A DNA stretch of 64,000 nucleotides from Streptomyces sp. NBC_00162 (lineage in GTDB: Bacteria > Actinomycetota > Actinomycetes > Streptomycetales > Streptomycetaceae): assembly GCF_024611995.1 (NCBI RefSeq), contig NZ_CP102510.1, positions 248,001 through 312,000 of the forward strand, written 5' to 3'. Of this stretch, positions 1-64,000 are shown in pieces. A program made the position numbers and the translations under genes. A model generated the notes under the pieces. The model searched no databases. It worked only from the letters and a program-made list of their open reading frames with translations, and had not been told where the DNA came from. How positions within the stretch are numbered: the stretch's first letter is position 1; each line of letters begins with the position of its first letter.

Positions 1-3000
1 CCGCCGGGGCCGCAGACGTGCGCGTAGTGGCCTGCGATGTCACCAGTCGCGAACAGCTGGCCGGACTCGTGGAGTCCGTCCCGGACCTCAGCGGCGTGTG
101 GCACCTGGCCGGCGTACTCGACGACGGGCTGCTCACGGACCAGACTCCGGAGCGACTGGAACGCGTCTGGGCGCCCAAGGCACGCGCGGCGTGGTGGCTG
201 CACGAGCTGACCGCGGACCGTTCACCGGCCTGGTTCGTGGTGTTCTCGTCCGCCGCGGGTGTCCTCGGAAGCGCCGGGCAGAGCGGTTACGCCGCGGCGA
301 ACGCGTTCGCGGACGCGGTCGTGCTCGAGCGCCGCCGGCAGGGACTTCCCGCGCTGAGCCTGTCCTGGGGACTGTGGGAGCAGGCCGGTACGGGCCTGAC
401 CGCGCACCTGGGACGGGCCGAACTGGCACGGATGCGCAGGCAGGGAGTGGCCGCGCTGACCGGCGCCCAGGCGCTGGGGGCTCTCGACACCGCGCTGACC
501 GGCCGGCGGGCGCATCTCGTACCCCTGCGGATCGATCTGTCCGGGGCCGAGGACGACCGCTCGCCGCTGCTGCGCGGCAGGACCCGGATGCGCAGGCTCG
601 CGGACACCCGGACCGGCAGCGCCGACACCGGCTGGTCCGCTCTGCCGCAACCGCAGCGCGTTCGCGCGCTGGCCGACATGGTGCGGCGCGAAGCGGCCGC
701 GGCGTTGGGCCGCCCCGACGAGATCCGCCCCGACGCGGAGTTCACCGAACTCGGGCTGGACTCCCTGATGGCCGTGGAACTGCGCCGCAGGCTGTCCGCC
801 GAGACCGGGCTGTCCCTGCCCGCGACGGCAGTCTTCGACCACCCGACGCCCGCCCGCCTGGCGGAGTACCTGAACGGCTGCCTGCGGGACCGGGGGGAGG
901 ACACGGTCCGTGCGCGCGTGGAACGCGTGGAGCGGCGCGACGTCCATCCGGCGACCGAGGGGCAGCGCAGGCTGTGGTTCCTGGAGCAGATGCGTCCCGG
1001 CACGGCCGAGTACAACGTGACGATGCCGGTCCGGGTCGCCGAACCGCTGGACCGCGCGGCGTTCGCCTCCGCCGTCGAGCACGTGGTGCGGCGGCACGAG
1101 GCACTGCGCACGGGCCTGGAGAGCCGCGACGGCGAGCTGGTCCAGGTGGTGTACGAGGAGTTCGGCACCCCGCTGCGCTTCGAGGAGGTCGCCGGCTCCG
1201 ACGAGCTGGCCGACCGGATCCGGGGCGAGGCCGAGACGCCCTTCGACCTGTCCGGACCCGTTCTGCTGCGCTGCCTGGTGCTGACCGGCACCGACGAACA
1301 GGTGGTCTGCCTCACCCTGCACCACGCGATCGTCGACGCCTGGTCGCTGGTCATGACGCTGAATCAGCTGTTCGCCGCCTACGGGGAGTTCCGCGCCGGT
1401 CGTGTTCCCGACAGCGGCAGCGCGCCGCTCGTGCACCTCGGCGACTACGCCGGCTGGGAGCGGGACTCCATCGAGCGGGGAGCCTTTGAGACGGGACTCG
1501 GCTTCTTCCGGGACGAACTGTCCGGGGTCCCGCGTCTGGAACTGCCTCCGGGCGATGCGGACTCCGGCGCGGACAAGGTCGGATTCACCGTGTCCGACGC
1601 CCTCCGCGGCGAGCTGGAGGCCCTCGCCTCCGAGGCGGGGGTCACCCTGTACACGGTGCTGGCCAGCGCCTTCGCGGTGCTGCTCGCCCGGTACAGCGAC
1701 CAGCGGGACTTCGGCATCGGCACGGTGTGGTCCGGGCGGGGACTGTCCGGGTCGGCGGAGATCGTCGGCTTCCTCGCCAACACGCTGCCGCTGCGCTGCG
1801 ACCTCTCCGCCGACCCGGACGTGCCCGGTCTGCTGTCGGCGATGAAGTCCCGCGTGCTCGGCGTGATGGAGCACCAGAACGTGCCCCTGTCCGAAGTGGT
1901 CAAGATCGTCGATGCCGAGCGCAACGGCGAGGAGAACCCGCTGTTCCGGGCGGTGTTCAACTACGGCCTGGGCGCGGAGCCCGATGACGACACGTGGCGG
2001 CCGTTCGCCGGGTTCTTCACCGGCAACGTCGCGGGAACCGCCAAGTTCGAGCTGACCATGAGCCTCGCACCCGCCGCGGAGGGACTGCGCGGGGAGCTGG
2101 AGTTCCGGACACACGTACTGGACCAGGGATCCGCACGGCGCATGGTCGCGAACTTCGAGACCCTGCTGACCTCCTTCGTCCGGGACGCCGGTCTGCCGGT
2201 CAGCCGGCTGTCCCTGCTCCACGCCGAGGAGGAGGGCCGGTTCCGGCGGCACGGCGACGGCGTCACGCCGGAGCCCGCCGCGCTGCCCGCGCCGCAGCCG
2301 CAGCCGGAGGCCGCGGAGTCGGCCGCCAGCGGTGACCGGGTGTGGGAGACGGTGCTCTCGGCCTGGTCGCAGGTGCTGGAGGTGGAGCCGGACGAGGTGG
2401 ACCCGGACAGCGGGTTCTTCGATCTGGGCGGCACGTCGTTGACGGCGGTGCGGGTCCACGAGCTGGTCCGTGACGGCCTGGGCCGCGAGTTCCCGCTCGC
2501 GACGCTCTTCCGCCACTCCACGGTGCGGCAGCTGACCACGTTCCTGCGCGGCGACACCACGCCCGCGGCGCCCGCGGCGACGGCGCCGGCGGCGGCCGAG
2601 GAGCGTACGGGCACGGGCTCGGACTCGGGCCCGGACCAGGACGCGGTGGCGATCGTCGGCGTGGCCCTGCGCCTGCCGGGCGCGCGCGACGCGGAGGAGT
2701 TCTGGGCGAACCTGCGCGGCGGTGTCGAGTCGATCCGCCGCTTCACGGACCAGGAGCTGCTGGACGCCGGGGTGCCCAGCAGCGTGCTGGACGATCCCGC
2801 GTTCGTCCCCGCCAAGGGGTACGTGGAGGACGCCGACCTCTTCGACGCCGAGTTCTTCGGGTACTCGCGGTCCGAAGCGGAGAACATGGATCCGCAGCAC
2901 CGGCTCTTCCTGGAGACGGCCTGGCAGGGCCTGGAGGACGCCGGCGTCCTGCCCGGCGCCGACCACGGCCGCATCGGAGTCTTCGCCGGCGCCGGATTCG

Positions 3001-6000
3001 GCGGCTACAACACCGGAACCGTCCGAGGCGACGAGATCACCGAACTCCACGAGTTCTACCGCAATCTCCTCGGGAACAAGTCCGACTTCGTGTCCACGAG
3101 GGTGGCGCACAAGCTGAACCTGCGCGGTCCCGCGCTGACCGTGCAGACGGCGTGCTCCACGGGTCTGGTCGTCGCACACCTGGCCCGGCAGAGCCTGCTG
3201 CGCGGGGAGACCGACGTGGCCCTCGTCGGCGCCTCCGCGCTCACCTTCCCCCTGGAGTACGGCTACTACCACCAGGAAGGCTTCGTCTTCTCCCCGGACG
3301 GCTCCTGCCGTGCGTTCGACGCCGAGCGCCAGGGCACCGTGGTGGGCAACGGTGTGGTGGCGGTGGTGTTGCGTCGGCTGTCGGACGCGGTCGAGGCAGG
3401 GGACCGGATCTACGCGGTCATCCGCGGCAGCGCCATCAACAACGACGGCTCCGACAAGGTCGGATTCACCGCGCCGAGCGTGAGCGGCCAGGCCGCCGTC
3501 ATCACCGACGCGCTCGCCGACGCCGGACTGTCGTCCGCCGACATCGGCTACGTCGAAGCGCACGGCACGGCCACCGCCATGGGCGACCTCATCGAGGTCC
3601 AGGCCCTCCAGGAGGTCTTCACCTCCGACCGCGACGAGCCGTGCTCGCTCGGGTCGGTGAAGTCGAACATCGGCCACGTCGACGTGGCCGCGGGCCTGGC
3701 GGGGCTGGTCAAGGCGGCGCTGTGCGTCTACCACGGCGAGCTGGTGCCCACGGTCAACTTCCAGCGAGTCAACCCCGAACTCGGCCTGGACCCGGCCGTC
3801 CTGCGGATCAGCGACGACACACGGGCCTGGTCGGGCACCCGACGGGCCGGAGTGTCCTCGTTCGGCATCGGCGGCACCAACGCCCACCTGGTCCTGGAAC
3901 AGCCGCCCCAGCCGGCCACGCCACCCGCCCCGGCACGCGCCGCGGCGCCCGTGGTCGTCTCCGGACGGACCCCGCAGGCACTCCGGGACCAGGCACGGCA
4001 ATGGGCCGACTGGCTCACCCGGCACCCCGACACCACCCTCACCGACCTCGTCCGGACCACCACCCGAAACCGCCGGCACTTCGACCACCGGGCCGCCGTA
4101 CTCGCCCATGACCTGGACGAGGCGGTGCGCGGGCTGACCGCGCTCGGGGACGGACACGCCGCCGACGCGGTGTGCACCGGCGTGGCCGAGGAACGCGGCA
4201 AGGTCGTGTTCGTCTTCGCCGGCCACGGTTCGCAGTGGCCGGGCATGGCCCGGCGCCTGCTCACCGAAAGCCCGGCCTTCGCCGACACGGTCGCCCGCTG
4301 CGACGAGGCACTGCGCCCCTGGACCGGCTGGTCGGTCCGCGAACTGCTGGCGGACCCCGAGGCGAGCGGGCTGAGCCTGGACGACGTCGAGGTGACCCAG
4401 CCCGCCCTGTTCACGGTCGCCCTCGGCCTGGCGGAGGTGTGGCGGTCCGTCGGCCTGGAGCCGGAGGCCGTGGTCGGGCACAGCCAGGGTGAGGTGCCCG
4501 CCGCCGTGGTCGCCGGAGCGCTGACCCTGGAGGAGGGCGCCAAGGTGGTCGCCGTCCGCAGCCAGGCGTTCGACCGCATCGAGAGCGGCTCGGGCGGCAT
4601 GGCCGTGCTGGGACTGCCGCTGGCCGAGGTGGAGGAACTGCTCGCCGGATACGGCGGTGCGCTGTCGGTGGCCGTGGTGAACACCCCGGGTTCGGTGGTG
4701 GTGGCCGGCGCGGCGGACGCGGTGGGCGACCTGCTCGCGAGGCTGGCGGACCGTGACGTGTTCTCCCGCCGGATCAAGGCGGACCGCGCCGGACACTGCG
4801 GCCTGGTCGACCCCATGCTGCCCGAGGTCGAAGCGGCGCTGAGCGGACTGCGCCCCCGCGCGACGACGGTGCCGATGTACTCCACGGTGACCGGCGCGCG
4901 GATCGGCGGAGAGGCCCTGGACGCCCGTTACTGGTGCCGCAACCTGCGCGAGCCGGTGCGCATGGACCTGGCGCTCGACGCACTGAGCGCCGACGGCTTC
5001 GGCGTGTTCACCGAGATCAGCGCGCACCCGCTGCTGGCGATCCCGCTGACCGCCTTCACCGCCGACCGGGGCGGAGTGGTTCTGGGCAGCCTGCGCCGGG
5101 ACCACGGCGGCCTCGACCAGATCGTGCGCGGCCTCGGCGAACTGCACGTCCACGGCCACCCGGTGGACTGGACCCGGGTCATCGACGGCCCCGGCCGCCT
5201 GGTCGGCCTGCCCGGCTACGCCTTCCAGCGGCAGAGCTACTGGATCGACGGCGGATCCCGTAGCCGGCAGGAACGGCAGGCACCCCCCGCGGACCTGGCG
5301 GCCCGGCTGGCGGCACTGCCCGAGCCGGCCCGTGCCCCCGCCGTGCTGGAGGCCGTGCAGGAGGTCCTCCGCGGCGTCCTCGGACTCGGCGAACCCATGC
5401 CCGTGGACGAGCGGTTCCAGGAGCGCGGGCTGGATTCGATGATGGCCCTGCAACTGCGCAACCGGCTCAGCGAGGTGACCGGCACGCCGCTGCCGTCCAC
5501 GCTCGCCTTCGAGCACCCCACGCCCCAGGCGGTCGTGGACCATCTGCTGGCCCACGCCTTCTCCGAGCTGCCGCCTTCCGGTCCGGTGATGGAACGCGCC
5601 GAGCGGCGCGACGTCCACCCGGCGACCGAGGGCCAGCGCCGGCTGTGGTTCCTGGAGCGGATGCATCCGGATTCCGCGCAGTACAACGCCGTTCTCCGGC
5701 TGGAGGTGGCGAGCCCCCTGTGCCCGGAGACGTTCGGCCGGGCCCTGCGTACGGTGATGGAACGTCACGAGGCGCTGCGCACCGGGTTGGAGCTGCGTGA
5801 CGGCGAACTGGTCCAGGTGGTGCACCGGGAGTTCACCGTCCCGCTGCGGCACGAGCGGGTGGCCGATGCCGACGCGCTCGACCGGACGCTGTACGCGGAG
5901 GAACGGACTCCGTTCGAGCTGGATGCCGAGACCCTGTTCCGCTGCCTGCTGGTGGACTCCGGCGAGATGTGGACCCTGTGCCTCACCCTGCACCACGCCA

Positions 6001-9000
6001 TCACCGACGGCTGGTCGCTGTCCCTGCTGCTGAACGAGCTGTACGAGACGTACCGGGCCCTCGCCGGGCAGCAGCCCCTCGAGCTGCCGGAGGTCCGCTA
6101 CCACCTCGGCGACTACGCGCGGTGGGAGAAGCAGGCCGTTGAGCAGGGCGCCTTCGAGCGCTCGCTCGCGTACTTCGCGTCCGAACTGGAGGGAGCCCAG
6201 CGTCTGGAACTCCCCGCCCGGGACACCGCCGAGAACGACCGGGGCGACCAGGGTGACCGTGACGACCGTGACGACCGGGGCGGCGCCGTGCACTTCACCG
6301 TGCCTGCGGAGCTCCGGGCCGCTCTGGACGAGCTGGCCGCACGCAATTCCGTCACCGGGTACACCGTGTACGTCAGCGCCTTCGCGGTGCTGCTCGCCCG
6401 GTACACCGACCAGTACGACTTCAGCATCGGCACGATCTGGTCGGCGAGGGAGCTGCCGCAGGTCGCGGAGACCTTCGGATTCCTGGCGAACACCCTGCCG
6501 CTGCGCTGCGACCTGACCGGGGCGGTGTCCTTCGAGGACGTCCTCGCCCGCACGCACACCCGTGTGCGCGGGGTGTTCGAGCACCAGAGCGTCCCGCTGA
6601 CCGAGGTCGTGCGCGTCGCCGGCGGTGACCGGACCGGCGAGGAGAACCCGCTGTTCCGGGCGGTGTTCAACTACGGCGGCGCGGCCTTCCCCACGATCGG
6701 CACGGGCGAGGAGGCCTGGCGGCTTCCCACCACGGGCAGCGTGTCCGGCAACGTCCGGGGCGCGTCGAAGTTCGAGCTGGGCCTCACCCTGACCGCCGAC
6801 GGCGGGGTGCTGCGCGGGGAGCTGGAGTTCCAGTCGCACGTGCTGGACCGGGACTCGGCCGACCGGATGGCCGCCAACTTCGAGACCCTGCTGGCCTCGC
6901 TGGCCGAGCGGCCCGCCCGTCCGGTCCGCGAGAGCGAACTGCTCTGCGGTGCGGAACGCCGCTGGCTCGCCGAGCACGGCGGCGACGTCGCGGCCCGGCC
7001 CGCCGGCGAGACCGCGTTCCAGCGGATCCTGGAACAGGCGGCACGGACCCCCGACGCGGTGGCCGTGGTGTCGGACGGACACGAGCTGACCTACCGGGAG
7101 GTGTCCGCGCGAGCCCGCGCGATCGCCCGGCGGCTCGCCGCACTGGGCGTGACCCGTGGCGACCTGGTCGGCCTCTGCCTTCCCCGCACGGCCGATCTGC
7201 CGGTGGCGATGCTCGGCACCTGGATGGCCGGGGCCGCCTACGTTCCGCTGGACCCGGCGTACCCGAAGGCGCGTCTGGACCATGTGGTGTCCGACAGCGG
7301 CCTCGGGGTGGTGATCTCGGCCGGCTCCCTCGCGGACGTCCTGCCGGACGGCCCGCGCGTGCTGTCCGTCGAGGAGATCACCGAGGAGGTCGCCGAGGAG
7401 ACCGCCGAGGAGACCGCCGAGGACGGGCACCACGGACAGCAGCCGGCCTCGGCTGTGCCGGTCCGACCGGAACCGTCCGACCCCGCCTACGTCATCTACA
7501 CCTCGGGCTCGACGGGCACCCCGAAGGGCGTGGTGGTCGAACACGCGCAGTTCGCCGCCTTCTGCCTGGCCATGGACGACCGCGTCGGCGGTGGCGCCGA
7601 CGGCACCTGGCTCGCCGTGACCAGCGTGTCCTTCGACATCTCCGGCCTCGAACTGCTGTGGACCCTGACCAGGGGCCACCGCGTGGTCGTCGCCGGCGGA
7701 GAACTCGGCGCCTGGGCCGGATACCGGCAGTACGGGCCGACGCACCTGCAGTGCACGCCGTCACTGGCCAGGATGCTGCTGGCGGACGCGGAAGGCCGTG
7801 AGCTGCTCGGCGGGCTGCGGCTGCTCCTGGTCGGTGGCGAAGCGCTCGACCGCGGGCTGGCCGACCGGCTGCTGCGGACCTGCGGCGGCGACGTGCTCAA
7901 CATGTACGGGCCCACGGAGACCACCGTCTGGTCGACGACCTGGCGCGTCGAGCCCGGCCCGGTTTCGCTGGGATCGCCCGTCCTCGACACCCGGCTGGCC
8001 GTGCTCGACCGGCACCGGCAGCCGGTACCGCGCGGCTGCCGCGGTGAGCTGTGGATCGGCGGGCGCGGTGTCGCGCGGGGCTACTGGGACCGGGCCGCGC
8101 TGACCGACGAGCGGTTCGTGGCGGACCCCTACGAGGGCGCGGGGCGGATGTACCGCACCGGGGACGTCGTCCGCTACCGCGAGGACGGCTCACTGGAGTA
8201 CTGCGGCCGCGTGGACAGCCAGGTGAAGCTGGCCGGACACCGCATCGAGCTCGGCGAGATCGAGTCCGTGGTCGCCGGCTGCGCCGGCGTGCGGGAAGTC
8301 GCGGCGGTCGTACGCGAGGACGCCGGCCCGGCGGCCCTGTGGGTGTACTACTCCGGGGACGCCGGCCGGCAGGTCCTGGCCGAGCACGCCGCGGCGCGGC
8401 TGCCGGTGTCGATGCTGCCCGCGCGGTGGATCCGGCAGGACAGCCTGCCGCTGACACCGAACCGCAAGATCGACCGGCTGGCGCTGGCCGCACTGCCCGC
8501 GCCGCGGCCGGAGCCCGCGCAACCGGCCGCCGAGGGCGACCGGGTGTGGGACGCGGTGGTCTCGGCCTGGTCGCAGGTACTGGACCTGGCCGAAGTGGAC
8601 CCGGACCGCGGCTTCTTCGAACTGGGCGGAACGTCGATGGCGGCGCTGCGGGTCCACGAGCGGCTCTGCGCCGCCCTGGACCGCGAGTTCCCGCTCGCGA
8701 CGCTGTTCCGCTACTCCACGGTCCGGCAGCTCACCGCGTTCCTGCGCGGCGACACCACGCGCACGGTGACCGCGGCCGCGACGTACCGGCAGCGTCCGGA
8801 CGAGGACGCGGTGGCGATCGTCGGCGTGGCCCTGCGCCTGCCCGGTGCCAATGACGCGGACGAGTTCTGGGCGAACCTGCGCGGCGGAGTCGAGTCGATC
8901 CGCCGCTTCACCGAGCGGGAACTGCTCGACGCCGGGATACCCAGGAGCGTGCTGGAGGACCCCGGCTTCGTCCCGGCCAAGGGGTACGTGCAGGACGCCG

Positions 9001-12000
9001 ATCTCTTCGACGCCGAGTTCTTCCGATGCTCTCCGTCCGAAGCGGAGAACATGGATCCGCAGCACCGCCTCTTCCTGGAGACGGCCTGGCAGGGCCTGGA
9101 GGACGCCGGCATCCTGCCCGGCGCCGACCCCGGCCGCATCGGGGTCTTCGGCGGAGTCGGCTTCGGCGGCTACGACCAGGGCGATTCCGAGGACGCCTCG
9201 GAGGTCTTCCGCTCGGCGATCGGCAACAAGAACGACTTCCTCGCGACCCGCCTGGCGCACAAGCTGAACCTGCGCGGACCCGCGCTGACCGTGCAGACGG
9301 CGTGCTCCACGGGTCTGGTCGCCACGCACCTGGCCCGGCAGAGCCTGCTGCGCGGAGAGTCAGACGTGGCCCTCGTCGGCGCCTCCGCACTCACCTTCCC
9401 CCTGGAACAGGGCTATCAGTACCAGGAAGGCTTCGTGGCCTCGCCGGACGGACACTGCCGGCCCTTCGACGCCGACGGCGCGGGCACGGTCCTCGCCAAC
9501 GGTGTGGTGGCGGTGGTGTTGCGTCGGCTGTCGGACGCGGTCGAGGCAGGAGACCGGATCTACGCGGTCATCCGCGGCAGCGCCATCAACAACGACGGCT
9601 CCGACAAGGTCGGATTCACCGCGCCCAGCGTGAACGGCCAGGCCACCGTCATCACCGACGCGCTCGCCGACGCCGGACTGTCGTCCGCCGACATCGGCTA
9701 CGTCGAAGCACACGGCACCGCCACCGCCATGGGCGATCCCATCGAGATCCAGGCCCTCCAGGAGGTCTTCACCCCCGACCGCGACGAGCCCTGCGCCGTC
9801 GGATCGGTGAAGTCGAACATCGGCCACACCGACGTGGCCGCAGGCCTGGCGGGGCTGGTCAAGGCGGCGCTGTGCGTCTACCACGGCGAGCTGGTGCCCA
9901 CGGTCAACTTCCAGCGTGTCAACCCCGAACTCGGCCTGGACCCGGCCGTCCTGCGGATCAGCGACGACACACGGGCCTGGGCGGGCACCCGACGGGCCGG
10001 AGTGTCCTCGTTCGGCATCGGCGGCACCAACGCCCACCTGGTCCTGGAACAGCCGCCCCAGCCCGCCGCGCAGCCCGCCCCGGCACGCGCCGCGGCGCCC
10101 GTGGTCGTCTCCGGACGGACCCCGCAGGCACTCCGGGACCAGGCCGGCCGGTGGGCCCAGTGGCTCACCGAACACCCCGACACCACCCTCACCGACCTGG
10201 CCTGGACCACCACCCGGCACCGCGAACACTTCGCCGAACGCGCGTCGGTGGCCGGATCCGACCTGACCGCGGTCATCGAAGGACTGACCGCCATCGCCCA
10301 CGACCGGCCGGACGCGTCGGTCACCCTCGCCACCGCACGGCCGGGCAAGGTCGTCTTCGTCTTCCCCGGCCAGGGTTCGCAGTGGCCGGGCATGGCCCGG
10401 CGCCTGCTCACCGAAAGCCCGGCCTTCGCCGACACGGTCGCCCGCTGCGACGAGGCACTGCGCCCCTGGACCGGCTGGTCGGTCCGCGAACTGCTCCAGG
10501 ACGAGGACCGCATCGCCTGGGACCGCCTGGACATCGCCCAGCCGGTGCTGTTCACCATGTACCTCGGCCTGGCGGCGGCCATGCGGGAGCTGGGCCTGGA
10601 AGCCCAGGCCGTCGTCGGACACAGCCAGGGCGAGATCCCCGCGGCCGTGGTCTCCGGCGCCCTGACCCTGGACGAAGGCGCCAGGATCGTCGCCGCACGC
10701 AGCACGGCCCTCGCCGCGCTGGACTCGGACGGCGAGATGGCGACGGTGGAGCTCCCCGTCTCCGAGGTCGAGACGGCACTGGCTCCGCACGGGGACGCCG
10801 TCTCGGTCGCCGTGGTGAACACACCGGGATCCACGGTCATCTCCGGAGACCGGGCGGTCGTCGAAGAGCTGCTCTACGCGTGGGACGACCAGGACGTGTG
10901 GTGCGGCAAGCTGAACACCTCCTGCGCGTCCCACAGTTCGCACATGGACGCACTGCTGCCGGGCCTGCGGGACCGCCTCGCCCCGCTGCGCCCCCGCCCG
11001 ACCGGCATCCCGCTGTACTCCACCGTGCTGGGCCGGCGGGCCTCGGGCGAGGAACTGGACGCCGCCTACTGGTGCCGGAACCTGCGCGAACCCGTACGGC
11101 TCGACCTCGCCCAGCAACAGCTGCTCGCCGACGGGTACACGGTGTTCGTCGAGGTCAGCCCGCATCCCGTGCTGGCCATGCCACTGGCCGACGGCGGCGC
11201 GGACCGGGACGCGGTGGTCCTGGCGGCCATGGAACGAGACCAAGGCGGCCTGGACCGGCTCCAGCGCACCCTGGGCGCGCTGCACGCGCACGGTGTCGGG
11301 ATCGACTGGCCGGCGGCCGTCCCCGACGGCCGCATGGTCGGCCTGCCCGGCTACGCCTTCCAGCGGCAGCGCCACTGGAAGGAACCCGCCCGCCGCAAGA
11401 CGACCGACCAGCGGTTCTGGGACGCCGTCGGGGCGGGCGAGGCCGACGCGCTCGCCGAGCTGCTCGGCGCGTCCGGGCAGCACCGGGACAGCGTCATGGA
11501 CCTGCTGCCGCTGCTCCGGCGCTGGCACCAGGGCCGCGACGACCACGCCGGGATCGCCGACTGGCTGTACGAGGAGACCTGGCAGCCCGCCGAACCCGCC
11601 CCGGCACCGGCGGACGGGGTCTGGGCCGTCCTCGGGGACCCCGCGTCACCCGCCGCGGAGCTGGTGGCGGCTCTCGGCGAGGCGGGCGCCGCCGCGCACC
11701 GGGCCGGCACGGACCCGGGTGACCTCGCCTCCCTGCCGGCGGAGCTCCAGGGCGTGATCGTCCTGACGCCGCCGGACGAGGACGGCACGCGGCACGGATT
11801 CCTCCGGACCGTACGACTGCTGCAGGAACTCGGAACGAGCCACCCCAGGACTCCGGTGTGGCTGGTCACCAGGGGCGCCGTCGGCGTGGACGCGGCCGAT
11901 CCGGTCACGCGTCCCGAGCAGGCCCTGCTCCACGGACTGGGCCGGGTCGCGGCACTGGAACGCCCCGAAGCCTGGGGCGGCATCGCGGACCTGCCCGAAC

Positions 12001-14021
12001 AGCCGCACCCGCACTGGGCCGGGCAGCTCGTCCGCGCCGTCCTCGCCGGCGACGACGAGGACCAGATCGCGCTGCGCGCCGACGGCCGGTACGTACGCAG
12101 GCTGCGCCGCACCACGCCCGCACCGGGCGCGCCGTGGACGACCAGCGGCACCGCCCTGATCACCGGTGGCACCGGCGCCCTCGGCCGGCGGCTCGCCCGC
12201 TGGCTCGCGGAACGCGGCACGCGGCGCGTCGTACTCGCCTCCCGCTCCGGCGAGGTCTCCGCGCGGTTCCGCGAGGAACTCGAGGCGACCGGGGCGGAGA
12301 TCGTGACGGCGGCCTGCGACGTCGGTGACAGGAGGCAGGTCGCCGAACTGATCGACCGGATCGACGCCGGCGGTCCGCCGCTGACGGTCGTCGCCCACCT
12401 CGCCGGGATCGCCGGAATGGCACTCCTGGCCGAGCTCGACGGAGCCCGGGCCGCCGAGGAACTCTCCGCGAAGGTGTCCGGCGCCTGGCACCTGCACGAA
12501 CTGCTCGGCGACCGGCCCCTGGACGCGTTCCTGCTGTACGGCAGCGGCGCCAGCCTGTGGGGTGCGGGCGGCGGGACGACCTACGCGGCCGGCAACGCCG
12601 CGCTGGACGCCCTCGCCCGGCACCGGGTGGCGGGCGGCCGCACGGCCACCGTCGTCCACTGGGGCGGCTGGGCCGACGGAGGCATGGTGACGGAGGAGGC
12701 CGAGGAGCAGCTCCGGGAACGGGGCCTGCGGATGATGGCCCCGGACCGGGCACTGGGCGCACTGGACCTGGTACTCGGAACGGACCGGGTGGCACTGGGC
12801 GTGGCCGACATCGACTGGTCCCGCTTCACCCCCACCTTCTGCGTCGCCCGGCGGCGTCCGCTGCTGCTGGGCATCCCGGAGGCGCGCGCCGAGATGACGG
12901 GCACGCGCCAGGAGAGCGGACTCGGCGAGCGGCTGGCGGGCATGGGACGGGACGCACGGCTGCGTACGGTGCTCGAACTGGTCCGCGTCGAGGCCGCCGC
13001 CGCCCTCGGGGTGGCGGACGTCCCCGCCGAACAGCCCCTCCAGCAGCTCGGGATGGACTCGCTGATGGCGGTCGGCCTGCGCGCCAGGCTCGCCAGGCGG
13101 ACCGGCCTGCCGCTCGGCACGGACGTACTGTTCCGGCACGGCAGTTGCGCCGGCATCGCGCGACACCTGGTCGACGAACTCACCGGGCGCCCGCCCGGCA
13201 CCGAGGACTCGGCCACCGCCTCGCCGACGGCCTCGGCCGACCAGCTGGTGCGGGTGCTCAAGCCGGCGCCGAACCCCAGGGCACGCATCCTGTGCATGGC
13301 CGGAATGGGCGGCACGACCACCGCCCACATCCCGCTCGTCCCGTACCTTCCCGAGGACGTGGAACTGCTGGGCATCCGGGTTCCCGGCCGTGAGGGCAGC
13401 GTCGGGGAGGCCCCGGTGAATGATGTGAACGTGCTCGTCGACCGGGTCGTGGCGGAGATGTCCGACCGTCTCGACGTGCCGGTCGTCCTGTACGGGCACA
13501 GCCAGGGCGCAAGCGGAGTCTGGGAGATCGCCCACCGGCTGGGCAGCAGGGCGGGCGGACCGGAACTGTCCCTCGTCGCCGCCTGCGCGCTGCCGCCGTT
13601 CACCGAGGCCCCGGAGGAGCTCCAGCGGTTCCAAGAGGTGTCGGCGCTGTGGGACACGGCGGAGCCGGCGACCCTGGCCGAGGCCTTCCGGGGGGTGCTG
13701 CCCGACGGGATCCTCGCCCACGACGAGGTCTTCGCCGGCTACCTGGAGAACCTGCGGAACGACTCCGAGATGTGGACCCGGTACCAGCGCATGCTGGACG
13801 CCGACCGCAGGGGTCCGCTGGACATCCCGGTCACGGCGGTGTCGGCCACGGCCGACCCGGTGCTGCCCGAGGGCACGATGAAGGGCTGGTCCGCGCTGAC
13901 CAGGGGCACGTTCACGACCCGGAGCATCGAGGGCGCGCACTCGGCGCCGATGGAGAACCCCGAGGCCATGGCCCGGCTGCTGACCGCGGCCGTCCCCGCC
14001 GGGCCGACGCCCGGCGCATGA
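1..14021 (+). CDS. Hybrid PKS-NRPS megasynthase, 3' part (5' end outside window)
   Basis: The frame is open from base 3, so the gene starts upstream. Domains in order, with rough nt: KR C-terminal half (to 590; LDD motif and YAAAN, B-type), ACP (660-880, GLDSLMA), condensation C1 (935-2240, HHAIVDA), PCP (2335-2540, LGGTSL), KS (2640-3900, TACSTG, EAHGTAT, KSNIGH), AT (4195-5060, GHSQGE), ACP (5300-5560), C2 (5600-6950, HHAITDG), complete A domain (7010-8495, NRKIDR at its end), PCP (8540-8745), KS (8800-10050), AT (10345-11190, GHSQGE, CASH), KR (11400-12830, GTGALG; Trp eight residues before the catalytic Tyr, A-type), ACP (12950-13180) and thioesterase (13250-14010, GHSQG, final GAHSAP). 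The TE makes this the last enzyme of the assembly line. No DH or ER is seen. The first NRPS module lacks an A domain. Product unknown. Confidence 0.97.
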   Translation, partial: AGAADVRVVACDVTSREQLAGLVESVPDLSGVWHLAGVLDDGLLTDQTPERLERVWAPKARAAWWLHELTADRSPAWFVVFSSAAGVLGSAGQSGYAAANAFADAVVLERRRQGLPALSLSWGLWEQAGTGLTAHLGRAELARMRRQGVAALTGAQALGALDTALTGRRAHLVPLRIDLSGAEDDRSPLLRGRTRMRRLADTRTGSADTGWSALPQPQRVRALADMVRREAAAALGRPDEIRPDAEFTELGLDSLMAVELRRRLSAETGLSLPATAVFDHPTPARLAEYLNGCLRDRGEDTVRARVERVERRDVHPATEGQRRLWFLEQMRPGTAEYNVTMPVRVAEPLDRAAFASAVEHVVRRHEALRTGLESRDGELVQVVYEEFGTPLRFEEVAGSDELADRIRGEAETPFDLSGPVLLRCLVLTGTDEQVVCLTLHHAIVDAWSLVMTLNQLFAAYGEFRAGRVPDSGSAPLVHLGDYAGWERDSIERGAFETGLGFFRDELSGVPRLELPPGDADSGADKVGFTVSDALRGELEALASEAGVTLYTVLASAFAVLLARYSDQRDFGIGTVWSGRGLSGSAEIVGFLANTLPLRCDLSADPDVPGLLSAMKSRVLGVMEHQNVPLSEVVKIVDAERNGEENPLFRAVFNYGLGAEPDDDTWRPFAGFFTGNVAGTAKFELTMSLAPAAEGLRGELEFRTHVLDQGSARRMVANFETLLTSFVRDAGLPVSRLSLLHAEEEGRFRRHGDGVTPEPAALPAPQPQPEAAESAASGDRVWETVLSAWSQVLEVEPDEVDPDSGFFDLGGTSLTAVRVHELVRDGLGREFPLATLFRHSTVRQLTTFLRGDTTPAAPAATAPAAAEERTGTGSDSGPDQDAVAIVGVALRLPGARDAEEFWANLRGGVESIRRFTDQELLDAGVPSSVLDDPAFVPAKGYVEDADLFDAEFFGYSRSEAENMDPQHRLFLETAWQGLEDAGVLPGADHGRIGVFAGAGFGGYNTGTVRGDEITELHEFYRNLLGNKSDFVSTRVAHKLNLRGPALTVQTACSTGLVVAHLARQSLLRGETDVALVGASALTFPLEYGYYHQEGFVFSPDGSCRAFDAERQGTVVGNGVVAVVLRRLSDAVEAGDRIYAVIRGSAINNDGSDKVGFTAPSVSGQAAVITDALADAGLSSADIGYVEAHGTATAMGDLIEVQALQEVFTSDRDEPCSLGSVKSNIGHVDVAAGLAGLVKAALCVYHGELVPTVNFQRVNPELGLDPAVLRISDDTRAWSGTRRAGVSSFGIGGTNAHLVLEQPPQPATPPAPARAAAPVVVSGRTPQALRDQARQWADWLTRHPDTTLTDLVRTTTRNRRHFDHRAAVLAHDLDEAVRGLTALGDGHAADAVCTGVAEERGKVVFVFAGHGSQWPGMARRLLTESPAFADTVARCDEALRPWTGWSVRELLADPEASGLSLDDVEVTQPALFTVALGLAEVWRSVGLEPEAVVGHSQGEVPAAVVAGALTLEEGAKVVAVRSQAFDRIESGSGGMAVLGLPLAEVEELLAGYGGALSVAVVNTPGSVVVAGAADAVGDLLARLADRDVFSRRIKADRAGHCGLVDPMLPEVEAALSGLRPRATTVPMYSTVTGARIGGEALDARYWCRNLREPVRMDLALDALSADGFGVFTEISAHPLLAIPLTAFTADRGGVVLGSLRRDHGGLDQIVRGLGELHVHGHPVDWTRVIDGPGRLVGLPGYAFQRQSYWIDGGSRSRQERQAPPADLAARLAALPEPARAPAVLEAVQEVLRGVLGLGEPMPVDERFQERGLDSMMALQLRNRLSEVTGTPLPSTLAFEHPTPQAVVDHLLAHAFSELPPSGPVMERAERRDVHPATEGQRRLWFLERMHPDSAQYNAVLRLEVASPLCPETFGRALRTVMERHEALRTGLELRDGELVQVVHREFTVPLRHERVADADALDRTLYAEERTPFELDAETLFRCLLVDSGEMWTLCLTLHHAITDGWSLSLLLNELYETYRALAGQQPLELPEVRYHLGDYARWEKQAVEQGAFERSLAYFASELEGAQRLELPARDTAENDRGDQGDRDDRDDRGGAVHFTVPAELRAALDELAARNSVTGYTVYVSAFAVLLARYTDQYDFSIGTIWSARELPQVAETFGFLANTLPLRCDLTGAVSFEDVLARTHTRVRGVFEHQSVPLTEVVRVAGGDRTGEENPLFRAVFNYGGAAFPTIGTGEEAWRLPTTGSVSGNVRGASKFELGLTLTADGGVLRGELEFQSHVLDRDSADRMAANFETLLASLAERPARPVRESELLCGAERRWLAEHGGDVAARPAGETAFQRILEQAARTPDAVAVVSDGHELTYREVSARARAIARRLAALGVTRGDLVGLCLPRTADLPVAMLGTWMAGAAYVPLDPAYPKARLDHVVSDSGLGVVISAGSLADVLPDGPRVLSVEEITEEVAEETAEETAEDGHHGQQPASAVPVRPEPSDPAYVIYTSGSTGTPKGVVVEHAQFAAFCLAMDDRVGGGADGTWLAVTSVSFDISGLELLWTLTRGHRVVVAGGELGAWAGYRQYGPTHLQCTPSLARMLLADAEGRELLGGLRLLLVGGEALDRGLADRLLRTCGGDVLNMYGPTETTVWSTTWRVEPGPVSLGSPVLDTRLAVLDRHRQPVPRGCRGELWIGGRGVARGYWDRAALTDERFVADPYEGAGRMYRTGDVVRYREDGSLEYCGRVDSQVKLAGHRIELGEIESVVAGCAGVREVAAVVREDAGPAALWVYYSGDAGRQVLAEHAAARLPVSMLPARWIRQDSLPLTPNRKIDRLALAALPAPRPEPAQPAAEGDRVWDAVVSAWSQVLDLAEVDPDRGFFELGGTSMAALRVHERLCAALDREFPLATLFRYSTVRQLTAFLRGDTTRTVTAAATYRQRPDEDAVAIVGVALRLPGANDADEFWANLRGGVESIRRFTERELLDAGIPRSVLEDPGFVPAKGYVQDADLFDAEFFRCSPSEAENMDPQHRLFLETAWQGLEDAGILPGADPGRIGVFGGVGFGGYDQGDSEDASEVFRSAIGNKNDFLATRLAHKLNLRGPALTVQTACSTGLVATHLARQSLLRGESDVALVGASALTFPLEQGYQYQEGFVASPDGHCRPFDADGAGTVLANGVVAVVLRRLSDAVEAGDRIYAVIRGSAINNDGSDKVGFTAPSVNGQATVITDALADAGLSSADIGYVEAHGTATAMGDPIEIQALQEVFTPDRDEPCAVGSVKSNIGHTDVAAGLAGLVKAALCVYHGELVPTVNFQRVNPELGLDPAVLRISDDTRAWAGTRRAGVSSFGIGGTNAHLVLEQPPQPAAQPAPARAAAPVVVSGRTPQALRDQAGRWAQWLTEHPDTTLTDLAWTTTRHREHFAERASVAGSDLTAVIEGLTAIAHDRPDASVTLATARPGKVVFVFPGQGSQWPGMARRLLTESPAFADTVARCDEALRPWTGWSVRELLQDEDRIAWDRLDIAQPVLFTMYLGLAAAMRELGLEAQAVVGHSQGEIPAAVVSGALTLDEGARIVAARSTALAALDSDGEMATVELPVSEVETALAPHGDAVSVAVVNTPGSTVISGDRAVVEELLYAWDDQDVWCGKLNTSCASHSSHMDALLPGLRDRLAPLRPRPTGIPLYSTVLGRRASGEELDAAYWCRNLREPVRLDLAQQQLLADGYTVFVEVSPHPVLAMPLADGGADRDAVVLAAMERDQGGLDRLQRTLGALHAHGVGIDWPAAVPDGRMVGLPGYAFQRQRHWKEPARRKTTDQRFWDAVGAGEADALAELLGASGQHRDSVMDLLPLLRRWHQGRDDHAGIADWLYEETWQPAEPAPAPADGVWAVLGDPASPAAELVAALGEAGAAAHRAGTDPGDLASLPAELQGVIVLTPPDEDGTRHGFLRTVRLLQELGTSHPRTPVWLVTRGAVGVDAADPVTRPEQALLHGLGRVAALERPEAWGGIADLPEQPHPHWAGQLVRAVLAGDDEDQIALRADGRYVRRLRRTTPAPGAPWTTSGTALITGGTGALGRRLARWLAERGTRRVVLASRSGEVSARFREELEATGAEIVTAACDVGDRRQVAELIDRIDAGGPPLTVVAHLAGIAGMALLAELDGARAAEELSAKVSGAWHLHELLGDRPLDAFLLYGSGASLWGAGGGTTYAAGNAALDALARHRVAGGRTATVVHWGGWADGGMVTEEAEEQLRERGLRMMAPDRALGALDLVLGTDRVALGVADIDWSRFTPTFCVARRRPLLLGIPEARAEMTGTRQESGLGERLAGMGRDARLRTVLELVRVEAAAALGVADVPAEQPLQQLGMDSLMAVGLRARLARRTGLPLGTDVLFRHGSCAGIARHLVDELTGRPPGTEDSATASPTASADQLVRVLKPAPNPRARILCMAGMGGTTTAHIPLVPYLPEDVELLGIRVPGREGSVGEAPVNDVNVLVDRVVAEMSDRLDVPVVLYGHSQGASGVWEIAHRLGSRAGGPELSLVAACALPPFTEAPEELQRFQEVSALWDTAEPATLAEAFRGVLPDGILAHDEVFAGYLENLRNDSEMWTRYQRMLDADRRGPLDIPVTAVSATADPVLPEGTMKGWSALTRGTFTTRSIEGAHSAPMENPEAMARLLTAAVPAGPTPGA
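3340..4350 (+). repeat. KS/AT segment nearly identical to 9500-10500
   Basis: Within the megasynthase gene, the KS C-terminal half, the KS-AT linker and the start of the AT (about 3340-4060 and 4225-4350) are almost base-identical to 9500-10220 and 10375-10500. The flanking domain halves differ much more. This patchy identity suggests recent gene conversion or module duplication. Confidence 0.8.
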
Positions 14022-14023
14022 AA

Positions 14024-14067
14024 CGCCCGTGGCGTCCGCCGTCTTCGGACGGCGGACGCCACGGGCG
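14024..14067. terminator. Bidirectional terminator, 20-bp perfect stem with TTCG loop
   Basis: A perfect 20-bp GC-rich inverted repeat closed by a TTCG tetraloop begins 2 nt after the megasynthase stop codon. It lies between two convergent genes (stops at 14021 and 14093), so it can end transcription from both sides. Confidence 0.9.
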
Positions 14068-14092
14068 CGAGGAAGGGGAAGGGAAGGGGGTG

Positions 14093-15499
14093 TCAGGCCC
14101 CGGGTCCGGCGTTCGCGCCCGAACCGGGACGGATCAGCAGTGCGGCCAGCAGCGCGACACCCGCGCACACCGCGCCCGCCGTGAAGCCCAGGGACATCCC
14201 GGACCGCGAGGCGACCGCCACCAGCATCGCCAGGCCCAGCGAACCGCCCAGCGTCTGTACGGCATTGAGCATGCTGGAGGCCGCTCCGGCGTCCCCGCGC
14301 CGCAGCCCGGACGTCGCCAGCACCGTCGGCGGGATCACGCAGCAGGCCATGCCCGCGCCCAGCAGGAGCAGCGGCGGCAGGATCCCGCCCGCGTACGAGG
14401 TGTCCGGCCCGAGCTGCGACAGCCACAGGTTGCCGGTCAGCAGCAGGGCGGCGCCCCCCGCCATCAGGTAACGGGCCCCCAGCTGGCGCTCCAGCCGTAC
14501 GGCCGCCCACGCCATCACCGCCATCGTCGCGGCGAGCGGCGTGAGCGCGACCGCGGCGCCCAGCGGGCCGTAGCCCGCCTCCTGCTGGAAGTACCGGTTC
14601 AGGAAGAAGTACGCACCCATGATCGAACCGGGCACGGCCAGCGTCCCCACGTACGCGAGGACCCGGTTGCGGGACCGGAACAGGTGCAGCGAGACGATCG
14701 GATGCGCGGCCCGCCGCTCGACGCCCGCGAACACCGCGAACAGCACCACGGCGCCCGCCACGCACACCAGCGCCCGCACATCGCCGAGACCCTGCTCCGC
14801 CGCGCGCGCCAGCCCGTACACGAGGGCGGCCGCGCCCACCGCCGACAGCAGCGCACCGGCCACGTCGAAACGGCCCGGATTGCGGCGGGTCTCCGTGATC
14901 GCCACCGGCCCGAGCACCAGGATCAGCACGCCGAGCGGCACGTTCAGCAGCAGACCCCACCGCCACGAACTCAGACCGGACAGTGTCCCGGCCAGCAGCA
15001 GGCCGCCGGCCGTACTGACCGCGCCGGCCGCCGTGCACACGGCGATCGCACGCTTGCGCGGCGCACCCTCCTCGAACATGCTCAGCACCAGGGCCAGTCC
15101 GCTCGGCGCGGCCAGCGCCGCCCCGATGCCCTGGACCACCCGGATCGCGGTGAGCAGCTCCACGTCCGACGCGAGCCCGCGCACGGCGGCGGCCGCGGTG
15201 AACAGGGCCACGCCGGTGAGGAACACCCGGCGGCGCCCGAGGATGTCGCCGGCCCTCCCGCCGAGCAGCAGCAGACCGCCGAAGGCGAGCAGGTAGGCGT
15301 TCAGCACCCACGACGAACCGACGTCCGACAGCCCGAGATCGGCGCGCATGCCGGGCAGCGCGATGTTCACGATGGCGTCGTCGAGCTGGATCATCGCGTT
15401 GCACGAGGCGATGACGGCGAGGGCGAGCCCCGGCCGGGGGCGGGGGGTCTTGGGCGCGGGCGGTGCCTCCACGCGCGGTTCGAGCACGGGCGCGGACAT
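14093..15499 (-). CDS. DHA2-family (14-TM) MFS drug exporter
   Basis: A 468-residue multi-membrane-segment protein. It carries the DHA2 signature LDDAIVNIALP in the first helix and the loop motif GGRAGDILGRRRVF, as in EmrB/QacA proton antiporters. The length fits the family. I chose the ATG at 15499 because AGGAGG lies 7 nt upstream; the frame also runs open further upstream. It is convergent with the megasynthase gene and shares its terminator. By position it is a plausible exporter or self-resistance pump for the polyketide-peptide, but that is inference. The divergent neighbour at 15679 is another permease. Confidence 0.9.
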   Translation of the reverse strand: MSAPVLEPRVEAPPAPKTPRPRPGLALAVIASCNAMIQLDDAIVNIALPGMRADLGLSDVGSSWVLNAYLLAFGGLLLLGGRAGDILGRRRVFLTGVALFTAAAAVRGLASDVELLTAIRVVQGIGAALAAPSGLALVLSMFEEGAPRKRAIAVCTAAGAVSTAGGLLLAGTLSGLSSWRWGLLLNVPLGVLILVLGPVAITETRRNPGRFDVAGALLSAVGAAALVYGLARAAEQGLGDVRALVCVAGAVVLFAVFAGVERRAAHPIVSLHLFRSRNRVLAYVGTLAVPGSIMGAYFFLNRYFQQEAGYGPLGAAVALTPLAATMAVMAWAAVRLERQLGARYLMAGGAALLLTGNLWLSQLGPDTSYAGGILPPLLLLGAGMACCVIPPTVLATSGLRRGDAGAASSMLNAVQTLGGSLGLAMLVAVASRSGMSLGFTAGAVCAGVALLAALLIRPGSGANAGPGA

Positions 15500-15678
15500 G
15501 ACCAGCCTCCTGAGGACGGCAAACAGACTCCGGACACGGGTCCGGTGCCGACACTGTCCCGCCGGCCCCTCGAGATCCCGCTGAGCCCAACCGGAGGCCT
15601 CGCGCCTACCGCCGCCCGCCGCCCGCCGGCCCGGAAAACGCGCTGTGCAGCCCAAACGCCCATGAGTACCGTGCGCAC

Positions 15679-16596
15679 ATGGATCACAAGGCCGACCACC
15701 CCGCCATCGACCGACGCGCCCTCGCCGCAGCGGCCGTCACCGTAGTCCTCTGGGCCTCGGCATTCGTCTCGATCCGCTCGGCGGCGGCGTACTACGCCCC
15801 CGGAGCGCTCGCCCTCGGACGCCTGCTGACGGCTTCCCTCGCCCTCGCGCTCGTCCTCGTGATCAAGCGGGTCCCGCTCCCGCCGCGCCAGGCCTGGCCC
15901 GGCATCCTCACCTCCGGAGTGCTGTGGTTCGGCCTCTACATGGTGGCGCTGAACTGGGGCGAGCAGGGCGTGGACGCCGGCACCGCGGCCATGGTCGTGA
16001 ACATCGGCCCCCTCGTGATCGCCCTGCTCAGCGGCTGGCTGCTGAAGGAAGGCTTCCCCCCGATGCTGCTCGCGGGCATGGGAGTCTCCTTCGCCGGCGC
16101 GGCCGTGGTGGGCCTGTCCACCTCCGACGGCGGCTCCTCCTCCCTCGGCGGCGTGCTGCTCTGCCTGCTCGCCGCGCTCGCCTACGGCGCCGGTGTGGTC
16201 GCGCAGAAGCCCGCACTGACGTACGCGACCCCGCTCCAGGTGACCACGTACGGCTGCTTCGTCGGCACCGCCGTCACCCTCCCCTTCGCCTGGCAACTGC
16301 TGACCCAGCTCCCCGAAGCCCCGCTGACCGCCACCCTCAACATGGTCTATCTGGGCTTGTTCCCGACCGCCCTGGCCTTCACCACCTGGACGTACGCCCT
16401 CGCCAGGACCACCGCCGGCAAGATGGGCGCGACCACCTACGCGGTCCCCGCCGTCGTGGTCCTCATCGCCTGGATCGCCCTGGACGAGGTCCCCGGCGCC
16501 CTGACCCTCCTGGGCGGCGCGATCTGCCTGGCGGGAGTAGCCGTCTCCCGCAGACGCGGAGCCCGCCGCCCCACCCCGGCGCCCGCACACCGGTAG
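15679..16596 (+). CDS. EamA/DMT superfamily permease
   Basis: A 305-residue protein with about ten hydrophobic segments in two EamA repeats: an N-terminal half starting VTVVLWASAFVSIRSAA and a C-terminal half ending in a Gly/Val-rich helix and a basic tail. This is the usual size and layout of drug/metabolite transporters (RhaT/YdcZ-like); the substrate cannot be predicted. It starts at the ATG at 15679, divergent from the MFS exporter, leaving a 179-nt shared promoter region. The next gene starts 54 nt downstream and may be co-transcribed. Confidence 0.88.
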   Translation: MDHKADHPAIDRRALAAAAVTVVLWASAFVSIRSAAAYYAPGALALGRLLTASLALALVLVIKRVPLPPRQAWPGILTSGVLWFGLYMVALNWGEQGVDAGTAAMVVNIGPLVIALLSGWLLKEGFPPMLLAGMGVSFAGAAVVGLSTSDGGSSSLGGVLLCLLAALAYGAGVVAQKPALTYATPLQVTTYGCFVGTAVTLPFAWQLLTQLPEAPLTATLNMVYLGLFPTALAFTTWTYALARTTAGKMGATTYAVPAVVVLIAWIALDEVPGALTLLGGAICLAGVAVSRRRGARRPTPAPAHR

Positions 16597-16626
16597 GCAG
16601 CAAGACAGCAAGGCAGTAAGGCAGTA
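16595..16626 (+). repeat. Four tandem 8-nt repeats (AGGCAGYA type)
   Basis: Directly after the EamA stop codon come AGGCAGCA, AGACAGCA, AGGCAGTA and AGGCAGTA. This is a short tandem expansion in the gap before the next gene, with no obvious function. Confidence 0.7.
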
Positions 16627-16650
16627 AGCAACGGCGGAAGCGAGAACACC

Positions 16651-17538
16651 ATGACCCCGCACCACACCACCGACGTCCAACTCCGGCAGGGCATCGCCTT
16701 CCGGGACCTGCACCACGGCCCCCGCCCGTTCGTCGTCCCCAACCCCTGGGACGCGGGCAGCGCACGCATCCTGGCCGCCTTCGGCTTCGCCGCCCTTGCC
16801 ACCACCGGCGCCGGCCTCGCCCACAGCCTCGGCCGCCCCGACGGCACCGACCGGGTCAGCCGCGCCGAAATCCTCGACAACGCCCGCCTGATCGTGGAGG
16901 CCGGCGGCCTGCCCGTCACGGCCGACCTGGAGAGCGGCTTCGGCGACACCCCCGAGGACGTCGCCGAGACCATCCGCCTCGCCGCCGCCGCGGGCCTGGT
17001 CGGCGGCTCCGTCGAGGACTCCACCGGCCGCGAGGACACCGGACCCGAAGGAAGCCCGGTCCGCCCGCTCGCCGAAGCCGTGGAACGGGTGGCCGCCGCC
17101 GTGGAGGCCGCCGAGCGGCTGGACTTCCCCTTCACCGTCACCGCCCGCGCGGAGAACTTCTTCCAGGGCCGCCCCGACCTGGACGACACCATCCGCCGCC
17201 TCCAGGCGTACGAAGCCGCCGGCGCTCACGTGCTCTACGCCCCCGCCCTGCCCGACGCCGAAGCCATCGCCGCCGTCTGCTCCTCGGTGACCCGGCCCGT
17301 CAACGTCCTGATGGGCGGCGCCCTGAAGCTGTCCGTCGACGACCTCGGCGCCCTCGGAGTACGTCGCATCAGCACCGGATCCGCCCTGTCCCGCGCGGCA
17401 CTCGGCGCCCTCACCCGGGCCGCCCGGGAGATCACCGAGTCCGGCACCTTCACCTTCGGCGCGGACACCCTCCCCTACGCCGACGCCAACACCCTGTTCA
17501 CGGAGCCCACCGCATCCCGAGACGGTCGAGCTGTGTGA
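16651..17538 (+). CDS. Isocitrate lyase/PEP mutase family enzyme
   Basis: A 295-residue TIM-barrel protein of the ICL/PEP mutase superfamily. Visible marks are the N-terminal VVPNPWDAGSARIL, the metal-binding stretch TADLESGFGDTPEDV and SVEDSTGR, and the later TARAENFF and MGG segments. The family cleaves or forms C-C or P-C bonds next to a carboxylate (2-methylisocitrate lyase, carboxy-PEP mutase and similar). The KKCGH lyase motif of true isocitrate lyase is absent, so this is the small oxaloacetate hydrolase/PEP mutase-like branch and the substrate is open. It starts at the ATG at 16651 and is probably co-transcribed with the permease. Confidence 0.88.
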   Translation: MTPHHTTDVQLRQGIAFRDLHHGPRPFVVPNPWDAGSARILAAFGFAALATTGAGLAHSLGRPDGTDRVSRAEILDNARLIVEAGGLPVTADLESGFGDTPEDVAETIRLAAAAGLVGGSVEDSTGREDTGPEGSPVRPLAEAVERVAAAVEAAERLDFPFTVTARAENFFQGRPDLDDTIRRLQAYEAAGAHVLYAPALPDAEAIAAVCSSVTRPVNVLMGGALKLSVDDLGALGVRRISTGSALSRAALGALTRAAREITESGTFTFGADTLPYADANTLFTEPTASRDGRAV

Positions 17539-17908
17539 CCCGCCACCCGCTCATCGACGGCTTGCTGCTCCGGCAGTTCGCGACGAAGACACCTAGCCCG
17601 AGCAGGGGCCCGTGCTCGGCGGGCCGCCCCGCGCGCCGGTGAGACCTTCGTGCACAGAGTCACCCGGGGCCGGTCGAACGGAGCGCCAGCGCATCGGCGT
17701 GGTGGACTCGTCGGCTGGCGTCCCCCTTTCTGCCTGTGCCGCGCAGGCCATCACTGCCCGCAGATGGCGCGGTTGGCGACCGAGACGCCGGGGGACGGCC
17801 ATCTACTAGGTCAGGTGAGCGCCGGCCGCCCCACCTGGGCATCGCCCATCGTGCTGATGGGTGGCCAAGCGTTCGGCCCCCACCGCTCGCCCTCTCCATC
17901 TGGCGCCG
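17539..17908. other. Intergenic, no supported gene
   Basis: I read 370 nt on both strands. The short open frames here have no ribosome binding site and no recognisable protein character. I see no RNA gene or clear terminator. Confidence 0.5.
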
Positions 17909-18118
17909 TTAACGGCGGGCACGCCAGGTGGAAAACAGCCCCATGCCCACGCTGGTCACCACTGCGAACGCCTCAGCACCTGCAACGGCAAAAACGGCAC
18001 AGGCCCCCGTGAGTAGGGCCAGCAGAGCGAGTAGATCGACCACTCGCTCGCGCAGCGTGGCAGGCGGTGCTGCGTCAGCGACGGGCGGACTGATTGAGGT
18101 GTTCTCTTGTTTGTCCAT
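17909..18118 (-). CDS. Small membrane protein, unknown function
   Basis: A 69-residue protein. It has a polar N terminus (MDKQENTSISPP) and a helix (LRERVVDLLALLALL) that runs into one or two hydrophobic segments separated by an Ala/Gly turn, and it ends in WRARR. It looks like a short two-helix membrane protein. The start is uncertain: the chosen ATG has GGGAGG almost touching it, and an in-frame ATG 21 nt upstream is also possible. It is divergent from the carboxyltransferase fusion gene. Not recognised as a family. Confidence 0.5.
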   Translation of the reverse strand: MDKQENTSISPPVADAAPPATLRERVVDLLALLALLTGACAVFAVAGAEAFAVVTSVGMGLFSTWRARR

Positions 18119-18215
18119 GCCTCCCAGCTCACCGTGCATCGAGGCCAACGCCCCTACGGGACGAACAATCTCGCAGCAAGCCGATCAACGCAGAACGGCG
18201 ACGTACACTCGCGTG

Positions 18216-18227
18216 GTTCGGCCGAAC
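18216..18227. promoter_or_regulatory. 12-bp perfect palindrome upstream of HTH-carboxyltransferase gene
   Basis: GTTCGGCCGAAC is a perfect palindrome 77 nt before the start of the gene at 18304 and inside the divergent promoter region. It could be an operator, perhaps for the DNA-binding-like domain of that gene's own product. This is a suggestion from position only. Confidence 0.35.
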
Positions 18228-18303
18228 ACTGGCCTTGTCCGGCGCTGTTCGTGGGAGTTCGGTCTTGGGCACCTTGGAGGGCCGACGAGCTGGGGGGATG
18301 GGC

Positions 18304-20367
18304 ATGGCGCAGGGAAGAGGGAGCGATGAACAGCGGCACGGGGACTTTGCAGATGCATTGGTAGCGTTTGCCTCTGACCTGACTCTCCTACGTATCGAGC
18401 ACGGCAACCCCTCTTACCGGCAGATCGAGGCCCTTGCGCCGAAGGGACGACCCCTGTCCGCCTCCGCAGTCAGTGAGGCGCTGAACGGTAAGCGGCTCCC
18501 ACGGTTGGACTTCCTCATCGCCCTGGTGGGCACCCTGCTGGCCTTCGGGGATCCTAATGATCGGCCTGTCCACCGGGACGACCCACGGCTCCGCGAGTGG
18601 AGATCTCGCTGGCAGAAGCTCGAGTTTCTGCGAGTCCAACGCAAGCGCACGGCTGCGTCTGAGCTTCCTGGCCCGGAAATTGAGAAGACGCGCAGCGACG
18701 GACCGCCTCCCAGCAAGGCGATACGCGAATACCACCCTGTCACGGAGACCATCCCGGACAACAGCCGCCAGGTTCCATCCGAGACAGCGTTTACGCCGTA
18801 CGAGGAGGCCACCCCAGTCGATATCCGAGGCCAGGTGGCTGACCTACGCAACGTCAAAGATCAAATCTCACACGGCCCCAGCGAGTCGGCAACCCAGAGA
18901 CAGCACGCCATGGGGAAGCTGACGGTTCGAGAGCGCATCGGTCTACTGCTCGACGAGCGGTCGTTCACTGAGGTCAACCCTCTGCGTCAGCACCAGGCCA
19001 CCGGCTTCGGTATGGAGAACAAGGCTCCGTACACCGACGGGGTAGTCACCGGCTGGGGCACGGTCGAGGGCCGCACGGTCTTCGTCTACGGCCACGACTT
19101 CCGCATCTTCGGTGGTGCACAGGGGGAGGCGCATGCCGCAAAAATCCACGAGCTCATGGACATGGCCATCTCAGCCCGTGCACCGTTGGTATCCCTCCAT
19201 GACGGGGGCGGGGCGCGCATCCAGGAGGGCTTGACTGCCCTTGCAGGCTACGGCGGCATCTTCCAACGCAACGCTCAGGCTTCGGGAGTAATCCCGCAGA
19301 TCAGCGTAATTTTGGGTCCGTATGCCGGTGGCGCCGCTTGCTCACCGGCGCTCACCGACTTCGTCTTCATGGTCCGCAGTATCTCTCAGATGTTCATCAG
19401 CGGACCGGACGTGGTCCGAGCTGTCACCGGGGAGGACACGTCCCCAGACACCCTTGGCGGAGCCGATGTACACGCTGAAGTCTCCGGTACGGCCGCCTTC
19501 GTCTATGACGACGAACAGACCTGCCTGAACGAAGTACGCCAGCTACTTTCCCTGCTCCCGTCCAACAACCAGGAAGCGCCGCCGGCGGTGTCGGCTACCG
19601 ACCGCCCTGACCGACGTTGTGAGGCATTGCTGGAACTGGTGCCAGCCGACAGCCACCGCTCCTATGACGTGCGCAAAGTCATCGAGACGATCGTTGACGA
19701 CGGCGAACTCCTGGAAGTCCAGGAGCGGTGGGCGGCCAACGTCGTCTGCGCGCTAAGCCGTCTCGACGGTCAGGTCGTAGCCATTGTCGCCAACCAGCCA
19801 TGGCGTTTGGCGGGGGTACTGGACACCGAGGCAACGGAGAAGGCCGCTCGCTTTGTGCAGTTTTGCGATTCGTTCAACATCCCCTTGGTGACCATGGTTG
19901 ACGTCCCCGGCTTCCTGCCTGGTCTCGCTCAGGAGCACGGCGGCATCATTCGGCACACTGCCAAGTTGCTGTACGCCTACTGCAACGCCACCGTGCCGCG
20001 CATCCAGTTGGTCCTTCGCAAGGCGTATGGCAGTGCCTACGTCGTCATGGACTCCCGCTCCATCGGCGCCGACCTCTCCTTCGCCTGGCCCACCAACGAG
20101 ATGGCTGTGATGGGCCCCGAGGGCGCCACCGATGTCATCTTCCGTAGGCAAATAGCTGAGGCCGACGACCCCGATGCTATGCGCGAAGATCTGGTCAAGA
20201 AGTACAAGCGCGAACTAATGCACCCTTACTACACTGCTCAGCGCGGTCTGGTGAATGACGTCATTGACCCTGCAGAGACCCGTGAGGTACTGATCCGCTC
20301 ACTTGCGATACTCCGGACCAAGCGAGCCGGCATGCCGTCCCGCAAGCACGGCAACTCGCCGATGTGA
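18304..20367 (+). CDS. HTH domain fused to acyl-CoA carboxylase carboxyltransferase (beta) subunit
   Basis: 687 residues. Residues ~15-90 resemble the XRE-like N-terminal domain of Streptomyces regulators (SYRQIEALAPKGRPLSASAV, then SEALNGKRLPR). A polar linker runs to ~195. The rest is a full carboxyltransferase of the PccB/AccD family: KLTVRERIGLLLDE, GGGARIQEG, GPYAGGAACSPA, the second-half VDVPGFLPG, RKAYGSAYVVM and a C-terminal AILRTKR. Such subunits move the carboxyl group from biotin to acetyl-, propionyl- or longer acyl-CoA and need a separate biotinylated alpha subunit, which is not in the window. I chose the ATG at 18304 (GGGGGG 6 nt upstream); the ATG at 18298 is possible. Codon use is less GC-biased than in the genes to the left, suggesting transfer. 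A link to extender-unit supply for the megasynthase is conceivable but unproven. Confidence 0.88.
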   Translation: MAQGRGSDEQRHGDFADALVAFASDLTLLRIEHGNPSYRQIEALAPKGRPLSASAVSEALNGKRLPRLDFLIALVGTLLAFGDPNDRPVHRDDPRLREWRSRWQKLEFLRVQRKRTAASELPGPEIEKTRSDGPPPSKAIREYHPVTETIPDNSRQVPSETAFTPYEEATPVDIRGQVADLRNVKDQISHGPSESATQRQHAMGKLTVRERIGLLLDERSFTEVNPLRQHQATGFGMENKAPYTDGVVTGWGTVEGRTVFVYGHDFRIFGGAQGEAHAAKIHELMDMAISARAPLVSLHDGGGARIQEGLTALAGYGGIFQRNAQASGVIPQISVILGPYAGGAACSPALTDFVFMVRSISQMFISGPDVVRAVTGEDTSPDTLGGADVHAEVSGTAAFVYDDEQTCLNEVRQLLSLLPSNNQEAPPAVSATDRPDRRCEALLELVPADSHRSYDVRKVIETIVDDGELLEVQERWAANVVCALSRLDGQVVAIVANQPWRLAGVLDTEATEKAARFVQFCDSFNIPLVTMVDVPGFLPGLAQEHGGIIRHTAKLLYAYCNATVPRIQLVLRKAYGSAYVVMDSRSIGADLSFAWPTNEMAVMGPEGATDVIFRRQIAEADDPDAMREDLVKKYKRELMHPYYTAQRGLVNDVIDPAETREVLIRSLAILRTKRAGMPSRKHGNSPM

Positions 20368-20580
20368 CGTAGTGCCTTCGCTTCGGCTCAATCCAGAACG
20401 CGGCGATGCTCCAGGCTAACCATGGTGAGCGCTCTGGCATGACTCCTGTTGCTTCTGAGTCGCTGATTTGAGAAAACCCGACCAGAGCAGACGACAGGAC
20501 CGTCATCCCCAAAAGAACCGACGGCCCACGGCCGACCGATCGTGTTGCCGCGGACCCAGTCGCCGTCGGCCGTGCAGGGC

Positions 20581-20950
20581 TCATGCGGCTCCCTCATGCG
20601 GCGTGCCGGGTCGACTGGCTCTGCGCCCGTTGACGAAGGGCATGGTGGCGTTCCGCCTGGTGGCGAGGATCGCGCGGCCGGTCCCGGCGGGCTTTGGTGA
20701 GGCGCCTTGCAGTGTGACGCCGCGCACGCTCCAGCCGGTGAGCAGGGCGCCGAGGGTGGTCAGGAGCAGTGCGGGCTGACCGGCCTCTCTCGTCTCGAAC
20801 GGCTTCGCCCCAGAGGCTGGCCTTCGCGACCGACCAGACGAGCGCCCAGCCGAACCGCAGCCCGCGGGTTCCCCAGGCGCTGCACGGCTTGCCGAGGATC
20901 TCGAGTGCGGCCGTGTGCGCGGGAGCGCCGCGGTCCGGCTTGGGTCGCAC
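20581..20950 (-). pseudogene. Frameshifted remnant of a small membrane-protein gene
   Basis: Reading the minus strand from a GTG at 20950, one frame gives a protein-like stretch (ALEILGKPCSAWGTRGLRFG, then WALVWSVAKASLWGEAVRDE). Near 20775 the sense passes to another frame that gives PALLLTTLGALLTGWSVRGV and runs to a stop at 20581. The two halves together look like one short protein with two hydrophobic helices, broken by a frameshift. Its style recalls small transfer proteins of actinomycete integrative elements, but I cannot name it. The rest of 20368-21186 has no supported gene. Confidence 0.4.
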
Positions 20951-21186
20951 GGTGTAGTGGACCCGATTTCATCCAGTAATTAGCGCAAATGTTCGCTTTG
21001 GAACCCGGGAGTGGGCTGCCTTCGGGTGGCGGAGGGGATGGGTCGAGCTGGGGGGCGCTTCCCGTAAGGGTGAGCGGCCTGAGCGGGTGCGAGCGAGTCA
21101 ACGTTGTGTGTAAAGAATTGCCTGTAGCGGTTGCGGGTTCTAAATAATGGGGAATATTTTGAAGTAAGAACCGGGAGGAGGTAGTC

Positions 21187-21666
21187 GTGACTCAGACTTT
21201 GGATCGTGAGGAAGCCCAGGTCAGAGCACTCTTTGACCGTGTCGAGAGAGTGGAGGCGGTTGCTGAGCAGATCGAGGAACAGCAGCCGGCCAATGCTTCG
21301 GAACTCCGGCATGTCGCTGAGGACGCACTCAGCAACGCTGAGCCGATTCGAGTGAAGACAGCGGCTTCTCTGCTCGACCTCAGTGATCGCACAGTCCGAG
21401 CCTGGGTCGAGGAGGGCGTGCTGGCGCTGGCAAGCGAGCACCCAAAGAGAGTCGACCCAGTCCGGCTGCACCAGGTTTTGCATCTCGTGAGAGATCTGCG
21501 GGCGGCGGGCCGGAGCAGAGACCTGCTCAGCGCTGTGTGGTATCGACTGCAAGATGCGGCTCTGCTTGATCGAGAAGACTTGGCGGCCAGCCTCGGACAG
21601 CTCCGAGAGGGCAAGGCCGAACCGGCTTTGACCGAAGACGAGGAACTGGCGGTTCGAGGCCACTAG
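21187..21666 (+). CDS. HTH antitoxin-like protein
   Basis: 159 residues, GTG start with a strong GGGAGGAGG 8-10 nt upstream and an AT-rich promoter region before it. Residues ~1-45 are charged and probably coiled-coil. Residues ~52-85 form a MerR/excisionase-type helix-turn-helix (TAASLLDLSDRTVRAWVEEG). A helical acidic tail follows. The next gene, 9 nt downstream, encodes a small toxin-like protein, so the pair has the order and spacing of a toxin-antitoxin operon with a DNA-binding antitoxin that would repress its own promoter. Function is inferred from fold and context. Confidence 0.65.
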   Translation: MTQTLDREEAQVRALFDRVERVEAVAEQIEEQQPANASELRHVAEDALSNAEPIRVKTAASLLDLSDRTVRAWVEEGVLALASEHPKRVDPVRLHQVLHLVRDLRAAGRSRDLLSAVWYRLQDAALLDREDLAASLGQLREGKAEPALTEDEELAVRGH

Positions 21667-21675
21667 GCTGCGTCG

Positions 21676-22131
21676 GTGTCCGTCATGGTTACCGTCACAC
21701 CACTTGCTAAGCAGCAGATCGCAGGACTGCGCCGAACTGATCGCAGTTCATACGACCAGTTCCTGCAAGAGCTGAGGAGTCAGGGTTGCAAGGCGCTCGG
21801 GTACAGGCTCACGGGAGACGTGGTCGAGCACCTGTGCGTAAAGCACTTGGTTCGGTCTTTGCGAGTGGTAGTGGCCTTCACGGCTGAGGACGAGGCGACA
21901 GTGGTCCTCGTTGGGCCACACCAAGATGACGATCCACACATCGATGTCTACACGCTTCTCTATGCACTGGCTGGTCTGGAGCGCCCTCCCCAGGGAGAGC
22001 GTAAGAAGCCTGCCTGCTGCGGCGCCGGGGACGGTCTTCCGCCCTTCGCTGATCAGGACCTAGCTGATGACCTGGCGAATCAGGCTCGAGCTCTGCCTCG
22101 TGCGCGAGGCCAGAGGTCTCGCAGGCGCTGA
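21676..22131 (+). CDS. RelE/ParE-like toxin candidate
   Basis: 151 residues, GTG start at 21676, 9 nt after the antitoxin-like gene. The segment running from VTPLAKQQIAGLRRTDRSSY to LRVVVAFTAEDEATVVLVGP has the helix-helix-strand pattern of the RelE/ParE barrel, in which the toxin cleaves mRNA or poisons gyrase. The continuation DDDPHIDVYTLLYALAG and a long basic tail make it larger than typical RelE (~90-100 residues). Catalytic residues cannot be assigned by eye. An alternative is a non-toxic host-nuclease-inhibitor-like protein. Confidence 0.6.
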   Translation: MSVMVTVTPLAKQQIAGLRRTDRSSYDQFLQELRSQGCKALGYRLTGDVVEHLCVKHLVRSLRVVVAFTAEDEATVVLVGPHQDDDPHIDVYTLLYALAGLERPPQGERKKPACCGAGDGLPPFADQDLADDLANQARALPRARGQRSRRR

Positions 22132-22413
22132 AGTCTGCTGCGGCCACGCCCGGCAGGTGCGCTGCCATATGCCAACACTCCAACGGGCCGGTTCTCGCAG
22201 CGCAGTAAGCCCTGCGGGTGTAGCGGTCGGCGTAGGTGGCGTGTGGGACGCCGGGGTGGCCCACGACGACGGTCGTTGGCTTTCTCCTCCATCCCCTGCA
22301 CGAAGGCGTTTGAGGCACTTGGAAGCCCTGTGTGGTCACAGGCGGCCGGATCCAAAGGAGAGCTGGGCGGACATGCGCCCACGCGTACGTCGCGACCGCG
22401 CTGCCGTCGGTCC
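22132..22413. other. Intergenic, no supported gene
   Basis: The region between the toxin-like gene and the weak minus-strand frame holds no convincing coding or RNA signal. Short frames here change phase repeatedly, which suggests degraded DNA. Confidence 0.4.
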
Positions 22414-22806
22414 TCAGAGCCTGTGTTGTGTAGAAGTAGGTGTTCCCGGCGCGGTCGTGTCGCCCGCGTAGCTCCTGATGGTGGCTGGCATCAGCCCGGG
22501 AGTACGGCGGCTCGCACGCGTTCGTGGATGTGTTCCACCTGCTGATTCGGTAGCCGCGATCGGGTCGCACAGCGCGGCGTCTGTGCATTGCCGCATGATG
22601 GGCGCGTTCGGGTCTGTGACCAGGGTGTCCGAGCCGGTGTCATTGAGGCGTCCCCCGGTGGCGACAGTCACCAAGGGGCGGATCTCCAGCTCGGTGGCCG
22701 TGACCGTGGTGGCCTTCGGATCGGTCGGCAACAGCCTGTTGTCAGGGGTCCTTGGCGACCACAGCGCATACGTACGCTCGCCGTCCGGGACGTTCGGGCA
22801 GAGCAC
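22414..22806 (-). CDS. Hypothetical ORF, possibly part of a decayed gene
   Basis: 130 codons from a GTG at 22806, giving a protein-like composition (LCPNVPDGERTYALWSPRTP and GSDTLVTDPNAPIMRQC). No clear ribosome binding site precedes it. Another frame immediately upstream (MAYSRLQRPVIAEDRSWARA) also looks coding, so this may be the frameshifted 3' part of a longer gene. No family recognised. Confidence 0.3.
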   Translation of the reverse strand: MLCPNVPDGERTYALWSPRTPDNRLLPTDPKATTVTATELEIRPLVTVATGGRLNDTGSDTLVTDPNAPIMRQCTDAALCDPIAATESAGGTHPRTRASRRTPGLMPATIRSYAGDTTAPGTPTSTQHRL

Positions 22807-22991
22807 GGCCAGCGAGTCGGACCTGCCACCCGTGCAGGTCCGGAGAAGCCGGGCTGTCAGCGCCCGGCGCTCGAGCCCAGGAACGATCCTCGGCGATCAC
22901 CGGGCGCTGAAGACGCGAATACGCCATAAACCAGCCGGGCTCACCGAAAGTCGACTGGCCAGGACCGTTCGGCGGCGGGCTGAATGGGAGG

Positions 22992-23801
22992 ATGTCCGTC
23001 CTCGTTCGTACCGCACGCGCGGCAGCCCTGTCCGCCGCGGTCGCCGTCGCCGTGTCCGCCGCCGCACCCCCGTTCGCACCCGCGCCTGCCGCGGCAGCGG
23101 CGCCCAAGCCGCCCAAGGCGTTCGTCGCGCTCAGCGACGTCGACCCGACCATCCGCCAGGAGATCCGCTACTACACGCCGAACAACTTCGTCGGCGTGCC
23201 GATCAACGGCTACCTCCAGCCGACCTGCATCCTCACCCGGCCGGCGGCCCAAGCCCTGCACCGCGCCCAGCGCGCCCTGCTGCGCCAGGGCTACTCCCTC
23301 AAGGTCTACGACTGCTACCGGCCGCAGCGCTCCGTCGACCACTTCGTCACCTGGGCCAAGGACCTCGACGACCAGGCCATGAAGGCCGAGTTCTACCCAC
23401 AGGTCGACAAAAGCCGGCTGTTCGAAGACGGCTACATCGCCGAGCGGTCCGGCCACAGCCGGGGCAGCACCCTCGACCTGACCCTGGTGAAGCTCCCCGT
23501 CCGGCCCACCCCGCCCTACGATCCGGACCGGCCGCTCATCCCCTGCTACGCCGCCCAGGAGGACCGCGCGCCGGACAACTCCGTGGACATGGGCACCGGC
23601 TTCGACTGCTTCGACACCCTCTCCCACACCCTCGACCCCCGGATCCAGGGCGAGCAGAAGGCCAACCGGCTGCTCCTGAAGAGCACCCTCGAAACCGCGG
23701 GCTTCAAGAACCTGCCGGAGGAGTGGTGGCACTACACCCTGCGCGACGAACCCTTCCCCGACACCTACTTCGACTTCCCCGTGTCGAAGCCCGCCCGGTA
23801 G
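22992..23801 (+). CDS. Secreted D-Ala-D-Ala dipeptidase (VanX-like, M15D)
   Basis: 269 residues. An Ala-rich signal peptide (residues 1-~36, ending AAAAA) is followed by a VanX/DdpX domain: YDCYRPQRSVDHF, the zinc and catalytic motif SGHSRGSTLDL (~152-162) and EEWWHYTL (~241-248), which carries the catalytic Glu and a zinc His. The family hydrolyses D-alanyl-D-alanine. Cytoplasmic VanX confers glycopeptide resistance; this version has an export signal, so cell-wall peptide scavenging is more likely. It overlaps the convergent AraC-type gene by 37 nt at the 3' ends. No vanHA genes lie nearby. Confidence 0.9.
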   Translation: MSVLVRTARAAALSAAVAVAVSAAAPPFAPAPAAAAAPKPPKAFVALSDVDPTIRQEIRYYTPNNFVGVPINGYLQPTCILTRPAAQALHRAQRALLRQGYSLKVYDCYRPQRSVDHFVTWAKDLDDQAMKAEFYPQVDKSRLFEDGYIAERSGHSRGSTLDLTLVKLPVRPTPPYDPDRPLIPCYAAQEDRAPDNSVDMGTGFDCFDTLSHTLDPRIQGEQKANRLLLKSTLETAGFKNLPEEWWHYTLRDEPFPDTYFDFPVSKPAR

Positions 23802-24751
23802 CGCCCCGGAGTGGTGCCGAACTCGCGGCTGAAGGCGTGCGAAAGGGCGTACGGGCTTCCGTAACCCACCCCGCGGGCCACGGCCGACAGCGAGTCGGCG
23901 GTGTCGCGGAGCCGGACGGCGGCCAGGTTCAGGCGCCACCAGGTGAGGTAGGCCATCGGGGGACGGCCCACCAGCGCGGTGAACCGCCGGGCCAGGGTGG
24001 GCCGGGACACCCCCGCCGCGGCGGCCAGCCGCTCGTTGGACCACGAGGCGGCCGGGTCCGCGTGCAGCGCCCGCAGGGCGGCGGCCGCCACCGGGTCGCC
24101 GAGGACGGCCGGCCACGCCCCGGTCCCGCCCTCGGCCGTCCAGGAGCGGATCATGTAGACCAGCAGCAGATCGAGCAGGCCCGGGACCGCGATGGCGGAG
24201 CCCGGCCGCAGCCCGTCCAGCTCCCGGCCCAGCAGGCCGATCGCGGACCGGAGTTCGGGAGCCGCACCCGCCCGGTTCGGCAGGTGCACGACCTCCGGCA
24301 GCTCCGCCATCAGCGGATGCGCCCGGCTGCGGTCCAGCCGGTACTTGCCGCACAGCAGCTCCACCACGCCCGCGCCGTCCCCGGCCGTCCGCAGCTCCTG
24401 CGCCCCAGCCGTCCGCAGCCCCCGCGCCCCGCCCGGCCCCGGCGCCCCGGCCCGCCGCTCCACTGCGGCCAGCCGCTCGAAGGGCACGGCCCGCTCCACG
24501 GCCGCCGCGTCGGCGGGGGAGTCGGCCATCACGTGCCCGGTGCCGTGCGGCAGCAGCACCGCGTCGCCCGGGCCCAGCTCGATGGGGGAGCCGCCGTCGG
24601 GAAGGAGCCAGCAGCTGCCCTCCAGCACGATGTGGAACCCGGCGCCTTCGTACGGCGCCAGCCGCGTGCACCAGCTCCCGCCCACCCGCAACCGGTCGGA
24701 GGAGGGCCGCCCGATCCGCACGGCCGAGATCGCGTCGCTCACCACGTCCAT
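23765..24751 (-). CDS. AraC-family transcriptional regulator with N-terminal cupin
   Basis: 328 residues. The N terminus is a cupin-like sensing domain (GFHIVLEGSCWLLPDGG, then LGPGDAVLLPHGTGHVM). The C terminus has the two AraC helix-turn-helix motifs: WSNERLAAAAGVSRPTLARR and GYGSPYALSHAFSREFGTTP. It is divergent from the MBL hydrolase at 24839 with only 87 nt between starts, so that gene is the likely target. Its 3' end overlaps the convergent VanX-like gene by 37 nt. Confidence 0.92.
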   Translation of the reverse strand: MDVVSDAISAVRIGRPSSDRLRVGGSWCTRLAPYEGAGFHIVLEGSCWLLPDGGSPIELGPGDAVLLPHGTGHVMADSPADAAAVERAVPFERLAAVERRAGAPGPGGARGLRTAGAQELRTAGDGAGVVELLCGKYRLDRSRAHPLMAELPEVVHLPNRAGAAPELRSAIGLLGRELDGLRPGSAIAVPGLLDLLLVYMIRSWTAEGGTGAWPAVLGDPVAAAALRALHADPAASWSNERLAAAAGVSRPTLARRFTALVGRPPMAYLTWWRLNLAAVRLRDTADSLSAVARGVGYGSPYALSHAFSREFGTTPGRYRAGFDTGKSK

Positions 24752-24838
24752 CCGGCCAGGCTAGCTGAGCCGCACGCGTATTCCCCTGAGCAAAACAGGT
24801 ATTGAGAGGCTCACCGGCCCCTTCGTAGGGTCGAGGGC

Positions 24839-25747
24839 ATGGAGAAGAACGAGAGTGAACAGCCCCTCGTGCTGGGGGACGTCGAGGTCATCCGGATCAC
24901 CGAGTGGGCGGGACCGTTCGGCCCGGCCCGCGACCTCGTTCCGCAGTCCACGGCGGGGCTGTGGAAGGACAACGAGGACTGGCTGGCGCCGGACCACTGG
25001 CAGCCGGACCAGGACCTGGCGGTGATGGCCCTGCAGACCTGGGTCCTGCGCAGCGCCGGACGGACGGTCCTCGTCGACACCGGGGTGGGCAACGGACGTG
25101 AACGGCCCGGCTCGCCGGCCTTCCACCACCGGCAGGGAGACTTCCTCGACGGCCTGGCCCGGGCCGGGATCCGGCCGGAGGACGTCGACACCGTCGTCAA
25201 CACCCACGTCCACGCCGACCACGTCGGCTGGAACACCCGTGACGCCGACGGGGAGTGGGTGCCGACCTTCCCCCGCGCCCAGTACCTCATCCCGGCGGCC
25301 GACGACTTCCACTTCGGGCCCGGCAACGCGTACGCGAAGGGCCTGCGCCAGGACGACCGGCTCATCTACGAGGACAGCATCGCGCCCGTCCACCGGTCCG
25401 GGCAGGCGGTCCTGTGGGACGGCACGCACCGCATCGACGAGCACCTCACCCTGGAATCCGCACCCGGCCACACCCCCGGCTCCAGCGTGCTGCGCCTCAG
25501 CTCCGGCACCGACCGGGCGGTCTTCGTCGGCGACCTCGTGCACAACCCGGTACAGATCCTCGATCCCGCCTGCAACAGCTGCTTCTGCCTGGACGCGGAG
25601 CAGGCGGTGGCCACCCGCCGCCGCATCCTCGAACGGGCCGCGGACATCCGGGAACTGGTGGTCCCCGCCCACTTCGGCGGCCCGGGAGCGGTGGAGGTCC
25701 GCAGGTCGGGCGGAGCCTTCACCCTGACACCCCACGGGAGGCGGTGA
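24839..25747 (+). CDS. MBL-fold metallo-hydrolase
   Basis: 302 residues with the metallo-beta-lactamase core: NTHVHADHVGWN (HxHxDH, ~residue 120), APGHTPGS with the third His ligand, FVGDLVHNPVQ with the Asp, and a final PAHFGGPG His. This is the AHL-lactonase/alkyl-hydrolase type of MBL; the substrate is unknown. The divergent AraC regulator probably controls it. A hairpin terminator follows at 25781. Confidence 0.9.
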   Translation: MEKNESEQPLVLGDVEVIRITEWAGPFGPARDLVPQSTAGLWKDNEDWLAPDHWQPDQDLAVMALQTWVLRSAGRTVLVDTGVGNGRERPGSPAFHHRQGDFLDGLARAGIRPEDVDTVVNTHVHADHVGWNTRDADGEWVPTFPRAQYLIPAADDFHFGPGNAYAKGLRQDDRLIYEDSIAPVHRSGQAVLWDGTHRIDEHLTLESAPGHTPGSSVLRLSSGTDRAVFVGDLVHNPVQILDPACNSCFCLDAEQAVATRRRILERAADIRELVVPAHFGGPGAVEVRRSGGAFTLTPHGRR

Positions 25748-25780
25748 GCGGGCCGTCTCCCGGCACGCCGAAGACCCGCC

Positions 25781-25803
25781 GCGGGGCGCAGCGCGCGCCC
25801 CGC
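25781..25803. terminator. GC-rich hairpin between convergent genes
   Basis: Arms GCGGGGCGC and GCGCCCCGC enclose a 5-nt loop, 33 nt after the MBL stop. It is placed to terminate the MBL gene and, from the other side, the Rpf-like gene. Confidence 0.6.
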
Positions 25804-25842
25804 AACGGGTGATGCCTCTGCTCGATCTCTACCGGTTGATCT

Positions 25843-26277
<435 letters not shown>

Positions 26278-26326
26278 TCAGTTGCCGGCAGCTCACGTTC
26301 CCTGTGGGTGTGGCTGCCGGATGGGG

Positions 26327-26803
26327 CTAGCGGCTGTGGTGGTGCCCGCGGCGGCCCCAGGACTCGGTGTCGACGACGCGTCCGCGGTCGTCGCGGAGGG
26401 TGGCGGTGTCGCGCTCGTCCCAAATCTGGTGGCGGCGGTTCTGGTAGAGGTCGTGGTGGGTGTCGCGTCCGTTGCCGGTGTGGACCTTGACGCTGGAGCG
26501 GCCGTCGAGGCGGAAGCCGTGGAAGCGGTAACGGTTCCCCTGCTTGTCGGTGAGGGTGAAGCCGCGCAGGTCGACCGAGTGCCGGCCGGTGTTCTTGACC
26601 TCGATCCATTCGCGGTTCAGGGCGCGGTTGTCGCGGCCGTGGCTGTCGTTCTGGACGTCGCCGATGACGATCGAGGAGTGCGGGCCACGGTGGCCGCGCC
26701 GGTCGTCGTCGTGGGCGGCGGCGGGGATGGCGGCCGCGCCGACCAGGGCGCCGGCGGCCAGCACCGCGGCGAGAAGACGGCGGGTGGCGGGAGAAGCAGA
26801 CAT
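26327..26803 (-). CDS. Secreted lamin-tail-domain (LTD) protein
   Basis: 158 residues: a signal peptide (LLAAVLAAGALVGAAAIPAA) and a His/Asp/Arg-rich linker, then an LTD beta-sandwich (REWIEVKNTGRHSVDLRGFT, then DKQGNRYRF and WDERDTATLRDDRGRVVDTE). Bacterial LTD domains occur in secreted nucleases and cell-surface proteins; here the domain is alone, so a binding role is more likely than catalysis. A 16-bp palindrome and a small hairpin lie upstream. Confidence 0.85.
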   Translation of the reverse strand: MSASPATRRLLAAVLAAGALVGAAAIPAAAHDDDRRGHRGPHSSIVIGDVQNDSHGRDNRALNREWIEVKNTGRHSVDLRGFTLTDKQGNRYRFHGFRLDGRSSVKVHTGNGRDTHHDLYQNRRHQIWDERDTATLRDDRGRVVDTESWGRRGHHHSR

Positions 26804-26947
26804 GGAGACGACTCCTTCGAAAAGTCAGCCCGGTCCGGCCTCGTACAGGCCGGACGGACTCCGTGCGGTTCCCGGCGACCTGCCGGGGAGCCACACACTG
26901 GCTTCACTCACCGCCAAACACCCCAACCCGGGACCTGTGTTACCTAA

Positions 26948-26963
26948 TACGGACATGTCCGTA
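26948..26963. promoter_or_regulatory. 16-bp perfect palindrome, possible operator
   Basis: TACGGACATGTCCGTA is a perfect palindrome in an AT-rich patch 145 nt upstream of the LTD gene and about 300 nt before the plus-strand gene at 27264. It has the size and symmetry of a dimeric repressor site. The regulator is unknown. Confidence 0.5.
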
Positions 26964-26983
26964 ACTCTCACTTGTAAGAGACA

Positions 26984-27006
26984 CCCGTCAACCCCCCATT
27001 GACGGG
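26984..27006. terminator. Small hairpin in the 26.8-27.3 kb intergenic region
   Basis: Arms CCCGTCAA and TTGACGGG enclose a 7-nt loop. No T-tract follows, as is common in Streptomyces. It could terminate weak transcripts or be a structured leader. Apart from this and the palindrome, I see nothing definite in 26804-27263. Confidence 0.4.
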
Positions 27007-27263
27007 CGCCCGTACGAGGGATCGAGACGGCCCGTGCGGCATCGGGGCCGGGGCCTTCCGCCCAAGCAAGCCGGCCACTCACGCCGCCCTGCGAGCGGTG
27101 CGCCGAATGGATTAAGGCCTCTGTAACAAGCACTTCTGCCATTTCTTCGCACGCCGGTACGCCATTCCGTTCTGACGTACGGGTACGACCCCGGCGAATG
27201 CCCGGAGGACGCGGCAACAGCGAGACGGGCCACTGCCGGGGAGCGCTACGCGATACTCGTCCC

Positions 27264-27686
27264 ATGGAGTGGTTCGAGCAGGTCCGGGCAGCGGAACAGC
27301 TCGGCGATTGGGATACGGCCATCGCACTGGTCAGCGTCCGCGCCGAGTGCTACTCCACCGATTCCCACGCGCACGACAACCATCTGTGGCACATGCGGTT
27401 GCTCGTCTGTGCGGAGCGGTTCCCGGAACTCACGGAACTCGCACTCACGGACGTCCACGCGCGCCGCAGACTCAACAGATCGCTTCACGAACGGAAGATG
27501 GACGCCGCGCTGCGCCACCGTGCTCAGGACGGCGACAGTGGCGCCCTGTATCGCCTTGTCAGGTTGTTGTGCGAGACGGGTCGGGTCCAGGAGGCCTCTC
27601 GAGCGGTCCAGGATCTCGGCCCAGAGGATGCGTACGCGCAACAGCTCGTGGCCGGCTATCGAACGTCCTCGAGCGGGGCGCGGTAA
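27264..27686 (+). CDS. Hypothetical helical-repeat protein
   Basis: 140 residues, nearly all helical, starting MEWFEQVRAAEQLGDWDTAI and including LHERKMDAALRHRAQDGDSG and LVRLLCETGRVQEASRAVQD. The paired-helix rhythm with small residues at turn positions resembles TPR or SEL1-type repeats, so a scaffold role is likely. I chose the ATG at 27264 because coding character begins there; the frame is open upstream. Isolated gene with no clear partner. Confidence 0.6.
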   Translation: MEWFEQVRAAEQLGDWDTAIALVSVRAECYSTDSHAHDNHLWHMRLLVCAERFPELTELALTDVHARRRLNRSLHERKMDAALRHRAQDGDSGALYRLVRLLCETGRVQEASRAVQDLGPEDAYAQQLVAGYRTSSSGAR

Positions 27687-27897
27687 CGCTCTGCACCTGC
27701 GGCCCTGACCCGTCTCGTTCGAATCCCTTCCGCTCCCGGCAAGGCCGGTCGCAATGCCGTTCTGTGAACTCCCGACCGGTGCGGGCTACCAGAGCAAGAT
27801 CTTTTGAAGTTCTTCTCTCCGGCCCCGTCCAAATCGGGTTCTGTTTGCCTCACCTGCTGCGACCGACCCACACGGGGCGGTCGTGAGGAGAACCGAG

Positions 27898-28830
27898 ATG
27901 ACGAACCTGACACCCCTGGCTACGCCCTGCCTGAACTGCGCCGCCCCCGTCGACCTGCTGGATTCTCAGGCCCGTGCCGGAGACGGCACGGCGGAGTACC
28001 TCGACCCGTCACGCTGGTGCGGCCGGTGCATGCGGTACCTGGACGACTGGGACCGGTTCTTCCTGCTCTACCAGCCACGGGTGCGCAACTACTGCCTGGA
28101 CAGGCTCGAGGGACTCCTGCCGGACAACGAGGACTTCCGGCAGGTCGCGGAGGACATCGCTCAGGAGACGATGATCACTGCGCACCGGTGCTTCCGGCGC
28201 TGGGACCGCCCGGAGCGGGCGATCTGGCGCACGGCCCGCAACAAGGTCTACAAGAAGTGCGCGGCCTACCGCATCGTGACCACGGACGGCTTCACCATCA
28301 CGATCAGGCACGCCTCCCCCGTCCTCCTTGAGGACTTCGGCCACGGCGCGACCGCGGACCCGGCCCAGGCGCTCATCGACAAGGTCGTCCTGTACTCCGC
28401 GCTCTCCCGGCTGCCCGTCCGGCAGCAGGAGGCCCTTGTCGTCCACAAGGCCTTCCAGGTCCCGGCGGCAGCAGCCGGCGACCTGCTGGAGCGGCCGGGA
28501 TCGACGGTCAAGACGCAGGCACAGCGCGCACTCGAGGTTCTGCGCGAAGCCGCCGCGAAGGGAGCGCTCGTCATCCTGCCGGGCGGAGCCCTCGTGGGGC
28601 TGTACAAGGTGCTGGAACACGTCCCCTTCGACACGGTCTCGAACAGCGCCATCGACTTGCTCACCCAGCCCCAGGTGTACCCGGTGATGGTCGCCCTCGC
28701 GGCCAAGAAGGGAGTTCCCTACCTCCGTGACCTGTACCGCACCCACCTCGGTGACCGGTCCCGCACCCCCGGACTCACCCCCCGGCGCGACCACGCGTCC
28801 GACAAGCACCGGCACCGCGGCGAGCTCTGA
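27898..28830 (+). CDS. ECF-like RNA polymerase sigma factor with N-terminal Cys pairs
   Basis: 310 residues. The N terminus has CLNC and CGRC pairs that may bind zinc. Then come a sigma-70 region 2-like part (FFLLYQPRVRNYCLDRLEGL, AEDIAQETMITAHRCFRRWD) and a region 4-like part (ALSRLPVRQQEALVVHKAFQ, then AAAAGDLLERPGSTVKTQAQ). A long C-terminal tail follows, with a short hydrophobic stretch near ILPGGALVGLYKVL. The ATG at 27898 has GAGGAG 8-9 nt upstream. No adjacent anti-sigma gene is seen. It probably directs a small regulon. Confidence 0.8.
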   Translation: MTNLTPLATPCLNCAAPVDLLDSQARAGDGTAEYLDPSRWCGRCMRYLDDWDRFFLLYQPRVRNYCLDRLEGLLPDNEDFRQVAEDIAQETMITAHRCFRRWDRPERAIWRTARNKVYKKCAAYRIVTTDGFTITIRHASPVLLEDFGHGATADPAQALIDKVVLYSALSRLPVRQQEALVVHKAFQVPAAAAGDLLERPGSTVKTQAQRALEVLREAAAKGALVILPGGALVGLYKVLEHVPFDTVSNSAIDLLTQPQVYPVMVALAAKKGVPYLRDLYRTHLGDRSRTPGLTPRRDHASDKHRHRGEL

Positions 28831-28918
28831 CACCTCCGAGCCCGCGGCTGTTCCACCCCGGTGCTCCCGCGCCTCAGCCTCCTCTGCCTCGGGTCCGGTC
28901 CCGAAGTCGACTTCGATG

Positions 28919-29680
28919 TCAGGCGGTCAGTTCTCGCGGGCCTCCGGGTGTGGGGGTGAGTTCGTGGCGGATGAACCACTCGGTGGCCAGGATCCTTTCC
29001 CGGGCCCTGGCCGGGAGCCCGGACAGCAGGCCGGGGAGGGAGCGGGCCCGGGCCGCTTCGGACTGGTGCGCATGGATGGCGGCCCACTTCTGTGCGATCC
29101 AGGGGCGGACATCGATGGTCGCGGTGATCATGTCGTCGGGGACGGTGCGCAGACGCTTGCCCACGCCCGCGACCAGGTCGCCCAGGTCGCGGGCTCCCGA
29201 GTGGGGGTGTGCGGAAAGGCAGAGGGCGCTCGGTTGCCATGGAGGGCCGGCTTGCGGGTAGAGGTCCTCGAGCCCGGCGGCATGTACGGCCAGGAGGACG
29301 ACCTGGTGGGTTCGGATGTGATCGGGGTGGCCGGAGGATCCGTAGGCGTCGTGGGTGAGCACGATGTCCGGGTGGAAGGCGCGCAGGTGGGCGACGACGC
29401 GTTCGACGGCCTCGTCGAGCGGGGCGTCGCAGAGCCGCGGTTGGCCGGGCGCCGAGGACGGAATCCGGTGATCGGCGTAGCCGAGCATGCGGGGTTCCCC
29501 GGCCCCGAGGATGCGCAGGGCTTCGGCGAGTTCGCCGGCGCGGTGGCTGTCGGGGGACCAGGTGGCGGTAACGACGGCTGTGTGGGCGCCGGCTGCGGCA
29601 TGCTGGGCCAGGACTCCGCCGGCCGCCAGGGATTCGTCGTCGGGGTGGGCGAAGACGCCCATCAGGCTCGGCACGGTCAC
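28919..29680 (-). CDS. PIG-L/LmbE family deacetylase
   Basis: 253 residues with the AHPDDE zinc motif at ~11-16 and the later HPDH motif (GSSGHPDHIRTHQ), as in MshB/Mca-type N-acetylglucosaminyl deacetylases and amidases. The family removes an acyl group from amino sugars or mycothiol conjugates. The ATG overlaps the stop of the upstream methyltransferase-Nudix gene by 4 nt, so it is the last gene of the five-gene minus-strand operon (33307-28919). Confidence 0.9.
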   Translation of the reverse strand: MTVPSLMGVFAHPDDESLAAGGVLAQHAAAGAHTAVVTATWSPDSHRAGELAEALRILGAGEPRMLGYADHRIPSSAPGQPRLCDAPLDEAVERVVAHLRAFHPDIVLTHDAYGSSGHPDHIRTHQVVLLAVHAAGLEDLYPQAGPPWQPSALCLSAHPHSGARDLGDLVAGVGKRLRTVPDDMITATIDVRPWIAQKWAAIHAHQSEAARARSLPGLLSGLPARARERILATEWFIRHELTPTPGGPRELTA

Positions 29681-30801
29681 GGGTTCTCCAGGGAGATGAG
29701 AGGAGGCCTTCCGTGGGCACGGCCGGCGTGTCGTTCAAGGCGGTGGGCCCGCGCGGCCCCGCTCGTGGCCTCATAGGCACGCACGGGCGGCAGGCTCCTG
29801 ATGATGCCGGGCCACACGGCGTTCAGGGCCAGGGCAGTTGGGGTGAAAACGGGTCCCAGGCAGGCCAGGGAGTGGGGGTCGTGCCACTCCCAGCGTTCGA
29901 ACAACATCGGCTCCCGGTTGGCCGGCTCTCCGCTCCAGGCGGCGATGCGGACGACCGCGGTCAGACGGGGCAGGCCCTGGGCGTCGTCCAGGAGCACGCT
30001 CAGCAGATGCGCGTCTGACTCCGCGGCGAGGAGGCCGGTCTCCTCGGCGAGTTCGCGTACGGCCGCGGCCTCGAATCCCTCGCCGGCGGCGTTCTTCCCT
30101 CCGGGCAGCTCCCACATCCCGCGGGTGGAGCGGCCCAGCAGAACACGGCCCGCAGGGTCGGTGACCATCGCGTACGCGCCGGTCAGCGCGTGCCCGGTGG
30201 TGGGGCCCTTCTCCGCGGCCGTGGTGTGCGCGTGGCAGGGCCCGCGCAGGACCAGCATCGCCAGCTCATCGGCAGGCAACCGCCCGGCATGCTCCCAGCC
30301 GGAGGTGAGCACGCCGATCTCCGCCTCGTCGAGCGCGATGTCGCGTCGCTCCTCCGGGGTGTTCTCCTTCAGCGGCGTGATCACCACGACCGTGCCACCG
30401 GGCCGCAGCCGCTCGCCGAGCCCGTGGAGGATCCTGGTGCGGTCCCGCAGGAAGGGATAGACCAGCCTCAGGGTGATCACGTCGTAGCCCTCGTCGCTCA
30501 GCCCGGCAGCATCGCCCGTCTCGATATCCAGCTCCAGCCACCGCACGCGGCCGGCTCCCGCGTGCTCGGCGCGCGCTCGGTCGACGGCGCTCGCGGCGTA
30601 GTCCACGGCGTCCACCTGATAGCCGAGGCCGGCCAGGAACACGGCGAGTTCCCCGGTCCCGCACCCCAGTTCCAGGGCCCGCCCGCCCTCCGGGGCGGGG
30701 ACGTGCTCCGTGAGCAGGGCCCGTTCCCTCTCCCTGAGCGGCCGGAAGCCCTTCCCAGCGGCGTAGTGCTCGTGCCATTCGTCCTGCCTGACATACCCCA
30801 A
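29677..30801 (-). CDS. Bifunctional SAM methyltransferase-Nudix hydrolase
   Basis: 374 residues. Residues ~1-185 are a class I methyltransferase (ALELGCGTGELAVFLAGLGY, then VDAVDYAASAVDRAR). Residues ~190-340 are a Nudix domain with a Nudix box (GFEAAAVRELAEETGLLAAE). I chose a TTG start at 30801 because GGAGGAG lies 8 nt upstream; the open frame extends to 30882, but no better start is seen. The fusion implies two steps on one nucleotide-linked or small-molecule substrate. It overlaps the PIG-L gene by 4 nt. Confidence 0.82.
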   Translation of the reverse strand: MGYVRQDEWHEHYAAGKGFRPLRERERALLTEHVPAPEGGRALELGCGTGELAVFLAGLGYQVDAVDYAASAVDRARAEHAGAGRVRWLELDIETGDAAGLSDEGYDVITLRLVYPFLRDRTRILHGLGERLRPGGTVVVITPLKENTPEERRDIALDEAEIGVLTSGWEHAGRLPADELAMLVLRGPCHAHTTAAEKGPTTGHALTGAYAMVTDPAGRVLLGRSTRGMWELPGGKNAAGEGFEAAAVRELAEETGLLAAESDAHLLSVLLDDAQGLPRLTAVVRIAAWSGEPANREPMLFERWEWHDPHSLACLGPVFTPTALALNAVWPGIIRSLPPVRAYEATSGAARAHRLERHAGRAHGRPPLISLENP

Positions 30802-30918
30802 GTGAGCTACTCCTCCGTGTGGTGGTGAAGGGTTCAAGGACGCCGGTCTTCGCGGAGATGCGCCAGGCCGACTTCCAGCCACCGGGCGCCTGCGTACCCC
30901 GCGCTGCGCCGCACCACC

Positions 30919-31362
30919 TCAGCCCCAGCCCATCTCGGTGTAGAGGCGCCCGGCCTGGATCCCTTCGATCGCGGCCTTCGTGTAGGGGACGATCGGCTCG
31001 GGCAGGGCGTGCGGGCTCCACCAACCCCAGGACAGGCACTTGTCCGGCTCCCGCACCCGCGGGGTACCGCTCCACCGCCGCGCCCGGAACACGAGCTGCA
31101 GCCTGGGACGGGTGCCGGGCTCGTCGATCACATGGACGAGGTGCGCGAGCACGAGGTCGCCCGGGTCGATCCTCAGCCCGGCTTCCTCCCACGCCTCCCT
31201 GACCAGACCGGCGCTCGCTGCCTCCTGCTCGCAGTGGCCCGCCAGATAGTGGTGCGTGTCGCCTGCGTACGCGGAGTCGGGGTGGCGCCTCCCCAGGAGG
31301 ACCCGTCCCTCCGGGTCTTCCAGATGCAGATGGACCCCGACGACGTTCAAAACAGCGCTCAT
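30919..31362 (-). CDS. Nudix hydrolase
   Basis: 147 residues with the Nudix box HCEQEAASAGLVREAWEEAG and a typical beta-strand start (LNVVGVHLHLEDPEGRVLLG). The family hydrolyses nucleoside diphosphates linked to another group. It starts at the ATG at 31362, 4-nt overlapped with the upstream MFS gene (ATGA), with GGGAGG 8 nt before it. 117 nt separate it from the downstream methyltransferase-Nudix gene. Confidence 0.9.
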   Translation of the reverse strand: MSAVLNVVGVHLHLEDPEGRVLLGRRHPDSAYAGDTHHYLAGHCEQEAASAGLVREAWEEAGLRIDPGDLVLAHLVHVIDEPGTRPRLQLVFRARRWSGTPRVREPDKCLSWGWWSPHALPEPIVPYTKAAIEGIQAGRLYTEMGWG

Positions 31363-32762
31363 GCCCCGCCTCCCGCGACCGCGCCACCGCGCCGTGTTCC
31401 GCCGTTGTCCGGCGGCGTCGCGGGTACCACCTCGTCCGGGCGGCTGTCGGCCGGGGCAGGCAGGGGCGCGGCGGGGGCGGGAGCGGGCATGGACCGCAGC
31501 GTGCGGACGGGAGAGAAGTACAAGACTGTGCAGGGGACGACCAGAGCGAGCGCGCCGACCGCGAGGGCGGTCCGTACGCCGAACCGGCTTCCGATCCCAC
31601 CGGCGATGACGGCCGCCAGCGGGCGGGAACCGGCGGTCAGCCACGTGGAGACCGCCTGCATACGGGCCTGCATGCCGGCGGCCGCGACACATTGACGAAT
31701 GGAACGCTGCGTCGTGCCGGCCATGCCCGCGCAGCACAGCTGCACGAAGAGCGCGACCGCGACGGCGATCTGCCATCCGAAGCCGCGGCGGGCGAGGAGC
31801 AGCGGAAGCTGGACCGCGGGCGTGACCATCAGGGCCGCGAGCATCATCGGGCCGGGACCGTACCGTCGCGTCATGGCCGGTGCGAGCAGGGACCCCGCGG
31901 CGGCGCCGAGCGCGCCCAGACCCATCACCGCGCCGAAGGCGCCCGCCGGCATGGCCAGTTCGCGCAGCAGGTACAGCGCCCACAGGGTATTGAGCAGGCC
32001 GAGGCCGAGCGAGGTAGTGGCGTTGACCAAGGTCAGCGTGCGCAGGGTGACGTCAGCGAAGACGTAGTGCATGCCCTCGCGGATCTCCTCGCTCAGGCAG
32101 CCGGTCCTGTGATCCGCAACGAGAACCTCGGAGACCTCGTCCTTCTTGATCCGGGCGGTGCACCAGGCACTGATCAGGTACGAGAGCACGTCCACGAGCA
32201 GGGCCCGGGCTGTCCCGACCAGACCGGCGAGCGCCGCCCCGAGCTGTGTGCCGCACACTGCGGCGATGGCGAAGAGCGCCCCGATGCGGCTGTTGCCCTT
32301 CTGGATCAGGGAACGGTCCACCAGCGCCGGCACGATGCTGATCGCCGCGGCGTCGTGCATCATCGTCGCTGTCGCGTTCACCACGGCGACGACCATGAGC
32401 TGGCCCATGGTCAACGCTCCTGAAGCGGCGCCGAGCGGCAGGGACAGCACCGCGCAGGCGCTCACCAGGTCACCGCAGATCATCACCATCCGCTTGGGCC
32501 TGCGCTCGGCGATCACCCCCGCGTACAAGGCGAACAGCAGCGGGGGCAACTGACCGACCACAGCCAGCAGCGCCACCTGGCCGGTGGAGGCCTCCAGCTC
32601 GATCACCGCCAGGAGCGGGATGACCACGATGCTCAGGGACGATCCCGCGACCGATGCCGCCTCACCTGCGAGGTACAGGCGGAACGCACGGCGGCGCCAC
32701 AGCGACGACACCTCCGCTGCCGGCTCCTGTGATGAAGACCGGGCGTCAGGCAGCGTGTTCAC
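31359..32762 (-). CDS. MFS transporter
   Basis: 467 residues with about twelve membrane segments, starting FRLYLAGEAASVAGSSLSIV; the loop after helix 2 reads GVIAERRPKRMVMICGD (motif A variant). The tail is long and Pro/Ala-rich. It resembles MFS_3/enterobactin-exporter-like macrolide efflux proteins (MefA group). It starts at a GTG (32762) overlapping the stop of the upstream Nudix gene (GTGA), so the two are translationally coupled. It is likely the exporter for whatever the operon makes or clears. Confidence 0.87.
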   Translation of the reverse strand: MNTLPDARSSSQEPAAEVSSLWRRRAFRLYLAGEAASVAGSSLSIVVIPLLAVIELEASTGQVALLAVVGQLPPLLFALYAGVIAERRPKRMVMICGDLVSACAVLSLPLGAASGALTMGQLMVVAVVNATATMMHDAAAISIVPALVDRSLIQKGNSRIGALFAIAAVCGTQLGAALAGLVGTARALLVDVLSYLISAWCTARIKKDEVSEVLVADHRTGCLSEEIREGMHYVFADVTLRTLTLVNATTSLGLGLLNTLWALYLLRELAMPAGAFGAVMGLGALGAAAGSLLAPAMTRRYGPGPMMLAALMVTPAVQLPLLLARRGFGWQIAVAVALFVQLCCAGMAGTTQRSIRQCVAAAGMQARMQAVSTWLTAGSRPLAAVIAGGIGSRFGVRTALAVGALALVVPCTVLYFSPVRTLRSMPAPAPAAPLPAPADSRPDEVVPATPPDNGGTRRGGAVAGGGA

Positions 32763-33307
32763 GCAGGCCCTCCGGTCCGCGTTGCTCCCGGCAGGTCCGA
32801 GGGGAACGCGGCGGTGCTGTAGAGGGTGCCCGCGACGTACTGGTCGAGGACGGCATGGGCCAGGGGATGGCAGTCGGCCGGCAGACCGCCGGGATCCGCC
32901 CACACCACCTCGCTGTGCAGACCGGGCGCGGCGTTCCGTGGCTCCCCCGCCCAGCGCTGTGCGGTGAAGATGGCGCACAGCCGGCCCGCGCCCGACTCGC
33001 ATCGGTGATGCAGCAGGCCCGCGAACTCGATGTCCTGCGACTCCACACGGATGCCGAGGCTCTGGAGGGCCTCACGGCGCACCGCCGTGTCCAGCCATTC
33101 CGCTGCCTCCAGCCGCCCCCCGACGAGGGCCAGCCGGCCCCGGTCGACGCCGGAGGCGTGACGCACCAGAGCCGTCCTGCCGTCGGGGCGAAGCGCAACC
33201 AGGACGACGCTGGTGAGGGGCCGGTAACCAGGTCCGCGGAGAACAGGTTCCGAGGCGTTCTGTTCGACTGGGACCGGGGTTGTGCGGGGGGTGAGCGTTG
33301 TCGGCAA
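32759..33307 (-). CDS. Nudix hydrolase, first gene of the operon
   Basis: 182 residues. The Nudix fold is visible in PLTSVVLVALRPDGRTALVR and GRLALVGGRLEAAEWLDTAV; the box continues RREALQSLGIRVE and is less canonical than in its neighbours (REA..LGI instead of REA.EE.G), so catalysis may be weak or altered. TTG start at 33307 with GGGAGG 4-5 nt upstream. It heads the minus-strand operon and overlaps the MFS gene by 4 nt. The divergent gene begins about 320 nt away. Confidence 0.8.
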   Translation of the reverse strand: MPTTLTPRTTPVPVEQNASEPVLRGPGYRPLTSVVLVALRPDGRTALVRHASGVDRGRLALVGGRLEAAEWLDTAVRREALQSLGIRVESQDIEFAGLLHHRCESGAGRLCAIFTAQRWAGEPRNAAPGLHSEVVWADPGGLPADCHPLAHAVLDQYVAGTLYSTAAFPSDLPGATRTGGPA

Positions 33308-33630
33308 AGGTCCTCCCAGGACGCCGGAACCGAGCAGTGCTCGAACAACCCGCCACCCCTGGGTGCCGTAACGGCCCCGGGAGGGCGAAAACTTCGAACG
33401 TGATTGCGGGATCGTTGTCCAAGCCAGTCCCCTCGGGCATGGGCACGTTTGAACTCACACGTTCGAGTGGCCGCGGCGGCGCAGCACCCCATCAGGGACT
33501 TGCGCGGCCCCTCGGACAGCAGTTGGCCGGCTCCCGCCGGGAGGGGAACGGGCGCTGGCCCGTGCCGCCGGACGCGGAGCAGACGTCAGCGGGTAACAGT
33601 TCCACCGGACCCAGTGAGTACCGTCTGTTC

Positions 33631-34896
33631 ATGCGCAGCATCGGGCTGGAACAGCAGCGGGGCCATGTGCTCCTCATAGCGGGGGACATCGCCGTGAGGC
33701 GCCGAGGTGTCCAGGTGGCGCCGAGCGCCAACTTGGCCGCGATGGGCGTCGTGCCGGTGTCAGCGGTGCTGAACAGCGATGTCGCCTGTGACACGACGTA
33801 CCTGGACGGGGCACGGGATCCGAACACGGTGCTGACGCGCCTGCGGGCGGCGGCGGCAACGCCGGGTCCGCTGCTGGTCTACCTCACGGGCCGGCTGACG
33901 GCCGACCGGCGGGGCAGCCGCATGCATCTGGCGCTCGCGGGGACGACGGCCGCCACGGTGCGCTACACGGCGCTGCCCTGGGAGTGGCTGGGGGCGGAGC
34001 TGCGTGACCGTCCGGCCGGGCTGACCACGGTGCTGCTCGATCTCGTGGCGGACAAGGCGGCGTGGCCGCTGCTCCAGGAGTACGGCAGCCTGCCCGCCTC
34101 CCCGTCCGCGGAGGTGTACGGCGTCGTCTGCCCGCCCGGATGGAACGGCCTGGGCCCGGTCGTGAGCAGCTACACCCGGGCCTGGATCGACCAGCTCCGG
34201 GCCAGCCCCACCCGGCCCACCAACCTGCAGCTGCATGCCCTCGCGGTGGGCGCGGCCAACCTGCCGCCCGGCGTCCTGGTCCTTCCCGGCGCCCGCGAGC
34301 TCAGCGGCGTAACGACCGCGCCCGGAGCGGCTTCAGGCGTGTCCGCGCGGTCGGCGCCCGGGCACAGCAGCCCCGGCGCCGAACCGACCCAACCCGTCCC
34401 TCTTCCGGGTGATGAACTCCAGCGCGGACAGCCGCAGCCGCAGCACACCCCACCCACCGCCCCGATCGACGATCCGCGACCGCACATCCACGCCCTGGCC
34501 ACCGCAGGCCGGCACTCCGAGGCAGCGATGCTCGCGCAGGCGTGGGAGCAGTACGTCCATCAGACGCACGGTTCCTCGTCGACCGAGGCGCTGCACTGGG
34601 TGGAGATCCGGGCCGACCTCGCCCGGATGGCGGGCGACTTCCGGCTCGCGACCCAGCTGTGGTCCAGCGCGGCCCGCACCCGTCTGGGCTGCCACGCCCC
34701 GGACGCCGCCGAGGTGCATGCCGCAGCCGCCGGCGCCCTCTACTGCTGGACCCAGCTCAAGGACCCGGACGCGGCCCTCGACACGGGGCCCGACCTCATC
34801 CGCCTCCTGCGCGTACTGCCGGCCCTCGATCCCCGGCACCTGCAGCTCGCCCAGCACCGCCTGGAGTTCCTGCACCGCGCACCGAGCCGGCACTGA
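33631..34896 (+). CDS. Unrecognised protein: caspase-like alpha/beta domain plus TPR-like C terminus
   Basis: 421 residues from the chosen ATG at 33631; the frame is open back to 33298, so the N terminus is uncertain. Residues ~1-220 alternate hydrophobic strands and helices (GHVLLIAGDIAVRRRGVQVA, GPLLVYLTGRLTADRRGSRM, LTTVLLDLVADKAAWP), like the caspase-hemoglobinase fold, but I see no clear His-Cys dyad. A Pro/Gln-rich linker follows, then TPR-like helices (HIHALATAGRHSEAAMLAQA, then DLARMAGDFRLATQLWSSAA). It is divergent from the Nudix/MFS operon, so a sensor or regulator of that operon is possible. I do not recognise the family. Confidence 0.6.
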   Translation: MRSIGLEQQRGHVLLIAGDIAVRRRGVQVAPSANLAAMGVVPVSAVLNSDVACDTTYLDGARDPNTVLTRLRAAAATPGPLLVYLTGRLTADRRGSRMHLALAGTTAATVRYTALPWEWLGAELRDRPAGLTTVLLDLVADKAAWPLLQEYGSLPASPSAEVYGVVCPPGWNGLGPVVSSYTRAWIDQLRASPTRPTNLQLHALAVGAANLPPGVLVLPGARELSGVTTAPGAASGVSARSAPGHSSPGAEPTQPVPLPGDELQRGQPQPQHTPPTAPIDDPRPHIHALATAGRHSEAAMLAQAWEQYVHQTHGSSSTEALHWVEIRADLARMAGDFRLATQLWSSAARTRLGCHAPDAAEVHAAAAGALYCWTQLKDPDAALDTGPDLIRLLRVLPALDPRHLQLAQHRLEFLHRAPSRH

Positions 34897-34919
34897 ACGC
34901 CGTGCCACGCATCCGGACG

Positions 34920-35585
34920 TCAGGCCTCGTCGCCGTCGTCGTGCAGGCGCCGGTCGAGGTCGCTCACCCACCGCTGGGCCCAGGCGCGCAGCTCGGCCGT
35001 GTCGTCCTCGGTGAGGCCGTAGGCGGCGAATTCTTCGTCGTCGGCCCAGTCCGCGCCGGAGAGGCGGTCGCGGAGGTCGTGGAGACGGAACTCGTCGCGG
35101 CCATGTCGCCTGCCGAGGCGCTCCAGCTCGTTGGTGGTGCGGTGGCGTGAGGCCGCGTGTACGTCGATGAGGTCGCGTACGGCGCCGCGGTCGGCCAGGG
35201 CGCGGACCTTGGTGCCGATGACGGAGTCGAAGGCGAGGACCGGCCCATACTCGGTCTGGGCGGGGGGCGTCCAGAAGTGTTCCTTGAGGATGTCCACCTC
35301 GCACTCCTCGCCGGTGTCGGGGTCGGCGGCCATCAGGCGGGCCGACAGCGCGTCCACGTCGATCACGCGGACCTGCCAGCCCCGTGTGGCCAGGCCCTGC
35401 TCCAGGCTCGTGACGATCTCCGCCATCGGAGCCGGGTTCTCGGTGGCGACGTCGAGGTCCTGGCTGAGCCGCTCGACGAGGCCGTGGGCCTGGACGGCGT
35501 ACCCACCCGTGATCACTAGTGGGTACGGGGCGCCGATGTCGAGAACGGCGGCCAGCAGCCGCTGGTGCAGGTCGCTCAGCTTCAC
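34920..35585 (-). CDS. AbiEii/AbiGii-like nucleotidyltransferase (toxin candidate)
   Basis: 221 residues. The MNT-type core is visible: LVITGGYAVQAHGLVERLSQ followed by DLDVATE (GG...R.S.DLD), then the second acidic motif ECEVDILKEHFW. This is the family of AbiEii toxins, which transfer nucleotides to tRNA or other targets. GTG start at 35585, overlapping the upstream stop (GTGA) by 4 nt. The upstream 121-residue gene is the natural partner or antitoxin, though it does not look like classical AbiEi. Confidence 0.78.
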   Translation of the reverse strand: MKLSDLHQRLLAAVLDIGAPYPLVITGGYAVQAHGLVERLSQDLDVATENPAPMAEIVTSLEQGLATRGWQVRVIDVDALSARLMAADPDTGEECEVDILKEHFWTPPAQTEYGPVLAFDSVIGTKVRALADRGAVRDLIDVHAASRHRTTNELERLGRRHGRDEFRLHDLRDRLSGADWADDEEFAAYGLTEDDTAELRAWAQRWVSDLDRRLHDDGDEA

Positions 35586-35947
35586 GCCGCGGCGGACCTC
35601 GCGCTCGCGAGCTCGGGGAACGCTTCCTCCCAGACCTGCCGCACATGCCTGCTGACCAGGGTGCGCAGGATCGGCCACTGGGCCAGGAGGAGGTCGCGGT
35701 TCAGCAGGGTCACGAGGTCTTCGTGCTGCCCTTCTGCCAGGACGGTGCGGTACAGGCCCATGCGAAGGCGCGGGCGGTCCAGGTCGTAGGCCCGCAGTCC
35801 GGACCAGGCCACGTGCAGTGGCAGCTCGACCACGCCGTTCCGCGGACCTGCGAGTTTCTCCAGCGAGGCGGGCAGCCGGCCCGCGTACCGGGCGTGCAGT
35901 ACCTCGGCGGCCGAAGGCGCCGCGCTGCTGGAGGAGAGCGTGACCAT
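35582..35947 (-). CDS. Partner/antitoxin candidate of the nucleotidyltransferase
   Basis: 121 residues, mostly helical: PSAAEVLHARYAGRLPASLE, LDRPRLRMGLYRTVLAEGQH, LVTLLNRDLLLAQWPILRTL. No winged-helix motif of AbiEi is obvious. The ATG at 35947 has only a weak ribosome site, so translation may be leaderless or weak. The stop overlaps the nucleotidyltransferase start, a tight coupling typical of antitoxin-first TA operons. Function is inferred from this arrangement. Confidence 0.6.
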   Translation of the reverse strand: MVTLSSSSAAPSAAEVLHARYAGRLPASLEKLAGPRNGVVELPLHVAWSGLRAYDLDRPRLRMGLYRTVLAEGQHEDLVTLLNRDLLLAQWPILRTLVSRHVRQVWEEAFPELASARSAAA

Positions 35948-36138
35948 GGACCCGATTATCCCGCGTCCCGCCCGTCTCCGGTACCGCAGACGCGGTACAC
36001 CGCCCCGTCGGCTACACCACGAGTCCCGCCTGTGGCTTATCCGGCCTACGCGAGGCACAGTTGCCGAGTTCCTCGCGCTCGGTGCGGCGCCTTGAGGACT
36101 TGAGGAGGAGGGCGGCGGCTCGGGGTCCGGTGCGTGGT

Positions 36139-36714
36139 TCAGAGTGCCTGGAGCTGGGTGAGCAGTTGCAGGGTGTCGGAGTTGAGCCAGTACTCGACGA
36201 ACTTGCCGTCTCGCATGCGGAGGGTGTCGGTGCCGGTGAAGGTGACCCGGGTCCCGGGCTCGGCCCTGGCGCCGGGGAAGCCGCCGGCGTAGGTGCCGGT
36301 TGCCGTCCAGCGGACGGACGCGTAGCGGCCGTCGACCAGCGGGTCGACCTGCAGGGTGAAGCGCAGGTCAGGGAAGGCCGCGCGGGTCTGGCCGATCCAG
36401 GCGACCAGGCCGTCGACGCCTCTGATGGAGCTGCCGTCTCCGCCGTCCAGGAGTGCGGCGTGGACCCGGAAGTCGGGAGAGATGATGCCCGGCGCCCGGG
36501 CGGAATCGCCGTTCCAGAGGTCGAGCCATGCGTCGAGCATCGCCTTCGGCTTCTTCGCACCCTCGCGGTGGTCTTGGGCGGCGACCGTCCGATCGGCCGC
36601 GGTGGTCGGCGAGGTGTGCGCGACGGCACTCGTGGACGTGAGGGCCAGGGCGGCGATCGCGGCGGGGATGAGCAGCCGTGCGCGGTAGCGACGGGTGGTG
36701 TGGGTGGCGGTCAT
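36139..36714 (-). CDS. Secreted SnoaL/NTF2-like protein
   Basis: 191 residues: a signal peptide (ARLLIPAAIAALALTSTSAV) and then an NTF2-fold domain of the SnoaL/ester-cyclase type (MLDAWLDLWNGDSARAPGII, then FPDLRFTLQVDPLVDGRYAS and RWTATGTYAGGFPGARAEPG). Such domains bind small hydrophobic molecules or act as cyclases/isomerases; most are cytoplasmic, so the export signal is unusual. It lies just downstream of the oxidoreductase gene on the same strand (86 nt) and may share its transcript. Confidence 0.85.
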   Translation of the reverse strand: MTATHTTRRYRARLLIPAAIAALALTSTSAVAHTSPTTAADRTVAAQDHREGAKKPKAMLDAWLDLWNGDSARAPGIISPDFRVHAALLDGGDGSSIRGVDGLVAWIGQTRAAFPDLRFTLQVDPLVDGRYASVRWTATGTYAGGFPGARAEPGTRVTFTGTDTLRMRDGKFVEYWLNSDTLQLLTQLQAL

Positions 36715-36800
36715 GGCATTGCCTCGCGTTTCCGGTAGGGGGAGGGGGAGGAGGAGGGGGAAGGAAGGGAGCGTGCGAGCAGTGGCGACGGGCGGGTGCG

Positions 36801-37838
36801 CTACGGGTTCAGCACGACCTTTCCGGCGACGGTGCCGGACTCGGCGAGCCGCATGGCGTCGGCGATGCGGGCGAGGGGGAGCTCTGCGGCGATCTGGGCA
36901 GTGATGTCGCCGCGCTTGAGGGCCGCGAAGACCTGGGTGAGGTCGGCGCTCAACCGGGTCCGGAACCGGTTCTTGGCGTAGGCGCGGCCGGCCCAGACGT
37001 TGAAGAAATAGGCGCGGCGGCGGTTGGGCAGCGTGTTCCACAGCCACACCCGGCCGAGCAGCTTCAGCACGGGCCACGAACCCGAGCCCTCGTCGTCCCG
37101 GGTGGAGGCGCTGCCGTACGAGACGAGCGTGCCGCCGGGTGCGAGCAGGTGCCACGAGTCGACCGCGCTTCGGCCGCCGACGTGGTCGAAGACGGCGTCC
37201 ACGCCGCCGGGGGCGAGCTCGCGGACGCGCTGGGGGACGTCTTCGGTGCGGTAGTCGACGGGGATCACGCCCTTGGCCCGCAGAGCGGCGTGGTGGCGGG
37301 CGGAGGCGGTGCCGATCACCTTCGCGCCGGCGGCGAGGGCGAGCTGGACGAGGACCGTGCCGACGCCGCCGTTGGCGCCGTGCACCAGGACGGTCTGGTC
37401 GGCCTTGACGTGGGCCTTGCGGTGCAGCATCTGCCAGGCGGTGATCCCGTTGACCACCACGGTCTCCGCCTCGGCCGCGCCGACCCCCTCGGGCACCGGT
37501 ACGACATCGGCGGCGTCGACGACGACGTGGCTGGCCCAGCCGCCGACCTTGACCAGCGCGGCCACCCGCATGCCGGCCAGGCCGGGCTCGACGCCGTCGC
37601 CCGTCGTCAGGATCGTGCCGACCACGTCGTAACCGGGCACGAAGGGGAACGCCGGCTGGTCGTAGTAGCGGCCGCGCCGCATCTGCTGCTCGGCGAAGGA
37701 GACGCCGGTGGCCTCCATCCGGATCACGACCTGGCCCGTGCCCGGGACGGGGACGGCTCCGTGCCGGATCTCCAGGCCCTCGGGCTCGACCTTGCCCGGC
37801 AGGACGATCTCGACGAGTTCCTCGGTGTTCATGTTCAT
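36801..37838 (-). CDS. MDR-family quinone oxidoreductase/alcohol dehydrogenase
   Basis: 345 residues. Zinc-free medium-chain reductase: a GroES-like N terminus (VVIRMEATGVSFAEQQMRRG, PFVPGYDVVGTI) and a Rossmann domain with VLVHGANGGVGTVLVQLALA. It is most like NADPH:quinone reductases (QOR). The ATG at 37838 follows GGAGG at proper spacing. Divergent TetR gene at 37998 with shared repeats in between, so it is probably repressed by that TetR and induced by an electrophile or quinone. Confidence 0.92.
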   Translation of the reverse strand: MNMNTEELVEIVLPGKVEPEGLEIRHGAVPVPGTGQVVIRMEATGVSFAEQQMRRGRYYDQPAFPFVPGYDVVGTILTTGDGVEPGLAGMRVAALVKVGGWASHVVVDAADVVPVPEGVGAAEAETVVVNGITAWQMLHRKAHVKADQTVLVHGANGGVGTVLVQLALAAGAKVIGTASARHHAALRAKGVIPVDYRTEDVPQRVRELAPGGVDAVFDHVGGRSAVDSWHLLAPGGTLVSYGSASTRDDEGSGSWPVLKLLGRVWLWNTLPNRRRAYFFNVWAGRAYAKNRFRTRLSADLTQVFAALKRGDITAQIAAELPLARIADAMRLAESGTVAGKVVLNP

Positions 37839-37865
37839 GGCGACCTCCGGTGCGGCTGCGATCTG

Positions 37866-37949
37866 CGTTCGCTAGATGGTTTCTCGTTCGTTAGAAGTTG
37901 TAACTCTTTTCGCAGGGCGCCGTCAAGAGGGGCCGTGATAGGTTCTAAC
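37866..37949. promoter_or_regulatory. Putative TetR operator region in the divergent promoter
   Basis: The gap between the oxidoreductase and tetR genes has direct copies CGTTCGCTAGA (37866) and CGTTCGTTAGA (37886). A GTTAGAA (37890) also mirrors TTCTAAC (37943) 47 nt away. Base composition drops to AT-rich here. These fit operator half-sites that would control both divergent genes. Confidence 0.5.
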
Positions 37950-37997
37950 TAAATCTTGAACATGTATCCGAATGAGTGTTGAGGACGGTGGCAGGCC

Positions 37998-38666
37998 ATG
38001 GCGGAGACCGGCACGACGACCCCGCGTGAGCGCTACCGCGTCCAGGTGCGCGCGGAGGTCAAGGAACGGGCGTGGGAGCAGATCGCCACGGCAGGGGCGA
38101 CCGCGCTCTCCCTCAACGCGATCGCCAAACAGATGGGCATGAGCGGGCCCGCGCTCTACCGGTACTTCGCCAGCCGCGACGACCTGATCACCGAGCTGAT
38201 CAGGGACGCGTACCGCAGCCTGGCCGATACCTTCCGCGCGGCCGCCGGGTCCGGTGACGAATCCGGTGCCGACACCGACCTGGCCGCACTGGCGCACGCC
38301 CTGCGCGGCTGGGCACTGGAGGACCCGCAGCGGTACTTCCTCGTCTACGGCACCCCCGTCCCCGGCTACCAGGCACCCGACGACGTCACCGCGATCGCCT
38401 CCGAGATCATGGCGACCCTGCTCGATGCCTGCGCCGTACTGCCCTCGGACGGTCCCACCGCGCCCTTCGCCACGCACCTCGAAGGCCACCGGCAGTGGGC
38501 GCAGGGGCATCCGGCCCCAGCCGCCACCCTCCACCGGGCCCTGATCTTCTGGACCCGGCTACACGGTGTCCTCTCGCTGGAACTCGCGGGCCACTTCACC
38601 GGAATGGGCTTCGACCCCACCCAGCTATTCGCGGCCGAACTGGAAGACCTGCAGTCGGCGCACTGA
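37998..38666 (+). CDS. TetR-family repressor
   Basis: 222 residues. The N-terminal HTH is clear (WEQIATAGATALSLNAIAKQ, then MGMSGPALYRYFASRDDLIT). The C-terminal ligand domain of the TetR_C_13/WHG type (ALRGWALEDPQRYFLVYGTP) is seen. Divergent from the oxidoreductase at 36801; the intergenic repeats are the likely operator. Confidence 0.93.
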   Translation: MAETGTTTPRERYRVQVRAEVKERAWEQIATAGATALSLNAIAKQMGMSGPALYRYFASRDDLITELIRDAYRSLADTFRAAAGSGDESGADTDLAALAHALRGWALEDPQRYFLVYGTPVPGYQAPDDVTAIASEIMATLLDACAVLPSDGPTAPFATHLEGHRQWAQGHPAPAATLHRALIFWTRLHGVLSLELAGHFTGMGFDPTQLFAAELEDLQSAH

Positions 38667-38787
38667 CCCCGACGCCCCCGACCGGGGCGACGGCCCTGCA
38701 CAATGTGGGCGCCCAGCCTGGGATGAAGGTTCGACCTCCAGGTAGGCAGACCCAGCACAACAGCCCTGAAGGGGTCGAGCTGGGTGC

Positions 38788-38893
38788 TCACGTCCGGCTG
38801 TGGTCGGGCTGATTCTTGGCCGGCAGGACGGCCATGACCATGGGCGCCCGATTCGGGGGCCGCGTGATGCCTACGTCGTTGTTCGTCCACGGC
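38788..38893 (-). pseudogene. 3' remnant of a class A beta-lactamase gene
   Basis: The minus-strand frame ending at 38788 reads NNDVGITRPPNRAPMVMAVL then PAKNQPDHSRT and stop. This matches the end of Streptomyces class A beta-lactamases (TNNDIAVVWPP.RAP.V.AVL). Upstream of ~38893 the similarity disappears, and no SxxK or SDN motif exists nearby, so only about the last 32-35 codons survive. The rest of 38667-39173 has no supported gene. Confidence 0.6.
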
Positions 38894-39173
38894 GGGTGGA
38901 TGTGTCTCCCACTCGAGTGACAGCGCGCGGCGCGACCTCGGGGCGGCGGTGGACGAGGCCGCTGGTCTGTCATCAGAGTCTGACCCCTCGCTGGTAGCCG
39001 TGAGGCTGAGACGACCGACGACATGCAGGGGGACGGTGCCACGCGGCGCGAATCCAGACCCGTCGGGCAGAGCCCCCCTGAGCCGAATGCCATCCCACGA
39101 CGTGCCGGGCATCGTGCCCCGGGCGACTCTGGTCGCGCTGGGCACGGGAGGTGCGAGCCGGAGGAACGACGGC

Positions 39174-42100
39174 ATGGATGTGAAGCAGGTCGGTGCACAC
39201 ACGCAGGAGATCCGGATCGCCACCGCGATGACGGGAGGTGTGAGCCTCGCGATCTGGATGGGCGGCGTCGCCCGTGAGCTGAACCTGCTCCAGCAAGCGG
39301 CCTGGCGGCGCTACCCGCGGCGCCTGCGCCAGGAGGCCCAGGAGACATTCGAGCCTGTGCTCGGCGTTGCGACGAGCTGCGACGGCAAGGTGAGAGACCT
39401 CTACGTCCGGCTCCTGTGCCTACTCGACCTCACGGTCAGCGTGGACATGCTCTCTGGCACGAGCGCCGGAGGAATCAACGGAGCTTTGCTCGGGCTGGCG
39501 CGTGCGAACTCCCTCGATCTGGGAGACCTGCGGAAGTTCTGGCTGAAGTCCGGCGCTTTCGACACCCTGCTGCGCGACCCGAAGGAGACCAAGCCTCCCT
39601 CTCTGCTGCAGGGCGACGGCGTGCTGTTCAAGGAACTGCTGGACGGGATCAGGAAGCTGAAGCCGGCGGATCTCCACTTCAGATCGCCTGCCCTGCCGCC
39701 CGAAGCCGAAGCGAAAACCAAGGTCTTCATCACCACCACGCTGCTCACCGGGGAAACGAGCCGGTTCACCGACAGCCTGGGGACGCTGGTCCAGGACGTG
39801 GACAGGCGAGGTCTGTTCATCTTCGACGAAACACACCTCACCAGCCCCGACCGCCACGACCTCGTGGCTCTCGCGGCGCGCTGCAGCGCCTCCTATCCCG
39901 GCGCATTCGAGCCCGCGTTCGTCCCCTTCGAAAAGGAGATCCCCGCCTCCGGTACCAAGGTCCTGCGCCACCCCGCGATGAAGGAGTACGCCAATATCAC
40001 CCGTGATCACTGGGTGGCCGACGGAGGCCTCCTCGCGAACCGGCCGATTGGACCGCTGCTCCAGTCCATCTTCGACAGCCCGGCTGAACGCCAGGCCAGA
40101 CGGGTACTCCTGTACGTCGTCCCCTCGCCGGGTGAAACACCAGACCCACGCGAGGTGCCTTCGGAGACTGAGTCCTTCGACGCTCCCTGGACCTTGGGAG
40201 AGGCACTCCTCAAGGACCTCGGCTCCGTTGTCGGCCAGAGCATCAGGGCTGACCTGACAGCGCTGCGGCGGCACAACGACCGGGTCGACTCGATCCGCGA
40301 CACACGGCTGCGCCTAGCGGAAATCGGAGCGAGGCGCAGATTCATCGGCCCGCTGAGCACACGGGGGATGCTGACCGACTACCGCGCCCGCGAGGCCGTC
40401 TGGCTCGTCCGCCCTGTCATCGCCTCACTCATGCGGGCCGTCACAACGATGCCTAAGGCCCTCATGCCCGAGGCATGGCTTGGAGCTCTCGAAGCGGGGC
40501 GCAGCGCCGAGCAGGAATGCCGTGCTGCGGCTGCGGCAGCTGTCTCAAGGGGGTGGGTTCCTCCGATCGAGCCGCCCGCGTTCGGCAGGCCCGCCTTCGA
40601 CGGTGCCAAGGCCACAGTCCTGACGATGCTGCGAGCGGCCTACATCTGCAGGCCGAACGACTGGACCGTACTGTCGGCTTTGACCCGCAAAACACACGAA
40701 GCCTTCGTCGCTTCGGCCCGGCCTGACACGGACCTTCTTGTCGAGGCGAAGCTCCGGTACCTCCGGGGGACGCCCTCAGGCGGATGGCCCAGTCTCCCCC
40801 AAGTAGCCGACGAAGTTGCCATGTCCTACGAAGTGCAACTGAGAGCACCGGCCAACCCCTCAGGCAGCTCCTTTGAGGTTGGCTGGGAGCAACTGGCCGG
40901 GATCGTTGGTGAACTGGCAGAGCTCATCGGTGACCTGGACACGCTCATCAGCGAGGGCGGCGGGCCACCACCGGTCACGGTGGACCCCTTCCTTCGGCCG
41001 ACGGCAGCAGAGCGGCGGCAACGCGCCTCACATGCGCTCCATCACTACCTGAAGTTCCTCACCCAGAACCCCCGGACCGCCCAGTACCGTCTGCTCGACC
41101 TGCACATCGCCACGCGTTCCGTGCTCCCCGTCGGCGTAGATGTGGAACAGCCAGTCGAACTCATCCAGGTGAGCGCGGACACCCGTACCGTTCTCGCCCC
41201 TCAACATGTCAGAGCGGCCGACAAACTCACCGGACGCCAGTTCCACAACTTCGGGGCCTTCTACAAACCCTCGTGGCGGGCGAACGACTGGGCATGGGGC
41301 CGGCTGGACGGTGCCGGCTGGCTCGTTCACATGCTGCTCGATCCACGGCGAATCCTCGAGCTGGCAGAACGATCGCACGTTCCGCAAGGAGCCCGGTGCG
41401 ACTGGTTCTACGAGGAGCTTCAGCAGAAGGTGCTCGACGGCATGCAGCCAGAAGGCTGGCCGGTGCAGCGGCCAGGCGAGCCCGAAATCCTCCTCACCGA
41501 CGACGAGGTCCGAAAGGAGTTGAACTATCTCGACGACCCCGACGCAGCCGTACCGGCCGGCCTCCCCCTGACCTCGCTATGGGTGGCACTGCGCTGGCAG
41601 CAATGGATCGCAGCGAACGAACTACCGGTTGTCGCCGAACACATGCTCAGCACGCCCGCAACCCGTCACGATTCATGGGCCCGAGAGGTCCTCAGCGAGG
41701 CCGGGAGCCTGGACAGGGCCCTGGCCGCTGCGCACGCCGCCTCCTCCTCCGTCATGACCCGCAACTGGAGCCGACAACAGAGGAAACTGATCGACGACGC
41801 ACCTGTCCCGGGGGCGGCCGTCACACTCCCGAATGCAGAGGCAGTGGCCGCGAAACTCGCCACCTGCCCGGTCCCAAACGAAACCTTCGCCCAGGAGCTG
41901 GGCCAGCCGCTCTTCACCCGCACAGTCACCAAGGCACTGGCCACGGCGACTGGTGCCCTCACCGGGGTGAAGGAACCGCCAGCGTCGGTCAAGCCCTTCT
42001 TCTCCTCAGCCCGCACGGCCACCATGGTGGGCTACCGGGCAGCCGGCCTCACCGGCGGATCACCTCTGTGGCTGACGATCGGCGCTTTGATCTGCTTCGG

Positions 42101-42470
42101 CGTGGCCGCCGGGCTCATGTCCATGGAGGACACTCTGTTGGGGCTCACCTCAGGCGTGCTCCTGGTGGTTGGATGCCTTCTCTTCGGTCTCGCGGCGTGG
42201 GGCGTGAGCCGCCGCCTGCTTCCGGCTGCCGGGGCCGTGCTCCTGGCCGCAGGGGTCTGGGCTGCCTCGACGGTCAAACGGGACGATCTGTTCGGGAAGG
42301 CCACCGACTCCGACGCCGAGAAGAACGTCGGCTGGGTCGGAGAGACAGTGCTGCCCTGGCTGCAGGCGTCACCATGGCGCCCCCTCATCGCCCTCGGCGG
42401 GGCAATCGCACTGAGCCTGGTGATCAGCGGTGCGGTCGTCAAGCTGGCCCGGATCGTACGCCGGGGCTGA
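39174..42470 (+). CDS. Large patatin-like phospholipase with C-terminal membrane segments
   Basis: 1098 residues. An N-terminal patatin domain: GGVSLAIWMGGVARELN (oxyanion region), the nucleophile elbow SGTSAGG (~93-99) and the catalytic Asp in VADGGLLANRPI (~280-290). A long helical middle part follows, and ~960-1095 holds about four hydrophobic segments (ALICFGVAAGLMSM, GVLLVVGCLLFGLAAWGVS, AVLLAAGVWAAS, LIALGGAIALSLVISGAVV). This is the patatin-related architecture TIGR03607 as I remember it. Start ATG 39174 with GGAGGA 9 nt upstream. Patatins cleave lipid acyl chains; a membrane-anchored version could act on the host's own membrane. No cyclic-nucleotide synthase lies beside it, so a CBASS effector role is not supported. 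Confidence 0.85.
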   Translation: MDVKQVGAHTQEIRIATAMTGGVSLAIWMGGVARELNLLQQAAWRRYPRRLRQEAQETFEPVLGVATSCDGKVRDLYVRLLCLLDLTVSVDMLSGTSAGGINGALLGLARANSLDLGDLRKFWLKSGAFDTLLRDPKETKPPSLLQGDGVLFKELLDGIRKLKPADLHFRSPALPPEAEAKTKVFITTTLLTGETSRFTDSLGTLVQDVDRRGLFIFDETHLTSPDRHDLVALAARCSASYPGAFEPAFVPFEKEIPASGTKVLRHPAMKEYANITRDHWVADGGLLANRPIGPLLQSIFDSPAERQARRVLLYVVPSPGETPDPREVPSETESFDAPWTLGEALLKDLGSVVGQSIRADLTALRRHNDRVDSIRDTRLRLAEIGARRRFIGPLSTRGMLTDYRAREAVWLVRPVIASLMRAVTTMPKALMPEAWLGALEAGRSAEQECRAAAAAAVSRGWVPPIEPPAFGRPAFDGAKATVLTMLRAAYICRPNDWTVLSALTRKTHEAFVASARPDTDLLVEAKLRYLRGTPSGGWPSLPQVADEVAMSYEVQLRAPANPSGSSFEVGWEQLAGIVGELAELIGDLDTLISEGGGPPPVTVDPFLRPTAAERRQRASHALHHYLKFLTQNPRTAQYRLLDLHIATRSVLPVGVDVEQPVELIQVSADTRTVLAPQHVRAADKLTGRQFHNFGAFYKPSWRANDWAWGRLDGAGWLVHMLLDPRRILELAERSHVPQGARCDWFYEELQQKVLDGMQPEGWPVQRPGEPEILLTDDEVRKELNYLDDPDAAVPAGLPLTSLWVALRWQQWIAANELPVVAEHMLSTPATRHDSWAREVLSEAGSLDRALAAAHAASSSVMTRNWSRQQRKLIDDAPVPGAAVTLPNAEAVAAKLATCPVPNETFAQELGQPLFTRTVTKALATATGALTGVKEPPASVKPFFSSARTATMVGYRAAGLTGGSPLWLTIGALICFGVAAGLMSMEDTLLGLTSGVLLVVGCLLFGLAAWGVSRRLLPAAGAVLLAAGVWAASTVKRDDLFGKATDSDAEKNVGWVGETVLPWLQASPWRPLIALGGAIALSLVISGAVVKLARIVRRG

Positions 42471-42647
42471 GGAGGCCACGGCACTCGGCACGACAGCGGC
42501 TGAGGGACCGGCTGCGCTCCGCTTAGAAGCCGTTGCCATACCGATCACGGTGGGCGTGAGTTCGAGTGTGACTGCCCGGCCGGGTGATCTTTCGGAGGTC
42601 TGGGTATCAAGCCAAGGGTGATCGGCGAGCGAGGGGGCGGACTTCGA

Positions 42648-43070
42648 ATGGGGGCAGCGGACGAGCAGGACCATCAGGACGGGGAAGGCTGGCTGACGAA
42701 GGCCGAAGTCCGGGAGATCTGGCCGCAGATCAGGCCGATCAGCATCACGGCCGTGGCGCGGGCCAACAGCGTACGTACCTCGGCTGCGCCCTCCCCGGAC
42801 CTGACCCGCGAGCCGACCTACCACGCGGCCGACGTACTTCACGTGGCCGCGCGGATCGCCCGGGGTGAGGCCGATGCCGCGCCCTGGCAGCGCGCCGACT
42901 CCGACGCTGCACGCGACGACGCCACATCCGGCCCACCGGTTCGGCAGCCCGTCGGTTGGGGGCCCGAGAACGTGCCGGGGCTGATCCTGCTGGCCATCAT
43001 CGTGGGGCTGATCCTCTGGGGCCTGACCTCTCCCGACAACCACGGCACAGTAACGGACTTCGTGCGCTGA
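42648..43070 (+). CDS. Small single-pass membrane protein, possible IS passenger
   Basis: 140 residues from the ATG at 42648 (the open frame starts at 42618). A polar N-terminal part with an HTH-like stretch (WLTKAEVREIWPQIRPISIT), an acidic middle (AARIARGEADAAPWQRA) and one C-terminal helix (VPGLILLAIIVGLILWGLTS). It lies between two related IS left ends, so it may be a passenger gene, or a neighbour of the patatin gene 178 nt upstream. Not recognised. Confidence 0.6.
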   Translation: MGAADEQDHQDGEGWLTKAEVREIWPQIRPISITAVARANSVRTSAAPSPDLTREPTYHAADVLHVAARIARGEADAAPWQRADSDAARDDATSGPPVRQPVGWGPENVPGLILLAIIVGLILWGLTSPDNHGTVTDFVR

Positions 43071-43075
43071 GTGCG

Positions 43076-43150
43076 CTAACTAGCGGTTGCTCTATCGATC
43101 TTGGTGATCGTGAGTTCGAGTCTGCCGACTCGGTCGGGTGATCTCCTGGT
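43076..43150 (+). repeat. Second copy of the IS left end
   Basis: 43076-43150 aligns over ~70 nt with 42521-42597 at roughly 70% identity (shared GTGAGTTCGAGT and CGGGTGATCT blocks). It is therefore a related IS left end placed directly in front of the transposase gene. The two copies flank the small membrane-protein gene. Confidence 0.6.
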
Positions 43151-43224
43151 CGGCAGGGCATGAAAGTGGGGCTTCCCGTACAGCTCGTGGGTGTCGAATC
43201 CAGTCGAGCAACAGGAGGCCCCGG

Positions 43225-44134
43225 GTGCCGCAGTTTCCCGTCTCCGTGACACTGCCGTCCAACTCCGCGCCCCTGTCGTGTGATTGCCTCGCTCACCGGT
43301 TCGGGAACGCCGGGGACCGGCCGCACAGGCGTCCGAGGTACCCCTCGGACATGACCGACGCGGAGTGGGTAGTCGTACGCGACGCGATGCCCGTGCCCGC
43401 CTGGCTTGAGGGAAGGGGCGGGCAGCCGGAGAGCTACTGCCACCGGCAGCTGGTCGACGCGGTGCGCCACCTGGTTGCGGGCGGCATTGCCTGGAGAGCG
43501 GTGCCTGCGGACTTCCCCGCATGGGACCGCGTCTACGCCTTCTTCCGGCGCTGGCGGGACAAGGGCCTGGTCGCCGAGTTCCACGACCGGCTACGCGACC
43601 GGGTCCGCGAAGCGTCGGGCCGCGATCCGGAGCCGACCGCCGGGATCACCGACGCGCAGTCGGCGAAAAGGGGCCGCGTCGGTGCCGGTTGCCAGCCGGG
43701 GGTTCGACGGTGGGAAGAAGGTGAACGGCCGCAAGAGGCACATCGTCGTGGACACCCTCGGGCTTCTGCTGGCCGTGATGGTCACCGCCGCATCCGTCAC
43801 CGACCGCGAGGCCGGCCGGACGCTGCTGGAGCGACTGCGGATGCGGCACTGGCGCATCCCGCTGGTGTGGGCCGACGGCGGCTACACCGGACGCCTGGTC
43901 GACCTCGCCCGCGATGTCCTGCGGATCGCGCTGACAGTGGTCAGACGCATCGACGACGCCACGGGCTTCGTGGTGCTGCCGAAAAGGTGGCTGGTGGAAC
44001 GGACGTTCCCATGGCTGATGCACTCACGCCGCCTGGTCCGCGACTACGAGACCCGCACCGACACCTCCGAGGCGATGATCCGGTGGTCGATGAGCATGGT
44101 CATGAGCCGCCGGCTCGCCCGGCGAGCACGCTGA
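43225..44134 (+). CDS. IS5-family transposase split over two frames
   Basis: Frame one (GTG 43225, AGGAGG upstream) encodes the N-terminal IS5 domain: MTDAEWVVVRDAMPVPAWLE, then HRQLVDAVRHLVAGGIAWRA, ending at the DDE start TAGITDAQSAK. After a run AAAAGGGG near 43666-43673 the sense continues in the +1 frame: ASVPVASRGFDGGKKVNGRK, HIVVDTLGLLLAVMV, WADGGYTG (Asp) and LPKRWLVERTFPWLMHSRRL (Glu). This is either a programmed +1 shift or a one-base insertion that inactivates it. The 3' end overlaps the convergent gene at 44100 by 35 nt. Confidence 0.85.
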
Positions 44135-44582
44135 ACATCCCCGGACGTTCCTCGGCCATCCAGCCCCGCGCGGCCAGGCGCTTCACCTTCGACCGCACTC
44201 CCTCCACCTTCGCCGCGACCACCTCCAGACCCAAGGCCGCCGCGAGCTGCCGGCAGTCCATCTCCTCCCCGCTCCCCGCCAGGACCTCCACGAGCCGTTG
44301 GTAGTCCGGCGCCAGTGAGTCGAGAGCGAGCCCTTCCCTCCAGGCGGGAACCACCGAGCCGGGCACCGCCCCGGCGACCCGCGCAGGCCGTTCACCGGCC
44401 ACCCCGGCCAGCGACGCCTCCTCGCCCACAGGAGGTTCTGCCAGGACTTCGGCCACCGCCTGACGGGCAATCACGAACCGCTCCCACGCGGCTTCCGCCT
44501 CGTGGAGCTCGGCCTGCAGGACCTCCACCCGCTGCCGAGCAGCCCGCTCGCGCTCCTCAAGCAGCACCATCACCGACGGCAT
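44100..44582 (-). CDS. IS-associated accessory protein, coiled-coil plus wHTH-like
   Basis: 160 residues from the ATG at 44582 (GGAGG 6 nt upstream). The N terminus is a long charged helix (LLEERERAARQRVEVLQAEL, then HEAEAAWERFVIARQ). The C terminus resembles a winged helix (DYQRLVEVLAGSGEEMDCRQ, VRSKVKRLAARGWMAEERPG MFSVL). It sits inside the inverted repeats and overlaps the transposase 3' end tail to tail, so it seems to belong to the element. The role may be control of transposition; this is inference. Confidence 0.6.
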   Translation of the reverse strand: MPSVMVLLEERERAARQRVEVLQAELHEAEAAWERFVIARQAVAEVLAEPPVGEEASLAGVAGERPARVAGAVPGSVVPAWREGLALDSLAPDYQRLVEVLAGSGEEMDCRQLAAALGLEVVAAKVEGVRSKVKRLAARGWMAEERPGMFSVLAGRAGGS

Positions 44583-44883
44583 CCGGCACCTCCACCGAAG
44601 AGACGACACGACACCCCGCCTCTGCCACCGAGGCGCCGTCACTACGCCTGACCAGCGGAAACGCACCCGCCACTATCGGAAAGACAACGGCTTCTTAGCG
44701 CCACTTGAAAAGGCACGGGTGATCAGGCCAGGAACCGGCGAGGCGGGGCCACACAGGAGCTTCGTACACGAGAAGGGGCTCTGTCTCCACTTCTGTGGAG
44801 CTGTGCCCGCGTCTGCCCGTGCTTGCGTCGGCCTGCGGCTGTTGTGGCCTCCTTGCCGGCCGGACAACCGATCGACCTCCGCG

Positions 44884-44895
44884 CGCTAAGGACGT
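44884..44895 (+). repeat. 12-mer shared with 47576-47587 (possible IS end)
   Basis: CGCTAAGGACGT occurs here and again at 47576 in the same orientation, each followed by a T-rich stretch. It flanks the transposase-family gene at 44904 and may mark one end of a second IS family. Confidence 0.4.
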
Positions 44896-44903
44896 GCAGA
44901 TCT

Positions 44904-45371
44904 TTAACTGGTCTTTTTGACCTTGGTCTTGGCGGGGTCGGGAGCGAGGAACGTCGCGACGTCTGCTGGTGTGCGGAGGCGGGCGGTAGAGATGCTTACG
45001 GAGTAGCCGTGTGCTTCGAGGAGTGGGTGGACTTCCTGTTTCGCACGGCTGATGGTCATGGCGGTGACGCCGAAGAGCTGGCCGAGGAGGTCCATGGTGG
45101 CGAGTTTGCTCAGGTGGAGCACAGTTACCAGGATTCGGTCGGCCGGGGTGAGTTTGGCTTTGGCACCTGTGCCCGGGGCCACCAGGCGCTCGTGACCGCG
45201 ACGCGTGCGGAGCACGTGCTCGCGTTGAACCTCCAGCTCGGGAGTCAGGGCGTCGATGAGCTCGCAGAGCTGTTGGCGGGTCATACCGGTCAGTTCAGGG
45301 TCCTGCAGTGAACGCCGTGTGAGGCCATGTGGCCTGTCCGCCGGGGCATGATCTGACGTGCTGTTGATCAC
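44904..45371 (-). CDS. Transposase-family HTH protein
   Basis: 155 residues. SLQDPELTGMTRQQLCELID, then ADRILVTVLHLSKLATMDLL and GQLFGVTAMTISRAKQEVHP show the helix-turn-helix found at the start of IS5/DDE_4-type transposases, but no DDE domain follows (ends KVKKTS). Such stand-alone proteins are common next to ISAzo13-type elements in Streptomyces, as I recall. Its ATG overlaps the stop of the ISAzo13 fragment by 4 nt. It may be functional as a regulator or be a remnant. Confidence 0.6.
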   Translation of the reverse strand: MINSTSDHAPADRPHGLTRRSLQDPELTGMTRQQLCELIDALTPELEVQREHVLRTRRGHERLVAPGTGAKAKLTPADRILVTVLHLSKLATMDLLGQLFGVTAMTISRAKQEVHPLLEAHGYSVSISTARLRTPADVATFLAPDPAKTKVKKTS

Positions 45372-45583
45372 CGTCGCGTCCAGCGGATGCTGGGGGTGGA
45401 GTTCCAGTCGCCGTGGAAGCGGTGGGGGGTGATCGGAAGGGCGGCGATCTGGTCGTCGCTGACCTGGATGCCGGTGGGGTAGGGGTTGGTGTCGAGTTCT
45501 GCGTGCACGGTCAGGCCGGTTTTGGTGGTGGTCGCGGCGATGCTCTCGACGATGACTTCGTGGCTGGTCAGGGGGCCTGCCAC
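45368..45583 (-). pseudogene. C-terminal fragment of ISAzo13-family transposase
   Basis: 71 codons reading LTSHEVIVESIAATTTKTGL, then TVHAELDTNPYPTGIQVSDD and a final HRFHGDWNSTP. This matches the conserved end of ISAzo13 transposases. The rest of the ~400-500-residue protein is missing, so it is a truncated relic. Its upstream edge coincides with the large inverted repeat at 45531-45612. Confidence 0.75.
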
Positions 45584-45612
45584 GAAGTCATTGTCCAGAG
45601 CATCGCCGCGAC
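45531..45612. repeat. 33-bp near-perfect inverted repeat, 16-nt loop
   Basis: 45531-45563 and 45580-45612 are reverse complements at 31 of 33 positions. The left arm lies inside the ISAzo13 C-terminal coding fragment, so the right arm is an inverted copy of the same transposase segment. This is a recombination scar or a strong cruciform/hairpin. Confidence 0.85.
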
Positions 45613-45615
45613 CAA

Positions 45616-45696
45616 GCGTTATCCGACCTGCTCAACCTGCACACCGGGACCGCAATAGCCTGGAACAAAATCGCGGGCAACACCCGCTCCGGTTAA
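45616..45696 (+). pseudogene. C-terminal remnant of a tyrosine-recombinase-like gene
   Basis: The frame 45616-45696 reads ALSDLLNLHTGTAIAWNKIA then GNTRSG and stop. This resembles the end of Streptomyces phage-integrase-like recombinases (L.LH..TA.AW...AG). It directly follows the inverted repeat and has no upstream part. The remaining intergenic bases up to 45805 show nothing else. Confidence 0.4.
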
Positions 45697-45805
45697 ACCG
45701 CCGAACTGTCCCGGCGACTCTCCGATACCTGACCGCACGACGCGGGCCAGCACCAACGACGCCAGCGCCAACGCTCGGGCCAGCGGGCACGCGCTATCGA
45801 GTCCC

Positions 45806-47272
45806 TCAGGTCAGGCCGGAACCCTGGAGCAGCTTGGTGACCGCCTCCAGCAGTGGGGCGCCGACAGCGCCCACAGCCTCCGCGATGCGCATGAGTCGTT
45901 CAGCGGCCGCGCGGACCCTGCCGGGGTTTTGGTCGTCGGTGCTGGCGGCCTGTTCGAGGTCCTCATGGGCCTGGGTCAGCTCTTGCCGCTGCTCTTCCGA
46001 GAGCAGGCCGGACAGTTCGGAGACGTGGCCGGACAGGTCACGAAGCTCTTCGCGGGTGATGGGCGTGATAGCGAAGTCTCGGTTATGCGCCTGGGCGTGA
46101 GGGCCAAATGCGCTTCCGTAAGCCCCACCGTGGACATTGTAGGTGTCGCCTGTGCTCATAGTGATGTGCCCTCCATGCTCGACGTGGATGTGCAGGCTCG
46201 GCTCGACCGGCACTGCATAGTCGTGGCCGATCGTCTTCTCGATGACGCGGTCGAGCGATCGGAGGAGGCCCAGGCTCTCGCGGCGCAGTTCCCTGCGTAG
46301 GTCGTCGATCACGTCCGGCGGGGCGAGCGACTCGATGCGCTGCGCTATGTCCAGCAGCGGGATCTGCTCGACACCCGCCCTGTGCTCGCGGTTGAGGATC
46401 TTCAGCCGCTCCGCAAGATAATCCCGCAGGCGCTGACGGTCCAGCGCCACGTCGCCCCGTCGCCACGCCCGGATCGCGGCGCGCAGCGACTCGCGCTCGG
46501 TGTGCAGCCGCCACAGGTTCCCCCGGACCTGCCGCGCGCGGTTGCCGTCACAATGCGGGAAGAACGTGACCCTCCAAGACGGCATCCGCTGACCCCCGAA
46601 TTGCACTGGCCGGCAGCGGAAATGGACGCCGTCCCGCTGCATGGCGCTCGGCGGGAGCCCCTTGTCGGTGTGCCATTCGGTGAGAACCATCGGCGTGCCC
46701 GCCTCGACCAGGTCGTACCGCACCTCGCTGCCATGTCGAGTGGTGGTCTCGGCAAATCGCCGCGCCAACTGGCGGCTAACAGACCCGAGCGGCACCAGGC
46801 CGTCGTCCCGCCAGGGCAGCCCGACCGGGACAGACAGGTAGTCGAGGTCCGTGCGCCACGCGTACGTCCAGGTCTGATCGGGCCAGCGCGAAGTGAACGC
46901 GACATCGACCCGCGTCGACATCCGATCGCTGTACAGCCGCCGGTAACACGGGATCATCGTGATCGCGTGCTCTTCCCGCTGAGGTAGGAAACCTGGGCGG
47001 GTAGCTTGCCGGAAATGCGGCGCAGGGAACCGCAGCAGTCCGGCCGCATCACAAAAGGCGCGTTCCCCTGACCAGTCGCGGATCGCGCCCCCCGGCCGAT
47101 CCCGCACCATGCCGGCCCCGCGCACGAACTCGGCACCCGCGATGGGGTCCGGCCAACTCGGCCTGCGCAACCGCCCGGTAGGTCCCTCGGCGAGCACGCG
47201 GAGGTCAGCGATCGGGAACTGGACGACGCCGAACTCACGGTAGATCCGCGAGAACCTCCTGCCGTTGGACAC
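45806..47272 (-). CDS. Unrecognised 488-residue protein
   Basis: ATG at 47272. The N-terminal half is basic and aromatic-rich with mixed strands (TWTYAWRTDLDYLSVPVGLP, then PSWRVTFFPHCDGNRARQVR). The middle is helical (YLAERLKILNREHRAGVEQI, then DVIDDLRRELRRESLGLLRS). Near 375-405 comes the short motif GDTYNVHGGAYGSAFGPHAQ AHNRDF, which recalls the G.....A.G..A.A....F segment of effector-associated proteins. A helical tail follows (LSEEQRQELTQAHEDLEQAA). No signal peptide or membrane helix is seen. It stands alone between IS relics and CRISPR, so a conflict-system role is possible but unproven. Confidence 0.7.
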   Translation of the reverse strand: MSNGRRFSRIYREFGVVQFPIADLRVLAEGPTGRLRRPSWPDPIAGAEFVRGAGMVRDRPGGAIRDWSGERAFCDAAGLLRFPAPHFRQATRPGFLPQREEHAITMIPCYRRLYSDRMSTRVDVAFTSRWPDQTWTYAWRTDLDYLSVPVGLPWRDDGLVPLGSVSRQLARRFAETTTRHGSEVRYDLVEAGTPMVLTEWHTDKGLPPSAMQRDGVHFRCRPVQFGGQRMPSWRVTFFPHCDGNRARQVRGNLWRLHTERESLRAAIRAWRRGDVALDRQRLRDYLAERLKILNREHRAGVEQIPLLDIAQRIESLAPPDVIDDLRRELRRESLGLLRSLDRVIEKTIGHDYAVPVEPSLHIHVEHGGHITMSTGDTYNVHGGAYGSAFGPHAQAHNRDFAITPITREELRDLSGHVSELSGLLSEEQRQELTQAHEDLEQAASTDDQNPGRVRAAAERLMRIAEAVGAVGAPLLEAVTKLLQGSGLT

Positions 47273-47669
47273 CTACCGCACGCTAGCACCGCCACCGATC
47301 GGCAGTGCCGCATTTGGGCATACGGCTCCCCTGGCCTAGCCAGATGGGAAGCCGTCCGCAGCCATCGCCTGATGGGAGCCCCATCAGGGACTAATGCGAG
47401 CACTAGCCACACTGCGGCTGTCTCAGGGGCGTCCGCAACGTCCAAGAGACCAGCATCATTGTGGCACGCCGACAACGGCGCGACGTGCCGCAACAGCGAC
47501 CTTATGGCGCGCAGACCGCCCTGAGCCTGGACAGGCTCGCTCGACACGCCTCACCATCGGCGGTCGCTTTCGGCACGCTAAGGACGTCTGGTTTTTGAAC
47601 CTCGCCCCACGTGGCCACGACCATGCCTGGTCCGCCCGCCCCCGCCCCCCTTTGGGGTTTCGCAGCCCG
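47273..47669. other. Intergenic, holds second copy of IS-end-like 12-mer
   Basis: Apart from CGCTAAGGACGT at 47576-47587 (also at 44884), 397 nt show no supported gene. Short minus-strand frames here are not protein-like throughout. Confidence 0.4.
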
Positions 47670-48140
47670 TCAGGGCCGGGCTTTGGAGATGAAGGCGCGC
47701 AGCTTCGCGTGCTGCAACTGCGGGATCCAGGCCGGGACGGCCCCGTAGTAGGTGGCGAGCACGCCACCGGTGCGTACGACCGTGACGGGCACAGTGTCAT
47801 TCATCGCGATGTCCGGCACAGTCCAGTCGAAGGCGACCGCATCGTCCCCGGCCGCAGGCGCCGGTCGCTCCCCGACGCGGATGCGTGCTTCCTGGTCGCC
47901 GTAGTCCAGGGTGTACGCGACGAACGTGCCGCACCGTGGCAGGGCCTTCTTGAGTGAGTCCATCACCGCCGACGCCTCCTGGACGGTGTAACTGGACAGC
48001 ACGAGGCCGTGCAACTTCTTGAAGTCCCGCTTCCCCGACGTGTCGTTCAGCAGCGACATTCCGACCGAAACCCTCGCTGTCGGCCGGTGCAGCACGGGGT
48101 CCAGCTCGAAGTCGACCAGAGCCTGGCACGCCTCTGTGGG
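47670..48140 (-). pseudogene. 5'-truncated gene running into the CRISPR array
   Basis: The minus-strand frame from ~48140 to a stop at 47670 is clearly coding: ACQALVDFELDPVLHRPTAR, then MSLLNDTSGKRDFKKLHGLV, MDSLKKALPRCGTFVAYTLD and a final LQHAKLRAFISKARP. The frame continues into the first CRISPR repeat with no start of its own, so the 5' part has been lost at the array border. It resembles the C-terminal part of a secreted or lipoprotein-type protein. No family recognised. Confidence 0.6.
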
Positions 48141-48141
48141 G

Positions 48142-48353
48142 GGGGGCATCCCCGCGTGCGCGGGGAGCAGCATCGAGGGTAATTGAATCCGAGCCTACCC
48201 CTGGGGTCATCCCCGCGTGTGCGGGGAGAAGGACATGACCACACATCCCGCGGCCCGGCCGTGGGGGTCATCTCCGCATGCGCGGGGAGCAGGCCGGGTT
48301 GGACCTGTCCGACCCGGCGGCGGCGGGGTCATCCCCGCATGCGCGGGGAGCAG
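48142..48353 (-). CRISPR. CRISPR array 1, type I-E style, 4 repeats
   Basis: 29-nt repeats at 48142, 48203, 48264 and 48325 with three 32-nt spacers. On the minus strand the repeats have the CTGCTCCCCGCG start and GGGGATGAACCC-type end of I-E repeats, so transcription is leftward and the leader is at 48354. The repeats are degenerate (GGGGGCAT, GTGTGCGGGGAGAAG, TCTCCGC variants), suggesting an old or inactive array. Confidence 0.92.
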
Positions 48354-48438
48354 ACTGGCTGACCTGGCACTCTACGACTGCCACAAGCCGTTTTGCAGCA
48401 CTTCCTCAGAATCCGGCAATCCGAACACTGAGACCGCT
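48354..48438 (-). promoter_or_regulatory. CRISPR leader 1
   Basis: 85 nt directly upstream (minus-strand sense) of array 1. Its first 25 nt next to the repeat (ACTGGCTGACCTGGCACTCT + ACGAC) are identical in leaders 2 and 3, and similarity continues through TTTTGCAGCACTTCC and CCGGCAATCCG. Position and conservation mark it as the leader. Confidence 0.8.
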
Positions 48439-48593
48439 CTGCATCATCCCTCGTGCGCAGGGAGCAGCATCACCACATCCCTTCATGGAGCCCCAGTGTG
48501 GGGTCATCCGCGCATTGCGCCAGGAGCAGCCGGCGACGATCGCAACGCCGACGGCCAAGCAGGGTTCATCCCCGCGCACGCGGGGATGAACCC
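48439..48593 (-). CRISPR. Degenerate repeats beyond leader 1
   Basis: Three repeat-like units lie upstream of the leader: 48439-48467, 48501-48529 and 48562-48593, with gaps of 33 and 32 nt, so the CRISPR period is kept. The first two have several substitutions. The last is a near-perfect palindrome in which both halves read as the GGGTTCATCCCCGCG arm, as if two repeats were joined head to head. Confidence 0.7.
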
Positions 48594-48847
48594 ACCGTCA
48601 TGCTGCTGCGCGACGCATAGCATCGGGTCACGGCTGACCTGGTCGTTCCTGAGGTGGGGGAAACCAACCTCGCGATTGCTGCCCGGGACGCCGGCGCCCA
48701 CTCTGCCACTTCGCTCACCACCCCGGCCCGGACGGACTGCCTCACCTCTGCGGCCGACGCGGGCGGACGTGTCGGAAAGTCCGGCAAAGAGAGCGGATCT
48801 GCGTTGTACGGTCGTTCGCGGGTCACATCGACGGACGGGGAGACCAG

Positions 48848-49519
48848 ATGGCAACAGCATTCACTATCAACGGGGAGTACTTCCCGACGAAAAAGGCTGC
48901 GGAGCAGCGGATCCGAGGAATGATCAAGGCTTACCGCTTCGGCTCCCAGGTCAGCGCCCAAGACGACGAGTTCCTGCGGGACCTGATCACTCGACATCCC
49001 GACCACGAGGACAAGGCGGGGACGGGAGTCGCCGGCTTCCGAGTAGATCGCTCCGAGTTCGGGAACCGGTGTTTGATGGTGCTCAGGACCGACGGAACCG
49101 AGATCGACATCTCCTGGCCGGAATGCCTCAAGCCGACGAGCCATGCTCAGCAGGTACGTGGCTGCCTGCGGCGAGCGATATCCGATCAAGTCATCGCCAA
49201 GCGAGACGAAGCCTTTGCTGCCGGACCCGTGGTGTGCGAGGTAACGAACCTGGTGATGCTTACGCCGGATGAAGCTGACGTGGACCACGCGGCACCAAAG
49301 TTCAAGGAGCTGGCGGAGACATTCATCCTGCAGCGTGGTGGCTTGGAAGCCTTCGTGATTGCTCCGGACCGCGCGAGTGGGATGTCTTACGCGGAGCTGC
49401 AGGACGACGTCCTGGTGGCAGCCTGGCAGCAGTACCATCGCGAACACGCCACACTGCGGGTGATCACCAAGCATGCGAACCGGTCGGTCCTGCAACGCAA
49501 GGGCCAAGGTGCGGTCTGA
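48848..49519 (+). CDS. DUF3223-like protein
   Basis: 223 residues, ATG at 48848 with GGGGAG 6 nt upstream. The start FTINGEYFPTKKAAEQRIRG and the following FLRDLITRHPDHEDKAG match the DUF3223 (DCL-like) domain, which in bacteria often accompanies HNH nucleases. The C-terminal half (VVCEVTNLVMLTPDEADVDH, then AWQQYHREHATLRVITKHAN) has the VD(H) and KFKELAETF pattern seen downstream of DUF3223 in such proteins. Function unknown. It sits between two CRISPR loci. Confidence 0.75.
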   Translation: MATAFTINGEYFPTKKAAEQRIRGMIKAYRFGSQVSAQDDEFLRDLITRHPDHEDKAGTGVAGFRVDRSEFGNRCLMVLRTDGTEIDISWPECLKPTSHAQQVRGCLRRAISDQVIAKRDEAFAAGPVVCEVTNLVMLTPDEADVDHAAPKFKELAETFILQRGGLEAFVIAPDRASGMSYAELQDDVLVAAWQQYHREHATLRVITKHANRSVLQRKGQGAV

Positions 49520-49540
49520 AGCGGCAGCGTCGGCCTGTGC

Positions 49541-49631
49541 GTGTTCTCCCACGCGAGCGGAGGTCTTCCGGCGGAACATGCCTGGTTCTTCGTGCAGTTG
49601 ACGTCTTCTTCGCGTGAGCGGAGGCGCTCTC
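49541..49631 (+). CRISPR. Relic CRISPR repeats in opposite orientation
   Basis: Two degenerate repeat-like units (GTGTTCTCCCACGCGAGCGG at 49541 and CGTCTTCTTCGCGTGAGCGG at 49602) share AGCGGAGG, and their cores lie exactly 61 nt apart, the same period as the real arrays. They read in the plus direction. A third candidate at 49690 is out of register. Too decayed to be functional. Confidence 0.4.
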
Positions 49632-49733
49632 CATCGGCGAACGAGCGGGTCGGCTTATCGTGGCCGGTCCGAGGTTGAAGCCAGGTTGCGTGCCCCGTAG
49701 GCGTGGGGAGCGGACTCGATACCAGTTGCTTTA

Positions 49734-50552
49734 CTAGTGTGCTCCGCTGCAGAGGAGAATCCCTCCCAGGCAGGTGATGCGGAACGCGCCTTTTGCCTGG
49801 ACGGTCTCTTCAACTCGTTCTCGGGCACGCGCGATCGTCTCCTTGAAGGGGACGCCCATTTTGTCGGCCCATGCCTCGTACGAAGCCAGGTGGGCGACCA
49901 CGGGCTCCGGGTCGGTCACCTCGACTACTCCGGGAAGAGGAATCGTCCGTACGTCCTCAAAGACGGCGCCGAGGATTGTCGGGGCGTCCTCCAGGGTGAA
50001 GCGGGCGGAGAGCTGGACGCGTGCTGGGCCCTCGGGAATGCCGAGGACGTCGCCAGCGGCTCGTCGCCAGAGGTCTTCCAGTTCGCGCTTGTCGGTACGG
50101 CTGTTGGTGGACGCGATTGCGATGCCGCCCTTGGCTAGTACTCGGCCTAGCTCTCGGACGGCGCGTGCCTGGTCCTCCACGTGGTACAGCATGTGCATGG
50201 CGAGGACGGCGCCCAGGGCCCTGTCCACGATGGGGAGCTGCTGGACGTCCGCGGCCACGGCACCGGCGATGCCTGCCAGGATCCCGGGGGAGACATCCAT
50301 GGGGAGGACAGTCAGGTCCGGCCGCTGGGTGCGTATCCGCTGCACGAACTTGCCGTTTCCGCAGCCCACGTCAGCTACCGCGCCGCGTACGCGGGCCAGC
50401 TCTTCCACGACGAGGCCGGGCAAGTCGTGCCGCGGGGTCTGCCACTGGTAGAGGGACTGGCGGGCTGCCAGGTGCCGGCCGGTGCCGTACGCCTGGGTGG
50501 AGAGGAGGTGCCGGTCGGTGACCGAGGGCTCGTTCGAGGGCTGGGTGCTCAT
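49734..50552 (-). CDS. Class I SAM-dependent methyltransferase
   Basis: 272 residues. SAM-binding motif I is VRGAVADVGCGNGKFVQRIR; motif II/III regions are QQLPIVDRALGAVLAMHMLY and RAVRELGRVLAKGGIAIAST. The fold and length fit UbiE/MenG-like small-molecule methyltransferases. The ATG overlaps the stop of the XRE/TPR regulator by 4 nt, so the two are translated together. It may act on the product of the divergent peptide cluster. Confidence 0.9.
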   Translation of the reverse strand: MSTQPSNEPSVTDRHLLSTQAYGTGRHLAARQSLYQWQTPRHDLPGLVVEELARVRGAVADVGCGNGKFVQRIRTQRPDLTVLPMDVSPGILAGIAGAVAADVQQLPIVDRALGAVLAMHMLYHVEDQARAVRELGRVLAKGGIAIASTNSRTDKRELEDLWRRAAGDVLGIPEGPARVQLSARFTLEDAPTILGAVFEDVRTIPLPGVVEVTDPEPVVAHLASYEAWADKMGVPFKETIARARERVEETVQAKGAFRITCLGGILLCSGAH

Positions 50553-51868
50553 CGCGGCTCCGTGGGTGTGCTGACGATCGTCGGCCGGGAGGTGACCTCG
50601 TGGATGTGTTCACGGAGATCGACTACCGGCCGCGAGTCACGGTACGGCCCGCTGGCGATGAGTGTGTCCAGTTTGCGGAGCCTGATGGTGATGCTCGCCG
50701 TGTACTGCTCCGCCCCGAGGACCGTGTCGAGTTCCGCACCGGCCACGTCCACCTGGCCGTTCGCGAGGTAGGCGGTGGCCAGGTCCAGGTGCGCGGCGTG
50801 CAGGTCGCCAGGGGAGCGGTCGTCTTCTGGCCCTGTCTGGTAGAGCTCCACCGCGCGGGTGGAGGCTGTGATCGACCGCTGGACCTGTTCGTCACCGCCA
50901 ACGGCCAGCAGCGTGGTGCCTGTATAGGCCCATTGCTTGGCCTCGGGGAAGGCGAACACCCCTGGCAGCTCATCCAGGTCGGCGATGGCACGAGCCTCAT
51001 GGGCAAGGGCGAGGGAGCGCAGCGCGCTGCGCCCGTCTCCGCCGGCCGCGAGGGCCCGAGCTTCCAGGCTCAGCAGTCGTGCCGTGATCGTCCCGGAGCC
51101 CGGGCCCCGGCCATCCTCGTATCCGGCCCTCGCAAGGTCTGCGGCCCGCCGGTAGTCCCCTGTCCAGTACGAGGCCAGTGACTGGAAGGAGCGGGCCCAG
51201 GCTCGCAGCCTCGGGTGTTCCGCGATCTCGGCGCACTGCACCACGGTCCGGGCATGGGTGGCAGCCGAGGGCTGGTGACCGAGGTCGAGGGAGACGTGCG
51301 CCGCGAGGCCGGAAAGCCATCCGGCGACGACGTACAGGTGCCGGGTCTGGTGTGGATGCTGGCGGCCCTCGACCAAGCGGAACACCTCGGTGCGCAGGGT
51401 GCGGATCTCAGGGATCAGCAGGGTCAGCGGCTGGCTGACGAAGTCCCTTGCGAGGCGTTCTAAATCGGCGTCGAGCTGCTCCAGGACCAGGGCGTTGACG
51501 TTGGTGGCGGCAGCGTGTCGAGCGAGCCGGGCCGATAGCTCTGCGTCCGCGATGATGCTGCGCGCATCGTCTGCGGGCGCTGGGGAAGTGCCGAGCGTGC
51601 GTGGTGTTCCTGAGTGTGGGGTCGCCCCCTTCGGGTGCAAACCCAGCACTGCCTCGTTGTCGACTTGGAACACCGCGCACAGAGCTGCCCGGTAGTCGCC
51701 GGAGGGCCAGGTGATCGCTCCGCGTTCCAGCCGGGAGATCCAGTTCGCATCGAGCCCGGGGTCGCGGCCGGTGGTCGCTCGGACTTGGGCGCAGACCTGC
51801 TCCGCTGCCTGTGCCTGAGTCCACCGGCGCTCGTTTCTGAACCTGCGCAGGGCCTCGTTCGCCATCAT
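50549..51868 (-). CDS. XRE-family regulator with TPR-like sensing domain
   Basis: 439 residues. The N-terminal HTH is ALRRFRNERRWTQAQAAEQV, then DANWISRLERGAITWPSGDY. The rest is helical repeat (LYVVAGWLSGLAAHVSLDLG, YWTGDYRRAADLARAGYEDG, DLHAAHLDLATAYLANGQVD), like Rgg/PlcR-type or Streptomyces XRE-TPR regulators that may sense peptides. It overlaps the methyltransferase and is divergent from the peptide cluster; three 11-bp-spaced GCCTA repeats lie between. Confidence 0.9.
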   Translation of the reverse strand: MMANEALRRFRNERRWTQAQAAEQVCAQVRATTGRDPGLDANWISRLERGAITWPSGDYRAALCAVFQVDNEAVLGLHPKGATPHSGTPRTLGTSPAPADDARSIIADAELSARLARHAAATNVNALVLEQLDADLERLARDFVSQPLTLLIPEIRTLRTEVFRLVEGRQHPHQTRHLYVVAGWLSGLAAHVSLDLGHQPSAATHARTVVQCAEIAEHPRLRAWARSFQSLASYWTGDYRRAADLARAGYEDGRGPGSGTITARLLSLEARALAAGGDGRSALRSLALAHEARAIADLDELPGVFAFPEAKQWAYTGTTLLAVGGDEQVQRSITASTRAVELYQTGPEDDRSPGDLHAAHLDLATAYLANGQVDVAGAELDTVLGAEQYTASITIRLRKLDTLIASGPYRDSRPVVDLREHIHEVTSRPTIVSTPTEPR

Positions 51869-51917
51869 CCCGCCGTCCGCTGGTCGAGTCGGGCGCCCGG
51901 AATCCTAGCGGGATTCT

Positions 51918-51946
51918 GCCTAGTTCGTGCCTACAACGTGCCTACA
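51918..51946. promoter_or_regulatory. Three GCCTA iterons at 11-bp spacing
   Basis: GCCTA occurs at 51918, 51929 and 51940, exactly one helical turn apart; the last two are within the direct repeat CGTGCCTACA. They lie in the 156-nt divergent region between the XRE gene and the small-ORF operon, a fitting place for cooperative binding of the regulator. Confidence 0.6.
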
Positions 51947-52024
51947 GGAATGCCCTGTTAGGGGCCCTGGTGGCGGAGTTGACTGAACCCCTGCCCCCGC
52001 TCAGACAGCCCCGGGAGAGCCCCC

Positions 52025-52231
52025 GTGATCACCCACGCAACTCCGGTCCGGCGCGACATCACGTACCACCACGACGACCACCAGGCCACCCTGCCGATCG
52101 AGCTGCACCGCTCTGACGGCACCACCGAAACCACGACCCTGATCCTCGACCCCACCCAGCTGGAGGTTCTGTACGCACAGCTGGACCGGGCGATCGGGAT
52201 GCGCGAGGCGGCTGCGGGGCACTCGGGATGA
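52025..52231 (+). CDS. Small conserved-looking protein, first gene of the peptide cluster
   Basis: 68 residues, starting MITHATPVRRDITYHHDDHQ and continuing TLPIELHRSDGTTETTTLIL, then DPTQLEVLYAQLDRAIGMRE. A beta-rich first half and one helix. No cysteines, no signal. It overlaps the next gene by 4 nt (ATGA). Function unknown; such proteins are seen next to XRE regulators in Streptomyces, as I recall. Confidence 0.65.
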   Translation: MITHATPVRRDITYHHDDHQATLPIELHRSDGTTETTTLILDPTQLEVLYAQLDRAIGMREAAAGHSG

Positions 52232-52593
52232 CGACCACCCCCGCCCCGCAGGCCCGCGTGCAGACGGACATCATTCGTGCCCTGTGTGCCCGTGTCCTCA
52301 CGCCCGACACGTATGGCATACCGGGTGGCGAGGTACGGGCGGCCACGACCCTGCTGTCGGGCCACGTCCGACTGCTGCTCGGCGAGCCGGGCGGTGGTCC
52401 TCAAGCCCGTACGGATGCCGAGCGGCTGCTGGCGCGGGAGCCGGGTGAGGGGCGGCTCGGGGCCTGGATCCACATGCGGGCCCTTGCCCGTGTCTGCCGC
52501 GTACTCCTGATCGAGCACCAGGTGCACCGGAAGCGCGGCGTTGCCGCCGCCGGCCGGGTGCCGCAGGACGTGAACGTGGTGGCGAGGCAGTGA
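52228..52593 (+). CDS. Small helical protein (DUF6415-like)
   Basis: 121 residues, all helical: VQTDIIRALCARVLTPDTYG, GEVRAATTLLSGHVRLLLGE, WIHMRALARVCRVLLIEHQV. The pattern resembles a Streptomyces family called DUF6415 in my memory. It is coupled by 4-nt overlaps to the genes on both sides. Role unknown. Confidence 0.65.
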   Translation: MTTTPAPQARVQTDIIRALCARVLTPDTYGIPGGEVRAATTLLSGHVRLLLGEPGGGPQARTDAERLLAREPGEGRLGAWIHMRALARVCRVLLIEHQVHRKRGVAAAGRVPQDVNVVARQ

Positions 52594-52673
52594 GACAGCG
52601 GATCGCCGTGATCGTCTACGCGATCCTCTGCGGCGCCATCGTGGGCTGTCTCCTGTCGGCCACCGAACACTGA
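52590..52673 (+). CDS. 27-residue membrane peptide
   Basis: GTG start overlapping the previous stop (GTGA). It encodes a basic start (VRQRIA) and one hydrophobic helix (VIVYAILCGAIVGCLLSA) ending TEH. The tight coupling and clean helix suggest a real small membrane peptide. Confidence 0.5.
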   Translation: MRQRIAVIVYAILCGAIVGCLLSATEH

Positions 52674-52749
52674 CCACCCGCCGCTTGTGGCGACGGGGAA
52701 CGGCGGCTGCGTCCGCACCGCCGAGAAACCGAAGTGATGGAGGCACGTC

Positions 52750-52884
52750 ATGAACCGACCCAAGCCCCAGACGAAGCAGAGTACGGCCGTTACCGCGGAG
52801 GCGGTCCGCCGGCTGCAGCAGCGCGTGACGGCGTTCGCCGCCACGGGCACCACCAACAACTCCCCGACCACCTACCACCGGTAG
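52750..52884 (+). CDS. Putative RiPP precursor peptide, 44 residues
   Basis: ATG at 52750 with GGAGG 6 nt upstream, TAG stop. The first ~31 residues are basic and helical (MNRPKPQTKQSTAVTAEAVR, then RLQQRVTAFAA), like a leader peptide. The last 12 (TGTTNNSPTTYHR region) are Thr/Ser/Asn-rich with a terminal Tyr-His-Arg, like a core for modification. It is followed after 96 nt by MBL, APH-fold kinase, VOC and GNAT genes on the same strand. No known RiPP class is recognised, so this is inference from composition and context. Confidence 0.5.
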   Translation: MNRPKPQTKQSTAVTAEAVRRLQQRVTAFAATGTTNNSPTTYHR

Positions 52885-52980
52885 ATCCTGCCGGTCCGCG
52901 AATCGGCGCGGAGGGGGACGTCCGCTGTCCCTCTCCGCGCCACCCTCGTGACCCTTCCCAACCGTGCAAAGGAGTTCGTC

Positions 52981-54480
52981 ATGGCAGCAGCCCCCGTCGG
53001 CCTGGAACTGACCTTCCTTGGCCACCAGACCTGGCACATCACCGACGGCCTCTCCTCCGTCCTCCTCGACCCGATCCTCGCGCCCGCCTTCGGCGCAGGG
53101 AGCCTGGAGTTCGCGATCTGGCCTCCCCGAACCGTGGACACCCAGGGCATGCCCACCCCGAACGCCGTGATCCTCAGCCATGAGCACCTGGACCACTTCC
53201 ACCTGCCCTCCCTCGACCTCCTCGCCCGCACCGTGCCGATCTACACCGGCACCACCACCCCGGCCGCCGTCACCGACGCCATCGAGGCCCTGGGCTTCAC
53301 CATTCACCGCCTGGACCACACACAGCCGCTGAACGTCGGCGACATTGAGATCACCCTCTACCCCGCCAGCGCCCGCACCCTCTTCTGGGAGAAGCGGGTC
53401 TCCCAACCCCTGGTCCGCCTGTCCGGCACCACCGGGAACGACGTCTTCATCGGCGTCGACGCGGACGTCTCCGACCTCTACATCGAGCAGCTGACCCAGG
53501 GCGTACTCGCGCCGCCCCGGCTCGCGGTCGTCTCGAACAATGCCCAGACCGTCCCGTACGGCGCGCTCGGCGCCGACAACAATCTGCTGCCCGGCATGGA
53601 CGGCCCCCGCAACCGCACCACCGGCGTCCAGATCCTCAACGGCCTCCTCATCGACTACCTCAAGCCCCTGGACGGAGTTCGCGACGTCGCCCTGTGCGGC
53701 AACGGCTTCACCGCGCCGCGCAGCCCTCACGGCCCCTTCCTCTACGCCGATCACCAGGCGCTGGCCGCCACCGCAAACGAGCTTCAGCACCTCTTCCGCG
53801 TACACGGCCCCCGTCCCGGTGACCGCCTGACCGTCCCGGCCGACGACGGTCCGCTCACCACCTCCCGCGTCCCTTGGGTTACCCCCGACCCCGTGGCGGA
53901 GCAGAGCGCCCTCGCCGCGCTCGCGTCCTTCCTCGACTCCCCGCAGCGCGTCGAGCCGACCCCGGTCACCCCGGCCCTGGACAAGGAGGAATGGGAGAGC
54001 GCCGACACCCTGGTGGCCGAGGAGCTGCCCCGCCTGGCCCGCGAGCTGATCGCCACCCGCACCGGCGCCCTCGCCAGCAGCATCCACGACTACCTCCACG
54101 GCCCCCTCGGTCCCCACCGCGCCGTACTCCGCCTCCTCGACCCGCCCGGCCGCCCCGGCGACATCGACACCTACGCGTGGAACATCACCGGACCCACATG
54201 GGACAAGGTGGAGACGACCAGCCGCGAGGAAGCCATGGCCGCCTACCCCTTCGGCATCGAGATCTACTTCCAGGACCTGGCCGCCATCTTCCTCGGCCGC
54301 GCCCAGATCTGGGACGTCGTCGGCGGCTCGTACCAGGGCTGGCACATCGGCGAGAACCTCGACTCCCCGGTCTACGCCCTCTTCGCGATCTACGGCGAGC
54401 ACCAGCGGCCCGACCTCGCCGCCCGCTGCTACGCCCACAGCCTCGCCGCGCTCGGAGTCCACCAGGAGAACTCGGCATGA
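52981..54480 (+). CDS. MBL-fold protein with long C-terminal domain
   Basis: 499 residues; the ATG at 52981 has AGGAG 5-7 nt upstream. The N-terminal MBL core has the metal motif VILSHEHLDHFHLPSL and DVFIGVDADVSDLYIE. UlaG/RomA-like, L-ascorbate-lactonase-type MBL. From ~300 on there is an extra helical and mixed domain (ESADTLVAEELPRLARELIA, then WDVVGGSYQGWHIGENLDSP) not typical of MBL enzymes. It overlaps the kinase gene by 4 nt. In the cluster it could hydrolyse or cyclise the peptide; the substrate is unknown. Confidence 0.82.
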   Translation: MAAAPVGLELTFLGHQTWHITDGLSSVLLDPILAPAFGAGSLEFAIWPPRTVDTQGMPTPNAVILSHEHLDHFHLPSLDLLARTVPIYTGTTTPAAVTDAIEALGFTIHRLDHTQPLNVGDIEITLYPASARTLFWEKRVSQPLVRLSGTTGNDVFIGVDADVSDLYIEQLTQGVLAPPRLAVVSNNAQTVPYGALGADNNLLPGMDGPRNRTTGVQILNGLLIDYLKPLDGVRDVALCGNGFTAPRSPHGPFLYADHQALAATANELQHLFRVHGPRPGDRLTVPADDGPLTTSRVPWVTPDPVAEQSALAALASFLDSPQRVEPTPVTPALDKEEWESADTLVAEELPRLARELIATRTGALASSIHDYLHGPLGPHRAVLRLLDPPGRPGDIDTYAWNITGPTWDKVETTSREEAMAAYPFGIEIYFQDLAAIFLGRAQIWDVVGGSYQGWHIGENLDSPVYALFAIYGEHQRPDLAARCYAHSLAALGVHQENSA

Positions 54481-55346
54481 CCACCGCCCCCGCCGGGCCG
54501 CTGGACGGCGCCGCCCGCACACGACCCGACGGGTGGCTGGCCACCCCTCTCACCACCGACCGGGCCACTGCCGAGCGCGAGGCCCACGCCATCCTCGACC
54601 GGCACCACACAGGCGAGCCGGGCCCGGTGTACTGCCTCACCGCCCGCTACCGCACCGCAGTCTTCGCCCTCGGGACACCACCCCGCCGGATTCTCAAGCG
54701 GCACGCGGACGAAGCCGCCTACCAAGGCGAAGTCCTCGCGTACGAACTGCTGGCCGGCGAGCATGTTCTGCCGGACCTGCACCGCGTCTGCGACACCTCC
54801 CGCACCTTGCTCGTCGACTACCTCGGCCAGGCCGTCACCCTCACCAGCACAGACGCGTTCGACGAGCTGATTCGGGCGGTCGCCACGATCCACACGGCCT
54901 CCGCCCGCTGGCATCCGGTGGTCGGCGAGGCCATGGCAAGGTGGCGAACCGGCGCCGCCGTCAACGCACCAGCGCCGCAATGGATCCGCCACGCCGACGA
55001 CTGGCGCCGACTCCTCCAGCTCGTCAGCGATGCCCACGGCCCCGACCACGTGCCCCTCGGACACCTCGACCTCAAACCGGAACACATCCGCCGCCGCGAC
55101 GACGGGCGCCTGACCCTCATCGACGCCGAAACCCTCCGCCCCGACATCACCGGGCTTGCCGACCTCGTCACGCTCGCCTTCATTGCAGGCGACGAGCCCA
55201 AGCTGGCACCCCGCTGGATCCGCCACGCCTACCTGCACCACGTCAACGAACTCGGCGCGCAGTGGAACGACCACAGCCTCGTACACGCCCTGACGGCGTT
55301 CGCCTCCGCCACCGGCCTACGTTCCCTGCACGGCACCCACGAGTGA
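54477..55346 (+). CDS. APH-fold phosphotransferase
   Basis: 289 residues, ATG overlapping the MBL stop. Kinase-like features: RRILKRHADEAAYQGEVLAY (Lys and Glu), the catalytic loop LGHLDLKPEHIRRRDDGRL and the metal Asp in LTLIDAETLRPDITGLADL. The catalytic-loop Asn is replaced by His (KPEH), so activity may be altered. Similar folds phosphorylate antibiotics or, in class V lanthipeptide and thioamitide clusters, Ser/Thr of a precursor before elimination. That comparison is the basis for the RiPP suggestion. Confidence 0.83.
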   Translation: MTTAPAGPLDGAARTRPDGWLATPLTTDRATAEREAHAILDRHHTGEPGPVYCLTARYRTAVFALGTPPRRILKRHADEAAYQGEVLAYELLAGEHVLPDLHRVCDTSRTLLVDYLGQAVTLTSTDAFDELIRAVATIHTASARWHPVVGEAMARWRTGAAVNAPAPQWIRHADDWRRLLQLVSDAHGPDHVPLGHLDLKPEHIRRRDDGRLTLIDAETLRPDITGLADLVTLAFIAGDEPKLAPRWIRHAYLHHVNELGAQWNDHSLVHALTAFASATGLRSLHGTHE

Positions 55347-55395
55347 GCGATACAGCGATACCGTGCCAACTTCCCGACGCATAGGAGAACCCCAA

Positions 55396-55752
55396 GTGCT
55401 GCGCGGTATCCGCACCGTCATGGTCTTCGTCGACGACCCCGAAGCCGCCGCCCGTTGGTGGGGCGACATCTTCGTATCCGAGGTCAAACTCGACATCAAC
55501 GGCACCGCCATCTATGCCTGGCTGGACCTCGACGGACTCGAGTTCGGTTTCCACCAGGCGTCCCCCAAGGCCAACCCCCCCGGTGGAAGCACCGTCCCGT
55601 ACTGGCCCGTCGAAGACCTCGACACCGAACGCAAGCGCCTCCTGGACGCCGGCTGCATCCACCACCGAGGCCCCCTCGACGTGGAAGCCGGCCGACGCAT
55701 CTGCCAGCTCGTCGACCCGTTCGGCACGATCTTCGGACTCGACGGGCCCTGA
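55396..55752 (+). CDS. VOC-family (glyoxalase/bleomycin resistance-like) protein
   Basis: 118 residues from a GTG at 55396 with AGGAG upstream. Two beta-alpha-beta-beta halves: GIRTVMVFVDDPEAAARWWG DIF and the C-terminal GRRICQLVDPFGTIFGLDGP. VOC proteins bind drugs or catalyse metal-dependent isomerisation or lactoylglutathione chemistry. In a biosynthetic cluster it can be a self-resistance binding protein. Confidence 0.87.
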   Translation: MLRGIRTVMVFVDDPEAAARWWGDIFVSEVKLDINGTAIYAWLDLDGLEFGFHQASPKANPPGGSTVPYWPVEDLDTERKRLLDAGCIHHRGPLDVEAGRRICQLVDPFGTIFGLDGP

Positions 55753-55767
55753 CACCGGAGCCTGCCC

Positions 55768-56403
55768 ATGCGCCACTGGCCCATCACCGACCTGGAACTC
55801 GCCACCCCCGACCTGGTTCTACGCCTTCCCTCGGACGCTGAACTCGACGAGCTCGCCCAGGTCGCCGCGGAAGGCGTCGTGCCCGACGGCGCCGTGTTCT
55901 TCCCGCAGCCCTGGGCCTCCGCGCCGCCGGCCGAGCGCGCCAGGAACGTCGTACAGAACCATTGGTGGGCGCGAGGCGACTGGAGCCGCGACAACTGGCG
56001 CCTTCTCCTGGCTGTCTTCCACGACGGCCAGGTCATCGGCCAGCAGAACCTCTCCGCCCGCGACTTCGCCACCACAGGCGAGGCCCGCACGGGCTTCTGG
56101 CTCGGCCGCCGCTTCCAGGGCCACGGCTGCGGCACCCAGATGCGTGCCGCAGCTCTGGCCCTCGCATTCGACGGCCTCGACGCCGCCCGCGTCACCTCGA
56201 CCGCCTTTGAGGACAACGCCGCCTCCCGGGCCGTCTCCCGCAAGTTCGGCTACCGCCCTAACGGCATCCACCGCATCGCCGTCGACGCCCACCCCTACGA
56301 TGCGCACGAGGCCGTTGTCGATGCCGCCAGCTGGCGAGATCAAGCCCAGTTGGTGCCCGTAGCGATCAGAGGCCTCACGGGTGGTATCACGTACTTCCGC
56401 TGA
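55768..56403 (+). CDS. GNAT-family N-acetyltransferase (RimJ/RimL-like)
   Basis: 211 residues. GNAT core: WRLLLAVFHDGQVIGQQNLS, then ARTGFWLGRRFQGHGCGTQM RAAAL (acetyl-CoA site, R/Q-G-H-G-C/G-T) and TSTAFEDNAASRAVSRKFGY. It is the last gene of the cluster before CRISPR array 2, 16 nt after the VOC gene. It could cap or inactivate the product by acetylation. Confidence 0.9.
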   Translation: MRHWPITDLELATPDLVLRLPSDAELDELAQVAAEGVVPDGAVFFPQPWASAPPAERARNVVQNHWWARGDWSRDNWRLLLAVFHDGQVIGQQNLSARDFATTGEARTGFWLGRRFQGHGCGTQMRAAALALAFDGLDAARVTSTAFEDNAASRAVSRKFGYRPNGIHRIAVDAHPYDAHEAVVDAASWRDQAQLVPVAIRGLTGGITYFR

Positions 56404-56588
56404 TCTCCGCACGCGCGCACGATGGCTCGCACACAGCGGACAGCGCCCTCGTTCGGAAAGCGACAGGTTCCGACGATCACCACCTGATCCCTGTCCTCGC
56501 CGCGCAGGCGGAGATGCTCTGACCGTGGTGCCCGCGATGGTGGAGGCCGAGTGCCGTCTACTCCGCGCGAATGCGGCAGATGCACGGC

Positions 56589-57226
56589 GGGTTCATCCCC
56601 GCATGCGCGGGGAGCAGGCCTGCCGGGCGGGCTTGTTGGACGGCCGCCCGGGTTCATCCCCGCGTGCGCGGGGAGCAGTGCACTTTCCCATGGAGGCCCG
56701 CCCAGCCGAGGGGTTCATCCCCGCGTGCGCGGGGAGCAGACCGGACCGCCGTCTTGCAGTGGGCGGAGGATGGGTTCATCCCCGCGTGCGCGGGGAGCAG
56801 CCCGTACCCGGTGGGGTGCGGGCAGGGCCGGGGGTTCATCCCCGCGTGCGCGGGGAGCAGTATCGCAGGGCGAGCATGGGCGTGATCGAGACGGGTTCAT
56901 CCCCGCGTGCGCGGGGAGCAGGTCAGGACACGCTGCATGTGAGCCTTGGCCGTGGGTTCATCCCCGCGTGCGCGGGGAGCAGTTGACGATTTTCACCTTC
57001 AGTCCGCGCAGCATGGGTTCATCCCCGCGTGCGCGGGGAGCAGGCGACCGCGTCATCTTTCTGGCCTTGCCTCTGGGGTTCATCCCCGCGTGCGCGGGGA
57101 GCAGGACATGCGCGCCTGGACCCAGCGCCTGGCCTGGGGTTCATCCCCGCGTGCGCGGGGAGCAGAGGGTCTGGAAGGGGGTGGTGTAGCCGACCTGGGG
57201 TTCATCCCCGCGTGCGCGGGGAGCAG
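56589..57226 (-). CRISPR. CRISPR array 2, type I-E style, 11 repeats
   Basis: 29-nt repeats at 56589, 56650, 56711, 56772, 56832, 56893, 56954, 57015, 57076, 57137 and 57198; ten spacers of 31-32 nt. Ten of eleven repeats share the same core CCCCGCGTGCGCGGGG; the leftmost has CATGC, as expected at the trailer end. Minus-strand sense gives the I-E repeat (CTGCTCCCCGCG... GATGAACCC), with the leader at 57227. This is the best preserved locus. Confidence 0.97.
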
Positions 57227-57312
57227 ACTGGCTGACCTGGCACTCTACGACGGTCACAGGCTGTTTTGCAGCACTTCCTCAGAATCCGGCAATCCGGACA
57301 CCGAGGCTGCTG
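57227..57312 (-). promoter_or_regulatory. CRISPR leader 2
   Basis: 86 nt adjacent to the newest repeat of array 2. The first 25 nt are identical to leaders 1 and 3. It contains TTTTGCAGCACTTCC and CCGGCAATCCGG, conserved with leader 1. Confidence 0.85.
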
Positions 57313-57342
57313 TGCATCATCCCCGCATGCGCGGGGGAGCAG
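57313..57342 (-). CRISPR. Isolated repeat on far side of leader 2
   Basis: A repeat copy (GCATGCGCGG core, one extra G in the second arm) 86 nt beyond the array's first repeat. A further weak copy (57393-57418, CTCCCCGCAGGGGCGGGGAG) follows. The same layout occurs at the other two loci. Confidence 0.7.
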
Positions 57343-57649
57343 CGCGTGCGGGGCAATCAGGAGCCGTTCGTCTTGCGACACCGGCACTCGACGGGCTCCC
57401 CGCAGGGGCGGGGAGCAGTCCAGATTCCTGACTACAGAGATCACGCCTCAAAGTCGCCCGTTTCTCAAGTCGTACCTGCGTGCAGGAAAGTGAGAAGCGA
57501 CGATGTTCCTCGCCTACATCATGGACACTGGGCCCCCGGGGCGCCGTGTGCAGTGCCGCCGTCAGTTCCCGGTCGGGTCGGGCGGGTGACCGGTGCCACC
57601 TACCCGACCTTCCTCATTTCCGCGTCCGGTACCGACTGCTCCCATAAGT
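57343..57649. other. Intergenic between CRISPR 2 and DUF4352-like gene
   Basis: Contains the weak repeat copy at 57393-57418 and otherwise no supported gene. Open frames here are extensions without protein character. Confidence 0.4.
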
Positions 57650-57684
57650 GGGCCCCGAGCCTGAAAACGACGCGCTCGGGGCCC
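57650..57684. promoter_or_regulatory. 11-bp hairpin in the 5' leader of the 57709 gene
   Basis: GGGCCCCGAGC and GCTCGGGGCCC pair across a 13-nt A-rich loop, ending 24 nt before the start codon. It may be a terminator of upstream transcripts or a structured leader. Confidence 0.45.
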
Positions 57685-57708
57685 CGGTTCTCGTTTGGAG
57701 TTATTTGT

Positions 57709-58425
57709 ATGCCTGAGCCGCACGCTGGGATACCTCCGGTGCCCAAGCAGCCACCGGCCGGACCGTTGCCGTCCCCGAACCGCTGGCGGACCGCCACGTT
57801 CTGCTTGAGCGTCGCGTTCCTCGCCTCTACCAGCGGTCTCATCTACACCCTCACGACCAGCCCGACCCCCGGAACGGCCGCCCCGGCTCCCGCCGGCCCG
57901 ACCACCGCAGGTACCTCCAGCCCCTTCAAGACACCTGTACCGGCCAGGACGGAGCCGCCGAGCCCCAAGCCGAGCGTGTCGGCTGAGTTCACCATCGGCC
58001 AGGAAGCCCGCCACATGGGAACGGTCGTCACCGTGAAGACGGTCACCGAGACCGACAATCTCAAGACCACAGAGGGCACCCAGAAGGCAGGCGATGGAGC
58101 AAAGTTCGTGACCGTCCAGACGAAGGTGTTCAACGACACCAAGGAAGGCATGGACCTCACCTGCTCGCTCCCCGTCGTCAACAAGCTCCTGGACGAACAG
58201 CAGCGCCGGTACGACGCCATCCAGGACCTCTATGAGATCCCGGGGAACCCTGGCTGCAATGACCAGCTGCAGCCCGGCTTCAGTGACGACATGACGTACA
58301 TCTACCGTGTACCCGCAACGGCGAAGATCACCGGCTGGGAGTTCGAGCAGCTCGACCTGGGCGGCCCCCCGAGGCTTCCCGCTCTCGTCAAGCTGACCAG
58401 CGGCACCAACTCCGCTTCTTCCTGA
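57709..58425 (+). CDS. Membrane-anchored DUF4352-like protein
   Basis: 238 residues, ATG at 57709 with GGAG 8 nt upstream. A Pro-rich cytoplasmic start, one transmembrane helix (TATFCLSVAFLASTSGLIYT), a Pro/Thr-rich spacer, then an immunoglobulin-like extracellular domain (GTVVTVKTVTETDNLKTTEG, then AKFVTVQTKVFNDTKEGMDL TC) with two Cys. This is the DUF4352 architecture common in actinomycetes; function unknown. Isolated between CRISPR loci 2 and 3. Confidence 0.75.
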   Translation: MPEPHAGIPPVPKQPPAGPLPSPNRWRTATFCLSVAFLASTSGLIYTLTTSPTPGTAAPAPAGPTTAGTSSPFKTPVPARTEPPSPKPSVSAEFTIGQEARHMGTVVTVKTVTETDNLKTTEGTQKAGDGAKFVTVQTKVFNDTKEGMDLTCSLPVVNKLLDEQQRRYDAIQDLYEIPGNPGCNDQLQPGFSDDMTYIYRVPATAKITGWEFEQLDLGGPPRLPALVKLTSGTNSASS

Positions 58426-58650
58426 CCGTCCTTACGCGCAGCCGTCCATCCACGGCAATGCCAGCGTTATGCCACCGGGAGGAGTCTGGCCCAGGATTTC
58501 TCCGGCGGTTGTTGTCCTTCGGAGAAGGCTGAGGCTGCGGTGCGCGGTGCCCACGCTGGAGCAGACGGAATGCGACATCTGCGCTGGCCTTTGCGGAGGG
58601 TTCAAGCACGGGGAGCCGGCGAACGGCACCGGGACGGTCGAGGTGTAGAT
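58426..58650. other. Intergenic before CRISPR array 3
   Basis: No supported gene. Contains a GGAGAAGGCTGAGGC-type purine-rich stretch but no frame that follows it convincingly. Confidence 0.35.
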
Positions 58651-58911
58651 GGGCTCATCCCCGCGGGAGCGGGGAGCAGGTCAGCGTCGGAAGCACGGGA
58701 TAGTGGAACAAAGGGTCATCCCCACATAGGCGGGGAGCAGACCACGCGTTCAATCGCGCGGTTCAGCTCTTCGGGTTCATCCCCACATGCACGGGGAGCA
58801 GACCTTGCGGGCCGGCATCCGGGGTTCATCCCCGCACGCGCAGGGAGCAGCATCGCAGGCCCTCCGTCCGGGCCGTGTACTCGGGTTCATCCCCGCACGC
58901 GCAGGGAGCAG
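58651..58911 (-). CRISPR. CRISPR array 3, type I-E style, 5 repeats, one short spacer
   Basis: 29-nt repeats at 58651, 58712, 58773, 58822 and 58883. Spacers of 32, 32, 20 and 32 nt (the third, 58802-58821, is shortened). Repeats grow more degenerate to the left (CGGGAGC, CACATAGGC, CACATGCAC), while the two next to the leader are identical, so leader and newest end are on the right and the minus strand is the sense strand. Confidence 0.93.
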
Positions 58912-59005
58912 ACTGGCTGACCTGGCACTCTACGACGGCCACTCGCTGTTTTGCAGCACTTCCCAAGAACCCGGCAATCCGGACAATGCTTCGCTGGGGC
59001 TTCGC
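58912..59005 (-). promoter_or_regulatory. CRISPR leader 3
   Basis: 94 nt next to array 3. The first 25 nt are identical to leaders 1 and 2, the middle (TTTTGCAGCACTTCCCAAGA) similar, and the outer third diverges and is ~9 nt longer. Confidence 0.8.
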
Positions 59006-59034
59006 CGCGTCATCCCCGCATGCGCGAGGAGCAG
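59006..59034 (-). CRISPR. Isolated repeat on far side of leader 3
   Basis: A repeat copy with CATGCGCGAGG in place of CGTGCGCGGGG, 94 nt beyond the array. Together with 48439 and 57313 it shows that each leader is bracketed by repeats. Confidence 0.7.
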
Positions 59035-59079
59035 TCGGCTGGCGACCCTCGCCCGATCCTCCGACCGCCCCACGATGGC

Positions 59080-59259
59080 TTGTCCCGCGTGCAGGCAGCA
59101 TTCCGTACGGCGTTCCACCTGCCGAGTGCTGACGCGGTGGCGGTCGGCACCGACAACCCCACTCACCTGGCCCAGCTGGTCCAGGCCCTGGGCGCGGATG
59201 TGGACACTGCCGCCGTCAGTCAGTACCTGCGCGCCCTGCATGGGCAGCGTCAGAGCTGA
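59080..59259 (+). pseudogene. 3' fragment of an unknown gene
   Basis: The frame from about 59080 reads SRVQAAFRTAFHLPSADAVA, then VGTDNPTHLAQLVQALGADV and ends ALHGQRQS. It is protein-like but has no start or ribosome site and begins right after the CRISPR repeat, so only the C-terminal ~59 codons remain. Family not recognised. Confidence 0.45.
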
Positions 59260-59471
59260 AGCTCGGTCACCAGGCGCTCGGCCTCCTTCCGGGCCGGCGC
59301 CAGCAGCGGATCCTCCTCGTACGCGTGGGGTCCGACGATCTTCGACAGGAAGAACAGCGACATCAGCTTGCCGTCCCGGCTCTCCAAGTCCGCACGCCGC
59401 TCCTGGTGGACGCGGTCCGCGAGCGCCGGGACGGCCAGCGCGTTGCCCCACAGCGTTGCGGCGTCTGGGGG
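59250..59471 (-). pseudogene. 3' fragment of an unknown gene, convergent
   Basis: The minus-strand frame 59471-59250 reads DAATLWGNALAVPALADRVH, then DLESRDGKLMSLFFLSKIVG and ends KEAERLVTELQL. An in-frame stop at 59472-59474 precedes it, so it is the C-terminal ~73 codons of a lost gene. It overlaps the plus-strand fragment by 10 nt. Confidence 0.45.
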
Positions 59472-59904
59472 TTAGCCAGGGCGGTTGAAGAGGTCTTGCT
59501 CTTCGGCCGGATGGCATCCAGAATCCTCAAATTCGCACTAATTATCGAATTCTTTTGGGGTTCTTTGGCTCAGCTATCGAGGCCGCCCGTGTAGAGCTTC
59601 AAGTTGGCCTAATTGATGCGGAGCCTCCAGTGATCGCCAGTCCGCTCGCTGGGTGTTCATTTCGAGTCGAGTTGATCCGGCTTCTTAATCCTGGCTGCTG
59701 CCCTGTGCAGGTCAATGGCGGTCTAGTTCGCCGCTTGATGCTGGAGCGGGCCGATTGTCCCCTTGGTGCACGCCCTTAGGGGATGCCGGTGGATTCCAGC
59801 CGTGAGAGGCAGGGAAGCCGCCAGAAATTAACGGTTCTCCAGGACGTCGTGTCAGTGGCGGCATCTACTTTCCACAAGGAGGTCCAGGACGGCTGGCCCG
59901 CGGC
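59472..59904. other. Upstream region of jetA, locally AT-rich, no firm gene
   Basis: 59515-59590 is AT-rich for this genome and may hold the operon promoter. A 74-codon frame (59555-59779, TTG start) exists but has no convincing support. GGAGG occurs at 59879, too far from the jetA ATG chosen here. Confidence 0.4.
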
Positions 59905-61551
59905 ATGGTGGATGGGGGAGTGGTGGCAGCTGAGGAACCGGAACCTGCCGTTGGAGAGGGTGCGGCCGATGCTCGTCAGGTCGTGGAGTACTTGGTGCGG
60001 CCCGAAGCCGACGTGTACATCGCAATCATGGATGTACTAGAGGGATCGGTGACTGATCTGACCGTTGCCGAGATCGCGGCAGCCCTGTCCGGGGGCCCGC
60101 TTCGTATGGAGCTCCGGCTGGTCGAGACGCGTCTGGATGCCCTCAAGGGCATGGGAGCGGTCTCAGTACGGTCGGACACCACACATGCACGCCGCTACGC
60201 GGAGATCCTTGCTCGAAATTGGCGTTATACCGCCAGCCCCGCGGGCCGGCACGTGCAGCGCTTCTACCGTCAAGTGCTGGCTGGTACGGCGACGGTGCGG
60301 GAAATCCCGATCGTGTCCTTGGGCCGTCTCGTCTCCCACCTTGAGCAACTCGCCGCGAGCCTTGGATCCGACAAGCCCGCTGCCGGCCGTGTGGACGCAG
60401 CGATTCTGGATGCAGCGAACGCGGTGTTCACCAGCCATGACGATCTTGACGCCGCTCTGGTGGGTGCCGAGGATGCGCTGCTGAGGTTGGCCGACAGGTT
60501 CGACCTGGACGAGGAACGCACCAGTGACCTCAAGGGCCTACTTGTCGATTACGCCACCCGCGTCGCGGCCGAACTCGATTCCGGTGCGGCACGCGCGGCC
60601 GAAGCGCTGGCTGTGCTGCAGCCGTGGTTCGCCACTTTGGCGCAGGCCGCCATCGATGCATCCCAGGCCCGCGACCTCATCGTCGCTGGTGCCCTCAGCG
60701 CCTCCCGCGGAGGCCGAGTCGAGGACTGGGAGGGACTGCGCGGTTGGTTCGACGGTCATACCGGACGCGCGGCGCGGTTCTCACTGCGCTTGGTACGGAC
60801 GGTGCCGAGTATGCACGCGAACCTGCGTCGGTTGCACTCGTCATCGGGGACCGCCTCCACCCGTACCAGGGCCCTGGCGCTGGCCCGCGCCGTGCTGACA
60901 CCGGAGATCGGCGTGCAGATCTTCCAGGCCGCGCTGGGTGATCACTCCTGGCGCAAGCTGTATGGCCAAGCTGACGAGGACGACGTCGGCCGCAACCCGT
61001 CCTGGCGGGGCGGCCCGCAGGTGCCGGTGCCGAGCCTGCTGCGCACTGCTGGCCGCTCTGGCCCGCGGGGCAGGGGCGCTGCCCCGCGGGACGACAGCGT
61101 CGTCAGGTTGCAGGTGGCTCACGAGCGGGAGCGGCGCCGGGCTGAGCATGCGCGTGCGGTCGCCGCGGTGCTGGCGTCGGTTCCCGGTCGGGGCTTGGAA
61201 GAGGCGGATGCCCGGGTGGCGTTGGCCGCTCTCATGGCAGCGGCCCGGGCCGCTGCGAGGGGTCCGCGCCGTACCGGGGTCAGCGGGGGGCTTGCCTGCA
61301 CGCTTGTTCACACGGGAGTGGGAGTCGGTGTCCTGCGCGCCCCTGCATGGCGGGTACTTCTGCCCGGCCGTGTCCCGTTGTTTCATCTGCCTGGCTGCCG
61401 CCCTTCCCCCGCAGCACTTTCTGCTGTCGCGGGCAGTGCCGTGACGGATGACGTCTCAGAGCGGGCGACGCTGCGCATCGCTCCACGGACAGGCCCTCAT
61501 GAGCTCGGCCGCGAGACGCATGCCGTCCCCCTGAACGAAGGAGCAGCATGA
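59905..61551 (+). CDS. jetA: Wadjet component JetA (TIGR02677/DUF2397-type)
   Basis: 548 residues. The start VVEYLVRPEADVYIAIMDVL, then TDLTVAEIAAALSGGPLRME, and RRYAEILARNWRYTASPAGR HVQRFYR match TIGR02677, the kleisin-like subunit of a Wadjet subtype. Wadjet is an SMC-type complex that extrudes and cuts circular plasmid DNA. The ATG at 59905 has no good ribosome site, so the exact start is uncertain. It is longer than the usual ~500 residues, with an Ala/Arg-rich tail. It overlaps jetB by 4 nt (ATGA). Confidence 0.88.
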   Translation: MVDGGVVAAEEPEPAVGEGAADARQVVEYLVRPEADVYIAIMDVLEGSVTDLTVAEIAAALSGGPLRMELRLVETRLDALKGMGAVSVRSDTTHARRYAEILARNWRYTASPAGRHVQRFYRQVLAGTATVREIPIVSLGRLVSHLEQLAASLGSDKPAAGRVDAAILDAANAVFTSHDDLDAALVGAEDALLRLADRFDLDEERTSDLKGLLVDYATRVAAELDSGAARAAEALAVLQPWFATLAQAAIDASQARDLIVAGALSASRGGRVEDWEGLRGWFDGHTGRAARFSLRLVRTVPSMHANLRRLHSSSGTASTRTRALALARAVLTPEIGVQIFQAALGDHSWRKLYGQADEDDVGRNPSWRGGPQVPVPSLLRTAGRSGPRGRGAAPRDDSVVRLQVAHERERRRAEHARAVAAVLASVPGRGLEEADARVALAALMAAARAAARGPRRTGVSGGLACTLVHTGVGVGVLRAPAWRVLLPGRVPLFHLPGCRPSPAALSAVAGSAVTDDVSERATLRIAPRTGPHELGRETHAVPLNEGAA

Positions 61552-62915
61552 ACGAGGAGGAGAGCGCCGTACCGGAACGTGAGAGGGACCTGGGAGCCTC
61601 TGGTGGTCGCCCGGCCCGGCGGCGGGCCTGGCGTCCCGAGGCTGATGCCGAGACGGCAGCATTGCTGCGTCACCTCGCCGCTCACCCGTGGCTGGTCGGC
61701 AGCCGCGATGACGCACTGATCGCGGCGGTGCGTCGCAACGAGCATGTCCTGCGCTCGGCGGTGGCGCGCCTGGGATGGGTGCTGGTCATCGAACGTGATC
61801 TGGTGCGTCTGCGGAAGAGCCCCCCGCCACGCCCGGCAGCGTGGGCGGCCCAGGGTCCGAGCCCGGCTGCCTGCTCCTGGTTCTTCCTGCTGCTCGCAGC
61901 CGCTGAGTCGATGCCGCCGCGTACGGCGATTGGGCACTTGGTCACCCAGGCGCACAGTGCCGCCGCGGAAGCAGGTGTACCTGCGCGTCATGACATCGCT
62001 GAGCGCCGAGCCATCGTTGCTGCGCTGCGCATGCTCGACGAACGTGGCGTGGTCGAGCGTCTCGACGGCGACCTCGACGGATATCTGCACGACGATCACG
62101 CGCCCGTGCTTCTCGCCATCCATCACACCCGGCTGGCCTACGTCGTCGCCAATCCTGGTGCCGTCGACCCTGCTGCCGACCCGCAGGCATGGCTTGAGCA
62201 GGTGCAGCGCGAACCGGACGCGGCCCGCCGGATGCGCCGGGCCCTGGTGGATGACACCTGCGTTCATGTCGCGCTGCTCGATGAAGCTGAGGCGCAGTGG
62301 CTGAGCCAGCGGGTGCGGGGCGACGACGGCGGTCCGCTGGCGGATGCCTTCGGGTTGGTACTGGAACGACGCGCGGAGGGAGCTGCGTTCGTCGTGCCCG
62401 ATGAGGCATACCGGCACTTGCACGAGCTCGGCCCGATGCCCTTTCCCGCCCCAGGCACCGTCAATCACGCAGCGTTGCTGCTGCTCGACCATGCTGCCCT
62501 GCATGGCACGACCGGCGATGGGCCCGGGCCGGGCTGGCGCGGCATGACCGAGGACCAGGTGGTGGCGGCACTGACGGGGTTCGCCGACGGTAACGCCAGT
62601 GGCAGGGGTGGCTGGGGAGCCGAGTACGCCCATAACCCGGTGCTGCTTGCTAGCAAGGTCCGTGATCTTCTGGTCGGCGCCCACCTGGCCCGCCTCAACT
62701 ACGGCGGCTCGCGCGCCGGCGAGGAAGGTGCAGCGGCGTGGTGGTTCGCTCCCACGGCTGGCCGGTGGGCGCAAGGAGGCAACCAGGATCCCAAGGGCGG
62801 CCGTTCTCGTTCGTCCAGGTCCGCAACCGCGGAACGTCACCCGCACATCGCAGTCCAGCAGGGCTTGTTCGGCGACACCAAGGTCGGGGACATGACGGAG
62901 GAAAGCACGCGTTGA
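61548..62915 (+). CDS. jetB: Wadjet component JetB (TIGR02678/DUF2398-type)
   Basis: 455 residues, ATG 61548 overlapping jetA. ALLRHLAAHPWLVGSRDDAL, then IAAVRRNEHVLRSAVARLGW VLVIERDLVRLRKSP is the family signature start. A winged-helix part follows (AIGHLVTQAHSAAAEAGVPA). This is the KITE-like partner of JetA in the SMC complex. Somewhat longer than the ~390-residue norm, with an Arg/Ser-rich tail. Overlaps jetC by 4 nt (TTGA). Confidence 0.88.
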   Translation: MNEEESAVPERERDLGASGGRPARRRAWRPEADAETAALLRHLAAHPWLVGSRDDALIAAVRRNEHVLRSAVARLGWVLVIERDLVRLRKSPPPRPAAWAAQGPSPAACSWFFLLLAAAESMPPRTAIGHLVTQAHSAAAEAGVPARHDIAERRAIVAALRMLDERGVVERLDGDLDGYLHDDHAPVLLAIHHTRLAYVVANPGAVDPAADPQAWLEQVQREPDAARRMRRALVDDTCVHVALLDEAEAQWLSQRVRGDDGGPLADAFGLVLERRAEGAAFVVPDEAYRHLHELGPMPFPAPGTVNHAALLLLDHAALHGTTGDGPGPGWRGMTEDQVVAALTGFADGNASGRGGWGAEYAHNPVLLASKVRDLLVGAHLARLNYGGSRAGEEGAAAWWFAPTAGRWAQGGNQDPKGGRSRSSRSATAERHPHIAVQQGLFGDTKVGDMTEESTR

Positions 62916-64000
62916 ACGACATCTTTGATCTCGATTTCTCCTCACCGCAACCGCTGCCGCCCTCCGGTAGCCCCCACCGGTTCGGCGGCCGCTGGCGCTT
63001 GGTCGGCGCCGGTCTGTCGAACGTGTGGCGCTACGGCGACCTCGACCTCCCGGCGGCCTCCGGACGCCTGCTGCTGCGCGGACCCAACGGGACCGGCAAG
63101 ACCACAGCGCTGGAGGCCCTGTGGCCCTACCTGCTGGACCTGAATGCCGCCAGACTCGCCGCAGGCAAATCGCGCCCCACCACCCTGAAGCTCCTGATGA
63201 GCCAAGGCGCCCCGGCCAAGGGCCGCCGTTACGGATACCTGTGGCTGACCTTCGCGGCTCCGTCCGGCGAACCCGCAGCGGACAGCGCTCAGCAGCCGGC
63301 GGCAACCGTCGAAGAAGTTGTGAGTTTCGGAGTCCGGCTCCAGTACTCGCCCAGCTCCACCCCGGCCGTCCGCGTCATCCCCTTCACCGTGCCCGGCCGC
63401 CCCCTGCAGGAGTTGGCGCTGCGTACTCCCGAAGGCGGCGCGCTGGAACACGAGGAGTTCTCCACCCTCGTGGGGGCAGCCAGCGGTCACGTCTTCACCG
63501 AACCCGACGACTACATCGAGCACCTGGCACACCACATCTGGTCCACCACCCCTGGTGAGCTGCGCTTACTCGCCTCACGGCTGCGGGAAGTACGCAACCC
63601 CACCCTGCTGGGCGACGTCTCCCCGTCCGCGGCCGCCGACGCACTACGGCAGTCCCTGCCGGGCGTGGACGGAGACGTCCTCAAAGCGACAGCGGAGGCA
63701 CTCGCCGAATCGGACACCACCCGTGATGCCTTCGAACGCGACGATCACGCCGCCACCCTGCTCGCAGAGTTCGCCCGTGTATGGACCGGGCACGTCGTCG
63801 ATGTCACCCGCACCGCTCACACCGCCGCGCGTGAAGCCGAGACCGCAGCCGCCGAATGCGCCCGTCACGTCCGGAAGTGCACCAGCCGCCTCGACGACGC
63901 GAGGGCCGCTGCCGAACAGGTCAGCGCTGCTGCTCAACGGCTCAATGAAGACCACCGCGTCGCCCAGGCCGCCGCGCGCGCCATCGAAACCAGTGACGCC
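62912..64000 (+). CDS. jetC: Wadjet component JetC, SMC-like ATPase, 5' part (TIGR02680-type)
   Basis: Open from a TTG at 62912 (overlapping jetB) to the window end, >=363 codons. FGGRWRLVGAGLSNVWRYGD, then the Walker A LLLRGPNGTGKTTALEALWP (~residue 55-63) and SRPTTLKLLMSQGAPAKGRR mark the ATPase head. From ~residue 290 the composition becomes Ala/Glu/Arg-rich (AREAETAAAECARHVRKCTS), the beginning of the coiled coil. The full protein should be ~1300 residues or more, followed by the nuclease jetD, outside the window. Confidence 0.9.
   Translation, partial: MNDIFDLDFSSPQPLPPSGSPHRFGGRWRLVGAGLSNVWRYGDLDLPAASGRLLLRGPNGTGKTTALEALWPYLLDLNAARLAAGKSRPTTLKLLMSQGAPAKGRRYGYLWLTFAAPSGEPAADSAQQPAATVEEVVSFGVRLQYSPSSTPAVRVIPFTVPGRPLQELALRTPEGGALEHEEFSTLVGAASGHVFTEPDDYIEHLAHHIWSTTPGELRLLASRLREVRNPTLLGDVSPSAAADALRQSLPGVDGDVLKATAEALAESDTTRDAFERDDHAATLLAEFARVWTGHVVDVTRTAHTAAREAETAAAECARHVRKCTSRLDDARAAAEQVSAAAQRLNEDHRVAQAAARAIETSDA

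Follow-up and report, generated by a model that had tools for sequence, protein, structure and literature searches.

A conserved Tyr-His-tailed peptide, encoded beside MBL-fold and APH-fold enzymes in Streptomyces and relatives, is a probable substrate of a RiPP-like pathway

A 44-residue peptide encoded in Streptomyces sp. NBC_00162 is quite probably the substrate of a RiPP-like pathway, with an MBL-fold metalloenzyme and an APH-fold kinase encoded directly downstream. The peptide and the enzyme pair occur in the same five of 392 Streptomyces genomes, stand in the same order in a Chlamydiales bacterium, and lie within one gene cluster in Caenimonas. An earlier note on this DNA had read the genes as a compact pathway to a peptide natural product, of a class not recognised; this proposal is supported by homologues of the peptide, by its co-occurrence with the MBL/APH pair, by retention of its reading frame, and by the exporter of the Caenimonas version.

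The window (the whole stretch of 64,000 nucleotides that was analysed) comes from a two-contig, 9.02-Mb genome, and the 388,840 bp replicon that carries it is probably a plasmid; related loci are also found on plasmids (four plasmid records). The sampled relatives all belong to one genus, and the close homologues that were fetched are from Streptomyces. All of the gene positions given previously were confirmed (Table 1). The regulator and methyltransferase genes overlap by 4 nt, and the MBL and kinase genes are joined by an ATGA overlap. CRISPR-like arrays are present on both sides of the region, and a HamC-like gene is located at 48848-49519.

Table 1. Features of the peptide locus, in window coordinates
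Feature	Position	Strand	Remarks
SAM methyltransferase	49734..50552	-	PF08241; clade-specific accessory, 6/23 loci
Divergent XRE/TPR regulator, NsdA family	50549..51868	-	NCBIfam NF053720 NsdA_fam_reg, 130 bits against a cut-off of 75
Small ORF, 68 aa	52025-52231	+	Adjoins cluster in 5/23 loci
Small ORF, 121 aa, DUF6415	52228-52593	+	Adjoins cluster in 5/23 loci
Small ORF, 27 aa	52590-52673		
44-aa precursor-like peptide, C-terminal ...SPTTYHR	52750..52884	+	Homologue in 23/23 distinct actinobacterial MBL-APH loci
Intergenic hairpin, 16-pair stem, peptide/MBL interval	52885..52980	+	RNAfold
MBL-fold metalloenzyme, 499 aa	52981..54480	+	PF13483/PF12706
APH-fold kinase, 289 aa, HLDLKPEH	54477..55346	+	AlphaFold2 model and Foldseek
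VOC-superfamily protein	55396..55752	+	PF00903; frequent accessory, 19/23 loci
GNAT acetyltransferase	55768..56403	+	PF13302; clade-specific accessory, 8/23 loci

Judged from sequence comparison, the 44-codon ORF, which has GGAGG on its 5' side, is a real gene, ribosomally encoded and under selection. When the peptide was used as a query against ~5.8 billion proteins, six homologues were recovered, each 44 or 41 aa long and with a TYHR end; the same query against 61 genomes gave four matches at chance level. An ORF of 40 to 50 codons ending in YHR, YHH or YHY lies 5' of the MBL gene in every one of the 23 distinct intact actinobacterial MBL-APH loci, the genera represented being Streptomyces, Streptantibioticus, Kitasatospora, Actinomadura, Frankia, Pseudofrankia and Protofrankia. 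The homologues on which the earlier note had made its proposal depend therefore exist, both as these six proteins and as the ORFs of the 23 loci. As a control, all stop-ended frames with a capacity of 30 to 70 codons were collected from both strands of 29 loci; a terminal YH, with at most one residue after it, is found in only 25 of the 4103, and each of these is the ORF adjoining the MBL gene. These loci include two duplicates, leaving 23 distinct peptide ORFs, one of which is that of the Chlamydiales locus.

Comparison of the window ORF with five relatives gave pN/pS values of 0.36 to 0.48 with no indel, and over all 15 pairs the values, which rest on small counts, range from 0 to 0.73. No locus with an intact MBL frame has lost the peptide frame, as had been anticipated; the sole frame-broken relative with a recognisable peptide is that of S. 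inhibens, where the MBL gene is broken too. In an alignment of 22 peptides (A4), M1, V19, Q23, Y42 and H43 are invariant, V26, G33 and P39 are nearly so, and Cys is absent from all 22. A conserved leader and a variable core had been expected, but the alignment shows the reverse, with a conserved tail and helix and an N-terminus that varies in length and sequence. We propose as the core the C-terminal ...SPTTYHR, with its invariant Tyr42-His43.

Loci were collected through the MBL family, 21 of them from genome_contigs, together with four plasmid records and the genomes of the genus, and yielded 23 distinct actinobacterial loci with both MBL and APH genes, the window included. Excluded from the counts were two decayed copies (S. 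inhibens, L025, and a Kitasatospora aureofaciens plasmid, L044), a partial archaeal match of 25% identity (L026), two tandem MBL loci without APH (L045 and L046), the duplicates L048 and L050 (of L006 and L022, respectively), and the short copies L027-L040. Among the 392 Streptomyces genomes, which are related and hence do not count as independent events, the MBL search matches seven, the APH search five, and the peptide profile ten at E 0.01. The five strong peptide matches (E 3.6e-17 or better) fall in exactly the five APH-bearing genomes, in agreement with the co-occurrence predicted earlier, and the five others are weak and partial (E 0.002-0.009) and lie within long frames. Sampling of 376 Actinomycetota genomes recovered only the window's own MBL, and a tblastn search of plasmids with a Rhizobium MBL homologue as query returned the same four actinobacterial records and a partial Nostoc match. 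Viral carriage was considered and rejected, as no MBL relative is present in viral_contigs.

In the two MBL-bearing genomes that lack APH (G178 and G273) the MBL gene is doubled in tandem. The small ORFs upstream of these pairs encode 46 and 47 aa and end in FKWAYTR and HHHYVR, and in both genomes a gene for a P-loop protein lies 3' of the second MBL gene. The G178 P-loop protein weakly matches shikimate kinase, and next in line are a gene for an Stf0 sulfotransferase and an MFS gene. Another kinase fold may thus take the place of APH in this variant, a substitution that would accord with a need for phosphorylation.

Versions of the locus were also found in two other phyla, in one genome each. 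In Chlamydiales bacterium 38-26, a 50-aa ORF ending in SPFSYHY is followed by genes for an MBL, a kinase, and a protein of 951 aa that weakly matches an ABC ATPase. Comparison of its peptide with the actinobacterial profile yields a 37-column alignment (E 1.7e-4, probability 49.6), and its kinase gives E 5.1e-13 in the kinase profile comparison. In Caenimonas koreensis a 53-aa ORF (6297-6458, ...ENVGGGLTYHYQQGPN) opens a gene series in the order peptide (...GGGLTYHYQQGPN), HlyD, Peptidase_C39 ABC exporter, MBL, kinase and histidine phosphatase; the exporter matches Peptidase_C39 at E 1.4e-32, and the kinase matches the APH profile at E 2.1e-7. Beyond TYH, no similarity between the Caenimonas peptide and the others could be detected; its position, motif and neighbours are what ties it to them. 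It carries Gly-Gly-Gly before TYHY, a Gly-Gly site seen in this version only, and the pairing of this site with a C39-peptidase exporter gives independent support for a peptide pathway. No exporter or protease recurs in the actinobacterial loci; for Streptomyces this suggests that the product may be small or may act within the cell.

Residues H67, H69, D71, H72, E137 and D160 are invariant in all 24 MBL homologues compared, H275 is present in 12 of them, and no later His is conserved. The AlphaFold2 model of the MBL has a pLDDT of 81.6, and the structural similarities listed for it span residues 2-303. Its C-terminal region of ~195 aa has no Pfam match in any of the 24 members scanned; from the secondary structure, our guess is an SCP2-like fold. 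The enzyme has detectable profile and fold similarity to CmlA and FrsH, named in the PDB as a diiron beta-hydroxylase and a diiron monooxygenase, and differs from them in its extra C-terminal region and in the lack of conservation of the last His. E137 is the putative counterpart of the CmlA glutamate, and the MBL is possibly of the iron type. CmlA and FrsH serve nonribosomal assembly lines.

The kinase has no relative of solved structure detectable by sequence up to E 1. Its AlphaFold2 model (pLDDT 91.5) has Foldseek matches to LicA, MphH, the corramycin kinase and LxmKY, and the model together with the LxmKY match places it among the APH-fold kinases, with a putative kinase activity. The KPEH motif reported previously was recovered, and K74, E85, D198, H203 and D216 are invariant in 19 of 19 kinases. 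Ser, Thr or Tyr does not precede the peptide Tyr in every case (the residue is Ala in Frankia), and an adjacent Ser or Thr is therefore not the target common to these kinases; the candidates that are left are Tyr itself, His, some other residue, or an intermediate.

A divergent regulator gene lies upstream in 22 of the 22 actinobacterial loci with upstream sequence (L016, with fewer than 800 upstream bases, is outside this count), and all nine divergent regulators given to NCBIfam pass the NF053720 cut-off. In 19 of 23 loci a VOC homologue is found no more than 3 kb from the MBL start; five of these homologues are encoded on the opposite strand. The 68-aa and DUF6415 ORFs are absent from L049, where the regulator is closer to the peptide, and for this reason they are probably outside the core. 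From this comparison of loci, the cluster core comprises the regulator, peptide, MBL and kinase, and usually the VOC protein. Of the cluster composition given in the earlier note, the small ORFs, methyltransferase and GNAT drop out of the core (five, six and eight of 23 loci, respectively).

The interval between the peptide and MBL genes folds at -48.1 kcal/mol in the window (z -4.0 against 100 shuffles), and z is -2 or lower in 21 of the 25 intervals folded; these intervals run to the start of the MBL match, and some therefore contain first codons. Weaker values were obtained for L012, L016 and L021 (z -1.5 to -1.4) and for the Caenimonas interval from peptide to HlyD (z +0.5). The hairpin is GC-rich, its stem sequences differ among clades, and no T-tract terminator was found. 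The natural reading, which we propose, is that it acts as a read-through attenuator between precursor and enzyme genes.

Two reports describe APH kinases paired with HopA1 lyases, in class V lanthipeptides (PMC9486802) and likewise in the spr cluster (PMC7794033), and phosphorylation by CaoK of Ser/Thr in its own precursor (PMC9486802). Like the class V lanthipeptide and thioamitide clusters (LanK/LanY; CaoK/CaoY, LxmK/LxmY, TvaC/TvaD), the window cluster has a small Streptomyces precursor beside an APH-fold kinase; unlike them, it has an MBL enzyme and no HopA1 lyase. PF17914 (HopA1) has no match in the window's genome, nor in its relatives G097, G198 and G323, and the three matches in G232 are all outside the cluster, the nearest ~85 kb away. 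Peptides free of Cys, in a genome with no HopA1 match, are at odds with class V lanthipeptide chemistry, which was set aside.

Among known systems, the PQQ pathway comes closest to having an MBL enzyme that acts on the Tyr of a ribosomal peptide; there, PqqB is an iron-dependent Tyr hydroxylase. The window cluster and the PQQ pathway (PqqA and MBL-fold PqqB) share a short, conserved, Tyr-containing ribosomal peptide and an MBL-fold enzyme, and differ in the kinase and the Tyr-His core of the former; there is no radical SAM PqqE or PqqD Pfam match among the ten window proteins scanned. Biarylitides, which a P450 makes, are minimal ribosomal peptides built on a Tyr/His core, and the core of the window peptide resembles theirs, although no P450 is found among the Pfam-scanned window genes. 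Among the titles listed for the literature searched, which covers no preprint server and few subscription papers, none describes this cluster.

A plausible course for the pathway can be outlined. The divergent NsdA-type regulator would control a strongly translated small peptide gene, and the hairpin would pass only some transcripts into the enzyme genes, such that peptide exceeds enzyme. The helical part of the peptide (VTAEAVRRLQQRVTAFA) may be bound by the enzymes, with the C-terminal tail bearing the reacting Tyr-His; the kinase would phosphorylate this tail or an intermediate, and the MBL would modify Tyr or His. Iron-dependent oxidation, as in CmlA and FrsH, is the most likely form of this last step, and the three invariant His (67, 69 and 72) with the carboxylates D71, E137 and D160 are offered as its site; the indications for oxidation are weak, and we hold it less firmly than the existence of the pathway. 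In Caenimonas, cleavage after Gly-Gly would fall to the C39-peptidase exporter, which would also carry out the tail that contains TYHY.

Other roles for the peptide deserve consideration. It could be an unmodified or cleaved signal, sensed in RRNPP-like fashion by the divergent TPR regulator while the MBL and kinase act elsewhere; the regulator is indeed of the NsdA family and divergent in all 22 loci with upstream sequence, and a conserved C-terminus is often seen in mature signals. We regard this as improbable, since an unmodified signal needs no invariant linkage of peptide to enzymes, and on inspection we noticed no such regulator in the loci of Chlamydiales and Caenimonas, which nonetheless keep the peptide, MBL and kinase together. 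It is also quite improbable that the peptide serves the MBL-kinase pair as an activator or small subunit, with the pair acting on a small molecule in detoxification or resistance. Resistance proteins often have APH, VOC or GNAT folds, and the VOC and GNAT proteins would suit such a role; the structures nearest to the APH model are antibiotic and small-molecule kinases, and no conserved exporter accompanies the cluster in Actinomycetota. Against these observations, the invariant residues are at the C-terminal tail and not throughout the peptide, and in Caenimonas a C39-peptidase exporter accompanies the Gly-Gly-Gly that precedes TYHY.

The probable plasmid nature of the replicon, the occurrence of relatives on plasmids, and the flanking CRISPR-like arrays and HamC-like gene could be taken to indicate a mobile-element defence or toxin-antitoxin module. 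PADLOC, however, gives no match for the peptide, MBL, kinase, VOC or GNAT, and the Caenimonas version is exporter-linked; a defence system was rejected for want of PADLOC matches to the core genes, and a module of this kind appears very unlikely indeed.

For the RiPP-like pathway itself, we tentatively entertain, as possible although doubtful, a class with new chemistry, in which an O2- and iron-using MBL-fold enzyme and an APH-fold kinase convert the invariant Tyr-His tail, common to Actinomycetota, Chlamydiota and Pseudomonadota, to a small conserved product, with a P-loop kinase replacing APH in the two-MBL sister variant of G178 and G273. Candidate products under this same tentative reading are a redox cofactor, a signal, or a Tyr-His cross-linked peptide. 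If the RiPP-like pathway is right, the enzyme pair would define a RiPP class outside current class rules, present in at least three phyla and often plasmid-borne. A core this short and this close to invariant points to a function that has been conserved, and less to an antibiotic under constant change.

The cluster is located on a small contig (388,840 bases) of its genome, which is probably a plasmid, and related clusters are carried by linear plasmids of 153-233 kb. A sister variant, found at loci L045 and L046 of two other Streptomyces genomes (G178 and G273), is composed of a small ORF, two tandem MBL genes, and a P-loop kinase-like gene; the small ORF product ends C-terminally in FKWAYTR or HHHYVR, and the G178 copy additionally includes a sulfotransferase gene of the Stf0 type and a gene for an MFS transporter. 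Two further relatives are decayed, and two others have an additional gene behind APH, whose product in L042 gives a protein-kinase match that is below threshold.

We note that three CRISPR-like arrays, with repeats of ∼29 nt at a spacing of 61 nt, flank the cluster within the window, and that one of them is adjoined by a gene matching HamC.

Features of the window and of related loci
Feature	Location	Strand	Remarks
Sister variant	L045 8313-15227		G178
Sister variant	L046		G273
Decayed copy	L025 9715-10583		Streptomyces inhibens; peptide and MBL frames both broken
Decayed copy	L044		Kitasatospora aureofaciens plasmid; MBL match fragmented
Additional 281-aa gene 3' of APH	L042 10395-11240		
Additional 281-aa gene 3' of APH	L022 12387-13232		
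DUF3223 protein gene	window 48848-49519	+	PADLOC HamC models, E 7.9e-39
CRISPR-like array	window 48142-48358		4 copies
CRISPR-like array	window 56585-57234		11 copies
CRISPR-like array	window 58647-59042		6 copies
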